From positions 1-64,000 of the forward strand of contig JAJYRA010000025.1 of NCBI GenBank assembly GCA_021794355.1: 64,000 bases of DNA, read 5' to 3'. The notes beneath the pieces were generated by a model that was given only the letters and a program-made list of their open reading frames with translations, was not told where the DNA came from and searched no databases. This DNA is from Thermoplasmata archaeon (GTDB lineage Archaea > Thermoplasmatota > Thermoplasmata > Thermoplasmatales > Thermoplasmataceae). The position numbers were made by a program, and so were the translations under genes. This document shows, piece by piece, positions 1 to 64,000 of this stretch. Within the stretch, counting starts at the first letter, position 1. Every line of letters starts with the position of its first letter.

Positions 1-117
1 TACAACATAATAAAAAAAGCAATCCCTGAAGCGTTTGTGAACGGGATAGAGGGTACTGGGTTGTATCCACGAAGTTTAAGCATCAAACAGATGATAACTT
101 CCAAAGGTTTGTGTTAA
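1..117 (+). CDS. C-terminal fragment of an ORF truncated by the window edge (YNIIKKAIPEAFVNGIEGTGLYPRSLSIKQMITSKGLC*), function unknown
   Basis: Open frame 1 from base 1 to TAA at 115-117; followed by non-coding sequence. Confidence 0.3.
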   Translation, partial: YNIIKKAIPEAFVNGIEGTGLYPRSLSIKQMITSKGLC

Positions 118-299
118 CAGGGTTAACGGAAATCACAACCTTAAGCAATACCCTGAGAAAAAAAGCATACCTTATTCTCACCTTCATTCATTATGGCTTG
201 AAACTGGAAATTCAGTTGGAAATGCTATAACGTTATCGGGAAACCTGAAAGGAAAAATTGTAAAAATAGCCTGCTATAGTATAAATACGGTATTGTATT

Positions 300-707
300 T
301 TGCTTCATATGGACACCAATTCAAGACTGAATACACTTATTAATTCTGACAATTACATGAAAACGTTTCAGATTGAAGTTTTGAATGAAACACCCGGGAC
401 TGTAAGTCTGAAAGTTATGCTGGAAGATAGGCATATGAGAAGTGGAAATGTTGTGAACGGAGGTATCATGGCAGGATTGTTTGATATTGCCGGCGCACTT
501 TCTATTTTTACTATTCCTGAGGTTATGAATGCATTTACAATTTCGCTGAACGTGAATTTTCTTGAACCCCTAAGTGGTGAATATTGCATCCTCAAATCAA
601 GCATAAGGAGAGTGGGGGGAAAGCACGCGTTTATAGAGATGGAGAATATTGATAAGAATGGAAAGGTGGCTGCAACTGCCCACGGAATCTGGGCCATAGT
701 GAGGTAA
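300..707 (+). CDS. PaaI-type hotdog-fold thioesterase
   Basis: ORF; hotdog pattern 'VVNGGIMAGLFDIAGALSI...FLEPLSGEYCILKSSIRRVGGKHAFIEMEN'. Confidence 0.75.
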   Translation: MLHMDTNSRLNTLINSDNYMKTFQIEVLNETPGTVSLKVMLEDRHMRSGNVVNGGIMAGLFDIAGALSIFTIPEVMNAFTISLNVNFLEPLSGEYCILKSSIRRVGGKHAFIEMENIDKNGKVAATAHGIWAIVR

Positions 708-714
708 TTAGGGG

Positions 715-1872
715 ATGGATAATAAATTGCTTTCGGGAATGAATATCGTGATGATTGTCAGCGGAAGCATATCTGCTTACAGAACACCAGATATAGTGAG
801 AGATCTCATAAAGAGTGGTGCATCTGTAAGGGTGATCCTGTCAAAAGCAGCCTCAAGAATAATAGGAAAACAGGCTCTGGAGTGGGCATCTGAACAGTCC
901 GTTATTGAAGAACTGACTGGAAATATGGAGCACATAAACCTCTTTGCGGAAAACAGGGAGAAAACTGTTCTTCTCGTGTGTCCAGCGACATACAATATGG
1001 TAGGAAAGATGGCCAACGGAATAGCAGATGATCCTTCAGGAACCGTGTTCGCAAATGCCATAGGTTCCCATATAAACACGGTAATTGTTCCAGCTATGCA
1101 TATGGAAATGTATGATAATCCAATAATGGGAAAGAATTTGAAAATTCTGGAAGAACTTGGCGTGAAAATAGTGTCACCAAGGATTGAAGATGGAAAGGCC
1201 AAAATTATGTGGTCCGATGAGATAATCGACACGATCCTTAGAAAAAAATCGAGAGGAAAGACAATTCTTATAATTTCAGGAAGGAGTGATGTGAAAATTG
1301 ATCCGGTAAGATCTCTGGTGAACAGGAGCACAGGTTACACTGGTGTTTGCATGGCCAGAGAAGCATACAGGAATGGTTATGATAATATCATATACCTTGG
1401 AAATTCTGATTACAGGATACCACACTACTGTGAATACATAAATTGTAGTGAGACGGATGATTTTTACTCAAAGGCAGAGCTTATAATAAGGAGCAGAAAA
1501 ATAGATCTCATAACAATTCCAGCAGCACTTTCAGACTTCTCAATCACACCATCTGAAAAAAAGATAAAGAGTGATTTTGCGGTTGAGATTCCCTTGAATA
1601 TAAGGGAAAAACTGATTGACTTGGTTGTAAAGATCATGAAGGAACTCAACCTAAAGGTCCCCATAATAAGATTCAAGCTCACCGACGAAGAATATTCACC
1701 AAAGGATCGTGGCCAGATTACAGTCGTAGATAACGCATCTGAAAACCCCTTCGGCATAAGGGAGAACAGGTATACCATATATGATGGAAATAAAAGACTG
1801 TTGGAACGGACCATGACCAAGGAGGAACTTGCGTCCATTCTGTTGAGGATAGGTGAGGATACCGGTGAGTGA
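715..1872 (+). CDS. coaBC: Bifunctional phosphopantothenoylcysteine decarboxylase/phosphopantothenate-cysteine ligase-like protein
   Basis: N-terminal flavoprotein motif 'IVMIVSGSISAYRTPDIVRDL', 'CPATYNMVGKMANGIADD'; C-terminal CoaB-like half. Confidence 0.8.
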   Translation: MDNKLLSGMNIVMIVSGSISAYRTPDIVRDLIKSGASVRVILSKAASRIIGKQALEWASEQSVIEELTGNMEHINLFAENREKTVLLVCPATYNMVGKMANGIADDPSGTVFANAIGSHINTVIVPAMHMEMYDNPIMGKNLKILEELGVKIVSPRIEDGKAKIMWSDEIIDTILRKKSRGKTILIISGRSDVKIDPVRSLVNRSTGYTGVCMAREAYRNGYDNIIYLGNSDYRIPHYCEYINCSETDDFYSKAELIIRSRKIDLITIPAALSDFSITPSEKKIKSDFAVEIPLNIREKLIDLVVKIMKELNLKVPIIRFKLTDEEYSPKDRGQITVVDNASENPFGIRENRYTIYDGNKRLLERTMTKEELASILLRIGEDTGE

Positions 1873-2623
1873 AATTAATATTTCAGCATATCAACTTCAA
1901 ATCACTAAAAAGGAGGATTTCCTCAAGCAATCAGATGAACTTTTAGATGATTTCCCCAGGAAGGGCTTTGTTATATTTCCTGAAAGATTTTTACTGGATA
2001 CCATAGGTGAAGATGAGGATCGGGATATATTCCAATTTCTGAAAGACCTTTCACAGAGAGTAACACTCATTGCAGGTTCCCTTCTTGTAAGGGAAAATGA
2101 CAGGATATACAACAGATCATACGTTTTCCATCTGGGCAAGACTGTAGGGTATCAGGATAAGATCGTGCCCTTTAGCAGGGAAAGAGGACGGATTACTCCG
2201 GGAAGAACAATAAAGATTTTTTCCAGCGAAAAGCTATGCTTTGCAGTTCCCGTATGCTATGATCTCGATTTTCCATTTTTTTCCAAACTCAGTGCGGTTC
2301 ATGGCGCAAGATTCATTTTTAATCCATCCCTCATAAGAAGGGATTTCCACGAAGAATGGCATCAATATATGATCACCAGAGCCCTGGAAAACAGAATTTC
2401 CCTGGTATCGGTAAATTCAACAACGGATATATTCAACGGGGATTCCATTTATGTTGAAACATATGAGGAAGATGAAGGTGTGAGGATAAGGAAAACAATA
2501 ATGGGAAGGAATAAGAAAAAAACATTTAAATTCTCCCTTGGGAATATTTCAGATAAATTCATGCAGAGAATTGCTGAAGATCCTGGTGTTTATTCATTCC
2601 CTGTTAAGAAAATCTTCTATTGA
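1853..2623 (+). CDS. Carbon-nitrogen hydrolase family protein (nitrilase superfamily)
   Basis: 'VIFPERFLLD', 'DKIVPFSRERGRITPG', 'VPVCYDLDFPFFSK' nitrilase motifs; overlaps the end of coaBC, start may be GTG at 1853 or 1865. Confidence 0.75.
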   Translation: MRIPVSEINISAYQLQITKKEDFLKQSDELLDDFPRKGFVIFPERFLLDTIGEDEDRDIFQFLKDLSQRVTLIAGSLLVRENDRIYNRSYVFHLGKTVGYQDKIVPFSRERGRITPGRTIKIFSSEKLCFAVPVCYDLDFPFFSKLSAVHGARFIFNPSLIRRDFHEEWHQYMITRALENRISLVSVNSTTDIFNGDSIYVETYEEDEGVRIRKTIMGRNKKKTFKFSLGNISDKFMQRIAEDPGVYSFPVKKIFY

Positions 2624-3301
2624 TCTGCATACTTCGTCACTTGAAGAAATATGAGGAGTGTGTGTCCCGCTCTGGATCAATTTAAGAGTTGAATCCGGAA
2701 TTAACTGGCTCATCCGTACTCCATATTCAGATGGGATCATATGGTCATTCATCCCCCAGATTATAAGAGTTCTTTTGGTTATTTTTTCGAGTTGATCCTC
2801 TGAAATTTTATAGGTTTTACCTGAATTATTTTCAACGATTTTCCTCATTATTCTCATGTCATTTTTTGGGCTCACCCTTTCCAGTCTTTCAAGAAACTTT
2901 TCCACTGTCTCCTGCCCCTGATCTCCCACGGTAAGGTTGGTTCCCGCGCTATCCATCAGAACAAGTCCCAGTGAATTTTTGAATGTAGTTTCATAGGACA
3001 ATGCAACCCACCCGCCATAGGAATTTCCTCCAACAAAAAAATCCTTAAGATTTAACAAACGCATTAACTCGTTAATCATTCTTGCCTGATCACTGATCCT
3101 TATGTCATCAGGTTTTGCTGACCTTCCATGACCCAGGAGATCTGGAAAAACCAGACCAATATCATCATCCAAGCATGATGAGATCTTCATAAAATTATTA
3201 CCGACACCACCAAGACCGTGAAGAAGCACGAGATATTTCTTTCCTTTCCTCAATAGAAAAGATACCTTCCCATATGAGGTTTCGACGGTATTTCTATTCA
3301 T
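2594..3301 (-). CDS. Alpha/beta hydrolase
   Basis: 'LVLLHGLGGVGNNF', 'GGNSYGGWVAL' nucleophile elbow, C-terminal 'GTHTPHIS'. Confidence 0.8.
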   Translation of the reverse strand: MNRNTVETSYGKVSFLLRKGKKYLVLLHGLGGVGNNFMKISSCLDDDIGLVFPDLLGHGRSAKPDDIRISDQARMINELMRLLNLKDFFVGGNSYGGWVALSYETTFKNSLGLVLMDSAGTNLTVGDQGQETVEKFLERLERVSPKNDMRIMRKIVENNSGKTYKISEDQLEKITKRTLIIWGMNDHMIPSEYGVRMSQLIPDSTLKLIQSGTHTPHISSSDEVCRSIEDFLNRE

Positions 3302-3421
3302 ATAATAACCTTATGGCATACTGGTCTTAAAATGTGCCAAAATTAAATACTTATATTTATTCATAAAAATAATTTAACGTCACCGGAGAACATCATGTCA
3401 TAATTACCTAAAATTTTAAAT

Positions 3422-6124
3422 ATGGTAAAGTATGGTTCAAGCGTGGCAACCCAAAGAAAATATATTTATAAATTTGAGGAAGGAAGCAAGGAAATGACCT
3501 CCATTCTTGGAGGCAAGGGGGCTGGTCTGGCAGAAATGAAAAGGCTTGGACTCAATGTTCCAGATGGCTTCATCATAACAACTGAAGCATGTATAGCATA
3601 TCAGAAAGGGAACAAATTTCCTGATGGTCTAACTGCATCCATAAAAGAGAACATGAAATCTCTTGAGGAAAAGACGGGAAAAATTTTTGGAAGCGACAAA
3701 ATTCCACTGTTGGTTTCGGTAAGATCCGGTGCCCCCGTAAGCATGCCCGGAATGATGGATACAATTCTGAACGTCGGGATGAATGATCAATCACTTAAGG
3801 CTCTTCACAGTTCAACAAAAAATGAAAGGTTCGCCATTGATTCCTATCGCAGGTTGAAACAGATGTTTGGGAATGTTGTTTTCAATATTCCCCACGAAGA
3901 TTTTGAGGAGATTATAGAGGAGATCAAGGAAAAACATGGGAAAAAGTTTGACACGGAACTCACTGCGGACCAATTGAAGAAGATTGCAGATGTCTTTGAT
4001 TCAGTGTATGAAAAATATGGGAAAAAATTCCCCCAGGACCCTGAGAAACAATTGATGCTTGCGGTGGAGGCTGTGTTCAACTCCTGGAATTCACCAAGAG
4101 CTGTGGCATACAGAGAGATAAACCATATTGACAATAATCTCGGAACAGCAGTGAACGTAGTTTCCATGGTATTTGGGAATATGGGCGATGATTCCGCAAC
4201 CGGAGTGGCTTTCACGAGAAATCCAAATACTGGTGAAAAGGAGTTATTCGGTGAATACCTCCTCAATGCCCAGGGGGAGGATGTTGTGGCCGGTATCAGG
4301 ACACCAAGGAAAATATCGGATCTGAAGAGGCAGATGCCTGAAGCCTATGAGGATTTTTTAAAATCTGCTGATATTCTGGAGAAGAATTATCGAGATATGC
4401 AGGACATGGAATTTACCATAGAGAAGGGAAAATTCTTCATGTTGCAGACCAGAAATGGAAAGAGGAGTGCAAGGGCCACGGTGAGGATAGCTGTGGAGAT
4501 GGCAAAGGAAGGGCTCATAACCATGGAAGAGGCTGTGATGAGGGTGAAACCGGAAACCCTTGATATTCTTTTTCATCCTCAGGTAAAAAAGAGCGGGAAA
4601 GAAAAGGTTTTGGGACATGGGCTTGCAGCCTCTCCCGGAGCTGCAATCGGACAGATTGTTTTCTCATCTGACAGAGCTGTGGAACTATCCAGAGAAAAGA
4701 AGAAGGTGATACTTGTGAGACCGGAAACAACGGCTGATGATGTCAGGGGTATGGCAGCCTCTGAAGGTTTTCTCACACAGAAGGGGGGAATGACATCCCA
4801 CGCGGCAGTGGTTGCCAGGGCCATGGGAAAGCCTGCAGTCGTTGGTGTGGAATCAATGAAAGTAAACGTGAGGGAAAGATCCCTTACCATAGATGGTTCC
4901 ATTCTTAGGGAGGGAGAAATTATAACTGTTGATGGAACCAATGGGGAATTCCTTCTGGGAGTCACTGATCTGGAAGAGGCACAGGTTGGAGAGCATATAG
5001 AAATTTTACTCAAATGGTCTGATTCCTTCAGAAGACTGGGAATAAGGGCTAATGCTAATACACCAGAGGAAGCCATACTGGCAAGGAAGAATGGCGGAAA
5101 GGGCATAGGACTGGCAAGAACTGAAAGAATGTTCCTGGGTAATGATAGAATAGATATAATGCGATCCATGATCATGAGCAAGAATACTGAGGACAGGCAA
5201 TTTTACCTTACAAAGCTTCTCCCCATGCAGATATCTGATTTTACAGAGTTCTTTAGAACAATGGAGGGTTTTCCAGTGATCATAAGGCTCCTTGATCCTC
5301 CACTACACGAATTTCTACCGGACAAGGAGGAGGTGTTGAACAGGATTTATTCCATGAAACTGAATCTTATCCGTTCCGGTGATTTGAAGGAAATTGATGA
5401 CATAATGAACAGGATAAACAGGGAGAATGAAATGCTCACAGTAATAAGATCACTGGAGGAATTCAATCCCATGTTGGGTTTCAGGGGGTGCAGACTTGGT
5501 ATAAGTTTCCCGGAGATATACGAGATGCAGGTACGTGCCATAATGAGGGCAGCCATAAATGTGATCAGGGAAGGAAAGACCATCATTCCTGAAATCATGA
5601 TTCCCCTCGTGGGAACTGAAAGAGAACTGGCTGTACTGAGGGAAAGACTTGAAATAATCGCCAGGGATGAAATAGGGCACTTTCAGGTGAAATACAAGTT
5701 CGGTACAATGATTGAAATACCAAGAGCCTGCCTTGTGGCCGATAAAATAGCAAAGAGTGCAGATTTCTTTTCCTTCGGGACAAACGATCTGACACAGATG
5801 ACTTTTGGATATAGCAGGGATGACGCGGAGGGAAAGTTCATGTCAAAGTATCTCGAGGAGAAGATCTTGAGTAACGATCCATTCAGGTCCGTGGACATCG
5901 AGGGTGTGGGCGAACTGATGAAAATTGCTCTGGAAAGGGGAAAGAAAGGTAACAAAGAACTGGAAGTTGGTATCTGCGGAGAACAGGGTGGAGACCCTGA
6001 AACCATAGAATTCTGTCACAGGATTGGGCTTGATTATGTCTCGGCCTCGCCTTTCAGGATACCCATTGCCAGACTATCTGCTGCAAGGGCTGCCCTAACT
6101 GAGAGAGGCCCTAGAAAGGCATAA
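3422..6124 (+). CDS. ppdK: Pyruvate, phosphate dikinase
   Basis: 900 aa; 'GGKGAGLAEMKRLGLNVPDGF', 'GGMTSHAAVVARAMGKPAVVG', 'FSFGTNDLTQMTFGYSRDD', 'GICGEQGGDP'. Confidence 0.97.
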   Translation: MVKYGSSVATQRKYIYKFEEGSKEMTSILGGKGAGLAEMKRLGLNVPDGFIITTEACIAYQKGNKFPDGLTASIKENMKSLEEKTGKIFGSDKIPLLVSVRSGAPVSMPGMMDTILNVGMNDQSLKALHSSTKNERFAIDSYRRLKQMFGNVVFNIPHEDFEEIIEEIKEKHGKKFDTELTADQLKKIADVFDSVYEKYGKKFPQDPEKQLMLAVEAVFNSWNSPRAVAYREINHIDNNLGTAVNVVSMVFGNMGDDSATGVAFTRNPNTGEKELFGEYLLNAQGEDVVAGIRTPRKISDLKRQMPEAYEDFLKSADILEKNYRDMQDMEFTIEKGKFFMLQTRNGKRSARATVRIAVEMAKEGLITMEEAVMRVKPETLDILFHPQVKKSGKEKVLGHGLAASPGAAIGQIVFSSDRAVELSREKKKVILVRPETTADDVRGMAASEGFLTQKGGMTSHAAVVARAMGKPAVVGVESMKVNVRERSLTIDGSILREGEIITVDGTNGEFLLGVTDLEEAQVGEHIEILLKWSDSFRRLGIRANANTPEEAILARKNGGKGIGLARTERMFLGNDRIDIMRSMIMSKNTEDRQFYLTKLLPMQISDFTEFFRTMEGFPVIIRLLDPPLHEFLPDKEEVLNRIYSMKLNLIRSGDLKEIDDIMNRINRENEMLTVIRSLEEFNPMLGFRGCRLGISFPEIYEMQVRAIMRAAINVIREGKTIIPEIMIPLVGTERELAVLRERLEIIARDEIGHFQVKYKFGTMIEIPRACLVADKIAKSADFFSFGTNDLTQMTFGYSRDDAEGKFMSKYLEEKILSNDPFRSVDIEGVGELMKIALERGKKGNKELEVGICGEQGGDPETIEFCHRIGLDYVSASPFRIPIARLSAARAALTERGPRKA

Positions 6125-6131
6125 TCCAGAA

Positions 6132-6851
6132 CTATAACTGCAGATCTGAAAACTCGCATCCCCTGTCTGTTAAAAACGTATCAATATTCAATTTTTTAAG
6201 CAGGTCAAGTTCATTCCTTTCGTTTATGATCCATGGAATTATTTTTCTACCCAATTTCCCAATGTCTGAGTATTTATCCATTTTCAGAATGGAAAACTCG
6301 GGCATTATGTAATCTATAAATCCAGGAACACGGGATTTTAGCATGCTATCAACCATGATCTTAGTTTCCTCCGCAATATCCAGTCCAGTCTTGTAGGAAA
6401 TATTCATCTCCTTCATTTCCCTGATTGCAACCACGTCAAAGGAGATTAAAACAATATTCTGCTTGCCGAAATTTTGAAGAACATTATGGGTTGCTATCTC
6501 CAACCCTTCGTTTATTCTATCCCCTCTCTCGTCTCTTGTTTTCATCTCGATGAAAATCTTCATCTCCGGGAATTTCTTAAGAACATCGTCCAGTAGGGGT
6601 ATTTCCTGATCTCCTCCAAAAATTTTTTTCTTTTTGATTTCGCTGTAGGAAAAGTCGCTTATCTGACCGTCCATACCGAGAATTCTCTGGGTGCTTGAAT
6701 CGTGAAATACTACTACCCGGTTGTCCCCTGTTATCTGGATGTCTAACTCTATACCATACAGCCCGCATCTTCTCGCTTCCATAAAAGACTTAATGCTGTT
6801 TTCAGGAAATAATTGGGGAACTCCCCGGTGACCGATGATATTGAAACCCAT
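6132..6851 (-). CDS. Glycerophosphodiester phosphodiesterase
   Basis: 'IGHRGVPQLFPENSIKSFMEA...GIELDIQITGDNRVVVFHD' GDPD signature. Confidence 0.9.
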   Translation of the reverse strand: MGFNIIGHRGVPQLFPENSIKSFMEARRCGLYGIELDIQITGDNRVVVFHDSSTQRILGMDGQISDFSYSEIKKKKIFGGDQEIPLLDDVLKKFPEMKIFIEMKTRDERGDRINEGLEIATHNVLQNFGKQNIVLISFDVVAIREMKEMNISYKTGLDIAEETKIMVDSMLKSRVPGFIDYIMPEFSILKMDKYSDIGKLGRKIIPWIINERNELDLLKKLNIDTFLTDRGCEFSDLQL

Positions 6852-6877
6852 TATTCCCCTATTAGCATGAACTTAAA

Positions 6878-8293
6878 ATGTTTTATCCTGACATGTTATC
6901 CCTTTTCATGGCAGGAATGTTTCCTAAATCCTTTGGAGTGATGGAAAGGAGAGAGTGGATTGATCACTCACAGGATGCAGTATACGACGTGGCGATTGTT
7001 GGCGGAGGTATAACGGGAGCAGGCATTGCCAATATACTCTCACAGAATGGGTTGAAGATCATACTCCTGGAAAAGGGGGACTTTGCCTCGGGTACAAGCT
7101 CCGGATCCTCAAAGCTAATCCATGGAGGCTTACGTTATCTGGCCAATCTTCATTTAAGGGAGGTAAGAACACTTCTCAAGGAGAGAAACTATCTGTCAAA
7201 AAATACGGACATTGTAAAGTTCATGAATTTTAGGATACTCATCGATCCCTATTCATGGAAAAGAGAAACCATGAGACTGGGATTGATCACATATAACGTT
7301 TTGAGTGGAAATCCTGAATTCCCAAGAATGAAAAGGAATAGTGGAGAATATGGTTCAGAAGTTAGGGGTTATTTCACCTACAGGGATGCCTGGTCGGATG
7401 ATTGCAGGCTAACCATATACAACATATTATCAGCGGTTAATGCCGGGGCCAGGTGCCTTAATTATGCCAGGGTAGTCAGTATAAAAAACGAAGGTAATAC
7501 CATTAGAATTGATGCTGAAGATAGCGTGGATAAAAGAAAATTTTCAGTTACAGCAAGATATGGCATCAATGCTGCAGGACCATGGTCAAAAAAGGTATAC
7601 GATTTGTCTGAAGGAAAAAATGATATTTCGCTCAAGTTGAGCAAGGGTGTTCATATTGTTGTTCCAGCTGAGAAGGCAAAAACTCAAAGTGCCATTGTAT
7701 TCAGATCCCATCTGGATCAAAGACAGATGTTTATCATACCACGTGGAGAGGTAACAATAATAGGAACAACAGATAAATTCCTTAATGATCCTGATGATTT
7801 TAGTGTTTCTGAAGAGGATGTGAATTATATAGTAAGTAGCGCAAGAAGGATATTCCCCTCACTTTCAGAGGAGGACGTAACCTATTCCTACGCTGGCATA
7901 AGGCCACTCTTTGGAAATGGGGATGATCCTGGATCAATCTCAAGGGGATTTGTAATCAGGGAATCGGAAAGGATGATACATATATTTGGAGGAAAACTAA
8001 CAGATTACAGATATGCTGCAAGGAGGGTTGCTTCCATCTACGGGAAAAAGACTGACCTGAAACTTAGAATAAGAAGTATGCCTCTGGTAAATTATTCAAG
8101 ACCTCATATTAGTGGAAAAGAGTTGTACCTCTATGAGATGAATCATGAATGTGCCCTTTACCCGGAGGACATAGTGAGGAGAAGAGAAGCGTTTGACGTT
8201 TACAGGAAGGATAGGGGAAACTCTGAACTTGATCTCATCAATTCCCTGTTCGAGGATAGGGAAAATGCCCATGTCATTTCTCCTAAATCATAG
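6878..8293 (+). CDS. glpA: Glycerol-3-phosphate dehydrogenase (FAD)
   Basis: 'DVAIVGGGITGAGIANILSQNGLKIILLEKGDFASGTSSGSSKLIHGGLRYL'. Confidence 0.92.
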   Translation: MFYPDMLSLFMAGMFPKSFGVMERREWIDHSQDAVYDVAIVGGGITGAGIANILSQNGLKIILLEKGDFASGTSSGSSKLIHGGLRYLANLHLREVRTLLKERNYLSKNTDIVKFMNFRILIDPYSWKRETMRLGLITYNVLSGNPEFPRMKRNSGEYGSEVRGYFTYRDAWSDDCRLTIYNILSAVNAGARCLNYARVVSIKNEGNTIRIDAEDSVDKRKFSVTARYGINAAGPWSKKVYDLSEGKNDISLKLSKGVHIVVPAEKAKTQSAIVFRSHLDQRQMFIIPRGEVTIIGTTDKFLNDPDDFSVSEEDVNYIVSSARRIFPSLSEEDVTYSYAGIRPLFGNGDDPGSISRGFVIRESERMIHIFGGKLTDYRYAARRVASIYGKKTDLKLRIRSMPLVNYSRPHISGKELYLYEMNHECALYPEDIVRRREAFDVYRKDRGNSELDLINSLFEDRENAHVISPKS

Positions 8294-8467
8294 GAGTAGG
8301 AAATTTTCCGATCCTGCAAAACTATTAAGTGCTCCATAAATAAGCAAAAATGGAGTCCTTGAAAGCATTACCTATCATGGTGATTTATTCTCGTACACGA
8401 TTGAAATAATCCCTCCCCTGTCAGGATGATGGAAAATTATTCTGGTGACTTCTCCCTCCTTACCTTA

Positions 8468-9922
8468 TTAATTCTGGAAAAGCTGGTAATTCGGTGGCTC
8501 TGATACAACCCTTATATCGTGTGGATGACTCTCAGTAAGTCCGTTATTTGTTATCTTAACAAAGAATGTATTTTCCTTGAGTTCCTTGATATTTTTGCAG
8601 CCAGCATATCCCATTCCTGCCCGGATTCCTCCCGTTAACTGGTAAACAACCTCTTCCACCCTTCCCCTGTACGGTACTGCACCTTCAACGCCCTCAGCCA
8701 CAAACTTGCTTCCTGAGAATTTCCCATATCTGTCTGAACCCTTACTGAGGGCCCCCATTGATCCCATTCCACGGTAAGTCTTGTATTTCCTCCCATTGAT
8801 GATCATTTCTCCACCCGGGCTCTCATCTGTGCCTGCAAGAAGAGAACCAAGCATGACACAGTCCGCACCGGCACCTATGGCTTTTACAATATCTCCTGAA
8901 AAACGAATGCCTCCATCTGCTATGACGGGAATATTATGCCTGGATGCTACATCTGCAGCATCACTTATAGCCGTAACCTGTGGCACTCCTATTCCTGCAA
9001 CAACTCTTGTGGTACATATGGACCCTGGCCCTATTCCAACCTTTAAGCCGTCCACATCGCATGCAATGAGATCTTCTGCTGCATCTGCAGTCGCAATATT
9101 TCCGACCACTATGTCCACCGTTAGCTCCTTTTTTAACTTCTTAATTGCAGTTAGAACATTTTCATTGTGTGCATGAGCCGTATCAATGACTATTACATCG
9201 GCACCCTCCTTTTCCATGAGTAGTGCACGATCCAGATCAAATGGTCCCACTGCAGCCCCAACCATGAGTTGCCCCTCCTCATCCCTTGAGGCAAGGGGAA
9301 ACTTATGCCTGGTGGTGATATCCTTTGATGTGATCAGACCCACAACCTTCATGTTATTATCAACCAGTGGCAACTTTTCCACCCTGTTGTTATATAACAT
9401 TCTTCTTGCTTCTTCTGGATCAATGTTATCACTTGCATAAATCACGTCCTTTGTCATGATATCTTTGACCTTTCCCTCTGTCCTTTCCGCAAATTCCAGA
9501 TCCCTCTTTGTTACGATTCCCACAAGTTTCTCACCCAGTACCACCGGAAATCCGGCTATGCCCTTAGATTCCATAATATTTTTTGCAACGCTTATGGGTG
9601 TATCCAAGTCTATGGTATGCACGTTTCTTATTATGAGGGATTCTGCCCTTTTTACCTTTCTGATCATGGTTGCCTCTTCGTTTCTTGACATATTTCTATG
9701 AATGATTCCCAGTCCTCCAATCCTGGCCATTGCAACGGCCATCTCCCACTCCGTAACAGTATCCATGGGAGATGATGTTATGGGAGAGTTGAGCCTAATT
9801 TTCTTTGAAAAAACACTCTTAATATCGGTTTCCCTTGGCTCTATGGGTGATCTTCTTGGCATAACCAGAACGTCATCAAAAGTAAGACCCTCTTTTGCTT
9901 TAGAAAGCTTTTCTGTATACAT
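8468..9922 (-). CDS. guaB: Inosine-5'-monophosphate dehydrogenase
   Basis: 484 aa; CBS pair and 'GPGSICTTRVVAGIGVPQ', 'YRGMGSMGALSKGS'. Confidence 0.97.
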   Translation of the reverse strand: MYTEKLSKAKEGLTFDDVLVMPRRSPIEPRETDIKSVFSKKIRLNSPITSSPMDTVTEWEMAVAMARIGGLGIIHRNMSRNEEATMIRKVKRAESLIIRNVHTIDLDTPISVAKNIMESKGIAGFPVVLGEKLVGIVTKRDLEFAERTEGKVKDIMTKDVIYASDNIDPEEARRMLYNNRVEKLPLVDNNMKVVGLITSKDITTRHKFPLASRDEEGQLMVGAAVGPFDLDRALLMEKEGADVIVIDTAHAHNENVLTAIKKLKKELTVDIVVGNIATADAAEDLIACDVDGLKVGIGPGSICTTRVVAGIGVPQVTAISDAADVASRHNIPVIADGGIRFSGDIVKAIGAGADCVMLGSLLAGTDESPGGEMIINGRKYKTYRGMGSMGALSKGSDRYGKFSGSKFVAEGVEGAVPYRGRVEEVVYQLTGGIRAGMGYAGCKNIKELKENTFFVKITNNGLTESHPHDIRVVSEPPNYQLFQN

Positions 9923-10157
9923 GTTGTGGATAGAAGAGAGACATATTTAAATATTTATAATGACCTTTTGGGATTTGCAAATTTCTTCCATTCCTAAGTC
10001 CATTATGCATTGAGGGATATTTCCGGAAATCTAAATGATTGTTCCCTGGGAATATCATTCAACCTTTATGTTATCCATTTCATTTAACAATACACCGGAT
10101 TTTCCATACTAACTATTAAATTTTAAAACCCTGATTATTTTTTAAATCCGTACTCTT

Positions 10158-10937
10158 TTATTTTTTTAAAGTTTTTTCATTTATGTCTTGAAGAAATATA
10201 TCATTAGCGATCTCATTGAACATTTCCGAATATATTCCTACTTCCTTTTTCATTATATCGTTAAAATCGTAGGTAATTGCGTTGTAGTAATCCCTTAATA
10301 TGGATTTACTCATGTTGTGATCTGAGGATATCGCATCAATATGTCTAGTAATAAACCATTTTTCAAGATTCTTTAATTCCTTTAGATTTGGGTCATACTC
10401 CGTCTCCTTAAGGCTCACTGTAACTGCATATATGGAATACAAATCAAATATCTTGGAAATCATGTGCGTGATGTCAAATATTATTCTCAAATCTGTTTTA
10501 TAAACGTCCAGAGCATTATTCCCTATTACTAGGGCAAACTGCTCTTCCTGTAACAGATCTTCTGCCTTTCCTGAATCATTTCTAATGAGAACGGAGTTTG
10601 GGAACAGTTTATTCAGGATCAATTTTAGATAGAATGCAGTTGTTTCTGTTTCAGAGGTTACAGCGACCCTCATGCCTGGAAAAGGATCTTCACCCCTGGA
10701 TATGAGGAGATTGGAATTTGAATGGCCTTTTCCAGATATTGTGGGGGCATCAAGAATTTTAAGGGTGTCCCTATTCTTAAAATAATCCACCAACGATATC
10801 ATGGAATAGTCTACTTTTCCCTTTAAAACATCCTCGAGATTTTCTCTTGTGCTCCCCCTTGTTATGTTAAACTTGTTTCTGCCTCCATAATACAGCGGGT
10901 CACTGTGAATAAGATTGATTATTCTGAAGCTTTTCAA
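10158..10937 (-). CDS. mqnA: MqnA/MqnD-family protein (chorismate dehydratase-like, futalosine menaquinone pathway)
   Basis: Periplasmic-binding-like sequence overlapping the mqnE-like gene by 4 bp; context of futalosine radical SAM genes. Confidence 0.7.
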   Translation of the reverse strand: MKSFRIINLIHSDPLYYGGRNKFNITRGSTRENLEDVLKGKVDYSMISLVDYFKNRDTLKILDAPTISGKGHSNSNLLISRGEDPFPGMRVAVTSETETTAFYLKLILNKLFPNSVLIRNDSGKAEDLLQEEQFALVIGNNALDVYKTDLRIIFDITHMISKIFDLYSIYAVTVSLKETEYDPNLKELKNLEKWFITRHIDAISSDHNMSKSILRDYYNAITYDFNDIMKKEVGIYSEMFNEIANDIFLQDINEKTLKK

Positions 10938-12043
10938 AAATAGCCCCTGAGATTATAGAAAGTATCTCTCTTGGCTGGTATTTTTCCTATTTCGGATACT
11001 AAGCGGCTCAACTCTTCCACGGTCGTTATTTCATTTCTGTTGGTTGCCCCAAATATCTTCTCGCTAATAGCTGTCCCCACAAGATCATTTCCCCCGCCTG
11101 TAAGAGCCATCTGTCCTATGCCTCTTCCCACAGCGACCCAGTACACGCTGATGTTTCTCATCCACTTACCCATTATGAGACGGGCCATAGCTATCACCTT
11201 CAGATCCTTTTCTCCAGAGGCCGGTCCGGAAACTTTACCCATTTTCATTAGGGGCGTGTTTTCTGGACTGAATTTTAGGGGTATGAAAGACAGGAATCCA
11301 CCGGTGGTAGATTGAAGATCCCTGAGCCTGACCATGTGATCTATTATGTGACTCCAGTTTTCCACATGTCCATAGGTCATGGTTGAATTTCCCTTGATTC
11401 CCATTTCATGAATTATCTTTGCATCCTCAAGCCATTTTTCACCACTTATCTTCTCTTGAGTTGACATGATTTTTCTGATGCTCTGATCAAAAATTTCTGC
11501 TCCACCTCCAGTGTGCGCTTCCATTCCGGCTTCATGGAACCTTGTGACCGTTTCCTTTATGGAATTTCCGGTGATTCTTGCTATGAAATCTATCTCTGGA
11601 ATTGTCAGGGCCTTAAGAGTGGCCTCTGGCATATATTTCTTAACTGTTCTGAACAGCTCTTCGTAATATTCAAGGGGTAAATATGGGTTGAATCCTCCAA
11701 CAATGTGTATTTCCGTGGGGTTGTAGACCCTAGCTTTCTCAAGCTCCTTCTTAACATCCTCCATTGAAAGTTCATAACCTTTGTCAGTTTTTCCTTTGAG
11801 CTTCGCAGGAACATAGAAGGCACATATGGGACAGCTGGCTGCGCAGTAATTACTGTAATTTATATTATAGGATACTGCAAATGTAACCGTATTTCCAACC
11901 TGAAAATCAGTTAAATTGTCAGCCATGGACATTAGCTCCTGCATGTTGAACTGTTCCATAAGCTCCTTTCCCTCCTCCCTGCTTAACTTATGCCCTGACT
12001 TGAGAAGGTCGAGCCAATATTCCTGAGCATATGAATTAATCAT
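10934..12043 (-). CDS. mqnE: Aminofutalosine synthase-like radical SAM enzyme
   Basis: 'NYSNYCAASCPICAFYV' CxxxCxxC, 'IHIVGGFNPYLPLEYYEE', 'AHTGGGAEIF'. Confidence 0.8.
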   Translation of the reverse strand: MINSYAQEYWLDLLKSGHKLSREEGKELMEQFNMQELMSMADNLTDFQVGNTVTFAVSYNINYSNYCAASCPICAFYVPAKLKGKTDKGYELSMEDVKKELEKARVYNPTEIHIVGGFNPYLPLEYYEELFRTVKKYMPEATLKALTIPEIDFIARITGNSIKETVTRFHEAGMEAHTGGGAEIFDQSIRKIMSTQEKISGEKWLEDAKIIHEMGIKGNSTMTYGHVENWSHIIDHMVRLRDLQSTTGGFLSFIPLKFSPENTPLMKMGKVSGPASGEKDLKVIAMARLIMGKWMRNISVYWVAVGRGIGQMALTGGGNDLVGTAISEKIFGATNRNEITTVEELSRLVSEIGKIPAKRDTFYNLRGYF

Positions 12044-12196
12044 GATGAGAAAGGATTACTTAGTTATGTATAAATTTTTTTTGAAAATATTTAAAAATTT
12101 AAGGTAATATCAGAAACGTCTCGATCCATTTCTAATTGCCTTCAAAATAAAATAGCTCATTTATTGTCGCTTTTAACACTTTCTTGACTATTTATT

Positions 12197-12583
12197 CTAT
12201 TGTTGATGAGAGTTAAGGAAATCCTGTTTCCAATGAAGATGATATATTAGTTCCAAAATTATATTCGGCGATAATATGACGGTATCTATAGCCAAAACTG
12301 GATAAAGTGAATAAATTTGCATCGGCGTATATAAAAGTTGGTTAATGTTCAGAATAGAGTAAAGAAGTGCAAATGTTTCTATCATTAGACCAGCAAAGTT
12401 GGAATAAATTGAATAAATCATATATTTTTTTGGTCTCCTATTTTTTACTGTAAGCTTATTTGGAAATTTATACCCGTAAACATACATGCCTAAAAATACA
12501 GTTGAAAGCACGAAAGCCGATCCTAAAAAGTAATAAAAATAAATAATGAATGAAGTAGGAAAACTTTGGTTAATTCCTAACAC
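12197..12583 (-). CDS. Small multi-TM membrane protein, unknown function (about four predicted TM helices)
   Basis: 128 aa; hydrophobic segments; start overlaps end of upstream ORF (12577) by 7 nt. Confidence 0.6.
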   Translation of the reverse strand: MLGINQSFPTSFIIYFYYFLGSAFVLSTVFLGMYVYGYKFPNKLTVKNRRPKKYMIYSIYSNFAGLMIETFALLYSILNINQLLYTPMQIYSLYPVLAIDTVILSPNIILELIYHLHWKQDFLNSHQQ

Positions 12584-13776
12584 CCCATATAAACAAAATT
12601 ATTATGCCCATATGAACTTACAAAGTTGTTTGCACCTTGTGATATATAAGCCCCTACGGCAGGTCCTACAGCGGGTCCCAATGGAATCGTCGGTAATATT
12701 CCTTGTACATTGCCATTACTGAGATAACCACTAATTGAAACCGAGCTTTGAAAAAGGACGACTTCTGGTTCCCATGGGTAGTAATAATCGCACGTGAGAA
12801 ACATCCACATATATTTATGTCCCCAATTCTGGTCAGCGAATGTTGACTGATAAATGTTATTGTATTCGCTCGAAAGTAATGCATAAGTTAGTCCAATAGC
12901 AATTGATGTTACAATACCTATAACTGCTCCTACAGCTAAACCAACCGGCCCTGCGGTTAAAACCCCAACGAGTGCCCCAGTTAATGCGGAAGTAAGGACG
13001 CCTGACCAAGTTAGAGTGCCACCAGGAAAGCCGGTTACAGAATTATAATACGTTTGTGCTGCACTTCCGGTGTAAATTGTATTTATGGTATCCTGTTCTC
13101 CATAATTGTAAGAAACCCAATGTCCTGCCAACGGATTCCACCAGGGTCCGGGTGTCCAATATGAAGAAGTGAAATAAGATATTGATAGCATATCCCACTT
13201 TCCTTGCGTTGATAGGACATACGATGGTGGTGCTGTGCCTAAGCTTTGTTGCTTTAAGAAGACATAAATAGAATTGTTATCCTTTATTGTGTATTTCCCA
13301 GTTGAGTTTAACTTTCCGTTATTGAGCATTGCGATGAATTCCTTATGAACTACACTGTTTTGCAATGTAAATTTTAATTTCTCCTGAGTAGTAATTTTTT
13401 GCAAAAGAATCATCCCCGATAGATTAGCTCGCAAGAATTGGGAAAGTAAATTCTTCATCCTTAGCTTACCATACATATGGAAATCCCTAATGTTTCCACC
13501 GTTGTAAGGATTTGCCTTTTCCTTGTTCATTAACCATAAAGTGAATGCGTTGGAGAACTTGTCAGTGAAATTAACTGGATTCGCTATAAAGTAACTCCTA
13601 TAATCCTGACTCATACTCATATTCGGTGTAGCATTGTCGTGAAACTGACCCAACTTCATATCTGCTGTAACATTGTTCTAATATCCTTTGGCAAATGAGG
13701 TTTGCATAGATGTTCCAAGGAACATAATTACTATGAAAACCGCAATCAGTCCCATTATTTTGTTTGTTATTTTCAC
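12577..13776 (-). pseudogene. Secreted/membrane protein with glycine-zipper hydrophobic segment; N-terminal signal peptide separated from the 360-aa mature ORF by an in-frame TAG (13678-13680)
   Basis: From GTG 13776: VKITNKIMGLIAVFIVIMFLGTSMQTSFAKGY*NNVTADMKLGQFHDN..., same frame as the long ORF 12577..13659; 'SALTGALVGVLTAGPVGLAVGAVIGIVTSIAIGLTYALL'. Confidence 0.6.
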
Positions 13777-14089
13777 TCGTTGAGATCCTTCCTATAGTAT
13801 ATAAATATACCATGACTTATACTAAAATGCAAACGATCGTGAGATTGCCTTGGCTTTCAATTATATGGCGATTATAAGATCTTTGTCAGATAATTTTTTT
13901 TTATTTTCTACTGAAAGTACCGAGTTCTAAAGAGAAATGATGTTTGTGATAGGTAGTGATTTATAATTGGGAAACCTCGTTAGAGCGTCGAGAAGTGTAA
14001 AGGTACAAAATTTTAATGAAAAATATATACAATCATTAATTTCAAATAATATTTACAATTATTTATAAGCAAACTTACGATCTCATGTC

Positions 14090-15199
14090 ATGATAACTGT
14101 TGAAGAAAACCAGATCAATGTTATTTCAAATAAAGCCACGAATGGGGGAATTCTTGACAGGGATGAAATAGTTTACCTTTATGATGAGGTGGACATAAAG
14201 GATCTTGCCATACTTGCAAGAAAAATAACAGATTCAATCACTGGCAGACAGGTTTCCTTTGTTTCCAACATGATACTGAACTATACTAACATATGCAATG
14301 TAAGATGTAATTTCTGCGCATTTTACAGAACTGGGAGTGAGGAGGATTCTTACACTATGTCTCCAATTGACGTTGCAAAAAGGGTGAAGCTTTTCAATGA
14401 TAATTATGGCATAAGACAACTATTGATACAGGGTGGCGTCAATCCAGAACTGGAATTAGATTATTATACGGATCTTTTCAAAACCATAAAAGAGATGGTC
14501 CCTCAAGTGGGGATCAACGGATTGTCTACATCCGAAATATCTTTCATTGCAAGAAAGGAGAAGATGAGTGTTGAGGATGTGCTTGTTGCTCTGAGAGAAA
14601 GTGGACTTGAAACAATTCCAGGAGCTGGGGCTGAAATCTTTTCAAACGATGTAAGGAAAATCCTGAGGAGACCCCCGCGAAGTGGGCAACAATGGCTTGA
14701 TGTAATGGAAACAGCTCACAGGATAGGCATTCAGACCAGCTCCACCATGATGTTTGGACATGTGGAAAACAGTTACCACAGGGCAGACCACTTACTTGCT
14801 CTGCTTGAACTTCAGAAAAAATACAATGGTTTTCTATCCTTCACCCCATGGAACTTCGAACCGGGAAATACGGAACTCGAACGGGAGGGTCTTGTCACTG
14901 AAAGGGTCGGTGGCGAAGAGGTGCTGAGGAATATAGCCATTTCAAGAATAGTGCTGAACAGGCACATACCCATTATACAATCTTCATGGTTGACCAATGG
15001 GGTCGAAATGGGTCAGATAGCTCTTATGTTTGGAGCAAACGATTGGGGAGGAACCATATATGATGAGAGAGTGATTCCAGCCACGGGCAAGCAGGTAGGA
15101 AATCTGAGAAAGGACACCATTATAAGGTCCATAAAGAATATTGGCATGATACCTGTTGAAAGGGACAACAGATACAAAATAATTGAGACTAATTCCTGA
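14090..15199 (+). CDS. mqnC: Cyclic dehypoxanthinyl futalosine synthase-like radical SAM enzyme
   Basis: 'NYTNICNVRCNFCAFYR', 'LLIQGGVNPELELDYYTDLF', 'TIPGAGAEIF'. Confidence 0.82.
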   Translation: MITVEENQINVISNKATNGGILDRDEIVYLYDEVDIKDLAILARKITDSITGRQVSFVSNMILNYTNICNVRCNFCAFYRTGSEEDSYTMSPIDVAKRVKLFNDNYGIRQLLIQGGVNPELELDYYTDLFKTIKEMVPQVGINGLSTSEISFIARKEKMSVEDVLVALRESGLETIPGAGAEIFSNDVRKILRRPPRSGQQWLDVMETAHRIGIQTSSTMMFGHVENSYHRADHLLALLELQKKYNGFLSFTPWNFEPGNTELEREGLVTERVGGEEVLRNIAISRIVLNRHIPIIQSSWLTNGVEMGQIALMFGANDWGGTIYDERVIPATGKQVGNLRKDTIIRSIKNIGMIPVERDNRYKIIETNS

Positions 15200-16391
15200 A
15201 AACACCATGGAATACAGCATAAAAATGGAACCTGAGGATTTTCAGGTTGAGGAGATTCCAGAAATAGTGGAAAAGCTGGATTCTGGAAAGTATACCATAT
15301 TAAAGATCAGACTGAAGAACTGGGAAACCAACCATTTCATAACCTATCTTTCAAGGTATCTTGGCATAAGTAGAAAGAGGGTTACCTATGCTGGAACAAA
15401 GGATAAGAGGGCGCTAACAACGCAGTATTTCTGTCTGAATGCAGGCATCGTGCAGGATGAAATTAGAATAAAGGACTGCGAAATTCTGGAAAAGTTCTAC
15501 GTGAATCACCCACTGAACCTCGGGGACCTCCGTGGAAACAGGTTCACCATAAGAGTTTTCTCCAATGATGATGAAAATTATTCCAGGGCCTGGAATAGGA
15601 TGAATGAGATCAGCTCTAGAGGGGCATTCTGGAATTTTTTTGGTATTCAGCGATTTGGAATGATGAGGTATAACACCCATGAGGTGGGAAGAAAAATCAT
15701 AAAGGAAGGGATGGAAAGTGCTGTCAAGGAATATCTGTATGATCCTGAAATAGACCATGATGATTTCAGGATAGAATTAGGAAAAACGTGGGACTACGCC
15801 CGTGGATTGATACAATATCCAGAGCATCTTCAGTTTGAAAGGGCACTCATGTCTGAACTGGTGGCAGGTAAATCCTATTCAGAAGCCTTTGAAGCTCTAC
15901 CAAAACCGCTTAGAATCATGTTTATCCACGCCTATCAATCTTTTTTGTTCAACAGGATTTTGAAGGAAAGGATGAATCTATCAAAAAACCCCCTCAAGAT
16001 TTATGACGGTGATTTAGTAAGCCCCATAGATCAGTTATACAACATAAATGAGGCAAATATTATAGAGGTAAATCAATTTAATCTGGAAAAGATTCAAAAA
16101 ATGACAGTTGAGAGAAAAGTGACCCCTCTGGCTCCCCTTATAGGTATGGAGACCAGACAACAGAACGGTGTTCCGGGAAATTTAATTACGAAAGTAATGG
16201 AAGAGGAAAATATAACATTCGAAGATTTTAGGGTAAGGGAAAAATCTGAACTTTCATCAAAGGGAAATTACCGTTCCATAGCCTTTGTTCCAAATGAAGT
16301 GGTATTGAAAGAAGAAAACGTTTTCCAGTTCACCCTGGGAAAGGGTATTTATGCCACAACCTTCCTGGATCAGGTCTTTAAACTAGATTAA
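15183..16391 (+). CDS. truD: tRNA pseudouridine(13) synthase TruD
   Basis: 'EDFQVEEIPE', 'YAGTKDKRALTTQYF', 'NFFGIQRFG'; true start likely ATG 15208. Confidence 0.93.
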   Translation: MRLIPENTMEYSIKMEPEDFQVEEIPEIVEKLDSGKYTILKIRLKNWETNHFITYLSRYLGISRKRVTYAGTKDKRALTTQYFCLNAGIVQDEIRIKDCEILEKFYVNHPLNLGDLRGNRFTIRVFSNDDENYSRAWNRMNEISSRGAFWNFFGIQRFGMMRYNTHEVGRKIIKEGMESAVKEYLYDPEIDHDDFRIELGKTWDYARGLIQYPEHLQFERALMSELVAGKSYSEAFEALPKPLRIMFIHAYQSFLFNRILKERMNLSKNPLKIYDGDLVSPIDQLYNINEANIIEVNQFNLEKIQKMTVERKVTPLAPLIGMETRQQNGVPGNLITKVMEEENITFEDFRVREKSELSSKGNYRSIAFVPNEVVLKEENVFQFTLGKGIYATTFLDQVFKLD

Positions 16392-16937
16392 ACCAACTTT
16401 CTGCAATTCTTTCTTTACCTTTATAACGGCCTGCTCTATTTCACTCTCTTCTTTGGCTCCGGTACAAACAACCTTTCCTGAACCAAAAAGCAAGAGAACT
16501 ACCTTTGGCTCCTCGACCCTGTAAACCAACCCGGGGAACTGCTCCGGTTCGTACTCAACATTTTCAAGGCCTAGGGACATGGCAATCTGAGTTAGATTCA
16601 AATCGGCCTCCAGATCGTAAACAGCCACTATGTTTTGAACCACAATATCAGGAGAATCATACACCTCAATGTTGGCCTTTTTTAAGGTGGAAATTATGGT
16701 TTGTATTGTCAGTCTAACATTTGCAAGGTTTTTAGCTCCAGTACAGTTAACCTTTCCACTTCTGAAAATCAATACTGCAGTCTTTGGTTCCTTAAGTCTG
16801 TAGATCAACCCTGGGAATTGTTCCGGCTCGTACTCTGATCCTTCCAGAGCCAGTGCTATTTTACTAAGATCCAGATGTTCCGCCAGGGACGTGGATGCCA
16901 CTATGTTTTCTATCTTGATTTTTTCTCTCTCACTCAT
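16383..16937 (-). CDS. tbp: TATA-box-binding protein
   Basis: Two direct repeats 'YEPEQFPGLIYRLKEPKTAVLIFRSGKVNCTGAK' / 'YEPEQFPGLVYRVEEPKVVLLLFGSGKVVCTGAK'. Confidence 0.99.
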   Translation of the reverse strand: MSEREKIKIENIVASTSLAEHLDLSKIALALEGSEYEPEQFPGLIYRLKEPKTAVLIFRSGKVNCTGAKNLANVRLTIQTIISTLKKANIEVYDSPDIVVQNIVAVYDLEADLNLTQIAMSLGLENVEYEPEQFPGLVYRVEEPKVVLLLFGSGKVVCTGAKEESEIEQAVIKVKKELQKVGLI

Positions 16938-17109
16938 AAAAACCTATTCTCTTATATTTAAACTATATATAAAGATAACATTTTTAGCTCCATTAATAGA
17001 GATGTTGGATCACCCCCTCATGCACTGAACGTGATTCCTCTAAAATTTATAAGAATCTTGTAGGAACACTGGATAATTCACTTTTTACAAAATTACTCAA
17101 TTGAAGTTT

Positions 17110-17406
17110 TTACATATTCAAGGCGTCCCTTGCAACCTCGGACATCATGGATGGGTTCCATGGGGGTTCCCAGACCAGTTCCACATCTGCCATTTCCACT
17201 CCGGCCATATTTTCCACAATCTTCTGGGCCTCTGATAGAATCCATGGAGTTACGGGGCAGGTGGGGGCTGTCATGGTCATCTTAATGTAAACGTTATCGT
17301 TATTTATCTGAACGTCGTAGATGAGGCCAAGATTTACTATGTCCATACCTATTTCTGGATCTTCTACAGCCTTCAATTCTTCAAGTATTTCCTCTTTTGT
17401 AACCAT
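17110..17406 (-). CDS. MIP18/DUF59 family protein (SufT-like Fe-S assembly factor)
   Basis: 'LKAVEDPEIGMDIVNLGLIYDV', 'MTMTAPTCPVTPWI', 'VELVWEPPWNPSMMS'. Confidence 0.9.
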   Translation of the reverse strand: MVTKEEILEELKAVEDPEIGMDIVNLGLIYDVQINNDNVYIKMTMTAPTCPVTPWILSEAQKIVENMAGVEMADVELVWEPPWNPSMMSEVARDALNM

Positions 17407-17452
17407 AATATCGTTTAAACATTAAATTCACATTAATATGTCTATTGTTTTT

Positions 17453-18400
17453 TCATTGGGACTTTAACCTTTCAAAGGATCCGTATTCCCATGGTTTCTT
17501 CCTTCCCAAGATTCCAGCTTCAATGGATTCCCTTATCATTTTCCTTATGTGAATCGCGCTGGAAAGATCCTTAAGGTTTAGGTTTTCATTCCCCAAAACG
17601 TAATTATCATAAAATTTTTCCGACATTTCAAGGGTTGTACCTAACCCTTGGTTTATAATACCATCCCTGTCCATTATGAATGCCCTCACGGCAACCATAG
17701 TTCTTGTGCTTTCCATATATGGTATTATGAATTCTGAAATGATCATGAGGTAATCGAAATTCTCAATTCTTGATGAGTTTTCTCTGATTAGTTTGGAAAA
17801 ATCTGAATTAAAAGAAGAATCTAGTACTCCAATATCCACATTTAAATCTACATCCCTAAATAGGGATTGCAAGACGGTTTCTTTGAAAAATCTCGCCAAC
17901 TTTCCTGAGATTAGTATCCTGATTTTAAGAGGAATCAGACGCTTCCCCTTTTCATCTATCTCCCTTGAATCTATACGGGATGAACTAATTATAAAAAGAT
18001 CGTTTGCAATCGCCGTATTTACTGAAATTACTCGCATGGGTTTTAGTCCATTTTTCACCCTCTTCTTATTTAACAGGATTGCACCTTTTTCAGTTTCCCT
18101 TGAAACAACTATTACAGCATAGTCTGGGTTGGTCTCTGAATCTCCTGAATTGTTTTCCAGTGCCTTGATGGAATAGTTGTCAGTTACAGTCTTAAGAAAT
18201 TTTCTAATGGCTTCAGCCCTTGTTTCAAATCTCAATGCCTCATAGGTCTTTGTTCTCCTTACATAATCATCAGATGTTAAACCAATTATAACCCTGTTCC
18301 CCGTGGATACTGCCCTTTTCAGTAGTTCCTTATGACCCTTATGCAGGTGACCGAAAGTGCCAGCCACAATGGTTATCTTTTTATTTTCAGGCCTGTTCAT
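17453..18400 (-). CDS. coaD: Phosphopantetheine adenylyltransferase fused to a DUF84/YjjX-like NTPase domain
   Basis: N-term 'VAGTFGHLHKGHKELLKRA', 'SSSRI' nucleotidyltransferase motifs; C-term ~150 aa resembles DUF84 ('MVAVRAFIMDRDGIINQGLGTTLEMSEKFYDNYVLG'). Confidence 0.75.
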   Translation of the reverse strand: MNRPENKKITIVAGTFGHLHKGHKELLKRAVSTGNRVIIGLTSDDYVRRTKTYEALRFETRAEAIRKFLKTVTDNYSIKALENNSGDSETNPDYAVIVVSRETEKGAILLNKKRVKNGLKPMRVISVNTAIANDLFIISSSRIDSREIDEKGKRLIPLKIRILISGKLARFFKETVLQSLFRDVDLNVDIGVLDSSFNSDFSKLIRENSSRIENFDYLMIISEFIIPYMESTRTMVAVRAFIMDRDGIINQGLGTTLEMSEKFYDNYVLGNENLNLKDLSSAIHIRKMIRESIEAGILGRKKPWEYGSFERLKSQ

Positions 18401-19583
18401 TTAAAGTCTTCGTTAGTCTTTTTATGCCTTCGTCCAACTGTTCAACCGTTCCAAAGGTAAAGTTCAGTCTCATGGATGATTTTTGGGTTCCATTGGTTGT
18501 GAAAGCTTGCCCGCTGACGTATGCGACCCCATTTTTTATGGCCGCTGGTATCATTTCTCTGGTATCTATATTCTTCTTAACGGTGGCCCACACAAACATG
18601 CCGCCCTCAGGCTCTGAGTATTCTGCCATATCAGACATGTTTTCCTTCAGTGATTTTATGATAGCATCCCTCTTTTTTTTGTAAAGTATCTTGTTAAGTT
18701 CTACCTGCTTGTATATGATACCTCTCTTCACGTATTCATAGGCAACATATTGAGAAAAAGAATTTGTTGCAAGATCCAGTGCCTGCTTTATGAGATTGAA
18801 TTTTTCCATAACCTCCTTTGGTGCAACCGTATAACCCAATCTGAGACCTGGAGTCATAACTTTGGAAAAGGTTCCAAGATATATGATGTCCTCCCCTCCA
18901 GGCATTGATCTCAGGCATGGAACGGGCTGGCCATAATATCTCAACTGCCCATAGGGGTTGTCTTCCACGATGGGTATCTCGTATTTTAATGAAATTTCAA
19001 TCAAAATCTTTCTTCTTTCAACTGGCATAGAATATCCAGTTGGGTTCTGAAATGTTGGTATGACGTAAATGAATTTTGGCTTCCTGCCAGATCCAATTAG
19101 AGCTTTTATCCTTTCTTCGAGTAATTCTACTTTCATTCCCATGGTATCAACGGGTATCCCTTCCATTCTCAGGCCATTGGCAGAAAACGCTGAAACAGCC
19201 CCAACATAGGTTGGTTCTTCTGTTATGATAGTATCACCAGGATTTGCCAGTACAGCACCTAATTCATACAATCCCTGCTGGGAACCAGAATTAACAATTA
19301 TGTTCTCCATGGTTGTTCTGATTTTTTCTACTTTTTCCAACATAATGGCTATTTCTTCCCTGACCGGATTTATTCCCAGTGTGTTCCCATATTGAAGGGC
19401 TAAATTGGCATTGTTTTTCATGATGTCTTCCATAATTTCCGTTAGTTCCCTTATTGGGAAGGTTTCAGGACTTGGCATTCCCCCACCAAGGGATATGATT
19501 CCTGGTGAAGAGGCCATTTTGTTTAATTCCCTTATTTCAGAGGGCTTCATGCCGTTCACAGAGTTTGAAAAACTAAATTTCAT
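18387..19583 (-). CDS. PLP-dependent class I/II aminotransferase (LysN/MocR-like)
   Basis: 'ISLGGGMPSPETFPIREL', 'IVEDNPYGQLRYYG', 'YLGTFSKVMTPGLRLGY'. Confidence 0.92.
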   Translation of the reverse strand: MKFSFSNSVNGMKPSEIRELNKMASSPGIISLGGGMPSPETFPIRELTEIMEDIMKNNANLALQYGNTLGINPVREEIAIMLEKVEKIRTTMENIIVNSGSQQGLYELGAVLANPGDTIITEEPTYVGAVSAFSANGLRMEGIPVDTMGMKVELLEERIKALIGSGRKPKFIYVIPTFQNPTGYSMPVERRKILIEISLKYEIPIVEDNPYGQLRYYGQPVPCLRSMPGGEDIIYLGTFSKVMTPGLRLGYTVAPKEVMEKFNLIKQALDLATNSFSQYVAYEYVKRGIIYKQVELNKILYKKKRDAIIKSLKENMSDMAEYSEPEGGMFVWATVKKNIDTREMIPAAIKNGVAYVSGQAFTTNGTQKSSMRLNFTFGTVEQLDEGIKRLTKTLNEQA

Positions 19584-19743
19584 TCATGGATATTTAAAAT
19601 TCGTTTATAGATTTGTCTTGACTACATATACCACAGCAAAATATTATTTAAAAGAAATAAATATGAGAACATAAAATTTACCAACGAAACAGAAAAATGT
19701 GCGACGACGAAAACAGTTATTACAAAGGACAAAATGGTGACCC

Positions 19744-20250
19744 ATGATCTCAGGTCGACTGATGTGGAAAGTCAGCGTGGTTGGAGAACCTGATGCCGGT
19801 AAAAGTTCCCTTATATCAAGGATAGTCTTTGATAGTGAAGCTGGAAGTTTTATGGGAAAAGGATTACTCCGAAAAAAAATTACAATTCAAGATCAGAACA
19901 GGATGTCTCAGGCTGAACTAATATTACAGGAGATAGACGGACTGCCTGAAAATGACAAACTTTTAGCTGGATCATCGGCCATAATAATAGTTGTAGATGT
20001 TACAAAGGATGTGAACAAAAAAGCTATGGAAAAATTTATCAAGGGTGCTAACAAAAAGGCCTTAATAGTAATAGCGGCAAATAAAATAGACAGAAAGTAT
20101 GAAGCGGTTACCTGGAGGGAGGACCTAGACCCATTTGTTAAGAATTATAATCTTGAACTCTTTCTCATATCCACGAAGATTCCTGAAACCGTTAATGGAA
20201 TGATTAAAGAGATTGGTAAGCTGTTGATGGGAAGAATAAATGGAAAATAA
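19744..20250 (+). CDS. Small Ras-like GTPase
   Basis: 'VVGEPDAGKSSLISRI' P-loop; 'AANKIDRK' NKxD motif. Confidence 0.75.
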   Translation: MISGRLMWKVSVVGEPDAGKSSLISRIVFDSEAGSFMGKGLLRKKITIQDQNRMSQAELILQEIDGLPENDKLLAGSSAIIIVVDVTKDVNKKAMEKFIKGANKKALIVIAANKIDRKYEAVTWREDLDPFVKNYNLELFLISTKIPETVNGMIKEIGKLLMGRINGK

Positions 20251-21178
20251 TAAGAACGATTCTTTTGTGGTATGCGGGAACATTCTTTTCTCCATAGAGG
20301 GCAATAAAAGCTCCCAGTACCTACATAGTAAATACAACCTAGGCACCCTATCTGGAAAGACACTCACGGTAAAGAACTACGAATTACTCTTTTTATATTT
20401 TAGGGGGAAAGTTAAACCCGTAAATTCGTTCTTCAACAACGCCCTAAACCTTATGAGCGAACTGATGGAGGAAAGCGACCTCCATAAATTCAAGGTGTAT
20501 CTTGAACTTAAGAATGAGGGTGCAAAAATAACCATAGATAAAAATTCCTTCCTGATTTCCAAAAAGAATGAAAATCTGAACATTAAAAGGGTAATATTTC
20601 CCATAAGGGAAAATAGCAAACTAAGTGTTGAGTGGCTTTTGAATGCCAGAGGGCATAATATTGCATCGGTTGACGATGATGGTGATATCACATATTACAG
20701 GATAGATTCCGTGGACTTAATGGGTGCCAATTCAAACCAACTACTAAACACGGATTTCATAAGAGGGCTTGGTAAAAGGGCTATTGGTAATCTGGACACT
20801 AAACCAGAGTGGATGGGGGACAAAATATACGATATGAGAATTTTGTCAGAAAGTGAAACGGATTACATAAATGGTGTAGAAAACCCGGACATGGTGTCCA
20901 GGATCTACAGGAAACTTATTTTCCAAGGTCTCATTGTTAAAACCGGTTTTAAATATGGATGCAATTTCAGGGCGTATACTGGCTCAATGGATGATCACTC
21001 TGACTTTTTAATTCATGTTCTTTCAGATTCTGTGGAATGGTACGAGATCAGCAGAGCAGTCAGGGTTGCCGCATCGGTGAGAAAAGATATGATATTTGCA
21101 GGCTTTGTGAACGACAAGAGTTTTTTTATTAATATAAAAAGAATAAAAAGTGTTCTGGAAATGAATTTAAGAGATTAG
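20240..21178 (+). CDS. endA: tRNA-intron (splicing) endonuclease
   Basis: C-terminal 'YRKLIFQGLIVKTGFKYGCNFRAYTG...HSDFLIHVL...RAVRVAASVRKDMIFA'. Confidence 0.85.
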   Translation: MENNKNDSFVVCGNILFSIEGNKSSQYLHSKYNLGTLSGKTLTVKNYELLFLYFRGKVKPVNSFFNNALNLMSELMEESDLHKFKVYLELKNEGAKITIDKNSFLISKKNENLNIKRVIFPIRENSKLSVEWLLNARGHNIASVDDDGDITYYRIDSVDLMGANSNQLLNTDFIRGLGKRAIGNLDTKPEWMGDKIYDMRILSESETDYINGVENPDMVSRIYRKLIFQGLIVKTGFKYGCNFRAYTGSMDDHSDFLIHVLSDSVEWYEISRAVRVAASVRKDMIFAGFVNDKSFFINIKRIKSVLEMNLRD

Positions 21179-21798
21179 ATCTGTGACTCAAAGTCATCTA
21201 TTGTGTGTTTAAAATCGTCGTATGAACTTATTTCACCGCGGTTCTTTAAGATCTCCCTTGCCAGTAACCAGTATACCAGTGCCAATGATCTTCTTCCCTT
21301 ATTATTGCTTGGTATTACAAGGTCAACAAAATCAATTTTATTATTTGCATCGCACAGTGAAATAATGGGTACACCAACATCCTTGGCTTCCTTCATTACC
21401 TGAGTGTCTGCCAGTGGATCTGTTACTATTATCGCTTTTGTTTCCGTATAAGTTGGTAATTGATAATTTGTGAGTGTTCCTGGTATAAATCTCCCCACAA
21501 TGGCCTTTGAACCTATTACCTCAGAGAATTTCGTGACCGGTCTGAAAGCATACTGCCTCTGGGCAACCACTAGAATCTGTTGTGGGTTGATTCTTGCAAG
21601 CATTTTACCAGCAATCTTAAGCATCTTATCAGTGATCTTCAGATCCAGTAGGTATAGACCATCATTTCTAATTTTAAATATGTATTTTACCATATCCTGA
21701 GTTTTAACCTGTGTACCTATGTGAACTCCTGATTTTTGGTATTCTTCCTCTGATATGAGCAAATTTTCTTCCATTCCAATCATCTCTTTAGCTGTCAA
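21175..21798 (-). CDS. rpsB: 30S ribosomal protein S2
   Basis: 'YQKSGVHIGTQVKTQDMVKYIFKIRNDGLYLLD', 'VDLVIPSNNKGRRSLALVYWLLARE'. Confidence 0.96.
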   Translation of the reverse strand: MTAKEMIGMEENLLISEEEYQKSGVHIGTQVKTQDMVKYIFKIRNDGLYLLDLKITDKMLKIAGKMLARINPQQILVVAQRQYAFRPVTKFSEVIGSKAIVGRFIPGTLTNYQLPTYTETKAIIVTDPLADTQVMKEAKDVGVPIISLCDANNKIDFVDLVIPSNNKGRRSLALVYWLLAREILKNRGEISSYDDFKHTIDDFESQI

Positions 21799-22148
21799 GA
21801 TTGTGGCTTATCTCTTTAACCTATATATTGGTTTACAATCATTTTAGCAAGAAGGCTCTGCTCTTTAGAGAAGAAATGAATTATGAAAGTTTAAGGAAGT
21901 TGGCATGTTCCTATATACGATAAAAAAGACTCCCAGAGTACGATTATACCCAAGAACAAAGGGCCTTAACTATTTCAAGACAACTAGGATGCCCACGAAA
22001 TTGGAGAATAAGAAGAGCTCGAAAAACAGAGATAAACGGATCATCAGGCTTGAGAAGATCTAGCAGGAACTGATAGAAAAGATAACGGAGTTTCTGCGTA
22101 GGTTATCAACGGTGGTAATCAAACATTAGGCCTTCAAGATGAGATAGA

Positions 22149-23078
22149 TTATTCCCACTCTATGGTTGCAGGAGGCTTATCTGTTATATCCAATACCACC
22201 CTGTTAACCGTACTGACTTCGTTGGTTATTTTAGTGGATAACTCTTCAAGGAAATCCCAGTCAAATCTATGAAAGGTACCAGTCATTGCATCGGTGGAAT
22301 CTATGGCTCTGATGGCTACAGTATCTCCGTAGGATCTCTTGTCCCCATGAACTCCGGTGGTTTTTACGGGCAATAGAACTGCAAAATATTGCCAGGGACG
22401 ATTTCCTGATTTTATACCGTTCTCTATTGCTTCCTCCACAAGACTTGTCACTTTCTTCAATACTTCTACCCTTTCCTTTGTAATTTCACCTATTATCCTT
22501 ACAGCCAAACCCGGTCCGGGAAATGGTTGCTGGGAAACATCAAGGCCAAGTTCTGCACTAAGCTCCCTAACATCATCCTTATAGAGGTCTCTCATTGGTT
22601 CTATGAGTTTTAGGTGCATATGTTCGGGTAGCCCTCCAACATTGTGGTGACTTTTTATTACATCCCTATTTTTTCCTCCGCTTTCAATCCAGTCAGGGGC
22701 TATGGTTCCCTGAAGAAGGTATTCAGCATTCAAGTTGATAGCCTCTTTTTCGAAGACCTTTATGAACGTATCGCCGATTAGCTTTCTTTTTAACTCAGGA
22801 TCTGTTACGCCTTTTAGATTGCCTAAAAAAAGGTCAGAACTATCAATTATTTTATAATTAATCTCAAACTTTTCAAAAAATTCTTTTACCCTTTTCTTTT
22901 CCCCTTCCCTAATGAGGCCGGTGTCCACAAAAAAAGCAGTTATGTTATTTCCAGCGGCCATTTTTGATGCAACCGCTAGAACAGAACTATCAGTTCCACC
23001 TGAGCAGGCGAGTATGCCCCTCCCATTCAGGTTTGTCTGGATTTTCTCAATAATACTCTTCAATAAATTAGAAGTCAT
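22149..23078 (-). CDS. guaA: GMP synthase (glutamine-hydrolysing) ATP-PPase subunit B
   Basis: '[17 protein letters not shown]', '[12 protein letters not shown]', '[14 protein letters not shown]', C-term 'KPPATIEWE'. Confidence 0.96.
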
Positions 23079-23082
23079 AAAA

Positions 23083-23409
23083 TCAGGTTTTCATAATGGC
23101 TGCAAGGAATATAAGCAAACCTATTACAATACCTATTATGGCTGCTATGAGATAAAAAAATGCCCCCAATATAATATCATAAACCAGACTTACGTGAAAG
23201 GTAAAATCTGATAGATAGTATGTTATGAATGCTAGAATTACTGCACCCCCAATCATTCCTCCACCGGCTGCTCTGGCCTTTCCCTTTCCGAAATAAGCTG
23301 TCAGTATTCCGAAAATAAGAAGTACGAGCGCTATAATTCCTATAATTGTAAGGAAAAAAATGTCAAGATTCCAACTTGGATACCACGGCAATGTTGTTGA
23401 AACTCCCAT
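23083..23409 (-). CDS. Small membrane protein of unknown function
   Basis: 108 aa, several hydrophobic helices, packed between guaA and an AsnC-domain ORF. Confidence 0.6.
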
Positions 23410-23414
23410 TTATA

Positions 23415-23648
23415 TCACAACTTTAAACCTGTGAGGGTCTTTGTATCAATTACCCCATCTATTTTCCTTATCTGTTCAACCACAATCTTTCCCAACTCAC
23501 TGTAATCGAGAGCGTCTATTTTAACAATTAAATCATATTCCCCAAAGAGCGGGTGCACTTCTACAACGTAGTTAATCTTGGAGATTTTGTTATAGACTTC
23601 GTGCTCTTTTCCAGGAACCGTACTCACAAGTACAAATGCTACTGACAT
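23415..23648 (-). CDS. Stand-alone Lrp/AsnC ligand-binding (RAM) domain protein
   Basis: 77 aa 'AFVLVSTVPGKEHEVYNKISKINYVVEVHPLFGEYDLIVKIDALDYSELGKIV'. Confidence 0.85.
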   Translation of the reverse strand: MSVAFVLVSTVPGKEHEVYNKISKINYVVEVHPLFGEYDLIVKIDALDYSELGKIVVEQIRKIDGVIDTKTLTGLKL

Positions 23649-24337
23649 AGATTCACTACTACCCTAATTTTTCTTCACTTATAAAATTTTTTAGTTTTAA
23701 ATTCGCTTTATATTAACGTTTGCCAAAATATCCTTCAGGAGATTACGGAAATGATTAGCCCTCTGGAATGATTTTATTCAAACCTCTGTGTCTTAATGCA
23801 ATCGTTTACAATACTTTTGCAATTCGCCATAATGAATAAAATTCTCTAGACCGTAAATTAGGATGTCTGCACGCTATCATTATGAAAACTTGTATAAATA
23901 GCTCCCAGACAGCGTAAATATGCCGTCCAAGAATTTTATTGGAAATTTAAAATGCAAAACTATTGCGTTTAAAACTCAGTTCACCAGACTGAAGCCGCAT
24001 GGTTTTCCCAAGATAAAAATTTTAAAAAGTGGAAGCATTCTTTATTTATTATCTCTGAAAAGCAGTGGATTGCCTCAAGAGGGTATTTGATCCAACTTTG
24101 GAGAAATTGTGAAATGAAGACAACGGCATCTATGCACAGAAACCAATTAAAGACTATGATAGTTAAGGACATACCTGATCGTTTCTGGGGAAGAGTGAGA
24201 AAGGTAAGAAACTACTCTAGCAAATGCGTGGAGTTTCCTTAAAGGGGATTTTATGAAGAGGGGGGTGGATATGCTCAACCCTCATGAAATGATGAGTTCC
24301 ACAGGATTGAACCTCAACCCGTTTCCTTTTAGAGGGA

Positions 24338-24808
24338 ATGCAAAGTTTTTTAAAAATGAAATTATATTGCAAGGTGGTTCATAGGGAATCCTTAGTATAC
24401 GATTTGGATAAAAAGATAGGGGACAGAAATTTCCCCGGGTCATATGTTGACAAAAACCAGGAAACATTGGAACTGGAAATTATGCCCGGAAAGGATCTGT
24501 TTATGTATAGAAAAGATGAATCAATTAACCTGGTAATTGATGGAAAAAGTTTTCCCTTTGATGATCCTTATATTGCGAAGTTCTACTATTTTTGTTCACT
24601 TTTGAACAAAACCAAGGTCAATGTGCCCAACAAGGAAAACACGAGGAAGATAATTAAGAAATTTGAAAGGGATCTGGATGAGGACAGAAATAAAGCCATG
24701 GATGTTTTGAATCCACTCCCGTTAGGGGATCAGATTGAAATAATGAAGGAACTGGCAATGAAGAAGAAATACTTCTTCCTGCTTTTTTACGATCAGCTTC
24801 CTGAATGA
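24338..24808 (+). CDS. Hypothetical protein
   Basis: 156-aa ORF with charged composition, convergent to hisS. Confidence 0.5.
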   Translation: MQSFLKMKLYCKVVHRESLVYDLDKKIGDRNFPGSYVDKNQETLELEIMPGKDLFMYRKDESINLVIDGKSFPFDDPYIAKFYYFCSLLNKTKVNVPNKENTRKIIKKFERDLDEDRNKAMDVLNPLPLGDQIEIMKELAMKKKYFFLLFYDQLPE

Positions 24809-24811
24809 GAA

Positions 24812-26089
24812 TTAAATTTCTCCCAGATTGTCCATGCCTATGATTTTTTGTTCTCCACTTGCCAGATCTCTCAGGGTTATTGATTTATTCCTCATCTCTT
24901 TCTCTCCCACGAGAATAATATATTGAAATCCCATGGATGATGCATGCTTAATCGAATTGGTCAGGTTTCTATCTGAATAATCCATAGAGACTTTTCTTCC
25001 TTTTCTCCTCAGATCATAAAGAATATGATTTGCCACTTTCTTTCCCTCCATTCCAATCCCTATAATAAAATAGGTTTTATCCTTATTCACCGATTCCCAG
25101 CAATTATTCTCCCTGAGAATGTTCTCAAGTACAGCATCTCCCATTCCAAAGCCAATAGCCGGAATTGGTGGTCCCTGGAAGAGCTCAGATAGGCCGTCAT
25201 ACCTGCCCCCTCCAAATATGGATCTAAATTTCCCTTCTCGATCAAACCCCTCAAATACGATGCCAGTGTAATAGGAAAGCCCCCTTACAGTTGCAGGATC
25301 GTAGACAATGTTCTCGTAGCCGTTATCTTTCAATTGATTCAGTGTTTCCCTAAGTTCCTTATAACCTGATTCATTCAATAAATCCCGATCTATCAGACTT
25401 AAACTCTCTTCCATCTCCTCTGCCCTGTAGCTTTTTGATAAAAGTGAAACCAGGTTTTTTAATTTTTGTCCTTTGATTCCGTGTTCCTCCAATTTACCTG
25501 ATATTTCCTCAACACTTTCCTTCCTGAAATGGTCTATAATGGAAAGGTCTGATGCCACATCAATTGACCCTATTCTCTCAAGGATTGCCTCCATCAGTTT
25601 TCTGTGATTTACCCTTACAACATAAAGGTTTTTCAATCCCATACTGTTCAGAACTTCACACGCCAGTGAAATAATCTCTGAATTTACAAATACACCGCTT
25701 TCACCGAAATAATCAGCGTTGAATTGGTAGTGTTCTCGATTCCTCCCAGATTGCGGTTCTTCATATCTCCACAATTTTGGAATATTATACCACTTTATAG
25801 GCTTCAAAAGATCCTTTCTGGCCACAAGCATCCTCATGGTTGAGGGTGTAGCCTCAGGTATGAGTGTTATTTCCCTGTTCCCCTTGTCAGTGAAACTGTA
25901 TGTCTGGTTTACCAGCTCGTCCCCCGATTTCAACCTGTACATTTCCAGAAATTCAAGAGATGGATAATCTATGGGCTGAAATCCAAAATTCTTTGCTATT
26001 TTACGCATATTCTGGAAGATCCATTCCCTCTTCTCCATATCCTCTGGATAATAATCTTTGAATCCCCTCAGTTTTTCTATTTTTGACAT
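24812..26089 (-). CDS. hisS: Histidyl-tRNA synthetase
   Basis: 'LRGFKDYYPEDMEKREWI', 'TPSTMRMLVARK', 'LSYYTGIVFEGFDR', 'FGGGRYDGL'. Confidence 0.97.
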   Translation of the reverse strand: MSKIEKLRGFKDYYPEDMEKREWIFQNMRKIAKNFGFQPIDYPSLEFLEMYRLKSGDELVNQTYSFTDKGNREITLIPEATPSTMRMLVARKDLLKPIKWYNIPKLWRYEEPQSGRNREHYQFNADYFGESGVFVNSEIISLACEVLNSMGLKNLYVVRVNHRKLMEAILERIGSIDVASDLSIIDHFRKESVEEISGKLEEHGIKGQKLKNLVSLLSKSYRAEEMEESLSLIDRDLLNESGYKELRETLNQLKDNGYENIVYDPATVRGLSYYTGIVFEGFDREGKFRSIFGGGRYDGLSELFQGPPIPAIGFGMGDAVLENILRENNCWESVNKDKTYFIIGIGMEGKKVANHILYDLRRKGRKVSMDYSDRNLTNSIKHASSMGFQYIILVGEKEMRNKSITLRDLASGEQKIIGMDNLGEI

Positions 26090-26130
26090 GTCTAATCAGA
26101 TAATAAAATATGGTTAATAATAATTAGACA
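26089..26130. promoter_or_regulatory. Inverted repeat TGTCTAAT...ATTAGACA between hisS and the Fur-family gene
   Basis: Perfect 8-bp arms at 26089-26096 and 26123-26130 in the divergent intergenic region. Confidence 0.4.
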
Positions 26131-26166
26131 TAAATAGTCCTGTTAAATACTAAATGGGATAATAAA

Positions 26167-26601
26167 GTGACAAGCTTAGAAGAAGAGATTAAAAAAAGGG
26201 GATTAAAGGTTACACCCCAGAGATCGAAAATACTACGGAGGATTAGGGAGAATCCAGGAAGCCATTTTAGTGCTGACGATATACATAAATATGTACAGAT
26301 AGAGAGTCCAAACATACCTCCAGCGACTGTTTACAATATATTGAAAATGTTCGTGGAAAAGGGATTAATAAACAGCTTCGAAATAAATGGGAAGGCAATT
26401 TATGAGGGGAAGGTGGACCCACACATAAATTTTATGTGCGAGAACTGCCACAATATCTACGATTACGAAATGGGAAAGGACCTCAGCGAGATAGAAAATA
26501 ATGTGGAAGGTAAAATAATTTCTACAAATGTCACCATAAAGGGTATTTGTAAGAGTTGCCTCAAGGATTTAGAAACTTCTGAAACGTCCTTAATGCATTA
26601 A
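26167..26601 (+). CDS. Fur/PerR-family transcriptional regulator
   Basis: 'LKVTPQRSKILRRIREN', 'HFSADDIHKYVQ', 'HINFMCENCHNIYD', C-terminal CxxC. Confidence 0.92.
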   Translation: MTSLEEEIKKRGLKVTPQRSKILRRIRENPGSHFSADDIHKYVQIESPNIPPATVYNILKMFVEKGLINSFEINGKAIYEGKVDPHINFMCENCHNIYDYEMGKDLSEIENNVEGKIISTNVTIKGICKSCLKDLETSETSLMH

Positions 26602-27589
26602 AATTTTCATCAGGATCATGCAATCTTAAGATTTCCACTCCTTTCATTGCAAGAAAAATAGACGTGGATATAGTTTCTGGTAGTTTGTCCTTTGGAGGCT
26701 TTTTTCTTTCCATACTGAGGAAAGATTTTCTTGAATACCCAAATAACCGTGGAATTCCAAAGTTAAATGCTTCGGCATTACGTATAATTTCCATGTTCTG
26801 TTCCCCAACTTTGGCGAAACCGATGCCTGGATCAATTATGATATTTTTATGGTTTAAACCTATCTCTGAAAGGGTTTTCAATTTTGTAATAAAAAATTTA
26901 GACAGTTCTCCCAAAAGATCGCTATAAATTGCAAGGGAACTCATGTTTGATGGGTTTCCCTTGATGTGCATCAGGACGTATTTTTTATCATATTTCCTTG
27001 CCAACTCTGGAATCCGGATGTCAGACATTCCAGATATGTCGTTTAAAATGCCCACTTTATCTGAAAAGTGTTCTATTGTGTCGTAGTGACGTGAATCCAA
27101 TGATATATTATATTTCCTTTTTGCATCCATAATAGGAAATACCTTCTCAAGCCTTTCAATTTCTTCTTCCGGTGGGATTTCCAATGAACCAGGTCTGGTA
27201 CTCTCTGCACCTATATCGAAGATTTGGGCGTTTGATTGAAGAAATTTTTTCATAGATTCCTCACTCACAAATCTTGAACCTTCATAAAATGAATCGGGCG
27301 TGATGTTCATTATGCCCATTATTTCTGGAATTTTAAACTTCCTCTCCTTGAATATTTCTCTTGCCATTTCTTGAGATAGCCTTTCAATTCCCATTTTGTC
27401 TAAAATGTCCTTGATACTTTTCTTATCCATTGAACTTTTGAATTTGTGATAAATTTGACCTTCTATCATAACCTTTTCGCTTCGAATATGATCCTGTTCC
27501 TTTGCTGAATAACATGTGAACTCTATTAAGTCACTTTCCTGTGAAAGTTTATTTCCTCCGTAAAAAAAATCTATTTCTTCAAAATTCAT
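26561..27589 (-). CDS. folP: Dihydropteroate synthase-related protein
   Basis: 'IMGIMNITPDSFYEGSRF', 'IFDIGAESTRPGS', 'IIIDPGIGFAK', 'GYSRKSFL'. Confidence 0.92.
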   Translation of the reverse strand: MNFEEIDFFYGGNKLSQESDLIEFTCYSAKEQDHIRSEKVMIEGQIYHKFKSSMDKKSIKDILDKMGIERLSQEMAREIFKERKFKIPEIMGIMNITPDSFYEGSRFVSEESMKKFLQSNAQIFDIGAESTRPGSLEIPPEEEIERLEKVFPIMDAKRKYNISLDSRHYDTIEHFSDKVGILNDISGMSDIRIPELARKYDKKYVLMHIKGNPSNMSSLAIYSDLLGELSKFFITKLKTLSEIGLNHKNIIIDPGIGFAKVGEQNMEIIRNAEAFNFGIPRLFGYSRKSFLSMERKKPPKDKLPETISTSIFLAMKGVEILRLHDPDENFNALRTFQKFLNP

Positions 27590-27715
27590 AAAATACTCAT
27601 CTTTTGGCGCATTTTAAACCTAACTAATATTTTTTGGATTGTATTTAGAATTTTTAAGCATAACATTATTAGCAAATTTTGCATACCTTATATCTGCATT
27701 CAATGGAGCGATTAT

Positions 27716-28138
27716 ATGGTCGATAATATTACAACAAAAAAGAAGCACATTAGAAATTTCACGGACATCAGTGAATTATCCAATGCTATTAGTAAGGGGC
27801 TCAGCCTCCAAAATAAGAGAATGAGTTTTGAAGAATCCTTTTCTGCTGCCGAGCATTTAATAAACTTTTTTGGTTATAGTGATAGAGTTATAGACAACAT
27901 GCTTGAACCAGAAGACAGGGATGCTTTCTACACAATGGAAGATATAGGAGTTCTCCAAACTGAAAGGGAAGAGACCACCCTTTTTGATGGGAGGGAGTGG
28001 AGAATTCATTACTGGATCCTGAATATAGGGAAAATCATTCAATTATCAAGTATGAAAATCAAGTTGGAAAATATTGATGACGCCCAACAATTTTCAGTTT
28101 ATGAAGAAATACCAGATGAATACTGGTCTTTAAATTAA
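27716..28138 (+). CDS. Hypothetical protein upstream of the ABCE1 gene
   Basis: 140-aa ORF ending 12 nt before the Rli1 ORF. Confidence 0.6.
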   Translation: MVDNITTKKKHIRNFTDISELSNAISKGLSLQNKRMSFEESFSAAEHLINFFGYSDRVIDNMLEPEDRDAFYTMEDIGVLQTEREETTLFDGREWRIHYWILNIGKIIQLSSMKIKLENIDDAQQFSVYEEIPDEYWSLN

Positions 28139-28150
28139 TAGTGGTTTTAA

Positions 28151-29920
28151 ATGCATATTGCGGTCTTAGATGAGTCTAAATGCCATTCAAAAAAATGCAA
28201 TCATGAATGCCAATCCTACTGTCCTCCTGTGAGATCCGGGATTGGGACAATTACCTTTCCTGAGGAAACAAATTACCCGCTCATAACTGAAGACTTGTGT
28301 ATAGGATGCGGCATCTGCGTGAACAGGTGCCCTTTTGGGGCCATAAAAATTATAACTGTACCAGATGAATTGAACAGGGACCTGGTTCACCAGTATGATG
28401 AAAACTCATTCAGGGTTTATTCCATTCCCTTACCTTCAAAGGGGATAACATCCATTCTGGGACCAAATGGTATGGGTAAGACAACAACCATGAATATACT
28501 CAGCGGAGTGCTTATTCCAAATTTTGGAGATTATGAAAATGGTGGAAGCAGAGACAGGGTTCTAAAGAAATATTCAAATAGTATTCTTGGTGATTATTTT
28601 GCCAGTGTGTATGATAAGACAAAAAAGGTTGTTCTCAAGAGCCAGTTCGTGGATCAGATACCCAGGGTTGCCAGAGGTACCATAGGATCAATACTTAAGG
28701 GTGCAGATGAATTTGGTATGGCAGATGATGTCATATCAAAACTGTCCATGGAAAATTCCCTTGATAAGGACGTAAGCATTGCTTCAGGGGGAGAACTCCA
28801 GAAATTGGCGGTGGCCATGGCACTCATAAAAGACGGCGACATACTGCTGATTGATGAAGTGTCATCCTACCTGGACATATCAGAAAGAATCAGGGTTGCA
28901 TCCATTCTTACAGATCTGGCCAGAAAGGGGAAAACCATACTGGTTGTGGAGCATGATCTGGCTATTCTTGACTGGATAAGCGATCAGATACATGTTGTAT
29001 ATGGTTCGCCGGGGGCCTATGGTGTAATAGTTCAGCAGAAATCCCCCAATAAGGCAATAAACCAATTTCTTGAAGGTTACCTAAAGGAGGAAAATGTCCG
29101 TATAAGAAAGGAACGAATTGTGTTTGAATCTAAGGCGGCTGCAAGAAGGATTCTGACTTCAGAACTTGTGAAATGGGACAATATTGAGGCTACCCTTGGC
29201 AATTTTAAGTTGGTAGTATCACCCGGAAAAATGGAACTTGGCACAGTTACAGGAATTCTCGGGAGAAATGCTCTGGGAAAAACAACTTTTGTAAAGATAC
29301 TGGCAGGAGTCTTGAAGCAGGATACGGGAAATGTGAATCCCCAGGTCAGGGTTGCTTACAAACCGCAATACATATCAACGGAATTTGAAGGTACATGTGA
29401 AGATTTACTTTATAAAACTTTGAAAGAGAGAATGAGTGACAGTTTCGTGAAAAACGAACTTTTGAGGCCTCTTGGAATTGACCCACTTATGGAAACGGAG
29501 GTTTCCAGCCTCTCTGGTGGAGAGTTGCAAAAACTCTCCATTGCTCTCACACTTGCACAGGATGTCGATCTTTACCTTCTTGATGAACCATCAGCCAACC
29601 TTGACAGTTCCTCAAGAATGGAAGTCGCGAAGATAATTAGAAAAACAATGGAAAACCGGAAAAAAACTGGTCTGGTAGTTGATCATGACATCTATTTTAT
29701 AGACATCATCTCAGATGAGTTAATGATATTTTTGGGAGATCCAGGAAAACACGGTATTGCCATGGGGCCTATGCCAATGAGGGATGGTATGAACATGTTT
29801 CTTAAGGAAGTTGACGTTACTTTCAGGAGGGATCATAATTCAGGTAGACCCAGGATAAACAAGCCTGGAAGCAGCATGCACAGGGAGCAGGTGTCGCAGG
29901 GAGAGTATTATTACTCTTAG
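28151..29920 (+). CDS. ABCE1 / RNase L inhibitor-type ribosome recycling ATPase
   Basis: 4Fe-4S ferredoxin N-terminus, two ABC cassettes ('GPNGMGKTTTMNIL', 'GRNALGKTTFVKIL', 'LSGGELQKLSIALTL'). Confidence 0.97.
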   Translation: MHIAVLDESKCHSKKCNHECQSYCPPVRSGIGTITFPEETNYPLITEDLCIGCGICVNRCPFGAIKIITVPDELNRDLVHQYDENSFRVYSIPLPSKGITSILGPNGMGKTTTMNILSGVLIPNFGDYENGGSRDRVLKKYSNSILGDYFASVYDKTKKVVLKSQFVDQIPRVARGTIGSILKGADEFGMADDVISKLSMENSLDKDVSIASGGELQKLAVAMALIKDGDILLIDEVSSYLDISERIRVASILTDLARKGKTILVVEHDLAILDWISDQIHVVYGSPGAYGVIVQQKSPNKAINQFLEGYLKEENVRIRKERIVFESKAAARRILTSELVKWDNIEATLGNFKLVVSPGKMELGTVTGILGRNALGKTTFVKILAGVLKQDTGNVNPQVRVAYKPQYISTEFEGTCEDLLYKTLKERMSDSFVKNELLRPLGIDPLMETEVSSLSGGELQKLSIALTLAQDVDLYLLDEPSANLDSSSRMEVAKIIRKTMENRKKTGLVVDHDIYFIDIISDELMIFLGDPGKHGIAMGPMPMRDGMNMFLKEVDVTFRRDHNSGRPRINKPGSSMHREQVSQGEYYYS

Positions 29921-29935
29921 TTCCATAACCATGAA

Positions 29936-31792
29936 ATGTCCGGTAATAGATTAGAAATGCAAATTCTCCACAGGGAGGGTCTAGCAAGAATCGGGAGATT
30001 CAAAACTGATCATGGTTTTGTTGATACCCCAAACATAATGCCTGTTATTAACCCAAACATAAGAACCCTTTCAATGGACATAATGAAAAAACTGGGAACT
30101 CAGGCAATTATTACCAACAGTTACATTATAAGAAGAAATGAGGATCTCAAGGAAATTGCACTTTCAAAAGGCCTTCATCATCTCATAGGTTTTGACGGCA
30201 CAATAATGACAGATTCAGGAACCTTCCAGAGTTACGTTTATGGAGATGTGGAATACGAAAACAGGGATACTGTAGAATTCCAGTTGAAAATTAAGAGTGA
30301 TATTTCAACCATTCTGGATATATTCTCCACGCCTATGGATTCATGGGAAAAGGCGAATCAGGCGGTTGATGAAACGCATAAAAGATTTATGGAAATTGCA
30401 GATCTGGCCGGGAAAAATAACATTTCTGGACCCATTCAGGGATCCGTTTATGACGATTTGAGGGTTAAGAGCGCTAAACTGATGTCCGGAACCGACTCGA
30501 CATACCTTCCCATAGGAGGTGTAGTTCCCCTTCTGGAACAATACAGGTATTCTAAACTTGTTGATATTATTATAAATTCCAAGCTGAACAGTGATTTTTC
30601 AAAGCCCATACATCTATTTGGAGGTGGTCATCCCATGTTTATGGGGATGGCAGTGCTCCTGGGTGTGGATATGTTTGATTCGGCATCCTATGTAAAATAT
30701 GCAAGGGATGACAGGTTGCTTTATCCAGATGGAACAAGAAACCTGAAAGATATAACTGAATTGCCATACTGGAGCCCACTCAGGGATAGGTTTTCTACAC
30801 AGGAATTGAGGAAAGCAGAAGAAAATGAAAAATTCTCCCTTCTTGCAGAGCATAACCTTTTCGCCATTTTTCAGGAGCTTTCTGAAATAAGGGAGAGAAT
30901 AAGGGAAAATACCCTGTGGCAGTATGTTGAGTCCAAATCGAAATCCCATCCATCCCTCTACTCTGCATTCAGAAGGATTTTAAGGTATTCTGAGAATCTT
31001 GAGCCCTATTTTGAGCTGTACAGGAAGAGTCCACTGTTCCATTTCGGTGAAGAGACCAATCAATCCCCCTATGGAGTAAGACTGAAAAAGTTGCAACCTT
31101 CAGATACAGATTACTATACATTATCCTCAGGAGATTGGAAACCTGCAAGACTCAGCAAAGATTTCGTGAAAAATGTTTATGAAAAGACGGAGGGACACTT
31201 TTATATTAACTGGTTTGGCCTGAAGGTTCCCCTTGAGATGGAAGAGGCTTACCCGGTAGAACAGGTTATTCCTTGGAATGAAGAAAAAGAAAGCGGAAGC
31301 AAAAAACCCATTCCCAAGGATATTAAAATTAGAGATTTTAATCTTGAAAAACTGAGATTTCTGGCAGATTTTCAGTTTGGTGAAAATACAGGAAAAAAAT
31401 TATTCACTGATAATTGTGAAATTGCCGTATCTAGGGCTACTGGACGCATCAGAACCATTACCCGGGAAGGTAAAATTATTGCAACAATGAGGGCCCATGA
31501 CGGTTTTATAGGCCTGACCTTTGCAGGCGGGTTAATCATACATGGAATGAGTGAGGGTATTAAGAATAGAGTGATGGTCACTGAAGAGAGTGCCACATAT
31601 AATTCTCAGGGAAAGAGCGTGTTTTTTAAGTTTATAACGAATTTTGATGATAGGATCATCCCGCTGAACGATGTCCTCGTAGTAGATCCGAACGACAGGC
31701 TGGTGGCCGTGGGTAGATCGATGGTGTCTGGAAAAGAACTTGGAATGTACAGGGAAGGAACTGCAGTTTCCATCAACCACCACCTGGAATAA
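29936..31792 (+). CDS. tgtA: Archaeosine tRNA-guanine transglycosylase with C-terminal PUA domain
   Basis: 'FVDTPNIMPVINPN', 'TNSYII', 'IMTDSGTFQSYVYG', 'LFGGGHPMFMGMAVLLGVDMFDSASY'; C-term PUA. Confidence 0.96.
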   Translation: MSGNRLEMQILHREGLARIGRFKTDHGFVDTPNIMPVINPNIRTLSMDIMKKLGTQAIITNSYIIRRNEDLKEIALSKGLHHLIGFDGTIMTDSGTFQSYVYGDVEYENRDTVEFQLKIKSDISTILDIFSTPMDSWEKANQAVDETHKRFMEIADLAGKNNISGPIQGSVYDDLRVKSAKLMSGTDSTYLPIGGVVPLLEQYRYSKLVDIIINSKLNSDFSKPIHLFGGGHPMFMGMAVLLGVDMFDSASYVKYARDDRLLYPDGTRNLKDITELPYWSPLRDRFSTQELRKAEENEKFSLLAEHNLFAIFQELSEIRERIRENTLWQYVESKSKSHPSLYSAFRRILRYSENLEPYFELYRKSPLFHFGEETNQSPYGVRLKKLQPSDTDYYTLSSGDWKPARLSKDFVKNVYEKTEGHFYINWFGLKVPLEMEEAYPVEQVIPWNEEKESGSKKPIPKDIKIRDFNLEKLRFLADFQFGENTGKKLFTDNCEIAVSRATGRIRTITREGKIIATMRAHDGFIGLTFAGGLIIHGMSEGIKNRVMVTEESATYNSQGKSVFFKFITNFDDRIIPLNDVLVVDPNDRLVAVGRSMVSGKELGMYREGTAVSINHHLE

Positions 31793-32044
31793 TCGATTTA
31801 CGGTAAACCAGTGATTCTCAACATACACGGAACTGAATTGCTTTTCAGACCTGTGATGTGGTAGAATTTTATCCTGTTTGGTTAATCGTGGAAAGATCAA
31901 CTCTTATTGAAATAGGACAGATGTGGTAAGATCGGATCTTTGTAATGAGATCAGCATCCGGAAAAAAATGGAAGAAGAACTTCATCACAAAATCAAAGAG
32001 ATGACCTTATCCATGGGCTCAATTGAACGTTTCCCTTCCTCACA

Positions 32045-33290
32045 ATAGTGACATCCTCTCCTCAGTTAAAACCTCGGAGCCTCCTGCTTCAACCACTTCA
32101 CTTGCCTTATCCCTTCCCTCTCAAGAAGGGATATGATAGAGGCGATTGTGTCCACAGGCGTTAGTTTCCCACTGTCCGTGGGTACTCTGGCCTTTATCAG
32201 ACCGAATCTCTTTATGTTTATTGCTGCGTTCCATTCCCTGTCATGTGTGATATTACACCGAGGGCATGTCCATGTTCTTTCACTGAGTTTCAGATCATCA
32301 TAGATGTATCCACAGTGAGAGCACATCCTTGATGATGGATCGAACATTCCTATCTCGATTGTGTTCTTTCCTCTTGACAGTGCCTTGGTTTTCAGCATTG
32401 TAAAGAAGGAATGCCATCCTGCATCTGCTATACTCTTTGCAAGTTTGTGGTTCTTCATCATGCCTGATACGTTCAGTCCTTCTGTTATCATTGTATCGTA
32501 TTGGCGTGTCAGTACATCTGATATCCTGTTGTGGAAATCCATTCTCTGGTTTGCAACATGTTCTTGTAGTGTTGCTACTTTTATCCTTACTCTATTCCAG
32601 TTATTTGATCCTTTCTGTTTCTTTGCCATCTGTCTCTGTCTTTTTGCAAGTTTCTTCTCTGATTTCTTCAGGTTCTTTGGATTACTGATCTGTATACCAT
32701 TGGACAGTGTTATGAATTCAGTTATACCCACATCCATGCTTACCGTTGTGGATGGTTTTATCTCTCTGGATTCAGGTATTTCATTCTGTGTTTCTGAAAG
32801 GATTGAAACATAGTATTTACCTGAACTTGTTTTGGATATTGTAAGTGAATGCATTGTACCTTGAATCTCCCTGTGCATGATCAACCGTAATGGTGCCTTG
32901 AATTTCGGTCTTGTGAGATGGTTGCCATCAATGCTGAAATGTTGAGGCACAGAGAATGATCCGCTGTTCCTCTTCTTCTTGAATCTTGGGTATCTGGTGA
33001 TTTTCTTGAAGAATCCATGAAAGGCACTGTCCAGATGCATCACAACCTGCTGGATACTTTGGGAATTGATTTCATTAAGCCATGGATATTCCTTCTTCAG
33101 TAAAGGGATAAGAGATGACATCTCACTACGAGTGATTGCCTCTCCTTTCTCAGTATATCTTTTATTGCGCAGATCAAGAAAATGATTCCATACAAACCTG
33201 CACGATCCAATATGCCTTCTCAATGAGGATCATCTGATCATCATTGGGATACATCCTGAATCTGTAGGCTTTATACATGCTATTTATCTA
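32045..33290 (-). mobile_element. TnpB-only IS605-family insertion sequence (boundaries approximate)
   Basis: TnpB ORF flanked by non-coding sequence, no TnpA; GAGGAGAGGATGTCA-like end after the stop on the minus strand. Confidence 0.55.
32066..33278 (-). pseudogene. tnpB: IS605/IS1341-type TnpB (OrfB) with N-terminal frameshift
   Basis: ORF 32066..33223 has RuvC motifs 'SMDVGITEFI', 'TEGLNVSGM', zinc ribbon 'CSHCGY...CPRC', 'HDREWNAAINI'. Canonical N-terminus MYKAYRFRMYPNDDQMILIEK starts at ATG 33278 in another frame. Confidence 0.85.
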
Positions 33291-33390
33291 ATATCTCCCC
33301 CTTTGTTAATCTTTTTGGTTCGCTTTCATCTCCTCTCTTAAGATCGGGTTTTCTCGCTCACCTGATTATAAATTATTCCAGTTCCTGGAA

Positions 33391-33753
33391 TCAATCCATC
33401 TGTTCAATGTACTCCTTGAGTACAACAGCATTGTTCTGAATTCGATCCCTGGCTCCATAGAGAAGCACCACATCCTCCCTTATACTCATGGCTTTTAATT
33501 TCGTTATTTCTGGATTGTAACCCAGTTCTTTGATGTACCTGATTCTAAATTCCTCAAATTTTGATTCGTCGTGATTGAACCATTTCCTCAACTGCTCAGA
33601 AGGGGCTATTTCCTTCATCCACAAAAAGGGATCAAGCTCTTCTTTCTTGATCCCCCTGGGCCATATCCTATCAACAAGAACTCTTTTCCCTTCTTTATGT
33701 TGACTCTTAACCAAGTCGTATACCCTTTCCAGACTGATTGTTATTCCTATCAC
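33391..33753 (-). CDS. DUF488 family protein
   Basis: 'GKRVLVDRIWPRGIKKEELDPFLWMKEIAPSEQLRKWF'. Confidence 0.92.
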   Translation of the reverse strand: MIGITISLERVYDLVKSQHKEGKRVLVDRIWPRGIKKEELDPFLWMKEIAPSEQLRKWFNHDESKFEEFRIRYIKELGYNPEITKLKAMSIREDVVLLYGARDRIQNNAVVLKEYIEQMD

Positions 33754-33788
33754 CTATATTAATTCCAAAATGATTCCAGCTATGGATA

Positions 33789-35000
33789 TTATTTATCCCC
33801 AACCCCAGAGGCTTTGAGATTTATGCTATCATTGAGCTCAACCATCCTTCTGGAAAATAATCCACTTATGAATATATACATTACGGCCACCACCATGGTT
33901 CCCAATGCGATATACAACCAGTATGTGCTTGCTATGCTCTGAAGCTCAAATAGAAGATAGAGACCTATAATTGCACCTGCAAAACCACCAAAACTGGAAT
34001 ATAGATTATATACTCCCACATATGATCCCCTCATATTATCCGGAGCCAGTGTTGTTATGATGCTCTGTGTGGTTGGGGAAAGAAGATCTTCACCAATGGT
34101 GGATACGGTCATAAAAAGCACAAGAATTAGGAAGGCTGACGAATTGGTGAGTATGAGAAAGGATATGGCATAAAAAAGTGTTCCGATTCCTCTCCAGACC
34201 ATGGGATTCCCCAATTTTGTCATGAGTCTCAGTAATGGAAATTGGAGTACAACCACAAGTACGCCGTTAAGGGCCCAGATGTAGCCCAAATACATGTATG
34301 GGAGATGTTGGAGAACTATTGTGTATACGGTAAATGATGATCCTCTCTGCCTCATAAAGATCTGAAGGAGGACGCCAATCACTATGAATATAACAAAAAA
34401 TCTGTCCTTAAGATATGCCCTGCTCAATTCCCCTTTCTTCACCTGAATGTGCTCCTTTGGATTGTATGTTTCCCTCATCATGAAATATAGCATGAGAATC
34501 TCAACTACAGTAACCACACTTGAAATAAGGAATATATATTGCAGTCCATAACTTGCAAGATATGCTCCTATTAAAGGGCCAATGGCAATTCCTAGATTGG
34601 CCATTATCCTCATTATGGTATATCCTGATAATCTATCCCTAACAGATGTGATATCGGCAACGGATGCTTGAACTGCAGGATATTGAATCGAATTGATAAT
34701 TATTGTTCCATACCAGGAACCCAGCAGAAGAAGGAAATAGAATGGGTTTGCAACTGTATAATAGATCAAGAGGTAGAACACCACGGCTGGAATCTGTGAA
34801 TAAACAAGTATGGTTCTCCGTCCTATTTTGTCGGTTAGGATTCCAGAATAATACTGTACGAACGCCATCAAAAGGGTCGCAGAACCTAGAAATAAACCGG
34901 TTTCTATAAAGCTTATATGATATACAATGATGAAAATTAAGGGTAAAAAGATGAAGGTTGATCCACGACCAAAAGCCCGTATAAATCTTGTTGCACTCAA
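33789..35000 (-). CDS. Major facilitator superfamily transporter
   Basis: ~12 TM, 'YSGILTDKIGRRTILV'. Confidence 0.85.
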   Translation of the reverse strand: MSATRFIRAFGRGSTFIFLPLIFIIVYHISFIETGLFLGSATLLMAFVQYYSGILTDKIGRRTILVYSQIPAVVFYLLIYYTVANPFYFLLLLGSWYGTIIINSIQYPAVQASVADITSVRDRLSGYTIMRIMANLGIAIGPLIGAYLASYGLQYIFLISSVVTVVEILMLYFMMRETYNPKEHIQVKKGELSRAYLKDRFFVIFIVIGVLLQIFMRQRGSSFTVYTIVLQHLPYMYLGYIWALNGVLVVVLQFPLLRLMTKLGNPMVWRGIGTLFYAISFLILTNSSAFLILVLFMTVSTIGEDLLSPTTQSIITTLAPDNMRGSYVGVYNLYSSFGGFAGAIIGLYLLFELQSIASTYWLYIALGTMVVAVMYIFISGLFSRRMVELNDSINLKASGVGDK

Positions 35001-35312
35001 GATCCATATTCTTCTATCAAGATTCTTTATATTGTAGGCGTAAGGTGATGCGGTCGTTATACCCTATTAATAATTATTATTTAAGAAATTCTCAGTTTAG
35101 GAGATTTTAATCAATTATCAATTTCTGAGGAAAATGCTTCCGTTGCCCTAAGATTTGAGTTCTAAGACTCAAGAAATGATATTCCACCAAACTGATGAAT
35201 GAATTTCCTTGCTCCATTAAGCAGGATGTTCTAAATTGCTTAGGGAACTTTATGGAACATTTTATTCCAATTCAAAAGCTGGAACTAACTTTCACTTAAG
35301 AAACGATCATTT

Positions 35313-36182
35313 TTACCCAAAAAGAATGGTTAGGAGCATCGCCGTAACCATTAGAGCCCCCCCACAGATAGTATAAACAGATAGGGGGATACCAGTCAAT
35401 ATAACTGAAAAAATGGCTGCGAATATGGGTTCAGACACCATGATTATGCTGGCCTTTTCAGGCTTAACGTAAACCAGGGCCTTATTGGTGATGAAATATG
35501 CCACAACCCCTGCAAAAAGTGCTGTGAAAAGGATGGTAAAAATCAGTATAGGTGATGAAAAATTGAAATAAATACTGAATGTGGGTATGGCAATGGTTGA
35601 ATAGATACAGACTGCAACCATCTGGTAGAACGTGAATTTTACGGTGTCCAGTTCTTTATTTCTGGATACATAAATAATCTGCATTGCATAGCCAACTGCA
35701 CATATGAATGTGAGTAGGTCCCCGATCTGCAAAGAAAAATTGCTGACCTCTCCGATTGTAATTATGATAAGACCAAAAAGAGCCAGCATTAGAGCTGAAA
35801 AATCTGATTTGGAAATTCGCATTCTATATAGAAGAAAGGATATGATTGGAACCAGTACGATGTATAACCCAGTTACAAAGCCGGAAATTGCAGGGGTTGT
35901 AAAATATAGCCCCACGGTCTGAAAATAGTAACCAAGAAACAGGTAAAAGCCTGCAATAAAACTTTCCTTTACCCCCGCCATGTTCCTTCTATTCTTAAGG
36001 AAAGGTATCATGATCAGGGAAGATATGAAAAATCTGATGGCAAGAAAAATCACGGGCGACATATATTCCAGAGAAATTTTTATCAGAGGAAATGTGAGCC
36101 CCCATGAGAGGGTCGCTATGATTATTAGGAAAGAATATTTTGTTTCATTCTTCATCGATCTTTTTCCTCGGAAACAGTACAT
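35313..36182 (-). CDS. EamA/DMT-family transporter
   Basis: 10-TM pattern, 'WGLTFPLIKISLEYMSPVIFLAIRF', 'KPEKASIIMVSEPIFAAIFSVIL'. Confidence 0.88.
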   Translation of the reverse strand: MYCFRGKRSMKNETKYSFLIIIATLSWGLTFPLIKISLEYMSPVIFLAIRFFISSLIMIPFLKNRRNMAGVKESFIAGFYLFLGYYFQTVGLYFTTPAISGFVTGLYIVLVPIISFLLYRMRISKSDFSALMLALFGLIIITIGEVSNFSLQIGDLLTFICAVGYAMQIIYVSRNKELDTVKFTFYQMVAVCIYSTIAIPTFSIYFNFSSPILIFTILFTALFAGVVAYFITNKALVYVKPEKASIIMVSEPIFAAIFSVILTGIPLSVYTICGGALMVTAMLLTILFG

Positions 36183-37311
36183 TTCTTATTATGGACGGTC
36201 TGCGCAACATGATGCTAAATACTACCCTTGAAGGATAGTCTATGTCCCCAACAGTGTTGATTATCCTTTTGATTCTTTCTGAAGTGATGGATTGCCCTAT
36301 GCTATTGAAGGAATAATCGGTTATTTTAGCATACATTTTCTGTATTCTATAATCTCTCTTCAATTCCCTTCCAATCTCCCGTTTCCATAGCCTGTTATAG
36401 AGAGATAAAAACTTTCCAGAAAAGTTCTCCCTCTCATATGCCATTTCCATTGCGATGGCCGCCTTTTCTCCAGAAACCATTCCTGTGTATATACCTCCCC
36501 CACTCAGGGGTTTTACTATACCAGCCGCATCCCCAACGAGAAGAGATCTCTCTCCAAAGGGCTTTTTTAAAAAACTTATGGGTATGGGACCTCCCGTTAT
36601 GGAGACCTTGTTTGGTTCAAGGAATTTTTTGTATAGATTCTTGAATTTTTCCCTTGAAAGCCCAAAACCAGCAGTTCCAAGACGAGAGAAATCCCCCGCT
36701 GGTGTCCCCCATGCAAAATATCCCCTACTGTACTGGGAACCCAGATATACATTGACATTATCCTGATCATCCAGTTTTTTTGCACTATCTATCTGATAAG
36801 CTGATACCACTCTGGAGAGCCTCTGATCAGGGAACAGTATCTTCCGGGTAATGCTGTTTGCCCCGTCTGCTCCTATTATGCCATGTGCCCTTATCTCTTT
36901 CAGATTCCCATCGTCCCTGAATGTGACTTTTACATTTTCATCGGACGTTTTTATATCATTAACCCTTGCATTCAGGCGCAATTCAACTCCCCGTGAAATA
37001 GCCATGGCGGCAACATCCTGATCAAAACGATCCCTTTCCAGAACTATGGTTTCCTCCTCCTTTCCAATTTGAATGTGATTTCCATCCGGAAAGAACACGT
37101 TTGCTCCATGTACCCTGTTTACAATGGATTCAGTCTTCACCATAGATACAACCCTTTTAGAAACAAGTCCGGTGCATTCCACGGGTTTCCCAATGGATTG
37201 ATGCTCCTCCAGCTGTACGACGTTGAACCCCTTTGAAGCAAGATGCTGTGAACAGTATGAACCACTGGGCCCGCCTCCCACCACAATAAAGTCGTGCATT
37301 CTATCCCTCAA
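36145..37311 (-). CDS. Geranylgeranyl reductase family FAD-dependent oxidoreductase
   Basis: 'DFIVVGGGPSGSYCSQHLASKGFNVVQLEE', 'LLVGDAAGIVKPLSGGGIYTGM'. Confidence 0.92.
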   Translation of the reverse strand: MRDRMHDFIVVGGGPSGSYCSQHLASKGFNVVQLEEHQSIGKPVECTGLVSKRVVSMVKTESIVNRVHGANVFFPDGNHIQIGKEEETIVLERDRFDQDVAAMAISRGVELRLNARVNDIKTSDENVKVTFRDDGNLKEIRAHGIIGADGANSITRKILFPDQRLSRVVSAYQIDSAKKLDDQDNVNVYLGSQYSRGYFAWGTPAGDFSRLGTAGFGLSREKFKNLYKKFLEPNKVSITGGPIPISFLKKPFGERSLLVGDAAGIVKPLSGGGIYTGMVSGEKAAIAMEMAYERENFSGKFLSLYNRLWKREIGRELKRDYRIQKMYAKITDYSFNSIGQSITSERIKRIINTVGDIDYPSRVVFSIMLRRPSIIRNVLFPRKKIDEE

Positions 37312-39673
37312 AAAAACTGTCCAGAGTCATATTTTTCCCATTTGCAGCTGTTTTCCTACCTGTTTTAGCTGCCTGTTCTGCAAGTTTAATAGGTTCGTCA
37401 AGACTTTCGAATACCCTATTAACAGTTTCCTCCACCCTTTTTGCATAGTAAACCCAGTCAGGTTCCATGTTAAATCTTTCACCATCAATGAATGGTTCCA
37501 CGTCCTGGGGAGTAACCCTGCTGTTCGTAACTATCCACGATACTTTCATTCCAGGAATGAATCTTTCCCCCATTTCCTGTAACTTTCTGGCAGCCCTCAC
37601 ATTTGCCATGGAATCGGCATTAGCATAGGATGAGGAATCTTTCACAGACCTTGATATTACAAGTTTGCTTATATCAATGCTTTTGTCACCATTGAGCAAT
37701 TTTTCAATTACATCCACTGAGTGTGCCCTAGCGCCGTGTATATCCTTCGTCATGAGGGAATTAAATACCGATTGAAGAAGTTCGCTCTGAAGATCGAAGG
37801 AATCCGTACGTCTTACCTCGTATCCTCTTACGAGCATTTCCCCGGAGTTTTCCTCAGGATATACTATTTTTCCCACATACCTTTTTTTGGCTCCATGGGA
37901 AAAGAACGGATCCATGATTTTTTCAAATTCAATGAGTATGTGAAGCTCTTCAGAAATCTGTTTACTCAATTGGTTCCCCATGGAAATAGCTTCCTGTAAA
38001 TTGCTCTTTCCGGACTCTATAAAAACGCTATCCGTATCACCATATATGACCTTCAATTCTTTCTTCTTTAACTGATCTATGAGGCCCATGATGGTGTTCC
38101 TGGCGAAGGATGTTACAGAACTTCCGAGATCAGGATTTGTGAATCTGTAAAATGCCGATGCCAGAACGCCGTAAAAGGTGTTCATGAGTATTTTTATGGC
38201 ATTCTGAACGCCATCAAGGTATTCTCTCTCTTCACCCTTTGCCATCTTCATCTGTTTTTTTACCTGATCCCTCCTGTTCATTAAGGTCTGAAGCAATTCT
38301 GGAATCAGTCCTTTCTTAACTTCTGGAGCCAGGAACTTTGCTCCCGTTGGAGAAACAATGGTTCCGTTATCACTGAGCGTTGTAAAGCAAATATTATATT
38401 TCATAATGATGGAGGGATACATACTCTTAAAATCCAGCACAATGACCATGTCGTAAAGACCTGCACCAATGGATTCTACGTGTCCTCCTTCAATGGCCCT
38501 GTCTTTCAGTGTTTGACTGGCAGTCATGGGAACGCCTATATTTCTCTGCGTTGCCATTCTGATAAGAAGAGAATCCACATAATTACTGGTACCTCCGTTT
38601 GTCGTATCCTCCAGTGGTAATTTGGTTACGGTGGACATAAACATATTTCTATCAACCACCCTCATTTTTTCCATTATCCTGAGTGTTAAGTCGGCATCCT
38701 TGATGCAATAGTCAACAACCTCCTGAGGACGCTTCCTGTATTCATCCATTATGTTGAGACGATCCACGTCATCCTTTCCCTCATTGAGAAGTTCCATTGC
38801 AACATAATTCAGGGTTTCATGCTTGGGGTGAAGTATTTTTTTAACGTTCCACCACACATCACTTATAATTCTTCCCTTTACCCTCCAGAACTGTCCATTT
38901 ATTCTTCTGGCCTTTGATCCATCCCTTCCAATATCCAGAGTGAGATTGTATCTTTCCATCCTATATTCAATCACGGGAAGATCGTAACCATCTATGTTGT
39001 ACCCTATGAGGATATCCGGATCTTTTTGCAGAATTAGATTATTGAAATTTTCCAGGATTGATTTTTCATCACCCGTTATTGAACCCTTTTCAGTTTCCTT
39101 ATTCCTGTTGCTTCTTATGGAATATCCTATAACAATGATCGTTCCAAAAGTGTCTCCATCTTCTGGAGGAAATGCATTCTCAATATCAAAGCTCAGTACC
39201 CTTACATCCGGTGCAAAATCTTCTACAGTTTTTATATTTTTTAAATCTGATCGAATTACAATATTTGTGTGGTACCCTTCAGAGTCTATACTTTCTTCTC
39301 CTTCCACCTCTATGCAGGCTCCCAGATCTAGATCGTATATGAAACGGTGATGAAAGGGTATATCTGCTGCCATTACAGTGGACACAAAGAGGGATCTCAA
39401 TTCCGGAACCTTGTACGGATGCTTCACATAGATCCTTATGGCCCTTTTCATCTCCCCCTTAACCCATAGTTCTATGTGTTCCAGTCTTTTAAACTCAGGA
39501 TTTTTCTTTATTCCTTCTATTTCCTGTTCCCTTGGTTCAATAACATCGAAGTAAGGATCAAATCCCCCACATAATACGGTAACGGAAGAACCATCTGGAG
39601 TCCTTCCAAAAATTTCAACTGTTGTGTCAGAAGTTCTATAGGATGAGGATATAATTCTCAGCTTGATGATCAT
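37301..39673 (-). CDS. polB: Family B DNA polymerase
   Basis: 790 aa; 'VLSFDIENA', 'DFKSMYPSIIMKYNIC', 'VIYGDTDSVFI'. Confidence 0.97.
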   Translation of the reverse strand: MIIKLRIISSSYRTSDTTVEIFGRTPDGSSVTVLCGGFDPYFDVIEPREQEIEGIKKNPEFKRLEHIELWVKGEMKRAIRIYVKHPYKVPELRSLFVSTVMAADIPFHHRFIYDLDLGACIEVEGEESIDSEGYHTNIVIRSDLKNIKTVEDFAPDVRVLSFDIENAFPPEDGDTFGTIIVIGYSIRSNRNKETEKGSITGDEKSILENFNNLILQKDPDILIGYNIDGYDLPVIEYRMERYNLTLDIGRDGSKARRINGQFWRVKGRIISDVWWNVKKILHPKHETLNYVAMELLNEGKDDVDRLNIMDEYRKRPQEVVDYCIKDADLTLRIMEKMRVVDRNMFMSTVTKLPLEDTTNGGTSNYVDSLLIRMATQRNIGVPMTASQTLKDRAIEGGHVESIGAGLYDMVIVLDFKSMYPSIIMKYNICFTTLSDNGTIVSPTGAKFLAPEVKKGLIPELLQTLMNRRDQVKKQMKMAKGEEREYLDGVQNAIKILMNTFYGVLASAFYRFTNPDLGSSVTSFARNTIMGLIDQLKKKELKVIYGDTDSVFIESGKSNLQEAISMGNQLSKQISEELHILIEFEKIMDPFFSHGAKKRYVGKIVYPEENSGEMLVRGYEVRRTDSFDLQSELLQSVFNSLMTKDIHGARAHSVDVIEKLLNGDKSIDISKLVISRSVKDSSSYANADSMANVRAARKLQEMGERFIPGMKVSWIVTNSRVTPQDVEPFIDGERFNMEPDWVYYAKRVEETVNRVFESLDEPIKLAEQAAKTGRKTAANGKNMTLDSFFEG

Positions 39674-39859
39674 TTATTTATCATGGCTAACATGCTTAAA
39701 ACATATTCTATTTTTCCTTATATGATCGCCTTTTCGACTCTTTAAGAAACAAATTTTTGACATTCACTTTACCGATGCAGATCAGGCTCATAAGCTGAAG
39801 AATGTGTGTCCAAGAATTTCGAGCAATCTTTATATGTATCAGTGCAATTCGTAATTACA

Positions 39860-39942
39860 GTTCAGGGGAGCCTTTGGCTGAGAGGATCTGATAGATCGAC
39901 CCTATGAACCTGATCCGGGTAATACCGGCGGAGGGAGAAATG
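39860..39942 (+). ncRNA. TPP (THI-box) riboswitch
   Basis: 'CAGGGGAGCCTTTGGCTGAGAGGATCTGATAGATCGACCCTATGAACCTGATCCGGGTAATACCGGCGGAGGGA' matches the THI-element consensus; upstream TATA-like CTTTATATG at 39828-39836. Confidence 0.96.
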
Positions 39943-40011
39943 AAGAAAATAGATGTAAATAGATATAGTAGAATTGTCTGCACTTTGGTTTTTAAGGGGG
40001 AGTCTTTATGA
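39940..40011 (+). CDS. Putative 23-aa leader ORF (MKKIDVNRYSRIVCTLVFKGESL*)
   Basis: ATG directly after the riboswitch 3' end with GGAGGGAG upstream; TGA overlaps ATG of the transporter (ATGA). Confidence 0.45.
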   Translation: MKKIDVNRYSRIVCTLVFKGESL

Positions 40012-41231
40012 ATCGTTATAGGGCATCCCTCCTCCAGTCCACATCCTTTGCCTTCATTTTTTGGGGGATTGTGGGGACCATTGGACCGCTTGCCGCATCC
40101 GGATCGATCATAGGAAATTTGAATCATACAGGAAAGTTGATCTTTCTTCTTATAGGACCCATAGTGGTTCCATTTGGAAACCTTATAATGGGATTTCTAT
40201 CTGACAGGATTGGAAGGCGAAAGGTTTTCATAGTAACCATGTTTTTTTATACTATTGGGATTATAATAGTGAGTCTCAGCTATTCTTTCATACCTCTTCT
40301 CATAGGCCTGATCCTTGCGGAATTTGGTGTTGGAGGGGAGGAACCTTCCTCTCTGGCCCTTGTTGCTGAGGATTTAGATATGGAGAAAAGACCTTTCTGG
40401 CTTACAATTATAACAAACATGGATAACATAGGAAGTGCCCTGATGGCGGGTCTTTTCTTCATCGTTGTAAATGACCTGCAGGACAGGGTTGTTCTTCTGG
40501 TTGGCTCCTTACTATTGGTTATTTTCATATTTGTTTTAAGGAGGACCATACCTGAATCCTATATGTGGCTGAAAGACAGTGGAAGGAACAGTGAATCTCT
40601 TAAGGAAAGGGAGAAAATAGAAATAGAAAAAGAGGGCGAGAGAATTCCAAAGCCCGGGATTGCTTCTTCCTTCATATTTCTGGGAGTTCTTGGAGTGTCC
40701 CAGTATCTCACATTCGGGTTAATGGCCTATGTTCTTGCACCCATTGAGTTTCCAAACAGCTATGAGGACGATCTGATTATTTTTGTCGCTCTCCTTGGAT
40801 CTTCAGTGGCTGGTTTCCTTGCGGCACCACTTATAAGCAGGGGCAGAAAGAGTTATACGCTCTATTCCTTCACACTGGGAACCGTGACAATGTTGATCAT
40901 ATTTCTCATGGTTCCCTATTTATCCGATATGCTCATATTTCTTCCCCTTCTCTTCGCGAATATGTTTATGAGTGAGTTTGCATATGCCTCAAGATCCGTT
41001 CTTGAACCGGAGCTCTATGGAACGAAACACAGATCAACACTCATTGGACTGACCAGGTTGTGGCCCATGATTGCCTACCCTATTTTTACACTCTATTCCA
41101 GTAGCTTGCATCTCTACGACTTTCTTTTATTGAATGTTTTCCTCTGGGCCATAGGGTTTTTTGCCTCAGTATACTGGTATCTCTATGGTCCTGAAACGAG
41201 AAATGCGAGCATAGACTATGTGGTAAACTGA
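40008..41231 (+). CDS. MFS transporter under TPP riboswitch control (probable thiamine/precursor transporter)
   Basis: MFS motifs 'GFLSDRIGRRKVFI'; immediately downstream of TPP riboswitch. Confidence 0.85.
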   Translation: MNRYRASLLQSTSFAFIFWGIVGTIGPLAASGSIIGNLNHTGKLIFLLIGPIVVPFGNLIMGFLSDRIGRRKVFIVTMFFYTIGIIIVSLSYSFIPLLIGLILAEFGVGGEEPSSLALVAEDLDMEKRPFWLTIITNMDNIGSALMAGLFFIVVNDLQDRVVLLVGSLLLVIFIFVLRRTIPESYMWLKDSGRNSESLKEREKIEIEKEGERIPKPGIASSFIFLGVLGVSQYLTFGLMAYVLAPIEFPNSYEDDLIIFVALLGSSVAGFLAAPLISRGRKSYTLYSFTLGTVTMLIIFLMVPYLSDMLIFLPLLFANMFMSEFAYASRSVLEPELYGTKHRSTLIGLTRLWPMIAYPIFTLYSSSLHLYDFLLLNVFLWAIGFFASVYWYLYGPETRNASIDYVVN

Positions 41232-41381
41232 GAACCCTATACATTCATGTAGGGGGAATTCTTTTACTACCATACAGGAATGACGGAAAATAGAAATCTT
41301 TCAATGTTTTATCATATTTAATTATACTGAACAATACAAATTTTATAATAACCGCTTGTAGATTACCATAGGGAGAAGACA

Positions 41382-42551
41382 ATGGCATCGATCGTAGAAA
41401 TGGTGGATAATTATGAAAGGTTTAGAAGGGATGTTCTGAGCCTTCAGGCATCGGAGAATTTTATCTGTTCTCACGTCAAAATGGCTCTTGGAACAGATCT
41501 TGGAGGGCGGTATTCCCATGTAATGCCAGATGGGAGAAATGCCTATGGAGGAACAGATATGATCGAGGGCATTTTTCGTGAATCTGAAAAAAACGTCAAG
41601 ACCCTTTATGGAGCCAAATATGCTGAAATAAGACCCCTGGGAGGCCACATTGCTGCGGAGATAAGTTTACTCAGTACCATAGACAAAAATGATACAATAA
41701 TGGCAATAGGGGAGGAACACGGAGGTTACACGGGATACATGAATGACTATCTTCCTGCGATGCTCAGCTTCAAAACTGAACTGATACCCTTTTCCGATCA
41801 GAAACAGGAGATTGATTATGATGCCCTTGAGAAAAAGGTCCTGGAAATAAAACCAAAAGTCATGGTGCTTGGACAATCCTTTGTGGTTAAGCATTACGAT
41901 CTTGCAAGGGTAAGAGAAATTTGTGACAGGACCGGTTCTAAACTTCTTTATGATGGTTCCCACGTTATGGGCCTCATAGCCGGAAAGAAGTTCCAGCCTG
42001 ATGCCCTGAAGTATTCTGATATTCTCTTTGGCTCGACCCACAAGACCTTCTTTGGTCCACAGGGAGGCATTATACTCACAAACGATCCTGACCTGAATGA
42101 TAGGATCAAAGGTAACGTGGTATGGAAAACAATGGATAATTATCATCCAAACAGGATTGCAGCTCTTGGCATTGCAGCGCAGGACCTCATAACCTTCGGG
42201 GAAAGCTATGCCGGTTGGGTAACCTCCAATTCCTATACCCTTGCAAGAACATTAAACGATTCTGGAATTGCGGTAAATAATAGTCCATGGTATACTGAGA
42301 GCCACCAGATATTGCTATCAAAGGATAACTTTGGTAAATATGGTGACTTTAGAACCATCAGCACCAAACTTGGAAACAATAGGCTAATAGCAGACGCTGA
42401 GGGAAGAATCGGCACGGCTGAAATAACCAGGATCGGGTTAACAGATATGGTTTCCCTGGGAGAGGTTGTTGCAGATGCCATAAAGGGAAAGGATGTGAGA
42501 AGTAGAGTAACAGAAATTTTGAGAAGTACCAACGTTAAATTTTGTAGGTGA
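41382..42551 (+). CDS. glyA: Serine hydroxymethyltransferase-like PLP enzyme
   Basis: 'LQASENFICSHVKMALGTDLGGRYSHVMPDGRNAYGGTD', 'GSTHKTFFGPQGGII'. Confidence 0.88.
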   Translation: MASIVEMVDNYERFRRDVLSLQASENFICSHVKMALGTDLGGRYSHVMPDGRNAYGGTDMIEGIFRESEKNVKTLYGAKYAEIRPLGGHIAAEISLLSTIDKNDTIMAIGEEHGGYTGYMNDYLPAMLSFKTELIPFSDQKQEIDYDALEKKVLEIKPKVMVLGQSFVVKHYDLARVREICDRTGSKLLYDGSHVMGLIAGKKFQPDALKYSDILFGSTHKTFFGPQGGIILTNDPDLNDRIKGNVVWKTMDNYHPNRIAALGIAAQDLITFGESYAGWVTSNSYTLARTLNDSGIAVNNSPWYTESHQILLSKDNFGKYGDFRTISTKLGNNRLIADAEGRIGTAEITRIGLTDMVSLGEVVADAIKGKDVRSRVTEILRSTNVKFCR

Positions 42552-43657
42552 TTATAATGAAAAATGTTGAAGAAATAATGACAGTTAAACCATTAACCAT
42601 TGATGAGGAGATGAATGTTTCCCTTGCCCTGAACAGGATGAGAGATAACAATGTGGCCCAACTTCCCGTATTATCAGGGAATAAATATTCAGGCATGATA
42701 AGTTACAAAGACATATTGAGAAGAAAAAGCCTGCACCTGAACTCGAAGATTAAGAACTTCATAGTGAAGGCACCAGAACTGAGGAAAAATGATTCCATTG
42801 AGAAGGCCGTGAATCTGCTAAGGGACAGTGCCCTGGGAGCCCTGCCGGTTGTGGATACGGGTAAGATAATAGGCCTTGTTTCAAGAACAGATGTGATCAA
42901 GAACCTTGGAGAATTCCCGGACATTAAGAATCTTAAGGCTTTTGATCTCATGGACGACGCATACTTCGCGGAACCCGATGAGGAATTGGAACTTGTTATG
43001 GAAAAGGTCAGATCACACGATACGGATTCCATAAATGTTGTGGACAAGAAAGGAAACCTTTTGGGTTTGCTAAGGGTTGGGAATGTAATGGATTACGAAA
43101 TGAAGACCAGGGAAAGAATCAGGAAGGGGGATTTTTCAGGGGAGAAAAACCATCCGGAGATAGAAATAAACTCCCTTATGGATCAGCCTGCCTTCTGTTA
43201 TGAGGACGATGATTTACTTTCCGCATCAGATGCTCTTGTGCAAAATCACCTGCACAGCATAGCTGTATGCGACAAGGGAAGGCGCCTTGTTGGTGTTCTT
43301 ACCATGGATGATATAATCAGTTCCCTCTGGTCAATGGAAAGCACACAGGGAATTTTGATAAATATATCTGGATTGGGAGCGGGTGACACGGACCTTTATT
43401 CTACTATTTATGCCATGGTTGAGAAGTTTACAGATCGTTATTCCAAAATAGAAAACCTCAAGAATGGAACATTTAACATCCATGTTGTAAAACACCACAG
43501 CGAGGAGGGAAAAATCAAGTATTCCGTCAGAACAAGACTCATGGGAAGGAAAATAAATATGAATGCAAGTAACTCAGGATGGAATTTTGGTAAGGTCCTA
43601 TCAGAGATATTTGACACCTACGAATCCAGAACAAAAAGGGAAAGGGTGAAGCATTAG
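42548..43657 (+). CDS. Multi-CBS-domain protein with C-terminal ~100-aa extra domain
   Basis: Repeated CBS motifs (VEEIMTVKPLTI, FDLMDDAYFAEP, INSLMDQPAF); C-terminal 'YSKIENLKNGTFNIHVVKHHSEEGKIKYSVRTRLMG'. Confidence 0.85.
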   Translation: MIIMKNVEEIMTVKPLTIDEEMNVSLALNRMRDNNVAQLPVLSGNKYSGMISYKDILRRKSLHLNSKIKNFIVKAPELRKNDSIEKAVNLLRDSALGALPVVDTGKIIGLVSRTDVIKNLGEFPDIKNLKAFDLMDDAYFAEPDEELELVMEKVRSHDTDSINVVDKKGNLLGLLRVGNVMDYEMKTRERIRKGDFSGEKNHPEIEINSLMDQPAFCYEDDDLLSASDALVQNHLHSIAVCDKGRRLVGVLTMDDIISSLWSMESTQGILINISGLGAGDTDLYSTIYAMVEKFTDRYSKIENLKNGTFNIHVVKHHSEEGKIKYSVRTRLMGRKINMNASNSGWNFGKVLSEIFDTYESRTKRERVKH

Positions 43658-43659
43658 AA

Positions 43660-45042
43660 ATGATTGAAATAATGGACAAAGTAATGGAAAAATTATCAAA
43701 AAAAGCGAAGTACTCAGAAGTCAGATACATGTCAAGTGAATCTGTTCAAGCATCCATGAGAAACTCAGAATTCATGGGAGAAGGCAGTTCCTCGGGAGAG
43801 GGCATAGCCATAAGGGCCCTGAATAATTCCATTTCCATGGGCTTTATTTCATCCTTTGACATGGAAAAATTAGATGTAATTATTGACCGTGTTTTGAAAA
43901 ACAGTATGAAAACAGGTAGAAATAAACTTGACACCTCCGGAGGAATACGGGATAAATGGGAAGCCACGGGAAAACATAGAGTGGAAGATTTACAGAGTTC
44001 AGACAGGATAGAAATAATGAAGGGTGCTGATGAACTCATGAAGTCCCACGAACTCTCCGTGAGGGTGAATTACATCCATCACAAGAATATAAGGGAAATA
44101 TTTGAGAACTCTTCCGGAAGCCTTATAGAATCAGCCTATTCCAGAATAGGATATTTCATGGTTGGTGGTTACAAGGATGCCAATTCATTTGAGCAGATAT
44201 ACAGGCAGTTCGGTACAACGGGTGGAATGGAAAGTTTTGATGAACTGGAGGTTGAACAGAAAATAAGGGATACAGTGGGGAATCTCAAGGTCATATCCTC
44301 CTCTCCAGCTGCAAAACCTGGGAAATATGATGTTGTTATAAGTCCGGAGATCGCTGGAATTGTGGCCCATGAATCATGCGGACACCCCACGGAGTGGGAC
44401 AGGATTACGGGAAGAGAAGGTTCCCTTGCAGGAGAGTCTTTCCTTACCGGAAAGAAATACCCGTTTAAGGTTGGATCTGAAGTGGTTAATGTCATTGATG
44501 ATCCCACGGTGAAGGGAAGCTACGGATATTACAGATATGATAATGAAGGAGTAAAGGCAAGGAAACGTTATCTTTACAAGGGTGGAATGACCAATGAATT
44601 TATTCACAGCAGGGAAAGCGCCGCCAACCTGGGGGTTGAACCCAATGGTGGTGGAAGGGCCTCTGACTGGGATATGGAGCCACTGGCCAGGATGAGTACA
44701 ACCTATATTGAACCGGGAGATTTTTCCTTTGAGGAGTTGATCGAGGATGTTAAAAACGGCGTTTACATTAGAACTTATACTGAATGGAATATAGACGACA
44801 TCAGGTTTAATGAAAAATATGTAGGGAGTGAAGCCTATCTCATAGAGAATGGAAAAATAACCGGAAGATTGAGGAAGCCAACCATAGAAACAAATACAAT
44901 CAATTTCTATTCCTCCATAGACGCAGTTTCCAACGAACTGGAGTTCTCTGCGGGAACATGTGGAAAGGGAGATCCAGAACAGGGCGTGGATACGTGGATG
45001 GGAGGCCCCAGTGTAAGATTGAGGAATATCTATATTTCATGA
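43660..45042 (+). CDS. tldD: TldD-type metalloprotease
   Basis: 'IVAHESCGHPTEWDRI' HExxxH motif, 'CGKGDPEQGVDTWMGGPSVRLRNIYI'. Confidence 0.92.
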   Translation: MIEIMDKVMEKLSKKAKYSEVRYMSSESVQASMRNSEFMGEGSSSGEGIAIRALNNSISMGFISSFDMEKLDVIIDRVLKNSMKTGRNKLDTSGGIRDKWEATGKHRVEDLQSSDRIEIMKGADELMKSHELSVRVNYIHHKNIREIFENSSGSLIESAYSRIGYFMVGGYKDANSFEQIYRQFGTTGGMESFDELEVEQKIRDTVGNLKVISSSPAAKPGKYDVVISPEIAGIVAHESCGHPTEWDRITGREGSLAGESFLTGKKYPFKVGSEVVNVIDDPTVKGSYGYYRYDNEGVKARKRYLYKGGMTNEFIHSRESAANLGVEPNGGGRASDWDMEPLARMSTTYIEPGDFSFEELIEDVKNGVYIRTYTEWNIDDIRFNEKYVGSEAYLIENGKITGRLRKPTIETNTINFYSSIDAVSNELEFSAGTCGKGDPEQGVDTWMGGPSVRLRNIYIS

Positions 45043-45052
45043 GGTACAAAAA

Positions 45053-46357
45053 ATGGTAAATATTGAACTTATTAGGAAAAAAATCTCAAAGATGGAACTG
45101 GATTCCTACGTATTGAGGGTTATAAAAACAGAAACTGAACAGATAAGATTCTCGAACAACAGTGTGGATCTGAGAAATTTCTGGGAAAATGAGGGGATTT
45201 CTATTTTTATGCACAGAGGAAAGAAGATCACTGAACTGAGTCTGGATAATGATCTGGAAATTGATAAAAAAATAGAAAATAGTTACCGGGCGATGCTGAA
45301 GGGGGAAGATTCCACCTCATTCAATGGTATCAACACTGAGAAGTACAGTTCAATGGAAAAGATCAGGCCAAGGGAAGAGTCTGTAGATCTGGATCAGATT
45401 GTAAGTGCATGTATAGATGGTGGCTCAAGGGGCGGTTCAGAAAGAACTACGGGACTTGCATACAGAACCTACAGTGATGATCTCATAATTACACCTTTCA
45501 ATGAACATCATGTCACCTATGACGATTTCAACTTTGACGTGCGAGCCTTCAAGGGAAATAATACGGGCCAGGAAGGTGTGCATTTTTCTTCAACAGTTAA
45601 AGATCCCATTGAAAGGGCAGAAATGGCCGGGGAAGAGGCAGGGAAAACTGCGTCTCTTGATGTAAGAATGATGGACTTTGAGCAGGGAGATTACGAAACT
45701 CTCCTTTCCCCTTATGTAATCGGGAATATATTTTCCTATTGCTCTTCGCTTTTCTCGGCATTCTCCGTTCAGTCAGGAATGAGTTACCTGGATTCCAGCC
45801 TAAATGAAAAAGTGGCCTCTCCTGCACTTACCCTTGTGGACGAACCCATGAATGAATCAGGTTCCAACTTCACAATGTTTGATGACGAGGGAACACCCTG
45901 TTTTAACAAGAAACTGGTTGATTCTGGTGTTTTGAAAAACTTTGTCCACTCCTTTTCCACTGCTGTTACGGCCAGAACAAAAACAACAGGTAACGCAGGT
46001 ATCATTGCTCCTGAACCACTTCAGCTAAGTGCCGAAGGAGGAAACAGATCGGTTGAGGATATAATCCAATCCATCGACTCCGGAATGTACATAAAAAATG
46101 CCTGGTATACGAGATTCCAGGATAACAGAAATGCTGTCTTTTCCACTGTTCCACGGGATGGTATATTTGTTGTTGAAAGAGGGGAGATTGTGGGAAGGAT
46201 AACGGGAATAAGAATAAGCGATTCTTTCAGCAGGATAATTAAAAACATATCAGAAACGTCAAGGGAAAGGAAAAATGTAAAATTCTGGGAGGAGGTTTTT
46301 CCCTCCATAATGCCCTCAGCTCTGGTTCAGGATCTTCATGTAACGAGAGCTTTCTGA
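45053..46357 (+). CDS. pmbA: TldE/PmbA-type protease subunit
   Basis: Partner of tldD; 'FDDEGTPCFNKKLVDSGVLKNFVHSFSTA'. Confidence 0.9.
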   Translation: MVNIELIRKKISKMELDSYVLRVIKTETEQIRFSNNSVDLRNFWENEGISIFMHRGKKITELSLDNDLEIDKKIENSYRAMLKGEDSTSFNGINTEKYSSMEKIRPREESVDLDQIVSACIDGGSRGGSERTTGLAYRTYSDDLIITPFNEHHVTYDDFNFDVRAFKGNNTGQEGVHFSSTVKDPIERAEMAGEEAGKTASLDVRMMDFEQGDYETLLSPYVIGNIFSYCSSLFSAFSVQSGMSYLDSSLNEKVASPALTLVDEPMNESGSNFTMFDDEGTPCFNKKLVDSGVLKNFVHSFSTAVTARTKTTGNAGIIAPEPLQLSAEGGNRSVEDIIQSIDSGMYIKNAWYTRFQDNRNAVFSTVPRDGIFVVERGEIVGRITGIRISDSFSRIIKNISETSRERKNVKFWEEVFPSIMPSALVQDLHVTRAF

Positions 46358-46360
46358 GAA

Positions 46361-48736
46361 TTATTCATTATTCATTTTGATGTATATATTTAAATATTCC
46401 AAACCTTTCCTTGTTCCGGTGATCCAAGACGGTTTTTCTGTTCTTGCTATATATTCCCTGATCCTTTTTTCATCATGAAGTCCCAGATATGGTATCATGA
46501 ATTCCTGAAATCTTGATGTATATCCGGTTCCCTCAAAGAACTTATCAAGGGTATCATTTATTTCATCTATTTTTTCCAGGATGTATTCCCTGTTCTGTTC
46601 CTCAGTGGCTGCAGCGTAAATGGCCCTGAAAGAATCCTGTTTCTTGATCTTTCCCTCTTTTATGAGGTCCCACACCTTTGAAAGATTTTCCCCTCCCTTC
46701 AGGTGTCCCATTGCACCTATTATCTTTACCTTGTCCTCGTCCACATCCAGTTCCTGAAGTTTCTGTAAAAGTCCGCTAAAGTCGTTGGCAATTATGGCAT
46801 AGGAATAGGCAATAGATTGCCTTTCATCGGGAGATATCTTCTGAAAGTCCCGGAATCTTGAAGATGCCATTCTGGCATATTCAATATCTATGAGTGAAAG
46901 TGCGGATTGTATGGTTCCCCTGATGACAGTTGTGTTTATGGTCTCCCCTTCCTTCTTCTCTCCAAGGTCGTTGAGTTTCCGTCTCAGGTATTTAATGGCG
47001 AATTCATCTATTCTCCTTGAATTGTGCATTATGCTGTGAAGGTTCAGGACAATTCCTGTTATCTCATCCATGAGTATGAATTCCCTGTCTTCTGCAAAGA
47101 GTTCCATTATACCAATTAACTGATCCAGTTTAATCTTTCCAGAATAAAACAGGGCGTTGTAGTCTGATATGAGCCCCCATTTGGAGAATTTATCCATACT
47201 TGGTATATTGCTCCTTATGAGATTTATAAGTTCGTCATCATATTTAATTCTATAAAATCCACTCCTGTTGCTATTAATATATTTGAAATCAGCCATGGGG
47301 ATATCCATTTTCTGATGTTCCATGAGAATGGATTCTGTCCTGTCTGAATAAACCACGGTAAGTGGCACTGGCCATGTACTGTCCTCGGGACTGCTATCAA
47401 GGAAAAACCTCGTCTGGTGAAGCCTGATCTTGTCCCCATTCCTGGATGCTTCTATGACAGGATAGCCCGGTTTTGTTATCCACGCATCCATAATTTTTGA
47501 AACAGGCTTTTTGGACACTTTCTCTATGGATGTCCACAAATTTTCTCCCACTGCATTTCCGAAACTGTGTTCCTTAAGATAATTCCTAACGCCGTCCCTG
47601 AAATTTTCTTCACCAACGTAGGCTTCTATCATTCTCAGGATACTTGAGCCCTTTCCATAACTTATTTCATCAAAAATTTGCGATATTTCATCTGGGTTCT
47701 TCACTTCCACGTGAATTGGATGCGTATTTCTGAGACTGTCTCCAACCATGGCGCCACCGGTTTCGTCAGTAACCATTTCACCCATTATTTCCCAATCGGG
47801 GTGTTTTGATTCCAGTGCCTTGTAACTCATAAATGTTGCAAAGCTCTCATTCAACCATAGATCGTCCCACCATTTCATTGTGACAAGATCACCAAACCAT
47901 TGGTGGGCCAGTTCGTGGGAGATTACTTCATCAACCCTCTTGACTATTCTTGAGCTGGTGCTATCGTTTACCATCAGCTCTATTTCCCTGAAGGTTATGG
48001 CTCCCCAATTTTCCATGGCTCCGAATGCAAATTCTGGGACAGCTATGAGGTGAAGCTTTGGAAGCTGGTATTTAATATTGAAATAGTCCTCGAAATATGA
48101 CAGTGTGTCTGAAGCCATCTTTATGGGAATCTGGCTGGCTTTGAATTTGCCTCTGGCTGAAGCCAGGTATACCGGCTTTTCTTCATGCCTGCCCTCAACC
48201 ACATCATATCTGGAAACGCCCAGATAAAGGAGATAGGTGGACATTCTCGGGGTGTTCTGGAAAGTGATTATGGTCCTCCCCTGCCTACCCTCAATGGTTT
48301 CGGGTGGCATGTTTGAGATGCCATCATAGTCCGAAGGTATGTCCAGTGTTACCGTAAATTCCGCTTTAAAATCGGGATTATCCATGCATGGAAATGCATA
48401 TCTTGCTCCTGTCGCCTCAAATTGTGTGCTGACAAAGATAAAATCCTTTTCCTTTGAGTAGTAAATACCATTCAAACTTTCATCAATCTTTCCTGAAAAG
48501 TAAATTTCAAGCTCAAACTTCCCGGAATGTGGATTCAGCGCCTTCACAATCTGCTCCTTGCCATTAATTTCAAAAGGTTCCTCCTTTCCGTTCACCTTGA
48601 AACTTTCGATGACGATTCCTGAACAATTAAGCCATATGGAATCACCTGATTCACCTGAAATTTTTTCATGACCCCGGAATATGAATTTTTCCACGTCAAT
48701 TTCGTAATATATATTATAACTCGATATTTCTTTCAT
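46361..48736 (-). CDS. M1 family aminopeptidase (tricorn protease-interacting factor F2/F3-like)
   Basis: 'FGAMENWGAITFRE' GAMEN and 'VISHELAHQWFGDLVTMKWWDDLWLNESFATFM' HExxH-E motifs. Confidence 0.96.
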   Translation of the reverse strand: MKEISSYNIYYEIDVEKFIFRGHEKISGESGDSIWLNCSGIVIESFKVNGKEEPFEINGKEQIVKALNPHSGKFELEIYFSGKIDESLNGIYYSKEKDFIFVSTQFEATGARYAFPCMDNPDFKAEFTVTLDIPSDYDGISNMPPETIEGRQGRTIITFQNTPRMSTYLLYLGVSRYDVVEGRHEEKPVYLASARGKFKASQIPIKMASDTLSYFEDYFNIKYQLPKLHLIAVPEFAFGAMENWGAITFREIELMVNDSTSSRIVKRVDEVISHELAHQWFGDLVTMKWWDDLWLNESFATFMSYKALESKHPDWEIMGEMVTDETGGAMVGDSLRNTHPIHVEVKNPDEISQIFDEISYGKGSSILRMIEAYVGEENFRDGVRNYLKEHSFGNAVGENLWTSIEKVSKKPVSKIMDAWITKPGYPVIEASRNGDKIRLHQTRFFLDSSPEDSTWPVPLTVVYSDRTESILMEHQKMDIPMADFKYINSNRSGFYRIKYDDELINLIRSNIPSMDKFSKWGLISDYNALFYSGKIKLDQLIGIMELFAEDREFILMDEITGIVLNLHSIMHNSRRIDEFAIKYLRRKLNDLGEKKEGETINTTVIRGTIQSALSLIDIEYARMASSRFRDFQKISPDERQSIAYSYAIIANDFSGLLQKLQELDVDEDKVKIIGAMGHLKGGENLSKVWDLIKEGKIKKQDSFRAIYAAATEEQNREYILEKIDEINDTLDKFFEGTGYTSRFQEFMIPYLGLHDEKRIREYIARTEKPSWITGTRKGLEYLNIYIKMNNE

Positions 48737-48784
48737 ATAAATCCATAGAATGATTATATATAAAACGATTAAGGTAGGAATTCG

Positions 48785-49771
48785 ATGAGTCTGATCATCC
48801 GTATCCAGTGTAATAACATGAATGAGGAAAAGCTTAGACCTGGTGTTGAAACACTTAAGTCCGGTGGTACAGTGGTATTTCCAACGGAGACTGTATATGG
48901 ACTAGGGGCCGATGCAACCTCTGATGATGCATGCATGAAAATCTTCAATGCTAAGGGTAGACCGGTAGATAACCCGTTAATTGTTCATTTTAGTGATATT
49001 TCAGATTTAGATAAATATACATATTGGAGCCATGTTGCGAAAAGGAAAGAACTTGAAAGGCTCTGGCCCGGACCCCTTACAGTTATAGTGAAAAAGAAGG
49101 ATTTAATATGTGACACTGCCAGTGCCGGACTTCCCACCGTAGGTGTGAGGATCCCGGATTGTAATTTCAGCAGAGAACTCATAAGGAGATGTGGTTCGCC
49201 GGTGGCTGCACCAAGTGCAAATGTTTCGGGAAGGCCAAGCGCCACATCCATTGATCACATATTGGAGGAATTGGGACATAGGGTGGATATTATGTACAGT
49301 GCCGAAAGCCCCAGGTATGGCATAGAATCAACAGTTATACTTCCTGAGGGTAATAAGTGCACAATTCTAAGGCCTGGCGCATACACGGAGGAGGACCTCC
49401 TGAAGATTTTTGACTCCGTGGGATATGCAAGGGTGGGAGAGAAGGTTATGTCCCCTGGAATGAAATACAGGCATTATTCCCCAGAAAAGATTTTGTTCAG
49501 GGCATCTCCAGATCGTATTCTTCAGGAGATTGCGGGAAAAAATGACTTGTTGCCCATAGTTTCAACTGAATTGGGTGAAAAAATTAATGGAAAAAAGCTT
49601 GTCCTGGGAAGTGTGAAAGATCCCATCTCCATTTCCAGTAATCTCTATAAATGCTTAAGAGAACTTGACAGATCTTCCCATCGGGGAGGAATTATAGAGG
49701 CTTTCCCTGAAGTGGGATACTTTGTTTCGGTGATGAACAGAGTGAAAAAGGCATCCATTGAACTTGAATGA
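48785..49771 (+). CDS. Sua5/YrdC threonylcarbamoyl-AMP synthase
   Basis: 'GGTVVFPTETVYGLGADATSDDACMKIFNAKGRPVDNPLIVH', 'GSPVAAPSANVSGRPSAT', Sua5 C-terminal domain. Confidence 0.95.
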   Translation: MSLIIRIQCNNMNEEKLRPGVETLKSGGTVVFPTETVYGLGADATSDDACMKIFNAKGRPVDNPLIVHFSDISDLDKYTYWSHVAKRKELERLWPGPLTVIVKKKDLICDTASAGLPTVGVRIPDCNFSRELIRRCGSPVAAPSANVSGRPSATSIDHILEELGHRVDIMYSAESPRYGIESTVILPEGNKCTILRPGAYTEEDLLKIFDSVGYARVGEKVMSPGMKYRHYSPEKILFRASPDRILQEIAGKNDLLPIVSTELGEKINGKKLVLGSVKDPISISSNLYKCLRELDRSSHRGGIIEAFPEVGYFVSVMNRVKKASIELE

Positions 49772-50159
49772 TGGGAAATATATTTTTCCGATGTTAAGCA
49801 AGACCTATGGCGGTTATACACAGTTGAGACTATAATTATATTTTGTGTCATTTCTTACGGAAAATACCGGATTTAGAAGGAATTAAAATGTATTATGTAA
49901 TTATCATTTACGCTAACGACTGCAAGAAAACATAAAAGCAAAAGTGAGAAAGAATACTTTGAATCCAGTAGATAAAGTAATTGAAACAAAGTTCAGTAAT
50001 TCATTTTCTAATAATGCATACAATGATGAACTGATGGATAAAGCCGATGAATTGTGAAATTTGAGTAATGCTAGTTAGGAAGGTCCAGTAGAATCAACCA
50101 TCAATTTCCACCATGGTTAACATGAATAATTTTATATAAGGTGAGAAGATTAATTTGAA

Positions 50160-52748
50160 ATGGGCAAATTATTCCCTGATGATTTCGGCAGATCGAGTCC
50201 TCCTAGTAGTTATCAAGAGATGTGGAATTCGCTTGCTAGAAATAAAAAGAAATTTGAGTATTACAGGGCCCACCAAGGGAAGATTTTGGAAGATTATGAT
50301 AAGATTGACGATGAGGTTAGTGATGTTGCGCTCTGTCTACCTACAGGAACAGGAAAAACTGCCATTGCGCTTAGCATTGCTTATATGAGTCAATTAAGGA
50401 GTGGCTCACGAGTATTGTATCTGAGCCCTAATTACCAGTTGGTTGACCAGATAATCTCAGAGGCTTCTGAACTTGGTATTTCAACGGTCAACTTATGCGG
50501 TAGTTGGGAAAAACTGCCAGAAGGAGAAATTGGGAAATACCAGTCAGGGTTATCAATTGGCGTTGCCACTTACTTCACTCTATTCAATTCAGCACCCCGT
50601 GTTAAAACTCCCGAGTTGATAATATTAGATGATATTCATGCCGCAGCTGAGGCTGTAGGGCATCCTTGGACTCTCTCGATAAAGAAAAAAGACGAGAACT
50701 GTGCTGGATTGTTTGAGAATATTTTTTCACTTTTGAAAAATCAACTAAGCAGAGAACAAATTTCCTTAATAGAAGCTAAACCCAGCAATGAGGAAGGAAC
50801 AGATTTGATTAACTCCAGAGAATGGTTACTTCTTGTTGATAGCTTTGCAGAAATTGTCAATCAGGAGCCTGAGAACCCGGAAGAAAAGCCGTCATGGAGG
50901 TACGCGTGGAAGAAACTGGAACAAAATCTGGAAAGGTGTTTCTGTTTCATCTCTTCTGGAAGGATCACTGTTAGACCTTGGATTTCCCCAACATTTGAGC
51001 TAAATCAATTTGCCAACGCAAAAAGGCGAGTGTACCTGTCAGCCACAATAGATGAATATGGGCATTTAGAACGCATAGTCTCAGTCCAAAATGTCAAGAG
51101 ACTGAGTAACAAGGATGTAGACGTTCCTGGAAGTAGACTCCTATTGGATTTGAACGTGCTTCTTCCTCAAGCCACTTCTGATGAGAATAAAGTCACGTTG
51201 TTTGCTAACAAGGTGAACAAAGTTGTTGTACTAAGCAGGGGAGATTTTGATCAACTTGAACTAAAGGACGCCTTAAGAACAGTGAAATATTCAGGCACAA
51301 TATTAACACCACTTTCTGATAGGATAAGTCAGGATATAGAAACGTTCAAGAAGGCTAACAAGTGCATCTTAATTTTATCAAACAGATATGATGGAATTGA
51401 CTTAGGAAACGGCGTAGCGGATGCAGTGCTCTTGTATAAGTTGCCGTTAGCTGTGAATCAACTTGAGAGATTTACAACCTACCAATGGAAAGCAAAGGAC
51501 GAGGCAGAAGCGAGAGCTAGACACAGAATACATCAGGGAATAGGGCGATGCACCAGAAGAGAATCAGATGAAATCCTGGTCGGTCTAGTTGGATCAGACC
51601 TCACCGAGTTGTTATACAGACCTAGTGTCTTTAAGGCTCTACCTCGTAAACTCAGGGCGGAGATTGATCTATGCAAGACGCTGACCAAACCAGAAAACTT
51701 AGATGAGTTAGTTAATGCATATAAAACAAAATCGGATGAGTGGAAAAGAGTGCTTAATCTCGTGGAGCAGAAACTAAGGAAATATCCGCCTGAGGAACAA
51801 GCAGATAAGAAAATTAGTGAGATCAGTGGTAAATATGTCAAATACAATGAACTGCTTTGGACAAAGAATTACACTGGCGCTTCAGACTTGGCGGCGAAAA
51901 CTGCTCAGGAATTGGTCTCCGGGAACTCTGATTTTAACTCCGCCCCATGGTTTTACCTTGCGAGCGTGTCGGAGGACGTCTCACAATTTTCAGCAACTGG
52001 AAATCCATATTCTGCACAGGGAACTCAGTTCATAGGAGAATCTGTGAGCAGGGCCAGAGGAAGATCATGGTTTGGAGATTTAGACAAGTACGTTTCCCCT
52101 CAGCCAATAATCCCAGAATTGCAATCACAACTGGATAACATTAGGAACTTCTTGCTTAGATTTCAATCACAGACCGCAGCTTTCGTAACTTTCAAGGATG
52201 AAATTTTGCAGAATATTGAAGATAGGAAAGACGGTACAATAAAGAAAGGACTGAGGAACCTAGGGGAATCGTTGGGCTTTGAAGCCATTTCCCCAAATCG
52301 GGATGGAGCTCCAGATTGTGTTTGGAAATTAGGAATGGAGACTGTGGCCATATTCGAAGCAAAGACAGAAAAAAAACCAAATAATCCGCTAAGTATTAAA
52401 GAGATTCGTCAGATATTAAGCATTCCCAAAGAGATTCCTCCAAATGAGAAAATTTCTGTTCCAGAAACAATGCACTGTATCTGTGTTACGGAATCAAAGT
52501 GTGTCGCTGCAGAAGAGATTGTCAGCTTAGAATCATTCCTTGTTTTGAACACGGAAGTTCTTGTCCAGTTCGCAAAAATCTGGCTTAATAGACTCGATTC
52601 GATTCACAGAAAACATCCCTCAGGTATCAACGAATTTAACGGGATGATACAGTCCGTTATAGTTCAATTAAGAGTTCATGGTCAATTGCTTTATAAAGCG
52701 ATGGGGATCGAAAAAGCCTCCAAAGTTTTGAATATATTCAAACAATGA
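50160..52748 (+). CDS. SF2 helicase with C-terminal PD-(D/E)XK-like nuclease domain; putative defence protein
   Basis: Motif I 'LPTGTGKTAIA', II 'ILDDIHAA', III 'LSATI', VI 'HQGIGRCTRR'; C-term 'GAPDCVWKLGMETVAIFEAKTEKK'. Confidence 0.75.
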   Translation: MGKLFPDDFGRSSPPSSYQEMWNSLARNKKKFEYYRAHQGKILEDYDKIDDEVSDVALCLPTGTGKTAIALSIAYMSQLRSGSRVLYLSPNYQLVDQIISEASELGISTVNLCGSWEKLPEGEIGKYQSGLSIGVATYFTLFNSAPRVKTPELIILDDIHAAAEAVGHPWTLSIKKKDENCAGLFENIFSLLKNQLSREQISLIEAKPSNEEGTDLINSREWLLLVDSFAEIVNQEPENPEEKPSWRYAWKKLEQNLERCFCFISSGRITVRPWISPTFELNQFANAKRRVYLSATIDEYGHLERIVSVQNVKRLSNKDVDVPGSRLLLDLNVLLPQATSDENKVTLFANKVNKVVVLSRGDFDQLELKDALRTVKYSGTILTPLSDRISQDIETFKKANKCILILSNRYDGIDLGNGVADAVLLYKLPLAVNQLERFTTYQWKAKDEAEARARHRIHQGIGRCTRRESDEILVGLVGSDLTELLYRPSVFKALPRKLRAEIDLCKTLTKPENLDELVNAYKTKSDEWKRVLNLVEQKLRKYPPEEQADKKISEISGKYVKYNELLWTKNYTGASDLAAKTAQELVSGNSDFNSAPWFYLASVSEDVSQFSATGNPYSAQGTQFIGESVSRARGRSWFGDLDKYVSPQPIIPELQSQLDNIRNFLLRFQSQTAAFVTFKDEILQNIEDRKDGTIKKGLRNLGESLGFEAISPNRDGAPDCVWKLGMETVAIFEAKTEKKPNNPLSIKEIRQILSIPKEIPPNEKISVPETMHCICVTESKCVAAEEIVSLESFLVLNTEVLVQFAKIWLNRLDSIHRKHPSGINEFNGMIQSVIVQLRVHGQLLYKAMGIEKASKVLNIFKQ

Positions 52749-53060
52749 TTCTTTACAAAACACTTGCGTCGAAACCTTTTGTCAAGAGTCTCCTCAAATA
52801 TGGTTTGAAGGCTTATGCATATAACAGACTCTTTTAGACTCATTAGATACCATGTAAGCCTTGGCGCGAAATGCGATTAGAAAGTTCCAAGATATATAAA
52901 AATAGAATACGGTTCCTTAGCATTGGAAAAATATATTTTCCCAAGTATGAGTGATAAACTCCACCTTCACATTGTTCTTAGAATCCTGTCATGTAATGAA
53001 ATAGTAGGAGATTTTAAAAAAATTTAAATTGATATAATTATAGAGTGTTAAAGGAATTAA

Positions 53061-54395
53061 ATGGTGGAACAAGAGGACCGCCCTGTGAGTTACAGCAGGA
53101 GGTGGAGACTGTGGTATCTGGCTTATATTTTCTCCAATATGTCATCAGGGCTGCTGAACCCCATGATCCCCCTTTTCATATCCCTATATTTTAGGGAAAA
53201 TGTGGTTTTTGTCGGGATTGCTTCTTCCCTGGCTTCCCTGTCTTCCGTTATCGCCCTGATTCTCTGGGGAAACATTTCGGATAATGTGAAGAAGAGAAAG
53301 GTTTTTGTTCTCATCGGATTTCTTGGATCCTTTGCTTCCCTGTTACTGGTGATGTTCTCCACTACAATCTTTGAGTATATTGGCATCCTTGTCATGTACC
53401 AGTTCTTTGCCATGGCGTCTGTACCCGTTTCTACCCTTCTTGTAATTGAAAATGAGCATGAAGCCCAATGGTCCAAAACGGTATCGGTGTTCAGCGCCAT
53501 ATCCACAGTGGGAACTGTCGGGGGACTCGGACTTGGGCTGTTGATAGTTATTAAAGATCCATCATCCATTGAAATATTGAAAATTATCTACATGATCTCC
53601 GCATTCATCTATCTGGTTGCATTCATACTTGCCTATTTTTTACTGAAGGAATCCTCCGTAAAATTAAGAAGATCTTCCATCCTGGGGCTTTTTTCCATAA
53701 GAACGTTTGAAAGGACCAGATATGCACCATCCTATGTGTTCCATATTGTCAGGTTGTTCGGAAGGAAAAAGGGAATAAAAACCGGAAAGATGCTCATGCT
53801 CTACATAATTCTAAGCGGTGTCCTGATGGTGGGCTTTCAGATATTTTTCACACCCTATCCGGTTATGCTTATAGATAAATACAACGCAAACGAGAGTATG
53901 ATTTATACCATGTATCTTTTAAATAGTGCATTTTCCGTGGTTTCATACAACCTTTCTGGCTGGTACATAAATAAAGTAAGCCTTCAGAGAGCCATATACA
54001 TTCCACTTGCCATAAGGATGATCGTTTTCGCTGCCACTGCAATAATTCCATTTTTTGGGTTATTCTCCTTCAACTATCTCATAATGGTTGTATTGATCTA
54101 TGGCGGGCTGGGCTTTGTGTGGAGTTTTATCGGTATAACGCAGATCACCTCCGTGACCAAAATGGCTGATAAATACACAAGAGGAAGGGCCATAGGTTAT
54201 TACAACTCCATTCTGGGGGTTGGACAGATTATTGGAGCTTTCATCTCAGGTTATATAGTTACATACATAGGATATTCTGGAGATTTCGTTTTTGCCACGC
54301 TCATAGTTGGAATAGGTTTCATAGGAGCCATGAAGGTAAAAGCTGGTGTTGCTCAGGATAGTTCCAAAATGAATAAAAAAACAGAATTATCATGA
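53061..54395 (+). CDS. Major facilitator superfamily transporter
   Basis: 444 aa, ~12 TM, 'ALILWGNISDNVKKRKVFVLIGFLG'. Confidence 0.85.
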   Translation: MVEQEDRPVSYSRRWRLWYLAYIFSNMSSGLLNPMIPLFISLYFRENVVFVGIASSLASLSSVIALILWGNISDNVKKRKVFVLIGFLGSFASLLLVMFSTTIFEYIGILVMYQFFAMASVPVSTLLVIENEHEAQWSKTVSVFSAISTVGTVGGLGLGLLIVIKDPSSIEILKIIYMISAFIYLVAFILAYFLLKESSVKLRRSSILGLFSIRTFERTRYAPSYVFHIVRLFGRKKGIKTGKMLMLYIILSGVLMVGFQIFFTPYPVMLIDKYNANESMIYTMYLLNSAFSVVSYNLSGWYINKVSLQRAIYIPLAIRMIVFAATAIIPFFGLFSFNYLIMVVLIYGGLGFVWSFIGITQITSVTKMADKYTRGRAIGYYNSILGVGQIIGAFISGYIVTYIGYSGDFVFATLIVGIGFIGAMKVKAGVAQDSSKMNKKTELS

Positions 54396-54398
54396 AGA

Positions 54399-56777
54399 TT
54401 AACTTACTTTTATATTGAAATTAATGCCTTCCCATTTATTTTCCTTTTTCCAGAAAAACGTGAACTCCATGTTGTCTTCCACGGGAAAATCCTTTGGTCC
54501 TACTTCCACATAATAGATTGAATCCATTAGATATTCTGAATTCAGATCCACCATATTTTTCCAGTTATTTCCAGTTATTCTTATGAAACACTCCTCCCTG
54601 GTTATAAAAATAATTGATTCATCCCTTTCAATGGCCCTGATTTTGTTTTTGAAACTCCATATATTGGCCTTAACCCTAAATTTTTCTTCAACATATCTTT
54701 TGTATGCCCTTTCATTCAGGTCGAAGGGTTTTCCATTTTCCAGTGCCCAACATAACTTTACATATTCAGCATGAGCCCAGACCAACGGCATGGCAGAACC
54801 CGATGGGTAACCGTTGAATAACCCCTTTGCTGGAATGTCCTCTGAATCCCAGATCTGCTCAGGTATCATTCCACCACTGTTTGCATCTTTCTCCATGGTA
54901 TGCAAAAGATTCATTGCAATGTCCCTATTTCCACTCAAAAGTTCGTAATGTGCCCTTTCTCCGGAAAGAAGTGGCCACCCTCTTCCATGGCCCGTGCCAT
55001 CAAAGCCGGAACCGTTATTATGCTCACCGTATCCGTCCTGACTGTACCTATGCCATGTTGGACCCGTTTTAGTTTCCACTTTCAGTTCCCCATCGATTAT
55101 CTTCAGGGTATCCCTTATCCTCCTATCGTCCTGTGGCCTCAGTCCAAACCTCACCAGTGAAAGTGCCCCTGTGCTTATAACCTCATCAACCTTTACCATC
55201 GATGAATTCCAGGGTCTGTTCTTTATGGGAATATAACCTCCTGATTCCCGGTCTGCTTCAGACATGGAAATCCTCACATAATGCCCCCTGACCCCATACT
55301 TTGCATCCAGTTCGGAATTTTCCCTGTATAGCCATTTTTCAATATTGGAACTGTATATATCCGCAATCCTCTGGATAACATAGGATTCTTTCCTCATTCC
55401 CAGCTCTTCGGCTATTTCTGAACCGTAGCTCAGGGCTGATACCTCCACTGCAATGGTAAAGCTGGAATATCCTCCATCCTCCTCCCATCTATCCTGATCC
55501 GTTACGGGACCGTTTCCGATTATGAAGGAAAGAGCTGAAATAAACATGTCCCTGTAATCATCCAGATCTACAAGTTTCATCTTCCAGAGATCATAGAGTA
55601 AGAGAATGGGAAAGGCTGTTTCATCCATCTGTAATCCACCCCAGTATGGCTTTCCATTCAACCACATGTTCTGTGGCCAGTGTCCGTCTGATTCCTGGGT
55701 GGACTGGAGATACTTCAGTGCATCAGTGGCCCCATAATAATCCCCAAGAATTAGAAGCGCCTCTGCCGCTTCAACCATATCCCTTGGCCATATGAGGTGA
55801 TATCCACCCAGGTCATCATCACTCTTGCTGTTTCCCCAAGGTATGGAAAGGCTGGCAATTATGGCACCTCTAAGGGGTTCCTTGGACACATGGGACCTGA
55901 TTGCTACCAGACTGGATTGCTTCAGGTTGTAATCTTTCTTGATGAGCATGTTTTTTGAGGTATATTTTAAATATACTGACCACTGTTCCATATAATCTTC
56001 CAGAGACTTTTCCCAGTTGGCATGACTGGATTTTAGCACCTTAATAGCTGCCTCTTCCATGCTTCTTCCGAAGGCTATGAAAACATTGAACGTCCCCGCT
56101 GCATCCGGAATTATCTCAGTGGTTATGGCCACATTTCCATCGGTTGCCCTCTGGAATTCATAGGTCATTCCATTATTATGCATTATATCCTGAAAACCGT
56201 CTGAAAATCCTGAAAAGCCACAACTCATTTTCCCTGTGCATCCCGGTATATATAGGGCCAAAAAGGTTTCGCCCTTTGAAGCAAACTGCATCTTATTTCC
56301 CTTATATTCTCCATTCCAGGCATTGTTTCCGTATCCACCATTGTTCATGTGGGGTGCCAGGAGAGAATATATGGAAAGATCATCTTCAGGATTCTTTTTA
56401 ATGAATTTTACGTGTTCCACGAAGACATCGTCTTCACTGTCTATGAAAATAGTCTTTTCGATCTTGAATCTCTGCTCAGACTCTTCGTTTATGATCCTGT
56501 AGGCAGGAATTCCCCCCTTTAGGGTCTGCATACTGTGAGATGTATCCCTTCTTTCCTCGTAAAATGTCTCTTCACCTGATACGAGAAACTGGTGATCCCT
56601 TGTCTGAGCTGTGTCAATTCCGGGGAAATAGATTTCATTTACAATTCCATGGGAAAGAGTGAAATATACGGATGAACATCGTTTCAGTGATGTTCCAACC
56701 CCCTCCTTTGAACTGGATGTCCATCTGGGCGTGATCCCCGGCTTACCGAATGCTTCCTCCTGTCCCATGAATATCAC
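54399..56777 (-). CDS. Glycoside hydrolase family 15 glucoamylase-like protein
   Basis: 'GGYHLIWPRDMVEAAEALL', 'DGHWPQNMWLNGKPYWGGLQMDETAFPILL', 'GRGWPLLSGERAHYEL', 'IPEQIWD'. Confidence 0.95.
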   Translation of the reverse strand: MIFMGQEEAFGKPGITPRWTSSSKEGVGTSLKRCSSVYFTLSHGIVNEIYFPGIDTAQTRDHQFLVSGEETFYEERRDTSHSMQTLKGGIPAYRIINEESEQRFKIEKTIFIDSEDDVFVEHVKFIKKNPEDDLSIYSLLAPHMNNGGYGNNAWNGEYKGNKMQFASKGETFLALYIPGCTGKMSCGFSGFSDGFQDIMHNNGMTYEFQRATDGNVAITTEIIPDAAGTFNVFIAFGRSMEEAAIKVLKSSHANWEKSLEDYMEQWSVYLKYTSKNMLIKKDYNLKQSSLVAIRSHVSKEPLRGAIIASLSIPWGNSKSDDDLGGYHLIWPRDMVEAAEALLILGDYYGATDALKYLQSTQESDGHWPQNMWLNGKPYWGGLQMDETAFPILLLYDLWKMKLVDLDDYRDMFISALSFIIGNGPVTDQDRWEEDGGYSSFTIAVEVSALSYGSEIAEELGMRKESYVIQRIADIYSSNIEKWLYRENSELDAKYGVRGHYVRISMSEADRESGGYIPIKNRPWNSSMVKVDEVISTGALSLVRFGLRPQDDRRIRDTLKIIDGELKVETKTGPTWHRYSQDGYGEHNNGSGFDGTGHGRGWPLLSGERAHYELLSGNRDIAMNLLHTMEKDANSGGMIPEQIWDSEDIPAKGLFNGYPSGSAMPLVWAHAEYVKLCWALENGKPFDLNERAYKRYVEEKFRVKANIWSFKNKIRAIERDESIIFITREECFIRITGNNWKNMVDLNSEYLMDSIYYVEVGPKDFPVEDNMEFTFFWKKENKWEGINFNIKVS

Positions 56778-56843
56778 ATGATCCCAGAGTTAAAAAGGGA
56801 TTGCTTTTTCCGACATTGTCACATTTGCGCTGATAATTTGAAA

Positions 56844-56958
56844 ATGGAAAATACTCTGGAACAGTTGCTTGGAGCAAAAACCACACTATTTCGCGGTTCA
56901 AACGAATGCTCATAAGGTTAGTAAGATCTGCGAGGAGAAAAAATCAACTAAGATTTGA
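56844..56958 (+). pseudogene. Possible remnant of a winged-helix regulator, frameshifted
   Basis: MENTLEQLLGAKTT... in one frame, then ...VQTNAHKVSKICEEKKSTKI* in another, resembling N-termini of archaeal wHTH proteins. Confidence 0.25.
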
Positions 56959-56972
56959 CAATGTCCTTTTTC

Positions 56973-58085
56973 CTAAATGTAATTATCAAGCTCATTTCCA
57001 TACAGTATGGATTGGACCCTGTCCATTTTTACCATGAGTTCATCGTATGATCCAGATGTCACGCACACATGTCCCATTTTTCTCTTTCTTCTCACTCCAT
57101 TTTTTTTATAATCGTATATCCTTGTATTGTCCAATGCTAAAATATCCTCTGCCTTTTTTTCCGTGAGCGCCATGCCTATGATATTCACGATCCCTGAGGG
57201 AATGTATGTCGTTGGTTGGAATAAGGGTAGATCCATAACATCCCTGACGTGCATTTCGAACTGCGAATAGGATGAACCCATGAGTGTATGATGACCGGTA
57301 TTGTGAACCCTGGGTGCATACTCGTTTATGAGCGGACCTTTTGGTGTTATGAAGAATTCGATTCCCATTACACCAATATAATCCAGATCTTCCATCAGTT
57401 TTCTTGATATACTGATCATTTCAGAAATGATCCTTTCATTCTGAAGAGGTGAACTATTTCTTATGAGGATTCCCTTTCGGTTGTAGTTATGAGATGGCTC
57501 AAAATAAAAAAACTCATTTTTCCTGCTTCTTGAACAGATTATGGATGCTTCTTCCTCATATTCAATAAATTTTTCAACGACAAATTTTTCCTCTGAATGC
57601 TTCGGGAATTCTGACAGATCATAATAGTAATACTGCCCCTTGCCGTCATAACCTCCCCTGGATCTCTTGATTACAAACTTTTTGAAATTTTTGCTCATTT
57701 CCAGGGCTTCTTCCCCATTCTTTGCAACCATAAACTCACCCACGGGAAAGTCATGGGATTTCAGGAATTCCTTTTCCCTGTGTCTTTCAATTTTCAATTC
57801 CACTGATTTTAGGGAAGGGCGTAGTTTTCCAACACTTTCAGCATATTCCAGTAGTTTTCTGTTAACGTGCTCAAACTCGAATGTTACCACATCAGACTCG
57901 TCTACAAATTTCTTGTAATCCTCGCCAATAAAGGTTTTATCAGCTAATTTTAGGGCGGGTTCCCCATCATTTTCCGAGTAAACATTGAATCTTATGGGTA
58001 AACCACGGGACTCCATTATCATCATTGTGCCCAGCTGGCCTGCCCCTGCTATGCCTAGGGTTCTATGGGAGTCTGGTGTTTTCAA
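56973..58085 (-). CDS. purK: 5-(carboxyamino)imidazole ribonucleotide synthase
   Basis: '[21 protein letters not shown]', '[18 protein letters not shown]', '[27 protein letters not shown]'. Confidence 0.96.
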
Positions 58086-58554
58086 CGCCTTCCCTTTCCT
58101 TCTCCATATAATTTCTCATTTTGAAAGCCAGTTCGGGGTATTTTAGGGATAAAATCCTTATGGCCAAAAGTGCTGCATTTTTGGAGTTGTTTATGGCCAC
58201 GGTCGCAACTGGTATACCGGATGGCATTTGAACAATGGAAAGCAAGGAATCTATGCCGCGGAGTGCACTGGTCATTACTGGAACACCGATAACCGGAAGA
58301 TTAGTGATGGCTGCGACCATTCCTGGAAGATGGGCTGACCCTCCTGCTCCTGCAATGATTACCTCTATTCCCCTTGCACTGGCCTTTTCCGCAAATTCAT
58401 ACATCATCTTTGGAGTCCTGTGAGCAGAGACTACCTTGGTCTCGCAATCCACCTGGAAGGATCTCAAAACCTCGCAGGCGTCCTTCATTACATTATAGTC
58501 GGATTGACTCCCCATAATTACAGCTACCTTTCCCACATATATCACCATGGTCAT
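58063..58554 (-). CDS. purE: 5-(carboxyamino)imidazole ribonucleotide mutase
   Basis: '[21 protein letters not shown]', '[14 protein letters not shown]', '[18 protein letters not shown]'. Confidence 0.97.
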
Positions 58555-58742
58555 TTTTTAATTGATAATATTCCTCTATGTATTGCTTCTTTCCCTTTTA
58601 TAGTTATGTTAGGGTCGTGTGGAAGAATGATTCTGCCAGAACTAGATGATTTAGTGGTAATTCCTGGCTTTCCTAAGTGGTTTTGCTTCAGGTTGAGTGT
58701 TTTTATACACTCTAACCAATAAATCAGTTTTTTTCTACTCAA
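58551..58742 (-). CDS. Putative 63-aa small protein between the TPP enzyme gene and purE
   Basis: TTG-start ORF overlaps the upstream gene by 8 nt and its TGA overlaps the purE ATG (ATGA). Confidence 0.4.
58691..58717. promoter_or_regulatory. Inverted repeat/hairpin upstream of purEK
   Basis: GGTTGAGTGT-TTTTAT-ACACTC(T)AACC, 10-bp stem with one bulge. Confidence 0.5.
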
Positions 58743-60387
58743 GTTTTTCCTTCAGGAGGGAAGTTATATAGCCTCTTACCTGAACGAACTTCAGTTGTGG
58801 TGGCATGGGTGCCTCGTCCGGATCGATTACCACGTCCACTATGGTTGGTTCATCCCTGATGGAGAGACTTTCCTTCACGGCATTCTCGAGATCATTTATA
58901 TTTTCTACTCTGAATGATTTGATTCCAATGGCTTCGCCGATTTTTGCAAAGTTCAGGGGATACAGATCTGTTCCATAGTTGGGAAATCCCATTACTTCCT
59001 CCTCAAACTTGATCATTCCAAGCTCTGAATTGTTAAAGACAAACAATTTTACGGGCCTCTTGTATTTTTTTATCGTTACCAATTCTGGCAATGACATTGC
59101 AAAACTTCCGTCCCCAATCAGGCCAATGACCTGTCTGTCCATTGCATAGGATGCCCCTACTGTTCCCGGAATTCCTATTCCCATACTTCCAAGCCATGAT
59201 GAAAACACAAAGGTTCTTCCTGCCGTGGTTCTAAAATTCCTCACTCCCCATACCGTCACGTTTCCGGTATCCACAACAATGGTTGCATCAGCATCAGCGT
59301 ATTTCGAAATCGTGGATGGAATGGATTCAGGTTTTATGATCTTGCCATCAAATTCTTCACTCTTCATTAGATGCTTTATCCAATCTTCCTTTTCATCCTG
59401 AATTGTCTCATAGTATTTCTTTTTCTTTTCACCTACATTCAGTTTTTTCAGGAATGTTTCTGCGTCACATACGACTGGAATATCAGATCTCCTTCGTTTA
59501 CCAAGAGAAAGTGGATTGTTGTCCACCTGTACTGTGACAAGACCTTCGGGAATGAACTGCACATAGGGATATGATGACCCTAGCATGATCATAAGATCTG
59601 CATGTTCAATGGCTTTTACAGATGGTTTAGTCCCAAGAAGCCCCAGGGTTCCAGCCACTCGTTTATCCATATCATCAACTATCCCCTTTCCGTTCAAAGC
59701 GTAAATGATGGGCGCACCTATTTTCTCTGAAAGCTCCAGAATTTCCTTACCACAACCTCTGGCCCCCTTTCCCATAAAAATTACCGGTTTGCCCGCCCTT
59801 TCTATGAGGGATTCCACTTCGCTTAAATCCGGAGAGTATGACGTTTTAACAGTAACATTTTCAATGAAGGTTTCATCGTATTCAGAAGGCAGACGCATGA
59901 TATCCGCTGGAAGGATTAAATGGGATACACCCCTGCTTACCCTGGATTCTCTGTACGCTCTCTTGGTTAATTCCTGAGCACTTTTGGGGTTCAGAACTTG
60001 AGCACTGTATACTGAGACATCCTGAAATAGGGCTCCAAGATTGATCTCCTGAAAATAATCCGTTCCGATCAGTTCGGTTTCCACCTGACCCGTTAGGGCT
60101 ATTACGGAACTGTGATCCATCTTTGCATCATATAGTCCATTTAAGAGATGTATGGATCCGGGGCCACTGGTACCCATGCAAGCAGTAACGTTCCCGGAAA
60201 TTTTTGATTCGAAGGAAGCAGCCATGGCTGCCCCCTCTTCGTGCCGTACCTGAATGAATTCGATCTTTCCGTTCTTTCTTATGGCATCCATCACGGGGTT
60301 CAGTGAGTCCCCTGGAATGCCATAAATCCTCTTGACACCCATTTCGTATAATGTATTTATTATTACTTCAGCTGTACTTAATGCCAT
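58735..60387 (-). CDS. Thiamine pyrophosphate-dependent enzyme (pyruvate oxidase/acetolactate synthase family)
   Basis: 'GVKRIYGIPGDSLNPVMDAI', 'FIQVRHEEGAAMAASFESK', 'VIGLIGDGSFAMSLPELVTI'. Confidence 0.93.
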   Translation of the reverse strand: MALSTAEVIINTLYEMGVKRIYGIPGDSLNPVMDAIRKNGKIEFIQVRHEEGAAMAASFESKISGNVTACMGTSGPGSIHLLNGLYDAKMDHSSVIALTGQVETELIGTDYFQEINLGALFQDVSVYSAQVLNPKSAQELTKRAYRESRVSRGVSHLILPADIMRLPSEYDETFIENVTVKTSYSPDLSEVESLIERAGKPVIFMGKGARGCGKEILELSEKIGAPIIYALNGKGIVDDMDKRVAGTLGLLGTKPSVKAIEHADLMIMLGSSYPYVQFIPEGLVTVQVDNNPLSLGKRRRSDIPVVCDAETFLKKLNVGEKKKKYYETIQDEKEDWIKHLMKSEEFDGKIIKPESIPSTISKYADADATIVVDTGNVTVWGVRNFRTTAGRTFVFSSWLGSMGIGIPGTVGASYAMDRQVIGLIGDGSFAMSLPELVTIKKYKRPVKLFVFNNSELGMIKFEEEVMGFPNYGTDLYPLNFAKIGEAIGIKSFRVENINDLENAVKESLSIRDEPTIVDVVIDPDEAPMPPQLKFVQVRGYITSLLKEKLE

Positions 60388-60532
60388 ATACTTACATGTT
60401 TCTTATCATATATTAATTGCAGGGTGAAAAGATCCATGACTTATTCCTCTCGGAAGATGATGGATTTTCAGGACTTAAAAGGAATAATCTATTTTGATTA
60501 TATTTTTTAACCTAATTCATATATATGAGCGC

Positions 60533-61498
60533 ATGGCAAATATATTGATCACGGGCGCTCTGGGACAGGTCGGTTCTGAATTGATTGATTTTCTACTGGC
60601 AAGCTATTCTGGCACTATTTATGCGACGGACATTCACAAAGAATCAACGCTCAAATCCAACCCGTCCGTAAAGTATGCGGTTCTGGACGTTAGAAACAGG
60701 GAGATGGTGGAAAACATAATAGGCGAAAATGATATAGATGAAGTCTATCACCTTGCCTCCATTCTTTCAGCATCCGGGGAGAAAGATCCATATATGGCAT
60801 ATAATGTAAATCTTACTGGAACTGTAAACGTGTTGAATGCCAGTGTTACCAGGGGTGTAAAGAAGGTGTTTATTCCCTCAACCATTGGTGTGTTCGGACC
60901 CGAAGTGCAAAAAGAGAAAGCACCCAGGAGACACGCTTCCATTCCAACAACCATCTATGGAATAACCAAGGCTGCCGGTGAAATGCTATTTCAATATTAT
61001 TACAATAAGTATAACATTGATGTGAGAAGCCTGAGATATCCCGGACTGCTCAGCTATAAGGTGGCACCCACTGCGGGCACCACCGATTATGCAGTGGACA
61101 TGATAAAACATGCAGCCTCCGGAAATTCTTACGAATGTTATCTTAAGGATGATACAAGGTTGCCAATGATGTATATGCCCGATGCCATGAATTCCACCCT
61201 CCACCTGATGACTGCACCTGCAGAGAATATTAGGGTTAGAACCTCCTATAATGTCATGTCCTACAGTTTTACTCCAAGGGAGCTTGAAAATGAGCTCAGG
61301 GAATTGAATCCCGAGTTCAGGGTTGTTTATAAGCCGGATTTCAGGCAGTCCATAGCCGATTCCTGGCCCTGGTCCATTGACGTAACTGACGCTATAAATG
61401 ATTGGGAATTCAAACCAGTCTTTGATCTCAAGAATACGGTTTCAGATATGTTCCAAAATTATAGAAAATTCAGTGAAAAACTCAATCCACCTGATTGA
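60533..61498 (+). CDS. NAD-dependent epimerase/dehydratase (L-threonine dehydrogenase-like SDR)
   Basis: 'ILITGALGQVGSELIDFL', 'YGITKAAGEMLFQYYYNKYNIDVRSLRYPGL'; ATG at 60533 preferred over ORF start 60494. Confidence 0.9.
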   Translation: MANILITGALGQVGSELIDFLLASYSGTIYATDIHKESTLKSNPSVKYAVLDVRNREMVENIIGENDIDEVYHLASILSASGEKDPYMAYNVNLTGTVNVLNASVTRGVKKVFIPSTIGVFGPEVQKEKAPRRHASIPTTIYGITKAAGEMLFQYYYNKYNIDVRSLRYPGLLSYKVAPTAGTTDYAVDMIKHAASGNSYECYLKDDTRLPMMYMPDAMNSTLHLMTAPAENIRVRTSYNVMSYSFTPRELENELRELNPEFRVVYKPDFRQSIADSWPWSIDVTDAINDWEFKPVFDLKNTVSDMFQNYRKFSEKLNPPD

Positions 61499-62153
61499 GG
61501 TCAACTTCAACCACACACTTGTTTCCACCATCGGAGAATTTTTCCACAAGGCTGAACTTATTTTCACCGGATGCCTGTATCATGTCCTTTCCCAGAACAT
61601 CGCAGATTATCTTTCCATTATTCTTGGCTATTTCATAAAATATGCAATTGTGCCTTATGATCCTTACAGTTTCCCCGTTGACTTCCATTCTGGCATAATA
61701 GCCCAGCCTGTTGAGAGCATCCACAAAACCCTTCAGTCTTTCTATTTTGCCTTCCCTCCTGTTTGAATCCTCATATTCATCCTTGAATCCGGCCTTTTCC
61801 ATCATCCTGTCAGCCACGTGACCCAGGAGGAGATTCAGTTTCATCTCACCATATTCCTTCGTGAATTCTTCAAGAAATGTTGCCATCAATTCTGAATATT
61901 TCTTTGGAAACAATTCCATTCCCGATTGGCTGATCTCATAATACTTGGAAGGCCTGCCAGCCCTTTCTTTCTTAAAAAATGATCTTACATAACCCATCCT
62001 TTCCAGTGAATCCATGTGTTCCTTAACTGCAGTCTTGTTAATCCCGATGCTCTCTGCAAGGAAGGAAACACTCCTCTCACCATCTTCCAGGGTGGAAAGA
62101 ATGCTCGTTTTAACTTTGCCAAGTAGTGGACTTACTGCAAGTTCTTTTTCCAT
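61482..62153 (-). CDS. SufR-like winged-helix regulator with C-terminal cysteines
   Basis: N-term wHTH; 'AGRPSKYYEISQSG'; C-term 'RHNCIFYEIAKNNGKIICDVL...NKCVVEV'; divergent from sufC. Confidence 0.85.
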   Translation of the reverse strand: MEKELAVSPLLGKVKTSILSTLEDGERSVSFLAESIGINKTAVKEHMDSLERMGYVRSFFKKERAGRPSKYYEISQSGMELFPKKYSELMATFLEEFTKEYGEMKLNLLLGHVADRMMEKAGFKDEYEDSNRREGKIERLKGFVDALNRLGYYARMEVNGETVRIIRHNCIFYEIAKNNGKIICDVLGKDMIQASGENKFSLVEKFSDGGNKCVVEVDLNQVD

Positions 62154-62215
62154 AATATAGTAATAAGAATTGTTATATTAAGTTTATCGACTTTAAACAT
62201 AAGAAAGTGTTTAAA
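62153..62215. promoter_or_regulatory. Candidate operator dyads in the SufR-like/sufC divergent promoter region
   Basis: TAATATAGTAAT-AAGA-ATTGTTATATTA (62153-62180) and TTTAAACA-TAAGAAAG-TGTTTAAA (62192-62215, overlaps TATA-like TTTAAATA). Confidence 0.5.
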
Positions 62216-62237
62216 TAGGTTAAACCAATTTAGATTT

Positions 62238-62975
62238 ATGGTTGAATTGAGGATTAGTAACCTTTCAGCAAGCATTGAGGGGAAGAAGATTTTGAAGGGC
62301 GTTGATCTTTCCGTAAAGGGTGGAGAGATACATGCATTGATGGGTCCAAATGGAGCTGGTAAAAGCACACTTGGAAATGTCTTGATTGGCCATCCAGACT
62401 ATAGCATTAATGGAGGTTCCATTATCCTGGATGGTAAGGACCTGACAGAAAAAACACCCGAGGAAAGGGCAAGAGCCGGTCTTTTCCTTGCCTTTCAGAG
62501 CCCCATTTCCATACCTGGAGTTAAAATATCTTCCTTCCTGAGAACTGCATACAAGCAGTTACATCCGGAGGATAAGGTTGGCGTGACTGAATTCTTTACA
62601 AGAGTGAAAGAACATCTGAAAATGGTTGGACTGGATGAAAGTTTTATGTCCAGATCGGTAAACGATGGTTTTTCCGGTGGAGAAAGGAAGAGATTCGAAA
62701 TATTGCAGATGGCCATATTGAAGCCAAAAATAGTGGTGCTTGATGAGATAGACTCTGGTCTTGATGTGGATGCACTGAGACTTGTTGCCGAGGAGATTAT
62801 AAAATATCACAGCAAGGAAGTAGGATTTCTAATAATAACGCACTATCAGAGAATACTCAAGAATATTGACCCAGATTTTGTGCACATATTGATGGATGGA
62901 AAGATAGTCAGGAATGGGGACAAGGCTCTGGCCCTTAAGATCGAAGAGGAAGGATACGACTGGATAAAGGAGTGA
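62238..62975 (+). CDS. sufC: Fe-S cluster assembly ATPase SufC
   Basis: 'MGPNGAGKSTLGNVLIGHPDY', 'FSGGERKRFEILQMAILKPKIVVLDEIDSGLDVDAL'. Confidence 0.97.
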   Translation: MVELRISNLSASIEGKKILKGVDLSVKGGEIHALMGPNGAGKSTLGNVLIGHPDYSINGGSIILDGKDLTEKTPEERARAGLFLAFQSPISIPGVKISSFLRTAYKQLHPEDKVGVTEFFTRVKEHLKMVGLDESFMSRSVNDGFSGGERKRFEILQMAILKPKIVVLDEIDSGLDVDALRLVAEEIIKYHSKEVGFLIITHYQRILKNIDPDFVHILMDGKIVRNGDKALALKIEEEGYDWIKE

Positions 62976-64000
62976 TGAAGATGGAAGTTGAAATGACGAA
63001 GGAAGAGGAAATAGAAAGATTGGTTGAAAGTTTAAAGGATTCAAAGAGTTCAGACTGGGAATTCCATGATAAGTATAACCCCATATACTCAACTGGGAAG
63101 GGGCTGAATAAGGCAGTTGTGGAAGAGATTTCCGAGATCAAGAAAGAGCCGGACTGGATGAGAAGAATGAGACTGAAAGCGTTGGAAATATTTCAGTCCA
63201 AGCCAATGCCTAACTGGGGACCTGACCTGTCAGGAATTGACTGGGAAAACACCACCTATTACAACAGACCCGATGAAAGGAAGTCCCAGAACTGGGATGA
63301 TGTTCCAGATCAGATAAAAGATACCTTTCAGAAACTGGGGATTCCAGAAATGGAACAGAAATATTTGGCAGGTTCGGTTGCACAGTATGAAAGTGAGGGT
63401 GTATATCATTCACTCAAGAAAGTCTGGGAAGACAAGGGTGTGGTATTTCTTGATCTGGACTCTGCCGTAAAGGAACACCCAGATCTTGTGAAGGACTATT
63501 TCTGCAAAGCAGTACCCTTTACGGATAACAAATTTGCAGCACTCAATGGGGCAGTGTGGAGCGGAGGTTCCTTCCTTTATGTACCAAAGGGTGTTCATAT
63601 TGACATGCCCCTTCAGACATATTTCAGGATGAACAATGAAAGTACGGGCCAGTTCGAGCATACTATCGTAGTGGGCGATGAGGGATCCAAAGTTCATTAT
63701 ATTGAAGGGTGCACCGCACCAAGATGGGATAAGGATTCACTTCACAGTGCCATCGTTGAAATATATGCCCACAGGGATTCAGATGTACGATATACAAGCG
63801 TACAGAACTGGTCAAAGAGCGTTTACAATATGCCAACAAAAAGGGCATGGGTTGATGAGAGGGCAAAGATGGAATGGGTTGGAGGATCACTGGGATCGAA
63901 AATAACCATGATCTATCCTTCATCCTATCTAAGAGGTCCATATGCCTCCACATCCAACCTGAATATTTCACTTGCAGGAGCTGGAACCATAAAGGATACG
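62975..64000 (+). CDS. sufB: Fe-S cluster assembly protein SufB (truncated by window end)
   Basis: ATG overlaps the sufC stop; open for 342 codons to the end: '...PNWGPDLSGIDWENTTYYNRPDE...SAVKEHPDLVKDYFCKAVPFTDNKFAALNGAVWSGGSFLYVPKGVHIDMPLQ'. Confidence 0.96.
   Translation, partial: MKMEVEMTKEEEIERLVESLKDSKSSDWEFHDKYNPIYSTGKGLNKAVVEEISEIKKEPDWMRRMRLKALEIFQSKPMPNWGPDLSGIDWENTTYYNRPDERKSQNWDDVPDQIKDTFQKLGIPEMEQKYLAGSVAQYESEGVYHSLKKVWEDKGVVFLDLDSAVKEHPDLVKDYFCKAVPFTDNKFAALNGAVWSGGSFLYVPKGVHIDMPLQTYFRMNNESTGQFEHTIVVGDEGSKVHYIEGCTAPRWDKDSLHSAIVEIYAHRDSDVRYTSVQNWSKSVYNMPTKRAWVDERAKMEWVGGSLGSKITMIYPSSYLRGPYASTSNLNISLAGAGTIKDT

Follow-up and report, generated by a model that had tools for sequence, protein, structure and literature searches.

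The question raised by the window analyzed here, a 64,000-nucleotide stretch of DNA from a Thermoplasmata archaeon (contig JAJYRA010000025.1), is whether the long gene at 50160..52748 (+) belongs to antiviral defence and, if so, to which kind of system. A preliminary description had read its product as a single-gene SF2 helicase joined to a PD-(D/E)XK nuclease, a candidate defence system, and the analyses below support that reading; neither of the findings named there as refuting it was made. The open reading frame is intact, with 862 codons from an ATG at 50160 to a stop ending at 52748 and no internal stops. All of the SF2 motif strings previously quoted were found in the 862-aa translation, which contains LPTGTGKT (residues 60-67), ILDDIHAA (motif II), LSATI (motif III), RYDGID (motif V), and HQGIGRCTRR (motif VI). 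In an alignment of 95 homologues, used for residue conservation, these correspond to motif I (Walker A) PTGTGKT (61-67; 50340..50360, +), motif II DDIH (157-160; 50628..50639, +), motif III SAT (294-296; 51039..51047, +), motif V RYDGID (409-414; 51384..51401, +), and motif VI QGIGRCTR (459-466; 51534..51557, +). The DDIH box, which had been called unusual, is in fact the family-typical DD-x-H: DD was invariant in the 95 homologues and H was present in 94, and the isoleucine is the sole peculiarity of the archaeal protein there (A, V or S in other homologues). Pfam recognized the helicase core only (DEAD, 1.1e-12; ResIII, 4.2e-9). The C-terminal string PDCVWKLGMETVAIFEAKTEKK occupies residues 718-739.

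Searches at the level of whole proteins identified a family. Both PADLOC models for PDC-S28 matched over nearly the entire protein (2.1e-88 and 2.9e-79). S. meliloti hna (SMa2245), recovered from pSymA, reached 1020 bits when scored with the same model, and PDC-S28 and Hna are therefore one family; the archaeal protein scored 296 bits against this 1020, and some other archaeal members scored 840-880. Among PDB sequences, the sole strong phmmer match was Hna (1.5e-29 over residues 54-739), represented by entries 10UJ, 9YHN, and 9YKJ, the cryo-EM structures of Hna of Sinorhizobium meliloti (SmHna; PMC13381803). Searched against the PDB, a profile of the archaeal protein's own branch found Hna across residues 11-817 (9.1e-80; next best match, 1.1e-12). 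Identity to SmHna, the one characterised Hna, was 19.6%. Hna was reportedly first found in S. meliloti, in a founding paper of 2023 in Cell Host Microbe, and for one family member defence by abortive infection has been shown. The product of 50160-52748 is very likely a very divergent archaeal member of Hna (helicase-nuclease abortive infection), a known single-protein system. The defence assignment of the preliminary description thus stands and the word candidate is outdated, the family being already known as Hna/PDC-S28 by a full-length match of sequence and fold; this is a defence gene of an already known kind, and the novelty lies in a divergent member in an archaeon. A literature search for the name PDC-S28 returned only a Bacillus cereus group paper, and Hna was absent from the main text of a survey that covered 7747 genomes of archaea (PMC12988326).

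The predicted structure bears on the nuclease part of the earlier reading. An AlphaFold2 model built from 56 family sequences (mean pLDDT 88.2, pTM 0.77) predicted a C-terminal region with a nuclease fold (52230..52610, +). Within it, residues 691-777 form a helix, three strands, a helix, and a strand, i.e. the PD-(D/E)XK core, and D719, E733, and K735 fall on the strands where they are expected. The overall architecture is that of Hna, about 850 aa comprising two SF2 helicase domains followed by a PD-(D/E)XK domain at the C-terminus. In a Foldseek comparison with the PDB, ranks 1-3 (1.9e-35, 3.6e-26, and 1.7e-15) were all taken by Hna, as monomer and as the two chains of the dimer, ahead of DinG (3.0e-14, rank 4) and XPD (9.1e-13), so the best fold match was to Hna and not to DinG or XPD. 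The overall rmsd between the model and the Hna monomer was high (20 A), probably because the mobile nuclease domain is positioned differently. This domain is flexible in Hna (PMC13381803).

Conservation of the active sites was consistent with this fold. The archaeal protein retains Q39, K66, T67, D157, D158, H160, R463, R466, D719, E733, and K735. Q39 of the Q motif (50274..50276, +; Q39 of SmHna) was invariant in 95/95 homologues, D719 (52314..52316, +; D713 of SmHna) was invariant in the alignment, and E733-A-K735 (52356..52364, +) is the catalytic ExK corresponding to E727 and K729. Residues of SmHna mutated earlier are identical here, namely R36, Q39, P712/D713/E727 (P718/D719/E733), and K729 (K735); R36A/Q39A lost ATPase and K729A abolished nuclease activity in SmHna (PMC13381803). 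Between helicase motifs Ia and II the translation has a single cysteine (C113), and the protein therefore has no Fe-S cluster, as in Hna. The enzyme core as in Hna is well supported. Of 65 near-invariant columns, the archaeal protein differs at 10, and no listed catalytic residue is among these. The dimer-loop residues of SmHna in HEL1 are not conserved, with T30/D31/P34 reading K30/K31/Y34, and autoinhibition via the SmHna interface is therefore not supported in the archaeal protein. These positions vary in most other members, including those of SmHna's own branch, and on such residue comparisons the HEL1 dimerization loop is treated here as a feature of the SmHna group and not as one that defines the family.

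In a tree built from 94 sequences, Hna falls into two branches. The SmHna branch comprises 8 sampled rows and has support 100; the second branch holds the archaeal protein and 85 others, nearly all bacterial and from more than a dozen phyla. The end branch of the archaeal protein (P0001) is the longest in the tree (3.56), and its exact neighbours (Nitrospira, Acidithiobacillus, and Acidobacteriota; support 91) are unsure for this reason. Within the second branch, the catalytic lysine at the K735 position was replaced by H, Y or F in 44 of 87 homologues (e.g. at loci L008, L012, L041, L055, L057, and L078), nearly always after D (ED-H or ED-Y), and D719, W722, and E733 were invariant despite the replacement. 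The replacement maps to one change on the tree. Given the loss of nuclease activity in S. meliloti Hna with K729A, the K-less members may be either dead nucleases kept under constraint or enzymes of altered chemistry.

It is possible, though we consider it unlikely, that the archaeal protein belongs to a functionally distinct branch of the Hna fold whose nuclease is regulated or triggered otherwise, e.g. by single-stranded DNA ends or another viral protein, and not through the HEL1-loop dimer. The long, fully supported branch (100) separating it from SmHna, the non-conserved dimer-loop residues, and the single exchange of the catalytic lysine for H or Y in half of the branch, by which nuclease chemistry varies, are consistent with such a split. 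Against it, the archaeal protein matches SmHna in length, domain order, fold, and catalytic residues, and the dimer loop varies within the SmHna branch too and thus draws no sharp divider.

The distribution of the family in these archaea is sporadic. Matches were found in 3 of 77 genomes of the taxonomic family and in 11 of 399 genomes of the class, with strong scores in only 5; the remaining 6 scored about 41 bits and covered the helicase core only. The SmHna branch is represented in a congener (L003) too, and in other members of the class (L017, L018, and L021), and Hna therefore entered these archaea more than once, one archaeal genus holding two separate Hna branches. Single-sequence scans of genome contigs and of viral contigs gave no match because the archaeal protein is too divergent, and alignment-based scans gave matches. 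A scan of a phage collection yielded nothing beyond one weak partial match, and no close orthologue for dN/dS was found.

Several observations on mobility concern other members. Near-identical DNA with an SmHna-branch hna was seen at L110 (G412) and L018 (G399), in genomes of two different families, with 1455 nt upstream identical and 1033/1038 identical in the gene, reflecting either very recent transfer or a misbinned contig. Plasmid records matching the archaeal protein numbered 230, of which 106 were typed as conjugative, and among the matches listed (e.g. L013, Agrobacterium, Enterococcus) the annotation was mostly just DEAD/DEAH box helicase. Lactococcus plasmid pMRC01, known for phage resistance, carries an SmHna-branch Hna (L011:2842-5376; WP_010890672.1) annotated only as a DEAD/DEAH helicase.

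At its own locus, hna sits in a lineage-specific insertion. The gene is flanked by tsaC/Sua5 upstream and an MFS transporter gene downstream, with no adjacent methylase or partner gene, as had been noted. In congeners G009 and G011 the gene order is the same and the MFS gene directly follows tsaC, and the DNA between them in the window (49772..53060, 3289 bp) is missing. The tsaC product ends ...KKASIELE in the window and ...NRASIPITEMDGFR in G009, and this difference in the C-terminus makes it probable that the insertion struck the final codons of tsaC. The only gene in the insert is hna, with no intact gene in the stretch upstream of it. A TATA-box-like TTTATATAA (50131..50139, +) ends 20 bp before the ATG; hna is monocistronic with its own TATA-like box, at a position that would fit a leaderless single-gene archaeal transcript. 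Codon usage of hna was the most atypical among nine genes of the area (0.324 vs 0.147-0.270).

A 29-nt inverted repeat (86%) encloses hna, with its left arm at 49773..49801 (+) and its right arm at 52913..52941 (-), and the motif was seen twice in the window against 0.01 expected. It is possibly the edge of the inserted cassette. A transposon was considered as carrier and rejected, there being no transposase inside the insert and no target duplication seen, and the right arm lying some 55 bp short of the apparent right edge, though the repeat itself is beyond chance. A third near-copy (G000:C79:31018-31039, 23 identical nt) lies 100 bp upstream of an unrelated 233-aa gene with no Pfam or PADLOC match.

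Neighbours recurring at second-branch loci include BrxHI/Hma-type helicases (7 loci), type I R-M, a type IV restriction enzyme, and PglZ. These defence neighbours (BREX, Hma, R-M) vary in position and strand, and no constant partner, of R-M or Hachiman type or other, was found among the homologues. Defence-island company without an obligate partner is as expected for a single-gene system. This context weighs against the idea of a housekeeping role in place of defence, with the gene encoding an ExoDinG-like protein, a DNA-repair helicase of DinG/XPD type to which an exonuclease has been added. The idea draws on DinG, CasDinG, and XPD structures coming after Hna in the fold search and on the description of Hna itself as ExoDinG-like (PMC13381803), but Hna leads DinG by about 20 orders of magnitude, and sporadic occurrence, empty sites in congeners, and relatives in defence islands are ill-suited to a housekeeping gene; we regard it as quite improbable. 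That this copy of hna no longer functions and is decaying under relaxed selection, as the longest branch and the 10 departures from near-invariant columns might suggest, is highly improbable given the full-length open frame, the retention of all catalytic residues, the confident fold, and the promoter-like TATA box. That the protein serves a Hachiman, type I/III R-M or type IV CRISPR system as its helicase subunit is extremely improbable, the weak local matches (ResIII, 4.2e-9; typeIV_DinG, 1.7e-10; HamB, 0.023) being limited to the helicase core; gene context and partial coverage rule out the Hachiman, R-M, and type IV DinG readings.

As an Hna, the protein invites comparison with a described mechanism. 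SmHna is an ATP-bound autoinhibited dimer with 3'-5' ssDNA exonuclease activity that is released by a phage SSB, that of phage 5A, resulting in abortive infection (PMC13381803). In the archaeal protein, one polypeptide would link an SF2 ATPase of XPD/DinG type, devoid of an Fe-S cluster, to a PD-(D/E)XK exonuclease at the C-terminus. By homology, ATP binding would hold the nuclease off in the uninfected cell, and ATP control of this kind is plausible here. A viral replication protein would then relieve the ATP-imposed block, the released enzyme would degrade 3' single-stranded DNA, and the infected cell would stop or die, preventing spread of the virus. That the archaeal protein is active, is controlled by ATP, responds to a viral trigger, and protects this archaeon is in each case presumed from the S. 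meliloti system. A more doubtful proposal sets the second branch apart as a kind of Hna in its own right, triggered and regulated in a separate way, given the absence of an SmHna-type dimer loop and the altered nuclease site in half of its sampled members; the archaeal copy would then perhaps sense a protein of archaeal viruses unlike the T7-like SSB.

Among known systems, Hachiman (HamAB), Nhi, and Gabija have the logic of helicase plus nuclease defence in common with the archaeal protein. Hachiman and Gabija are two-gene systems, whereas the archaeal protein is a single-gene one; its match to HamB is weak and confined to the helicase core, and the neighbours of hna do not include a HamA nuclease gene. 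Type I/III R-M methyltransferase and specificity genes are likewise absent at the locus, and proximity to R-M genes is found only for some bacterial relatives. ExoDinG/DinG and XPD share the XPD-like helicase core, but the archaeal protein lacks Fe-S cysteines, has a C-terminal PD-(D/E)XK domain, and scores lower against them structurally. The two PDC-S28 models are matched near full length, at a lower score than other members, and with this unnamed PADLOC candidate now tied to Hna, many PDC-S28 matches become readable as Hna-like. The best match by both sequence and fold is SmHna, with which the archaeal protein shares a single gene of similar length (845 aa for SmHna vs 862 aa), the HEL1-HEL2-NUC order, the Q motif, motifs I-VI, the PD...ExK site, and the absence of Fe-S cysteines. 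It differs from SmHna in its low identity, its place on the other branch, the different residues at T30/D31/P34, and its archaeal host. A very divergent Hna is thereby placed in an archaeon of the class Thermoplasmata, and a comparison with SmHna could help to tell which parts of an ATP-repressed, virus-triggered switch are general.
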